Shown here: positions 1 through 10,600 of the stretch, piece by piece
Layout: each line of letters opens with the position of its first letter
Numbering within the stretch: position 1 is the stretch's first letter
Assembly (NCBI GenBank): GCA_030149995.1
Contig: JASLGV010000323.1
Coordinates: forward strand, 1-10,600
Length of the DNA: 10,600 bases
Reading direction: 5' to 3'
Origin: Pedobacter sp.
GTDB taxonomy: Bacteria; Bacteroidota; Bacteroidia; Sphingobacteriales; Sphingobacteriaceae
Made by a program: the position numbers and the translations under genes
The notes under the pieces: generated by a model
The model's input: the letters and a program-made list of their open reading frames with translations, nothing else
Database searches by the model: none
What the model was told of the DNA's origin: nothing

Positions 1-616
1 TATGTTTTTTCGATACAATAAATGAGCGATGTACCTGCATAAAGGTATTCTGCTGCATTAAGGCTTCCTTAATTTCACTAAGGGTAATATAACTCACAAT
101 CTGTGTTCCTGTTGTGTAGATTTTAATATAATTCTGAAGACTTTCTATTGCAATAATCTGATTATAAAATACTTTAATCAGACTATTATTATTTTCTTTA
201 TCCCTTACAAAGAAAAAATCCTTTTCTATTTCTCCTATACCTCCGGTTTTAGTTTGGGCCGGAAACAACCTGTTAAGCGTAGCCGCAAATTTGGCAAATG
301 TAAAGGGCTTAAGTAAAAAAGCATCTGCTTCAACTTCAAAAGCCTGGAATGCATAACGTGGATGGGATGTAGAGAAAATCAATTTCTGGGTTTTGTGTCT
401 TATTGCAGCAGATAAATCTACTCCCGATATCAATGGCATATCAACATCCATAAATACCACATCTGCGATCTCTTCATCGCGGCTTATTTCAGTTAATGCC
501 TGCAACGGATCGGTATAACTTTTTGATAAAGTAAAACCCGGCATGGATAAAATATATCCCTTTAATGTCTCGATGGCATGCGCCTCATCATCTATTACAA
601 TACATTTAAATGACAT
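1..616 (-). CDS. LytTR-family response regulator (3' end beyond window)
   Basis: Reading leftwards from ATG at 616, 205 codons are open to the window edge, so the C-terminus is missing, probably some 30-40 residues judged from the usual length of about 240. The N-terminal receiver domain (about 1-120) has acidic residues D9-D10-E11, the phospho-acceptor D57 in VVFMDVDMP, the switch Ser/Thr region S82-T83 and K103 in LLKPF. A LytTR DNA-binding domain follows from about 140, with the typical FMQVHRSFIV segment at about 188-197. Such proteins bind DNA as phosphorylated transcription regulators, usually paired in Bacteroidota with a membrane histidine kinase of the LytS/YehU type. No kinase gene is visible here; it may lie beyond the left edge. 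Target genes cannot be told from the sequence. The start is firm because the conserved FKCIVIDDE strand begins directly after the Met. Confidence 0.92.
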   Translation of the reverse strand, partial: MSFKCIVIDDEAHAIETLKGYILSMPGFTLSKSYTDPLQALTEISRDEEIADVVFMDVDMPLISGVDLSAAIRHKTQKLIFSTSHPRYAFQAFEVEADAFLLKPFTFAKFAATLNRLFPAQTKTGGIGEIEKDFFFVRDKENNNSLIKVFYNQIIAIESLQNYIKIYTTGTQIVSYITLSEIKEALMQQNTFMQVHRSFIVSKKH

Positions 617-962
617 GTATACACGGTTTAATTTTAAACAAAATAACGGCAATAATTTGTATTTATAAACAATATGTTTTTTGTGAAGGATTTTCGCTTA
701 TTTATAAAGGATTTAATGCTTTTTATAAAGATTTTTGTATTATTAATTATGCTTTTTTGTTCTTTTTTTTCAATACATAACCTTGTTTCCTTTACGAAAC
801 AGTACTTTTTGATAAAAAAAATACGATTTTAAAAGATTTTGAGTATCCGATTATCTTTTAAATAATACAAAAATGCATGTTTTTTTTCTGGGTCAAAATT
901 TTGAATTTAAAAACTGTGTTTTGGAATTATGTCAAGGATTTGGTGCATTTCGTGTAGGAAAT

Positions 963-1082
963 TATAATTTTAGATAATTCATGAACACATTTGTAAAGTT
1001 GTTTGAGTTACCACAGGTTTTCAGGCAAGCATTGCTTGTGTAAAGAAACCTGGTTAAGTTAAAGTAATATCTAAAAATTAAC
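963..1082 (+). ncRNA. Candidate 6S-like structured RNA (long bulged hairpin)
   Basis: Bases 965-976 pair with 1068-1080 (12 bp, one bulged A). Further in, ACC 1010-1012 and AGGTTT 1015-1020 pair with AAACCT 1046-1051 and GGT 1052-1054, with AC 1013-1014 bulged. The tip is CAAGC-ATT-GCTTG (1026-1038). Between the outer and inner stems lies a large asymmetric open region (977-1009 and 1055-1067). A closing stem, central bubble and apical stem is the architecture of 6S RNA, which mimics an open promoter and binds RNA polymerase. Bacteroidota have a divergent form (6S-Flavo). I did not recognise conserved 6S primary sequence. A TAnnTTTG-like box (TAATTTTA, 965-972) overlaps the outer stem, so a transcript starting downstream of it would lack that stem. 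The strand is a guess. Confidence 0.3.
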
Positions 1083-1274
1083 ACTCTAAGGGTATTGGTG
1101 TTCTGATGATGGGCGTTTTCATAAATCTGCAAATCATCAGCGCCGCTTATCCTGAAGCTCACTTAAAAAGAGGCTTTTTATCTTCCAATCAACCTCACGA
1201 GAAAACATTTTTACTTTTTTTGATACAAAGGCATTGTTTTGTTCGAATTAATTATGTTTTTATAAAAATATATA

Positions 1275-1282
1275 TATATTTG
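1275..1282 (+). promoter_or_regulatory. Possible -7 box upstream of the ubiX leader
   Basis: TATATTTG fits the Bacteroidota -7 consensus TAnnTTTG exactly. A TATG at 1253-1256 lies 18 bases upstream as a weak -33 element. Transcription would start near 1288, placing the TTCG-loop hairpin (1287-1302) at the 5' end and the terminator-like stem (1324-1353) at the 3' end of a transcript of about 65 bases. The surrounding sequence is TA-repeat-rich, so a chance match is quite possible. Confidence 0.35.
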
Positions 1283-1286
1283 TTCT

Positions 1287-1302
1287 TACCCTTTCGAGGG
1301 TA
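1287..1302 (+). other. TTCG-loop hairpin
   Basis: TACCCT-TTCG-AGGGTA forms a perfect 6-bp stem with a UUCG tetraloop. Its left arm (ACCCT, 1288-1292) could instead pair with AGGGT at 1323-1327, which is the base of the following terminator-like stem. The two foldings exclude each other, as in an attenuator. Confidence 0.45.
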
Positions 1303-1323
1303 TGTTTTTCATAGGTAGATGTA

Positions 1324-1353
1324 GGGTCGAATACGTGTATTCGGCCCTTTTTT
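1324..1353 (+). terminator. Terminator-like hairpin before ubiX
   Basis: GGGTCGAATAC (1324-1334) pairs with GTATTCGGCCC (1337-1347), 11 bp with one T-G wobble, followed by six T (1348-1353). This has all features of a rho-independent terminator on the plus strand. It ends only 38 bases before the ubiX ATG, and no protein gene precedes it on this strand, so it ends a small RNA, acts as an attenuator, or is a dispersed palindromic repeat. Confidence 0.7.
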
Positions 1354-1383
1354 ATGGATTTAATTCTATAAACGCTATTTTTG
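1353..1383 (+). promoter_or_regulatory. Putative ubiX promoter
   Basis: TATTTTTG at 1376-1383 matches TAnnTTTG exactly. TATG at 1353-1356, 19 bases upstream, stands where the -33 TTTG is expected; the peroxiredoxin promoter at 10466-10496 has the same TATG-N19 arrangement. The start point would fall at about 1389-1391, directly at the ATG (1392), giving an mRNA with almost no leader. Confidence 0.5.
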
Positions 1384-1391
1384 CTTTAACG

Positions 1392-1958
1392 ATGAAAAAG
1401 AAGAAGGTAATTATAGCCGTTACAGGTGCCAGTGGATCCATCTATGCCAAAGTATTGTTTGATCAGTTGCAGAATCTAAAAGATCAGATTGAAGCAGTAG
1501 GTGTGGTGATGAGTGATAACGCTAAAGAAGTATGGAAGTGTGAACTTGGAGATGACGCTTACAACAATTACGGTCTTACCTTTTATCATAAAAATGATTT
1601 TAATGCACCCTTTGCTTCCGGATCGGCACAATACGATACCATGATTGTGATTCCCTGCTCCATGGGAACACTCGCCCGTATTGCACATGGAATTTCGAAC
1701 GATTTAATTACAAGAGCTGCCGATGTTATTTTAAAAGAAAGACGTAAACTGATCGCAGTCGTAAGAGATACCCCCTTTAGCCTGATTCACATCAACAACA
1801 TGAAAACCGTAACAGAAGCAGGTGGGATTATTTGTCCGGCAAATCCTTCTTTTTACAGTTTGCCGCAAACCCTCGAAGAAATGGCCTTAACCGTTGTAAG
1901 CAGGGTACTTGATTTAGCCGGATTTGAACTGAAGAGTTATCGCTGGCAGGAAGAATAG
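1392..1958 (+). CDS. ubiX: Flavin prenyltransferase UbiX
   Basis: A 188-residue protein of normal UbiX/Pad1 length. UbiX joins a dimethylallyl group to FMN, producing the prenylated FMN cofactor used by UbiD-type decarboxylases. The Rossmann-like flavin site TGASGSIYA is at 11-19, CSMGTLARIAHGISNDL at 89-105, and the phosphate and catalytic segment VVRDTPFS at 123-130. The family usually has RETP there, so D126 is a conservative E-to-D change. NPSFY at 151-155 and the helix EEMALTVVSRVLDLAGFE at the C-terminus are also typical. The frame is open upstream to 1302, but that extension runs through the terminator-like hairpin and adds non-family residues, so the ATG at 1392, directly before KKKKVIIAVTGASGS, is chosen. 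No UbiD gene is in the window, so the client enzyme is unknown. Confidence 0.95.
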   Translation: MKKKKVIIAVTGASGSIYAKVLFDQLQNLKDQIEAVGVVMSDNAKEVWKCELGDDAYNNYGLTFYHKNDFNAPFASGSAQYDTMIVIPCSMGTLARIAHGISNDLITRAADVILKERRKLIAVVRDTPFSLIHINNMKTVTEAGGIICPANPSFYSLPQTLEEMALTVVSRVLDLAGFELKSYRWQEE

Positions 1959-1986
1959 CAGCAGCATCATGCTTTTAAAGAAAAAT

Positions 1987-2020
1987 ATCTAAACAATAAC
2001 GGCTTACTGTATTGTTAGAT
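1987..2020 (+). other. Hairpin after ubiX
   Basis: ATCTAAACAATA (1987-1998) pairs with TATTGTTAGAT (2010-2020), 11 bp with one bulged A. It lies about 30 bases after the ubiX stop, but lacks a T run and is AT-rich, so it is at best a weak terminator or an RNA 3' end stabiliser. Confidence 0.3.
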
Positions 2021-2077
2021 TACTGTAATTTGCATGAAGTAAACATTCGGAAATAACCATACTCAAATCTATTTTTA

Positions 2078-2085
2078 TATCTTTG
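2078..2085 (+). promoter_or_regulatory. -7 box of mtaB
   Basis: TATCTTTG followed by CA is the classic Bacteroidota -7 element. No good -33 element is seen at the expected distance. The box ends only 8 bases before the mtaB ATG, so transcription would begin at or just before the start codon. Confidence 0.55.
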
Positions 2086-2093
2086 CAGGCTAC

Positions 2094-3413
2094 ATGAAAA
2101 AGGTTGCATTTTATACACTCGGCTGTAAATTAAATTTCTCTGAAACATCTACCATCGGACGTCTGTTTACCGATGCCGGTTATGCTGTGGTTGACTTTCA
2201 GGATAAGGCTGATGTATATGTAATCAATACCTGCTCCGTTACAGAGCATGCAGATAAAAAATGCCGTAAAGTAGTTAAAGAAGCCCTTAAATATTCGCCG
2301 GGTGCCTACATCACCATTGTTGGCTGTTATGCACAGTTAAAACCACAGGAAATAGCAGAGATAGAAGGGGTAGACATGGTTTTGGGCGCAGCAGAGAAAT
2401 TCAGAATTGTTGAGTATATTTCAGATCTGACCAAAGCACCCAAAGCGGTGGTGCACCAGCAAAATATTGAAAAGGTTAACCATAATTTTATCGCTTCTTA
2501 TTCCATTGGCGATCGTACCCGTACCTTTTTAAAAGTTCAGGATGGTTGTGATTATCCTTGTACTTATTGCACCATTCCTTTGGCACGCGGTGCAAGCCGG
2601 AGCGATACCATCGAAAATGTAGTTAACCGCGCAAAGCTGATTGCCGAAAGTGGCGTTAAGGAAATTGTATTAACGGGAGTAAATCTGGGCGATTTTGGCA
2701 TCCGGAATGGAGAAAGAGAAGATAAGTTCTTCGATCTTGTTCAGGCACTGGATGAAGTAGAAGGAATAGAAAGAATACGTATTTCCTCGATTGAACCAAA
2801 CCTGTTAAGCAATGAGATTATTGAATTTGTTGCAACTTCAAAAAGATTTGTTCCGCATTTTCATATTCCATTGCAGTCTGGATCTGATAAAATATTAGGT
2901 CTGATGCGCAGACGCTACCGCAGGGATTTATATGTAGAACGCGTGGCTAAAATTAAAGAAGTCATGCCCGATTGCTGTATAGGTGTAGATGTGATTGTAG
3001 GGTTTCCAGGTGAAACAAAAGAAGATTTCTTAGATACCTATCAGTTTTTAAACCAGCTGGATATCTCTTATTTACACGTATTTACTTATTCTGAACGCGA
3101 ACAAACCCTTGCAGCCGAAATGAAAGAAGTTGTTTCGGGTAGTGAGCGTAATGAAAGAAGTAAAATGCTTCATATTTTGTCTGATAAAAAACGCCGTTCA
3201 TTCTACCAGTCGCAAATTGGTGTAGAAGCCGAGGTATTGTTCGAAGCTGATCAGAAAGCTGGTTACATGCATGGATTTACCAAGAACTATGTAAAAGTAC
3301 GTGCCAAATATGATCCGGTTATGGTAAATGAACTCAAAGCCGTAAAATTGTTGGAAGTAACTGCAGATGGAGAGGTAGAAGTGGCAGAACTGGAAACAGT
3401 ACACGCACATTAA
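2094..3413 (+). CDS. mtaB: tRNA t6A37 methylthiotransferase MtaB
   Basis: A 439-residue radical-SAM methylthiotransferase that converts t6A at tRNA position 37 to ms2t6A, supporting decoding of ANN codons. The N-terminal UPF0004 domain has the three auxiliary-cluster cysteines C11 (TLGCKLN), C47 (NTCSVT) and C78 (VGCYAQ). The radical-SAM cluster is C152, C156 and C159 in DGCDYPCTYCTIPLARG. The SAM-binding core continues through HFHIPLQSGSDKILGLMRR and VDVIVGFPGET. The tail from about 370 fits a small TRAM RNA-binding domain. The TLGCKLNFSET start is that of MtaB/YqeV rather than MiaB. The ATG sits eight bases after a perfect -7 box, which supports the start and suggests a very short leader. 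No clear terminator follows; the next gene, lgt, has its own promoter. Enzymes of this class need Fe-S carriers; the Nfu protein at 5814-6365 is a candidate, though this is inference. Confidence 0.93.
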   Translation: MKKVAFYTLGCKLNFSETSTIGRLFTDAGYAVVDFQDKADVYVINTCSVTEHADKKCRKVVKEALKYSPGAYITIVGCYAQLKPQEIAEIEGVDMVLGAAEKFRIVEYISDLTKAPKAVVHQQNIEKVNHNFIASYSIGDRTRTFLKVQDGCDYPCTYCTIPLARGASRSDTIENVVNRAKLIAESGVKEIVLTGVNLGDFGIRNGEREDKFFDLVQALDEVEGIERIRISSIEPNLLSNEIIEFVATSKRFVPHFHIPLQSGSDKILGLMRRRYRRDLYVERVAKIKEVMPDCCIGVDVIVGFPGETKEDFLDTYQFLNQLDISYLHVFTYSEREQTLAAEMKEVVSGSERNERSKMLHILSDKKRRSFYQSQIGVEAEVLFEADQKAGYMHGFTKNYVKVRAKYDPVMVNELKAVKLLEVTADGEVEVAELETVHAH

Positions 3414-3455
3414 TTATTGTTTTGCAGTAGAGGTACTAAGAATTAACAAAATCTT

Positions 3456-3518
3456 TTCCGTATTTTCTGCGTTTCCATGGCAATCAAGTTTAGCCACAGA
3501 AGCATGGAAGTCATGGAA
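3456..3518. repeat. Imperfect intergenic palindrome (REP-like)
   Basis: The left arm (about 3456-3481, ending TTCCATGGC) is roughly complementary to the right arm (about 3493-3518, starting GCCACAGAAGC and ending CATGGAA), with about 16 of 26 positions matching by eye. The right arm repeats CATGGAA at 3503-3509 and 3512-3518. The layout recalls the widespread GCCACAGAGACACAGAG-type intergenic palindromes, in degenerate form. That likeness is from memory. Confidence 0.35.
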
Positions 3519-3529
3519 TTAATAATCTC

Positions 3530-3560
3530 TTTGTTGTGGTTAAAAAGGGATATATCTTTG
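3530..3560 (+). promoter_or_regulatory. Promoter of lgt (TTTG-N19-TATCTTTG)
   Basis: TTTG at 3530-3533 and TATCTTTG at 3553-3560 are separated by 19 bases, a full match to the Bacteroidota housekeeping promoter. Transcription would begin near 3567, leaving a leader of about 55 bases. A second, weaker candidate (TTTA 3575-3578, N19, TATCTTCG 3598-3605) would start close to the ATG. Confidence 0.65.
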
Positions 3561-3621
3561 TCAGAATCTTGAGTTTTACCCTTTCATCTTTCTTTCCTAT
3601 CTTCGCAACAAAGTTTATTAT

Positions 3622-4779
3622 ATGTTTCCAACCGTATCGCATTTTTTAGAATATGTTTTTGGCATTAACCTGCCGTTGCCTTTTAATACATTTGGCGTTT
3701 TTGTTGCTCTGGCTTTTATTGCCGGTTATTGGGCTTTTACCGAAGAACTAAAACGTAAAGAAGCATTAGGCGTATTACATCCGCTTACCCGGAAAATTAC
3801 GGTTGGAAAACCTGCTACTACATCAGAGCTTATTACGAATGGACTTTTTGGTTTCGTAATCGGCTATAAACTGGTGTATGCTCTGTTAAATTATCAGTTG
3901 TTTGTGAGCGATGCACAAAGTGTACTGATGTCTGCAAAAGGAAATGTGATAGGCGGTTTATTTTTTGCAGGTTTATTTGCTTACTGGGATTATAAAGAGA
4001 AAAATAAAAATAAATTACCTGCACCAAAAGAAACGGTTGTAACGGTACATCCATATCAACTGATGAGTAATTTGATTGTATGGGCTGCTATTTGGGGCTT
4101 TTTAGGTGCGAAATTTTTTGATAACCTTGAGTACTGGGACGACTTTGTTCAACATCCGATCGAAAGACTTTTGTCTTTTAGTGGTTTAACCTTTTATGGT
4201 GGTTTAATTTGCGGCGGAGCAGCTGTACTATACATCGCCAAAAAAAATGGTATAAAACCTTTACACATGCTGGATGTAGGTGGACCTGGTATGATGCTTG
4301 CTTATGCAGTTGGCCGTATTGGATGTCATTTATCAGGAGATGGCGACTGGGGAATCGTAAACCCGCATCCAAAACCTTTCTCTTGGTTGCCAGACTGGTT
4401 GTGGTCTTATAAATACCCGAATAATGTGGTAGGAGAAGGCATTCCAATACCTGGCTGTACCGGCTCTAAGTTTTGTAATGAGCTTGCACAAGGTGTTTAC
4501 CCAACCCCGCTATATGAAGTAATTGTGTGTCTGATCCTGTTTGCCTTTTTATGGAAAATAAGAGATAAGATTAAAGCACCAGGATTGATGTTTGGAATTT
4601 ATATGATCTTAAACGGTATTGAACGTTTCTGTATAGAGCTGATCCGTGTAAATTCTAAATATCATGTATTTGGCCTTTCGTTTACACAAGCCGAAATGAT
4701 TTCTGCTTTTCTGGTAGTAGGTGGCATTATTTTAAGCCTTTATGCGTTAAGAAATAAGAATAAGCTGGAAACAGTTTAA
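3622..4779 (+). CDS. lgt: Prolipoprotein diacylglyceryl transferase Lgt
   Basis: A 385-residue polytopic inner-membrane enzyme that transfers diacylglycerol from phosphatidylglycerol to the lipobox cysteine of prolipoproteins, the first step of lipoprotein maturation. Hydrophobic segments are visible at about 20-40, 74-95, 108-122, 150-165, 192-206, 218-236, 298-312, 320-338 and 357-375. The Lgt signature region is GRIGCHLSGDGDWG at 231-244, the Bacteroidota form of the GRxGNF motif. YGGLICGG at 192-199, YPTPLYE at 293-299 (HPTQLYE elsewhere) and NGIERFCIELIRVN at 331-344 also fit. The protein is longer than the E. coli enzyme because of a loop at about 122-145 and an insert at 245-290, both common in this phylum. 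The IMPase-family gene follows after 42 bases and is probably co-transcribed. The two lipoproteins encoded at 7923-8492 would be clients. Confidence 0.93.
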   Translation: MFPTVSHFLEYVFGINLPLPFNTFGVFVALAFIAGYWAFTEELKRKEALGVLHPLTRKITVGKPATTSELITNGLFGFVIGYKLVYALLNYQLFVSDAQSVLMSAKGNVIGGLFFAGLFAYWDYKEKNKNKLPAPKETVVTVHPYQLMSNLIVWAAIWGFLGAKFFDNLEYWDDFVQHPIERLLSFSGLTFYGGLICGGAAVLYIAKKNGIKPLHMLDVGGPGMMLAYAVGRIGCHLSGDGDWGIVNPHPKPFSWLPDWLWSYKYPNNVVGEGIPIPGCTGSKFCNELAQGVYPTPLYEVIVCLILFAFLWKIRDKIKAPGLMFGIYMILNGIERFCIELIRVNSKYHVFGLSFTQAEMISAFLVVGGIILSLYALRNKNKLETV

Positions 4780-4821
4780 TTAACACGATTTTAAACGCAT
4801 TTGATAGGAAAGATAGCATTG

Positions 4822-5613
4822 ATGAACTACGAACTACTCTGTAATAAAGTAATATCCATTGTCAGACTTACAGCCAATTTTATCCGGAAAGAATCACTTC
4901 TTTTCGATGTAAATAAAATAGAATACAAAGGCTTAAATGACCTGGTATCTTATGTAGATAAAACCGCCGAAGAAAGATTGGTGCGCAACCTGGAAAAGTT
5001 AATCCCGGATGCAGGTTTTATGACAGAAGAAAAAACCGTTAACAGAACCGGTAAAACATATAAATGGATCATCGATCCTTTAGATGGTACAACGAATTTT
5101 ATTCATGGAATACCAACCTATGCCATCAGCGTTGCATTGTATGAAGACGACGCTGCTGTATTGGGTGTTGTATATGAAATAAACCGGGCTGAAATGTTTT
5201 ATGCCTATAAAGGAGGCCCGGCATTTTTAAATAAAAAACAAATTCAGGTATCTGTAAATCCTGATTTTAAATCAAGCCTTTTATCCACCGGGTTTCCATA
5301 TTACCAGTTCGACAAGCAAGAGCAGTATATGGAGCTTTTAAAAGATCTGATGCAAAAAACACATGGCATACGCCGTATTGGTTCGGCAGCAACAGATCTG
5401 GTCTATACCGCATGTGGTCGTTTTGATGCCTTTTTTGAATATAACCTGCAACCCTGGGATTTTGCTGCCGGTTGCTTTATTGTACAGCAGGCGGGAGGTG
5501 AAGTATTCGATTTTTCTGGCGGAAATGATTTCCTAAACAAAAGAGAAGTACTGGCAACCAATGGAAAATTAACGGAGGTGATGCTTCAAACCATTAAAAA
5601 GTATTTTATTTAG
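4822..5613 (+). CDS. Inositol monophosphatase family (IMPase/SuhB-like)
   Basis: A 263-residue Mg-dependent, lithium-sensitive-type sugar phosphatase. The metal-site motifs are all present: GFMTEE with E69-E70, WIIDPLDGTTNF at 82-93 (D85, D88), and QPWDFAAG with D213. The fold otherwise runs as in the family, including YKGGPAFLNKK at about 129-139, where many members have GxGAFLNG. The true substrate (myo-inositol 1-phosphate, another sugar phosphate, or a nucleotide) cannot be decided from sequence. The frame is open from a TTG at 4801, but the ATG at 4822 starts where the family does and is preferred. It lies 42 bases behind lgt with no clear promoter between, so an operon with lgt is likely, ended by the strong terminator at 5635. 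Confidence 0.92.
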   Translation: MNYELLCNKVISIVRLTANFIRKESLLFDVNKIEYKGLNDLVSYVDKTAEERLVRNLEKLIPDAGFMTEEKTVNRTGKTYKWIIDPLDGTTNFIHGIPTYAISVALYEDDAAVLGVVYEINRAEMFYAYKGGPAFLNKKQIQVSVNPDFKSSLLSTGFPYYQFDKQEQYMELLKDLMQKTHGIRRIGSAATDLVYTACGRFDAFFEYNLQPWDFAAGCFIVQQAGGEVFDFSGGNDFLNKREVLATNGKLTEVMLQTIKKYFI

Positions 5614-5634
5614 GTAAAAGACATTTTAAACAAG

Positions 5635-5664
5635 GCCCATCTGTTAACAGATGGGCTTTTCGTT
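5635..5664 (+). terminator. Terminator of the lgt operon
   Basis: The 22-base perfect palindrome at 5635-5656 (GCCCATCTG, TTAA, CAGATGGGC) is followed by TTTTCGTTT. It lies 21 bases after the IMPase-family stop codon. Confidence 0.9.
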
Positions 5665-5756
5665 TATACAGGAGGTTATTAAAGCATACGTCGATGGGTG
5701 GTTTGCAATATTATTTTCGGGGTGCCCGGTATTTTCATCTGATATTGGAAATACAT

Positions 5757-5789
5757 AAAAAAAGCGTTTGCCCTGTAAGGTAAACGCTT
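5757..5789 (-). terminator. Terminator of the Nfu gene
   Basis: On the minus strand AAGCGTTTACC pairs with GGCAAACGCTT (one mismatch) and is followed by seven T (plus-strand A at 5757-5763). It lies about 25 bases downstream of the Nfu stop codon at 5814. Confidence 0.85.
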
Positions 5790-5813
5790 CTTAAAGAGAA
5801 AATATATTTTTTA

Positions 5814-6365
5814 CTACAAAGCTTCTGAAACCACGTCGGTTACTTCAGGAACCATGCGTTGCAACAGGTTTTGTATGCCCGATTTTAACGTTAAAGTAGA
5901 AGAAGGGCATCCGCTGCAAGAACCACGCAGTTCTACAGTTACCACACCTTCGTCAAAAGATTTATAGCTGATGGCACCACCATCTTGCTCTACTGCCGGA
6001 CGTACATAATCGTGCAGGATCTGTTGTATTTTTATTTCCGTTTCAGTACCTTCAAAAACAGGTGCCTCATCTGCTGTTGCATCTTTAATCTTTAATTCAG
6101 ACTCAACAGCTCCTTTTACAAACTCCTTTAAGATCGCTTCTATATCACTCCAGTCTGCATCCTCGGTTTTGGTAACGGTTACAAAATTACTGGCGAAAAA
6201 CACACCGTTTACAAAATTGAATTTGAATAATTCTTTTGCAAAGGGCGAATGCTCGGCACTTTCTTTTGTTGGAAAGTCTTCACTGCCGTTAATAAGCAGT
6301 TTATTTACCATGAATTTCATGGTAGCCGGGTTAGGTGTCTGTTCTGTATATACGTTAATGGTCAT
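5814..6365 (-). CDS. Nfu-type Fe-S cluster carrier (Nfu_N + NifU domains)
   Basis: A 183-residue protein with an N-terminal Nfu_N domain (about 1-88, starting TINVYTEQTPNPATMKFMVN) and a C-terminal NifU-like domain (about 108-175). The latter carries the cluster-binding pair C150 and C153 in GSCSGCPSS. Such proteins accept an Fe-S cluster, usually [4Fe-4S], from the assembly scaffold and hand it to target enzymes. The two-domain layout is the one found in Bacteroidota, alphaproteobacteria and mitochondria, unlike E. coli NfuA, whose N-terminal domain is a degenerate A-type. The gene lies 86 bases downstream of purB on the same strand but has its own -7 box, and no clear terminator separates the two. 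Radical-SAM enzymes such as MtaB are plausible clients. Confidence 0.92.
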   Translation of the reverse strand: MTINVYTEQTPNPATMKFMVNKLLINGSEDFPTKESAEHSPFAKELFKFNFVNGVFFASNFVTVTKTEDADWSDIEAILKEFVKGAVESELKIKDATADEAPVFEGTETEIKIQQILHDYVRPAVEQDGGAISYKSFDEGVVTVELRGSCSGCPSSTLTLKSGIQNLLQRMVPEVTDVVSEAL

Positions 6366-6385
6366 GTTGTCTTAATTTGAATAAA

Positions 6386-6393
6386 CAAAATTA
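6386..6393 (-). promoter_or_regulatory. -7 box of the Nfu gene
   Basis: On the minus strand this reads TAATTTTG, an exact TAnnTTTG match, 20 bases before the ATG at 6365. The -33 position (about 6413-6416) reads only ACTG, so the upstream element is poor. Confidence 0.5.
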
Positions 6394-6451
6394 ACAATAA
6401 CTGATTAATATGCAGTTGTACTGCTGTCTGTTTAGCGTCAATTTAATTTAG

Positions 6452-7798
6452 TTAAAAAATACCGGTATAATTAAAAGGTGTAATGGTTTTTAATTGCTCC
6501 TTAACTGTTGCAGATACATTCAGCCCTTCTATAAAGTCAGCTATGCGCTGTGCATTTATTTTGCTGTTTGTTCTGGTTAACTCTTTCAAAGCCTCGTAAG
6601 GGTTCGGATAATTCTCGCGGCGTAATACTGTTTGAATCGCTTCTGCAACAACGGCCCAGTTATCTTCCAGATCTGCATGCAAGGCTGTTTCGTTAAGCAG
6701 GATTTTATTTAAGCCGCGTAAAGTAGCTTGAATGGCAATAAGTGTGTGGCCAAATGGCACCCCTACGTTTCTGAGCACCGTCGAATCTGTTAAATCCCTC
6801 TGCAGGCGGGAGATGGGAAGTTTGGCTGCAAAGAATTCAAATAAAGCGTTGGCGATACCAGCATTTCCCTCAGCATTTTCAAAATCAATCGGGTTAACTT
6901 TATGTGGCATAGCCGATGAACCAATTTCGCCTGCTTTAATTTTTTGTTTAAAGTAGTTTTTAGAAATATAAGTCCAGATATCTCTATCTAAATCTATGAT
7001 AATGTTGTTGATACGTTTCAGCGCATCGCATTGCGCTGCGAACTGATCGTAATGTTCTATTTGAGTGGTATACTGAGCACGGTTCAGTTGAAGGACCTCA
7101 TTTACAAAATTATTGGAGAAATCTACCCAGTTTACATCCGGATAAGCAATGTGGTGTGCATTGAAGTTTCCGGTAGCCCCACCAAATTTGGCGCTGTTCG
7201 GGATAGACTTTAGGTTATCAAACTGGATTTTTAAGCGCTCAGCAAATACCAGAAACTCTTTTCCAAGTTTAGTAGGTGAGGCAGGCTGTCCGTGTGTATG
7301 TGCCAGCATTGGAATGTCTTTCCATTCTGTTGCCAGGCTGCTTATCTTTTCGATGAGTGAGTTGAGTGCCGGATAGTAAGTGTTTTCAAGGGCCAGTTTA
7401 ATGGAATATGGAATGGCCGTATTGTTAATATCCTGAGAAGTTAATCCGAAGTGAATAAATTCTTTGTAATTCTGAAGCGAAAGCACATCAAACTTAGTTT
7501 TGATAAAATATTCAACTGCTTTTACATCGTGGTTGGTTACTTTTTCTGTTTCCTTGATTTCCAGTGCATCGGCAGCCGAAAAATCCTGATGTATTTTTCT
7601 TAAAGCCGGATAAAGATTTTTATCAAAATCCTGAAGTCCCGGTAAATTGATTTCACAAAGCGCAATAAAGTATTCAATTTCAACAAAAACACGATATTTT
7701 ATGAGCGCTTCTTCAGAAAAATAAGCAGCTAAATCTTCGGTCGTTTTTCTGTAACGCCCATCAATAGGTGAAATGGCTTGTAGTGAGGTTAAATTCAT
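6452..7798 (-). CDS. purB: Adenylosuccinate lyase PurB
   Basis: A 448-residue fumarase/aspartase-superfamily enzyme catalysing two steps of purine synthesis: SAICAR to AICAR plus fumarate, and adenylosuccinate to AMP plus fumarate. It closely follows the E. coli PurB pattern: SPIDGRY near the start, TNHDVKAVEYF at about 88-98, AHTHGQPASPTKLGKE at about 166-181 with the general acid H169, and the flexible signature loop GSSAMPHKVNPIDFENAEGN at 293-312 with catalytic S294/S295. RDLTDSTVLRN follows. The frame is open to a TTG at 7822, but that codon overlaps the -7 box at 7820-7827 and lies upstream of the predicted start of transcription. The ATG at 7798 (MNLTSLQAISPIDGRY) is therefore the start. 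No terminator is evident before the Nfu gene. Confidence 0.97.
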   Translation of the reverse strand: MNLTSLQAISPIDGRYRKTTEDLAAYFSEEALIKYRVFVEIEYFIALCEINLPGLQDFDKNLYPALRKIHQDFSAADALEIKETEKVTNHDVKAVEYFIKTKFDVLSLQNYKEFIHFGLTSQDINNTAIPYSIKLALENTYYPALNSLIEKISSLATEWKDIPMLAHTHGQPASPTKLGKEFLVFAERLKIQFDNLKSIPNSAKFGGATGNFNAHHIAYPDVNWVDFSNNFVNEVLQLNRAQYTTQIEHYDQFAAQCDALKRINNIIIDLDRDIWTYISKNYFKQKIKAGEIGSSAMPHKVNPIDFENAEGNAGIANALFEFFAAKLPISRLQRDLTDSTVLRNVGVPFGHTLIAIQATLRGLNKILLNETALHADLEDNWAVVAEAIQTVLRRENYPNPYEALKELTRTNSKINAQRIADFIEGLNVSATVKEQLKTITPFNYTGIF

Positions 7799-7819
7799 TA
7801 TGCGAAATATGTTTTTGTG

Positions 7820-7827
7820 CAAATTTA
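7820..7827 (-). promoter_or_regulatory. -7 box of purB
   Basis: On the minus strand this reads TAAATTTG followed by CA, an exact TAnnTTTG match, placing the start near 7812 and leaving a leader of about 14 bases before the ATG at 7798. No good -33 element is seen. No purine riboswitch fits in so short a leader. Confidence 0.55.
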
Positions 7828-7874
7828 CTACAATTGGTCGACTTTAGGTTAAGAAAAAGGAATTATCAGGACAT

Positions 7875-7906
7875 AAAAAAAGGTCTGCCATTTGGCAGAC
7901 CTTTTT
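7875..7906 (-). terminator. Terminator of the first small lipoprotein gene
   Basis: GGTCTGCCA and TGGCAGACC (7882-7901) form a perfect 9-bp stem with a two-base loop, flanked by A and T runs on both sides, so it could work in both directions. It lies 16 bases after the stop codon of the lipoprotein gene at 7923-8141. Confidence 0.9.
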
Positions 7907-7922
7907 ATCTTATTGAAAAAGA

Positions 7923-8141
7923 TTAGTGTTTTACTTCTGTAGTAGTTGTTGTAGTTTTAACAGCTGTATCTTTTACCGTTGAATCTTTAACAGCTGTATC
8001 AACTTTGTTGGTATCAGTAACAATTGTAGAAGAATCAGTTAAAGTAGTATCTGAACCTTCAGCTTTTTTCTCTGATTTACAAGCAACTACTGATAAAGAT
8101 AAAGCTAAAGCTAAAAAGCCTAATTTGAATGCATTTTTCAT
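7923..8141 (-). CDS. Small Thr/Asp/Lys-rich lipoprotein, copy A
   Basis: A 72-residue protein with a lipoprotein signal peptide: K2 and K6, a hydrophobic core LGFLALALSLSVV, and lipobox VVAC with C21 as the lipidation site. The mature part of about 52 residues is made only of small and charged residues, rich in Thr, Asp, Lys, Val and Ser, with short KDS/KDT-like repeats and a run of six Thr before EVKH. It has no Cys after C21 and no aromatic residue, so it is probably an unstructured surface or periplasmic tail. No family function is recognised. It is a near-twin of the protein encoded at 8274-8492, differing at residues 22 (K for N), 30 (S for A) and 50 (A for V). It has its own promoter at 8183-8211 and its own terminator. 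Confidence 0.85.
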   Translation of the reverse strand: MKNAFKLGFLALALSLSVVACKSEKKAEGSDTTLTDSSTIVTDTNKVDTAVKDSTVKDTAVKTTTTTTEVKH

Positions 8142-8161
8142 TTTTTTGGGTTTTGATTATT

Positions 8162-8179
8162 GTAAATTAATTAATTTAC
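8162..8179. repeat. 18-bp perfect palindrome at the predicted start site of copy A
   Basis: GTAAATTAATTAATTTAC is its own reverse complement. It overlaps the predicted transcription start (about 8176). A 17-base version with one A lost stands in the same place before copy B (8517-8533). It may be an operator, or simply AT-rich leader retained after duplication. Confidence 0.5.
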
Positions 8180-8182
8180 TCC

Positions 8183-8211
8183 TTTATACGCTTAAGTTGA
8201 AAAGGTAACCC
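8183..8211 (-). promoter_or_regulatory. ECF-type promoter element of lipoprotein copy A
   Basis: On the minus strand: GGGTTAC (8211-8205), 16 bases, TATAAA (8188-8183). The spacer begins CTTTT and ends GCG. The same two blocks with the same 16-base spacing occur before copy B and before the sigma factor gene. A transcript would start near 8176, giving a leader of about 35 bases. Confidence 0.65.
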
Positions 8212-8220
8212 ATCAATGCA

Positions 8221-8257
8221 AAAAAAAATCCCGGAAATAATTTTCCGGGATTTTTTT
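8221..8257 (-). terminator. Terminator of lipoprotein copy B
   Basis: ATCCCGGAAA (8228-8237) pairs with TTTCCGGGAT (8242-8251) in a perfect 10-bp stem with a TAAT loop, flanked by A and T runs. It lies 23 bases after the stop of copy B and just upstream of the promoter of copy A, so the two copies are separate transcription units. Confidence 0.9.
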
Positions 8258-8273
8258 ATCAAGTAAAATTAGA

Positions 8274-8492
8274 CTAGTGTTTTACTTCAGTAGTAGTAGT
8301 AGTAGTTTTAACAGCTGTATCTTTTACAGTTGAATCTTTAACTACAGTATCAACTTTGTTAGTATCAGTAACGATTGTAGAAGAATCAGTTAAAGTAGTA
8401 TCAGCACCTTCAGCTTTTTTCTCTGAATTACAAGCAACTACTGATAAAGATAAAGCTAAAGCTAAAAAGCCTAATTTGAATGCATTTTTCAT
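8274..8492 (-). CDS. Small Thr/Asp/Lys-rich lipoprotein, copy B
   Basis: A 72-residue twin of copy A, offset by exactly 351 bases: 69 of 72 residues agree, with about 13 base differences in 219 by eye. The signal-peptide-coding part is identical over more than 60 bases, including the LSVVAC lipobox with C21. The differences are N22, A30 and V50. The Thr run near the C-terminus is coded by six perfect ACT triplets (8289-8306), whereas copy A mixes ACT and ACA there. The gene is divergent from the sigma factor gene and has a matching promoter element at 8536-8564. Function is unknown. Its place suggests an envelope component made when the neighbouring sigma factor is active. Confidence 0.85.
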   Translation of the reverse strand: MKNAFKLGFLALALSLSVVACNSEKKAEGADTTLTDSSTIVTDTNKVDTVVKDSTVKDTAVKTTTTTTEVKH

Positions 8493-8516
8493 TTTTAAAA
8501 TTTTTTTGTTTTTAAA

Positions 8517-8533
8517 GTAATTAATTAATTTAC
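8517..8533. repeat. Near-palindrome at the predicted start site of copy B
   Basis: GTAATTAATTAATTTAC, the counterpart of the 18-base palindrome at 8162-8179, lies two bases from the TATTAA box and overlaps the predicted transcription start (about 8529). Confidence 0.45.
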
Positions 8534-8535
8534 CG

Positions 8536-8564
8536 TTAATACCGCAAAGGTAAAAAGGTAACCC
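8536..8564 (-). promoter_or_regulatory. ECF-type promoter element of lipoprotein copy B
   Basis: On the minus strand: GGGTTAC (8564-8558), 16 bases, TATTAA (8541-8536). The spacer contains TACCTTTG (8552-8545), which also matches the housekeeping -7 box TAnnTTTG, so copy B may have a second, constitutive start that copy A (TACCTTTT) lacks. Confidence 0.65.
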
Positions 8565-8672
8565 AACTATTCTAAAAAAAAATAAAATATTTTTTTGGGG
8601 CCGTCAGATAAGGCCAAATAGCGGGTTGTAGAAATTTGTATTGCAGCTAAAATATTTTTTTTATCTAATATT

Positions 8673-8701
8673 GGGTTACTATTTACAGAAAAACGTATTA
8701 A
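8673..8701 (+). promoter_or_regulatory. ECF-type promoter element of the sigma/protease operon
   Basis: GGGTTAC (8673-8679), 16 bases, TATTAA (8696-8701). The blocks and spacing are the same as before both lipoprotein genes, which implies autoregulation of the sigma gene. The -10 block abuts the TTG and GTG start candidates at 8702 and 8705, so the mRNA would have virtually no leader. Confidence 0.65.
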
Positions 8702-8704
8702 TTG

Positions 8705-9271
8705 GTGAATAACAGTTTAAAGAGTTCAGTTCCAACAGATAGAGAGGTTGTTTTAGGTATCCTGAACAACTCAGAAGAGACGCTAAATAAATTATATAAG
8801 GCATATTTTGCGATGGTTTTGCAATTTATCCTGAATAATAATGGCAATGAGGATGATGCGAAGGATGTATATCAGGAGGCTATTATAATTCTGTATAACA
8901 AAATTAAATCGGGCAATTTTGAGCTTAGTAGTAAGCTTAAAACCTTTATTTATTCTGTATGCAGGCGTATCTGGTTAAAAAAGTTGGGACAAAACAGTAA
9001 AAAAACGGGTAACATAACCGATTATGAGGATGTGTTAAGTGTGGAAGAGGAAGTAGAGGCGCATGAAGAAAAAGATTTGCAATTTGTTAGAATGCAAACT
9101 GCACTTGATCACTTAGGTGAACCCTGCAAAACCATTATTCAGGATTTTTACATCCACAATTTATCCATGCAGGAAATATGTGAGAAATTTGGTTATACCA
9201 ACACAGATAATGCCAAAACTCAAAAATATAAATGCCTGCAACGGTTAAAGAAAATATTTTTTCAAGCATAG
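8705..9271 (+). CDS. ECF-like sigma-70 family RNA polymerase sigma factor
   Basis: About 188 residues with only sigma regions 2 and 4. Region 2 covers about residues 22-95, including the polymerase-contact helix EDDAKDVYQEAIIILYNKI and the DNA-melting and -10-reading part SKLKTFIYSVCRRIWLKKL. Region 4 covers about 135-185: LGEPCKTIIQDFYIHNLSMQEICEKFGY followed by the recognition helix TNTDNAKTQKYKCLQRLKKIF. It belongs to a sigma group common in Bacteroidota. No ATG starts the frame before 8813, which would remove region 2.1, so GTG 8705 or TTG 8702 must start it. The gene for the membrane-bound anti-sigma-like protease follows after 10 bases, as sigma and regulator pairs usually do. The promoter element at 8673-8701 matches those of the two lipoprotein genes, pointing to autoregulation and to those genes as targets. 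Confidence 0.88.
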   Translation: MNNSLKSSVPTDREVVLGILNNSEETLNKLYKAYFAMVLQFILNNNGNEDDAKDVYQEAIIILYNKIKSGNFELSSKLKTFIYSVCRRIWLKKLGQNSKKTGNITDYEDVLSVEEEVEAHEEKDLQFVRMQTALDHLGEPCKTIIQDFYIHNLSMQEICEKFGYTNTDNAKTQKYKCLQRLKKIFFQA

Positions 9272-9281
9272 GAACACGGAA

Positions 9282-10379
9282 ATGAGAAACGACTTAGAGT
9301 TAGATGCCATTATTGAAGATTACCTGCTGGGTAATTTAAGTGCTGCAGAAGCGGAGGCTTTTGAGCAATTGCGCCGTAATGATGTTACCGTAGATCATAA
9401 AGTAGTTACACATAAGGTATTTTTAGAAAGCATGTCTGAATTTGCTACGCAGCTCCAGTTAAAAGAGCAGTTGAACAACATACATGCAGAACTGGATGTG
9501 GAAAGCATGGCCGATCTGGTTAAACCGCATCCTTCCCGTATTGTGCAGCTGTGGCGTAAAAACAGATCGTGGGTTGCCGTGGCTGCCTCGTTTATATTTT
9601 TATCGCTGATCTCTATTTATTCTTTGCAGCACAGCAGTCAGCAGGTAGACAGATATGTACAATTAGGTAAGGAAGTAGCCAATATTAAAAAATCACAAAA
9701 CAGCCTTATCCGCGACATAAAATCCAACAAAAATAATCCGCCGGCTAAAAATACCAATCCAGGTAACTACGGAGGAACCGGTTTTGCAATTTCTTCAAAT
9801 GGTTATATTTTAACCAACCTTCATGTAATCAAAGGAGCCGATTCGGTTTACATTCAAAACAGCAAAGGAGAGTCCTTTAAGGTTACAGTCGTACACAAAG
9901 ATCCCGAATACGATATTGCCATTCTAAAGATAAACGATGGTCATTTTAACGGATTGGCCTCTTTACCTTATACCATTAAGAAAAACAATGCCGGTATCGG
10001 CGAAAACGTATATACGTTGGGGTATCCGAAAGATGATGCTGTTTTGGGCGAAGGATATGTAAGTTCAAGAAATGGATTTGTGGGCGATACCACACAATAC
10101 CAGGTTTCTATTCCTGTTAATCCGGGCAACAGTGGCGGTCCGCTGCTGGATAACAACGGAAACCTTGTTGGGGTAATTAGCGGCAAGGAAAGCGATGCCG
10201 ATGGTGCTGCTTTTGCCATTAAATCAAAATATATTCTGGAAGCCATGTGTGCCATCCCTCAGGACTCGCTGGGGAGGAAACTAACTGTTAATAAGAAAAG
10301 TTCTTTATCCGGGTTAAAACGTACAAGGCAGATCGAAAAGCTCCAGGATTATGTTTTTATGATCAAAGTTTATAATTAA
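9282..10379 (+). CDS. Anti-sigma-like domain fused to periplasmic trypsin-like serine protease
   Basis: A 365-residue, single-pass membrane protein. Residues 1-85 are cytoplasmic and resemble Bacteroidota anti-sigma N-termini (IIEDYLLGNLSAAEAEAFEQL). A transmembrane helix spans about 97-114 after basic WRKNR, fitting N-in topology. A polar linker, with a possible short coiled coil (about 120-148), leads to a chymotrypsin-fold protease domain at about 163-325. The triad is complete: H181 in LTNLHV, D211 in YDIAILK, S284 in NPGNSGGPL. This is the HtrA/DegP/DegS class, but no PDZ domain follows; only about 40 basic residues remain. It probably holds the sigma factor at the membrane and links its release to periplasmic events. 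Whether the protease cleaves itself, a partner or misfolded proteins is not shown. It is translationally close to the sigma gene and ends at a strong terminator. Confidence 0.88.
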   Translation: MRNDLELDAIIEDYLLGNLSAAEAEAFEQLRRNDVTVDHKVVTHKVFLESMSEFATQLQLKEQLNNIHAELDVESMADLVKPHPSRIVQLWRKNRSWVAVAASFIFLSLISIYSLQHSSQQVDRYVQLGKEVANIKKSQNSLIRDIKSNKNNPPAKNTNPGNYGGTGFAISSNGYILTNLHVIKGADSVYIQNSKGESFKVTVVHKDPEYDIAILKINDGHFNGLASLPYTIKKNNAGIGENVYTLGYPKDDAVLGEGYVSSRNGFVGDTTQYQVSIPVNPGNSGGPLLDNNGNLVGVISGKESDADGAAFAIKSKYILEAMCAIPQDSLGRKLTVNKKSSLSGLKRTRQIEKLQDYVFMIKVYN

Positions 10380-10397
10380 CCATACAATATTTTGCTT

Positions 10398-10430
10398 AAA
10401 ACGCCGCAGCCAGCACTGCGGCGTTTTTTA
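10398..10430 (+). terminator. Terminator of the sigma/protease operon
   Basis: ACGCCGCAG (10401-10409) pairs with CTGCGGCGT (10416-10424), a GC-rich 9-bp stem extended by A-T pairs and followed by T (10424-10429). It lies about 20 bases after the protease stop codon. Confidence 0.92.
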
Positions 10431-10465
10431 TTTGTCAAAATAAAGAGTTAAAAGTTTATAAAGTC

Positions 10466-10496
10466 TATGTATTTACTGTGGTATTGATTAAGTTTG
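10466..10496 (+). promoter_or_regulatory. Promoter of the peroxiredoxin gene
   Basis: TAAGTTTG at 10489-10496 is an exact TAnnTTTG match, with TATG at 10466-10469 exactly 19 bases upstream. The transcript would start near 10503, with a leader of about 20 bases. No operator for a peroxide regulator was recognised. Confidence 0.55.
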
Positions 10497-10522
10497 TGTA
10501 AAACAATTAAATACTTAACATT

Positions 10523-10600
10523 ATGAGCATACGATTAGGCGATACAGCACCCAATTTCAAATCAGATACCTCCATTGGGGAAATTGATTTTCATGAGTTT
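10523..10600 (+). CDS. Peroxiredoxin, 1-Cys Prx6 type (5' part only)
   Basis: Only 26 codons are in the window. The N-terminus reads MSIRLGDTAPNF, then an acidic stretch and EIDFHEF. This pattern (RLGDxAPNF, then a turn and IxFHxW/F) opens Prx6-type peroxiredoxins, which reduce hydrogen peroxide and organic hydroperoxides in the cytosol. The peroxidatic Cys (PVCTTE region) would lie beyond the window edge, so the class rests on the N-terminus alone. An own promoter and the upstream terminator make it a unit separate from the protease operon. Confidence 0.8.
   Translation, partial: MSIRLGDTAPNFKSDTSIGEIDFHEF

Follow-up and report, generated by a model that had tools for sequence, protein, structure and literature searches.

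A candidate autoregulated ECF sigma factor promoter, its small lipoproteins and an anti-sigma-like/protease protein in Pedobacter and other Bacteroidota

Introduction

What reads the bipartite sequence that stands before three genes of a Pedobacter sp. contig, and how might the sigma factor encoded beside it be controlled? We examined a stretch of 10,600 nucleotides (GenBank assembly GCA_030149995.1, contig JASLGV010000323.1, positions 1 to 10,600; hereafter the window), in which an ECF-type sigma factor gene lies divergent from two lipoprotein genes and is followed by a gene for a 365-residue protein, the ensemble occupying 7.9-10.4 kb. To our knowledge, few ECF sigma factors of the Bacteroidota have a known promoter. 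According to the available part of PMC7406223, a class I anti-sigma factor adjoins only 6% of the ECFs of this phylum. The system considered here would offer a well-defined promoter, a regulon that is small and conserved, and a control protein amenable to testing that may combine a sigma-holding domain and a protease on one chain, and a lipoprotein family built largely of O-glycosylation sequons would be the main output of its response.

Results

The original prediction had found, by eye, three copies of GGGTTAC in the window, each followed after 16 bases by TATWAA, and all three proved to be exact matches. They lie upstream of the sigma gene (putative promoter GGGTTAC-N15-GTATTAA at 8673-8701, plus strand), of lipoprotein copy B (8536-8564, minus strand) and of lipoprotein copy A (8183-8211, minus strand), and the bases after GGGTTAC fit YWTTT in these copies, as had also been claimed. 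For GGGTTAC-N16-TATWAA the expected count was 0.00, with no occurrence in any of 200 dinucleotide shuffles. GGGTTAC alone likewise occurs three times in the window against 0.79 expected, and 7 of the 200 shuffles reach three, so it is the bipartite arrangement that lies far beyond chance. In relatives it is GTATWAA that stays constant downstream; the spacing is therefore better given as N15 to GTATWAA, a small correction. The spacer of the sigma promoter is conserved and differs from that of the lipoprotein sites.

The product of the sigma gene (189 aa; 8705-9271, plus strand) exceeds the Pfam cut-off for Sigma70_r2 and the NCBIfam cut-off for TIGR02937 (sigma70-ECF; 79.3 bits vs. 42.9), while matches to region 4 are present but below cut-off. 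By sequence it has the ECF layout, sigma-70 regions 2 and 4 without the large region 3. It did not reach the cut-off of the Bacteroides-type model TIGR02985 (50.3 bits vs. 126.4), which we take to represent the FecI/SusCD type. Named Pedobacter species have sigma proteins with up to 90% identity to this one, and the system may already carry an ECF group number.

Public genomes were scanned with the sigma protein, and the best 80 of 139 relatives, 69-90% identical, served as close loci. All 80 have GGGTTAC-N15-GTATTA just upstream of the sigma gene, 28-56 nt before the sigma match. A housekeeping Bacteroidota promoter (TTTG/TAnnTTTG) was rejected on the constancy of GGGTTAC and GTATTA at this position in all 80, in agreement with the earlier view that the site is of another kind. 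A conserved GTG or ATG start codon follows GTATTA by 3-4 nt in 77 of the 80 loci. This position makes GTG 8705 the likely sigma start in the window rather than the alternative opening at TTG 8702, and the short distance suggests that the sigma mRNA is probably leaderless. The sigma-A box of Flavobacterium psychrophilum occupies -12 to -5 (available part of PMC9723704), which makes a transcription start at the sigma start codon plausible. The prediction of a start 5-8 bases beyond TATWAA needs changing, because with the conserved GTG/ATG only 3-4 nt after GTATTA such a start would fall within the sigma coding region; a nearer one is likelier. In more distant loci of the phylum the sigma start codon is often further from the site. 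A second, tandem site lies upstream of the first in 43 of the 80 close loci, at some 97 nt ahead of the sigma match in most cases and with spacing 16 in 38 of 44 such sites; in the window it is degenerate (best match with 5 mismatches).

The two lipoprotein genes, copy A (7923-8141) and copy B (8274-8492), both on the minus strand and 72 aa long, are near-identical, and the original prediction was right to call them duplicates. Copy B has a lipobox and a tail in which D-S/T-x abounds and hydrophobic residues are few; copy A scores 48.1 bits against NCBIfam PG1828_fam_lipo, just under the cut-off of 50. A search of the close loci by signal sequence and composition, which required a lipobox and made no use of the motif, recovered 176 small lipoprotein ORFs in 79 of the 80 loci. 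Within 110 nt upstream, the best match to the site had at most two mismatches for 170 of these 176 genes (none in 109, one in 57, two in 4, and 5-6 in the remaining 6), compared with 1 of 199 control ORFs, i.e. other ORFs of at least 150 aa from the same loci, none of which had one mismatch or fewer and a single one of which had two. In 46 of the 57 one-mismatch sites (relatives L001-L080) GGGTTAC is intact and GCATTA replaces GTATTA, mainly at the lipoprotein copy nearest sigma, where the window has GTATTA; the variant is perhaps a differently tuned promoter.

Asp is followed by Ser or Thr at 605 of 638 positions (95%) in 98 distinct lipoprotein tails of about 48 residues each, compared with 13% in ORFs of at least 250 aa of the same loci. 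The sequon D-S/T-(A,I,L,V,M,T), that of the Bacteroidota O-glycosylation system, occurs 523 times in these tails vs. 117.5 (sd 9.4) in shuffles, or about five times per tail, and the reversed sequon is near expectation (140 vs. 117.4, z 2.5), where z-values are inflated by repeats inside the tails. Hydrophobic residues other than Val and Ala are scarce, both in the window genes and in the 98 related tails. Repeat units vary between lineages and the sequon stays: all 22 site-bearing lipoproteins of 19 phylum loci together hold 91 sequons vs. 19.3 (sd 3.9) in shuffles, and the 13 most diverged of them (L156-L169) hold 48 vs. 10.2 (sd 2.7), with three or more in 9 of 13 and a single one in one protein. 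We predict from these sequences that the lipoproteins are densely O-glycosylated. Of 107 proteins (4 of 111 were dropped for unread residues), 68 end in His and 19 in Lys; on this count a covalent link of the C-terminus to peptidoglycan, such as that of Lpp, was left aside.

The membrane protein encoded directly 3' of sigma (365 aa; 9282-10379, plus strand) consists of anti-sigma-like N-terminal helices (residues ~1-80), a membrane helix with Ala-Ala at 101-102 and a DegS-like serine protease domain (~163-324). The operon is followed by a terminator-like hairpin (10398-10427, plus strand; consensus scan only). In the 101 loci examined, this gene comes immediately after sigma. Trypsin_2 was matched in 36 of 36 members (Pfam), the catalytic triad H181/D211/S284 is kept in 102 of 102 relatives, and V/I/A-Ala-Ala is found in the membrane helix in 102 of 102. 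The best fold matches of the protease domain are DegS, without its PDZ domain, and the trypsin-like domain with a His-Asp-Ser triad places the protein with the DegS/HtrA (S1C) proteases. No PDZ domain was found among 25 of the 28 Pfam families matched by the 36 members, and the structural model leaves only about 40 residues beyond the protease domain. For the N-terminal model the only Foldseek PDB match was the anti-sigma factor RslA, at E 9.9. Matches of the protein to NCBIfam anti-sigma models (E 0.0013 and 0.018) both fell far short of cut-off; a scan of the N-termini against NCBIfam gave one irrelevant match, and a PDB sequence search with the N-terminal profile gave a best E of 0.069, to unrelated proteins. 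The zf-HC2 match is weak and confined to 4 of 36 members, and no Cys or His zinc ligand is conserved in an alignment of 27 N-termini. As tested, the protein is neither a typical DegS, with no PDZ domain detected, nor a zinc anti-sigma factor; it appears to couple a putative sigma-holding domain to a DegS-like protease.

Across 296 genomes of the phylum searched for this second gene, some HtrA-type match at 1e-10 was found in 283, and the gene itself, at E <= 1.7e-66, in 21, with the alignment beginning at residue 14 or before in 18 and at residue 50-85 in three. Sigma adjoins the gene in all 21 loci (39-90% identical to the window's). The sigma promoter has no mismatch in 17, one in 3 and is absent in one (L169); it is kept in 20 of the 21, even where sigma identity is 44-53%. 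A small lipoprotein with the site at two mismatches or fewer is present in 19 of the 21. L169 has the most diverged sigma (39%); its sigma gene lacks the site, and the nearby lipoprotein keeps it with one mismatch. In five further loci (L170-L174) a related protease domain lies in a frame of 424-460 aa, and no relative of the window's sigma was found in the stretches of about 3.5 kb examined.

Sites also follow the system at the level of whole genomes. In 19 genomes that have the system we counted 57 strict sites (mean 3.0; reversed control 17), with at least one site in 16; 40 genomes without it, hand-picked from the larger ones among the 296, hold 10 (mean 0.25; reversed control 36), with at least one in 9 (Mann-Whitney p = 2.8e-8). 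When the spacing was varied from 3 to 33 in five whole genomes, 13 of 39 matches had N15 and 4 had N16, and the 22 others were spread over the remaining 29 spacings. Enrichment in related genomes, a check that the original prediction had proposed, was found in 64 whole genomes (sets of 39 and 25, including all five of the spacing test), with 303 sites for the strict pattern vs. 78 for its reverse.

We inspected 38 site-bearing stretches, hand-picked among the matches listed. In 19 of them the site precedes one lipoprotein family, all related to the protein of L113 at E <= 7.2e-9; one member was scanned and is DUF4349. Other inspected sites precede DUF2459, DUF4294, a 455-aa membrane protein, further small lipoproteins and other genes, and several, inside reading frames, are probably due to chance. 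One stretch (L133) proved to be a further copy of the sigma/lipoprotein locus, again with both sites; it belongs to the same genome as L069, on a different contig. Both DUF families were then found by family search rather than by the motif, in hand-picked genomes some of which were already known to carry a site. DUF4349 gave 29 matches in 26 of 30 genomes, and all 27 scored genes have the site at two mismatches or fewer (0, 1 and 2 in 12, 11 and 4), vs. about 1.5% of shuffles; the remaining two, of a divergent subtype, have 4 and 5. DUF2459 gave 12 genes in 12 of 25 genomes, 10 of them at one mismatch or fewer (0 in 9, 1 in 1) and two without a site.

Discussion

GGGTTAC-N15-GTATWAA is very likely the promoter of this sigma factor, with autoregulation. 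The original prediction, which had read the motif as the recognition site of the ECF-like sigma factor, is supported in silico by the 80 of 80 close and 20 of 21 phylum loci, by enrichment bound to the system and by unlinked orthologous genes. To judge by sequence, those same loci also give the sigma gene the mark of an autoregulated ECF sigma factor, its own promoter. Beyond that prediction the analysis adds the probable leaderless sigma mRNA, the anti-sigma-like/protease fusion and the sequon-packed lipoprotein tails.

The explanation that we favor, and hold with considerable confidence, joins promoter, regulon and control by a membrane anti-sigma/protease. The motif would be the -35/-10 promoter recognized by the sigma factor of 8705-9271, which would transcribe its own operon (sigma and the membrane anti-sigma/protease) together with the small lipoprotein genes beside it. 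Its regulon would also take in a few unlinked genes of the envelope, those for a DUF4349 lipoprotein and a DUF2459 protein and probably further ones. Sigma may be kept at the membrane by the N-terminal helices of the second protein. On an envelope signal, the protein's own DegS-like domain might cleave it, in cis or between neighboring copies, as the site-1 step that DegS performs on RseA in E. coli; this self-cleavage we favor only slightly over its absence. A second cut, by a site-2 protease within the membrane, would leave the x-Ala-Ala end open to a Clp protease, and sigma would be freed. Since sigma would drive its own gene, this positive autoregulation would amplify the response, and the lipoproteins could be either its protective product or partners of the protease in a feedback.

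The nearest analogy is the sigmaE-RseA-DegS-RseP-ClpXP pathway of E. coli, in which an ECF sigma factor likewise drives its own operon and is held by a membrane anti-sigma factor, with a DegS-type site-1 protease (role of DegS: available part of PMC8103513). RseA carries x-Ala-Ala in its membrane helix and is digested by Clp after the site-2 cut, and our system may work in the manner of sigmaE/RseA/DegS, a single chain carrying two of the components. It differs in its promoter, which is unlike the sigmaE consensus, and in that the protease is joined to the anti-sigma-like protein and no PDZ domain was detected. As described in the part of PMC12203970 available, RsgI9 of Clostridium thermocellum is also a membrane anti-sigma factor with an S1C (HtrA-type) peptidase-like outer domain, and x-Ala-Ala in the membrane helices of RsgI is recognized by ClpXP; however, it belongs to the SigI/RsgI system rather than to an ECF, is an orphan without a paired sigma, has a peptidase-like domain described as polysaccharide-binding, and its periplasmic domain autocleaves. 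ECF promoters of the Bacteroidota, including that of a sigma/anti-sigma pair, are described for F. psychrophilum SM6 (available part of PMC9723704), but these have a -10 box CGT and a link to type IX secretion, and the string GGTTAC is absent from the main text of that paper. Among the literature matches listed, none by title and abstract start concerned this promoter or an ECF anti-sigma factor joined to an HtrA protease; the heptamer GGGTTAC itself occurs in two papers, both unrelated by title and abstract, and the available part of PMC8999054, checked for protease-linked anti-sigma factors in Bacteroidota, does not contain the word Bacteroidetes.

Three other readings compete with this explanation. 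That the three copies arose by chance or shared ancestry draws on copies A and B being duplicates, but we consider it next to impossible: no shuffle in 200 reproduced the pattern, the conserved spacer of the sigma promoter is unlike that of the lipoprotein sites, so that, as had been argued before, common descent does not account for the third copy, and the site recurs before unrelated genes. Chance and duplication were accordingly rejected as the source of the motif on the shuffles and the conservation. A different regulator, either a DNA-binding protein or another sigma factor, could instead read the motif and control both this sigma gene and the lipoproteins. The link between motif and sigma is one of co-occurrence and position, Bacteroidota genomes usually contain several ECF sigma factors, and in L169 it is the lipoprotein gene, not the sigma gene, that the site precedes. 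Against this stand the bipartite form with fixed spacing and a TATWAA-like element beside the predicted start, the enrichment only where the sigma/anti-sigma-protease pair exists, and the retention of the site before this very sigma in 20 of 21 phylum loci, and we regard another regulator as distinctly improbable.

Slightly less improbable, and still unlikely, is that the second gene encodes a membrane-anchored HtrA-type quality-control protease without anti-sigma function, sigma being controlled mainly by its own transcription. Source names, where given, are of the serine protease or peptidase kind or hypothetical, and sequence searches with the N-terminal domain gave no significant anti-sigma relative; yet the 101 loci examined have the gene immediately after sigma, its N-terminal helical domain gives weak anti-sigma signals, and x-Ala-Ala in its membrane helix is invariant. 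These features favor the anti-sigma/protease reading. A bolder extension of it, to which we give equally little weight, is a one-protein sigmaE-like control in which an anti-sigma factor with its own site-1 protease senses the state of the densely O-glycosylated, disordered lipoproteins. Under-glycosylated or mislocalized tails would then reach the protease and release sigma, yielding more of the same lipoproteins, and the system would monitor lipoprotein glycosylation or export across the Bacteroidota. General O-glycoproteins of this phylum are exported and carry the sequon D-S/T-(A,I,L,V,M,T). By sequence the lipoproteins fit that description, and they stand apart from it in sequon density, with 95% of tail Asp followed by Ser/Thr and about five sequons per 48 residues.

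Rfam gave no match anywhere in the window. An A+T-rich region (by eye) of about 780 bp at 611-1391, between a minus-strand gene that crosses the window edge and ubiX, holds short ORFs only. The frame at 3622-4779 encodes an Lgt-like prolipoprotein diacylglyceryl transferase that scores below curated cut-offs and has a long N-terminal part outside the models.
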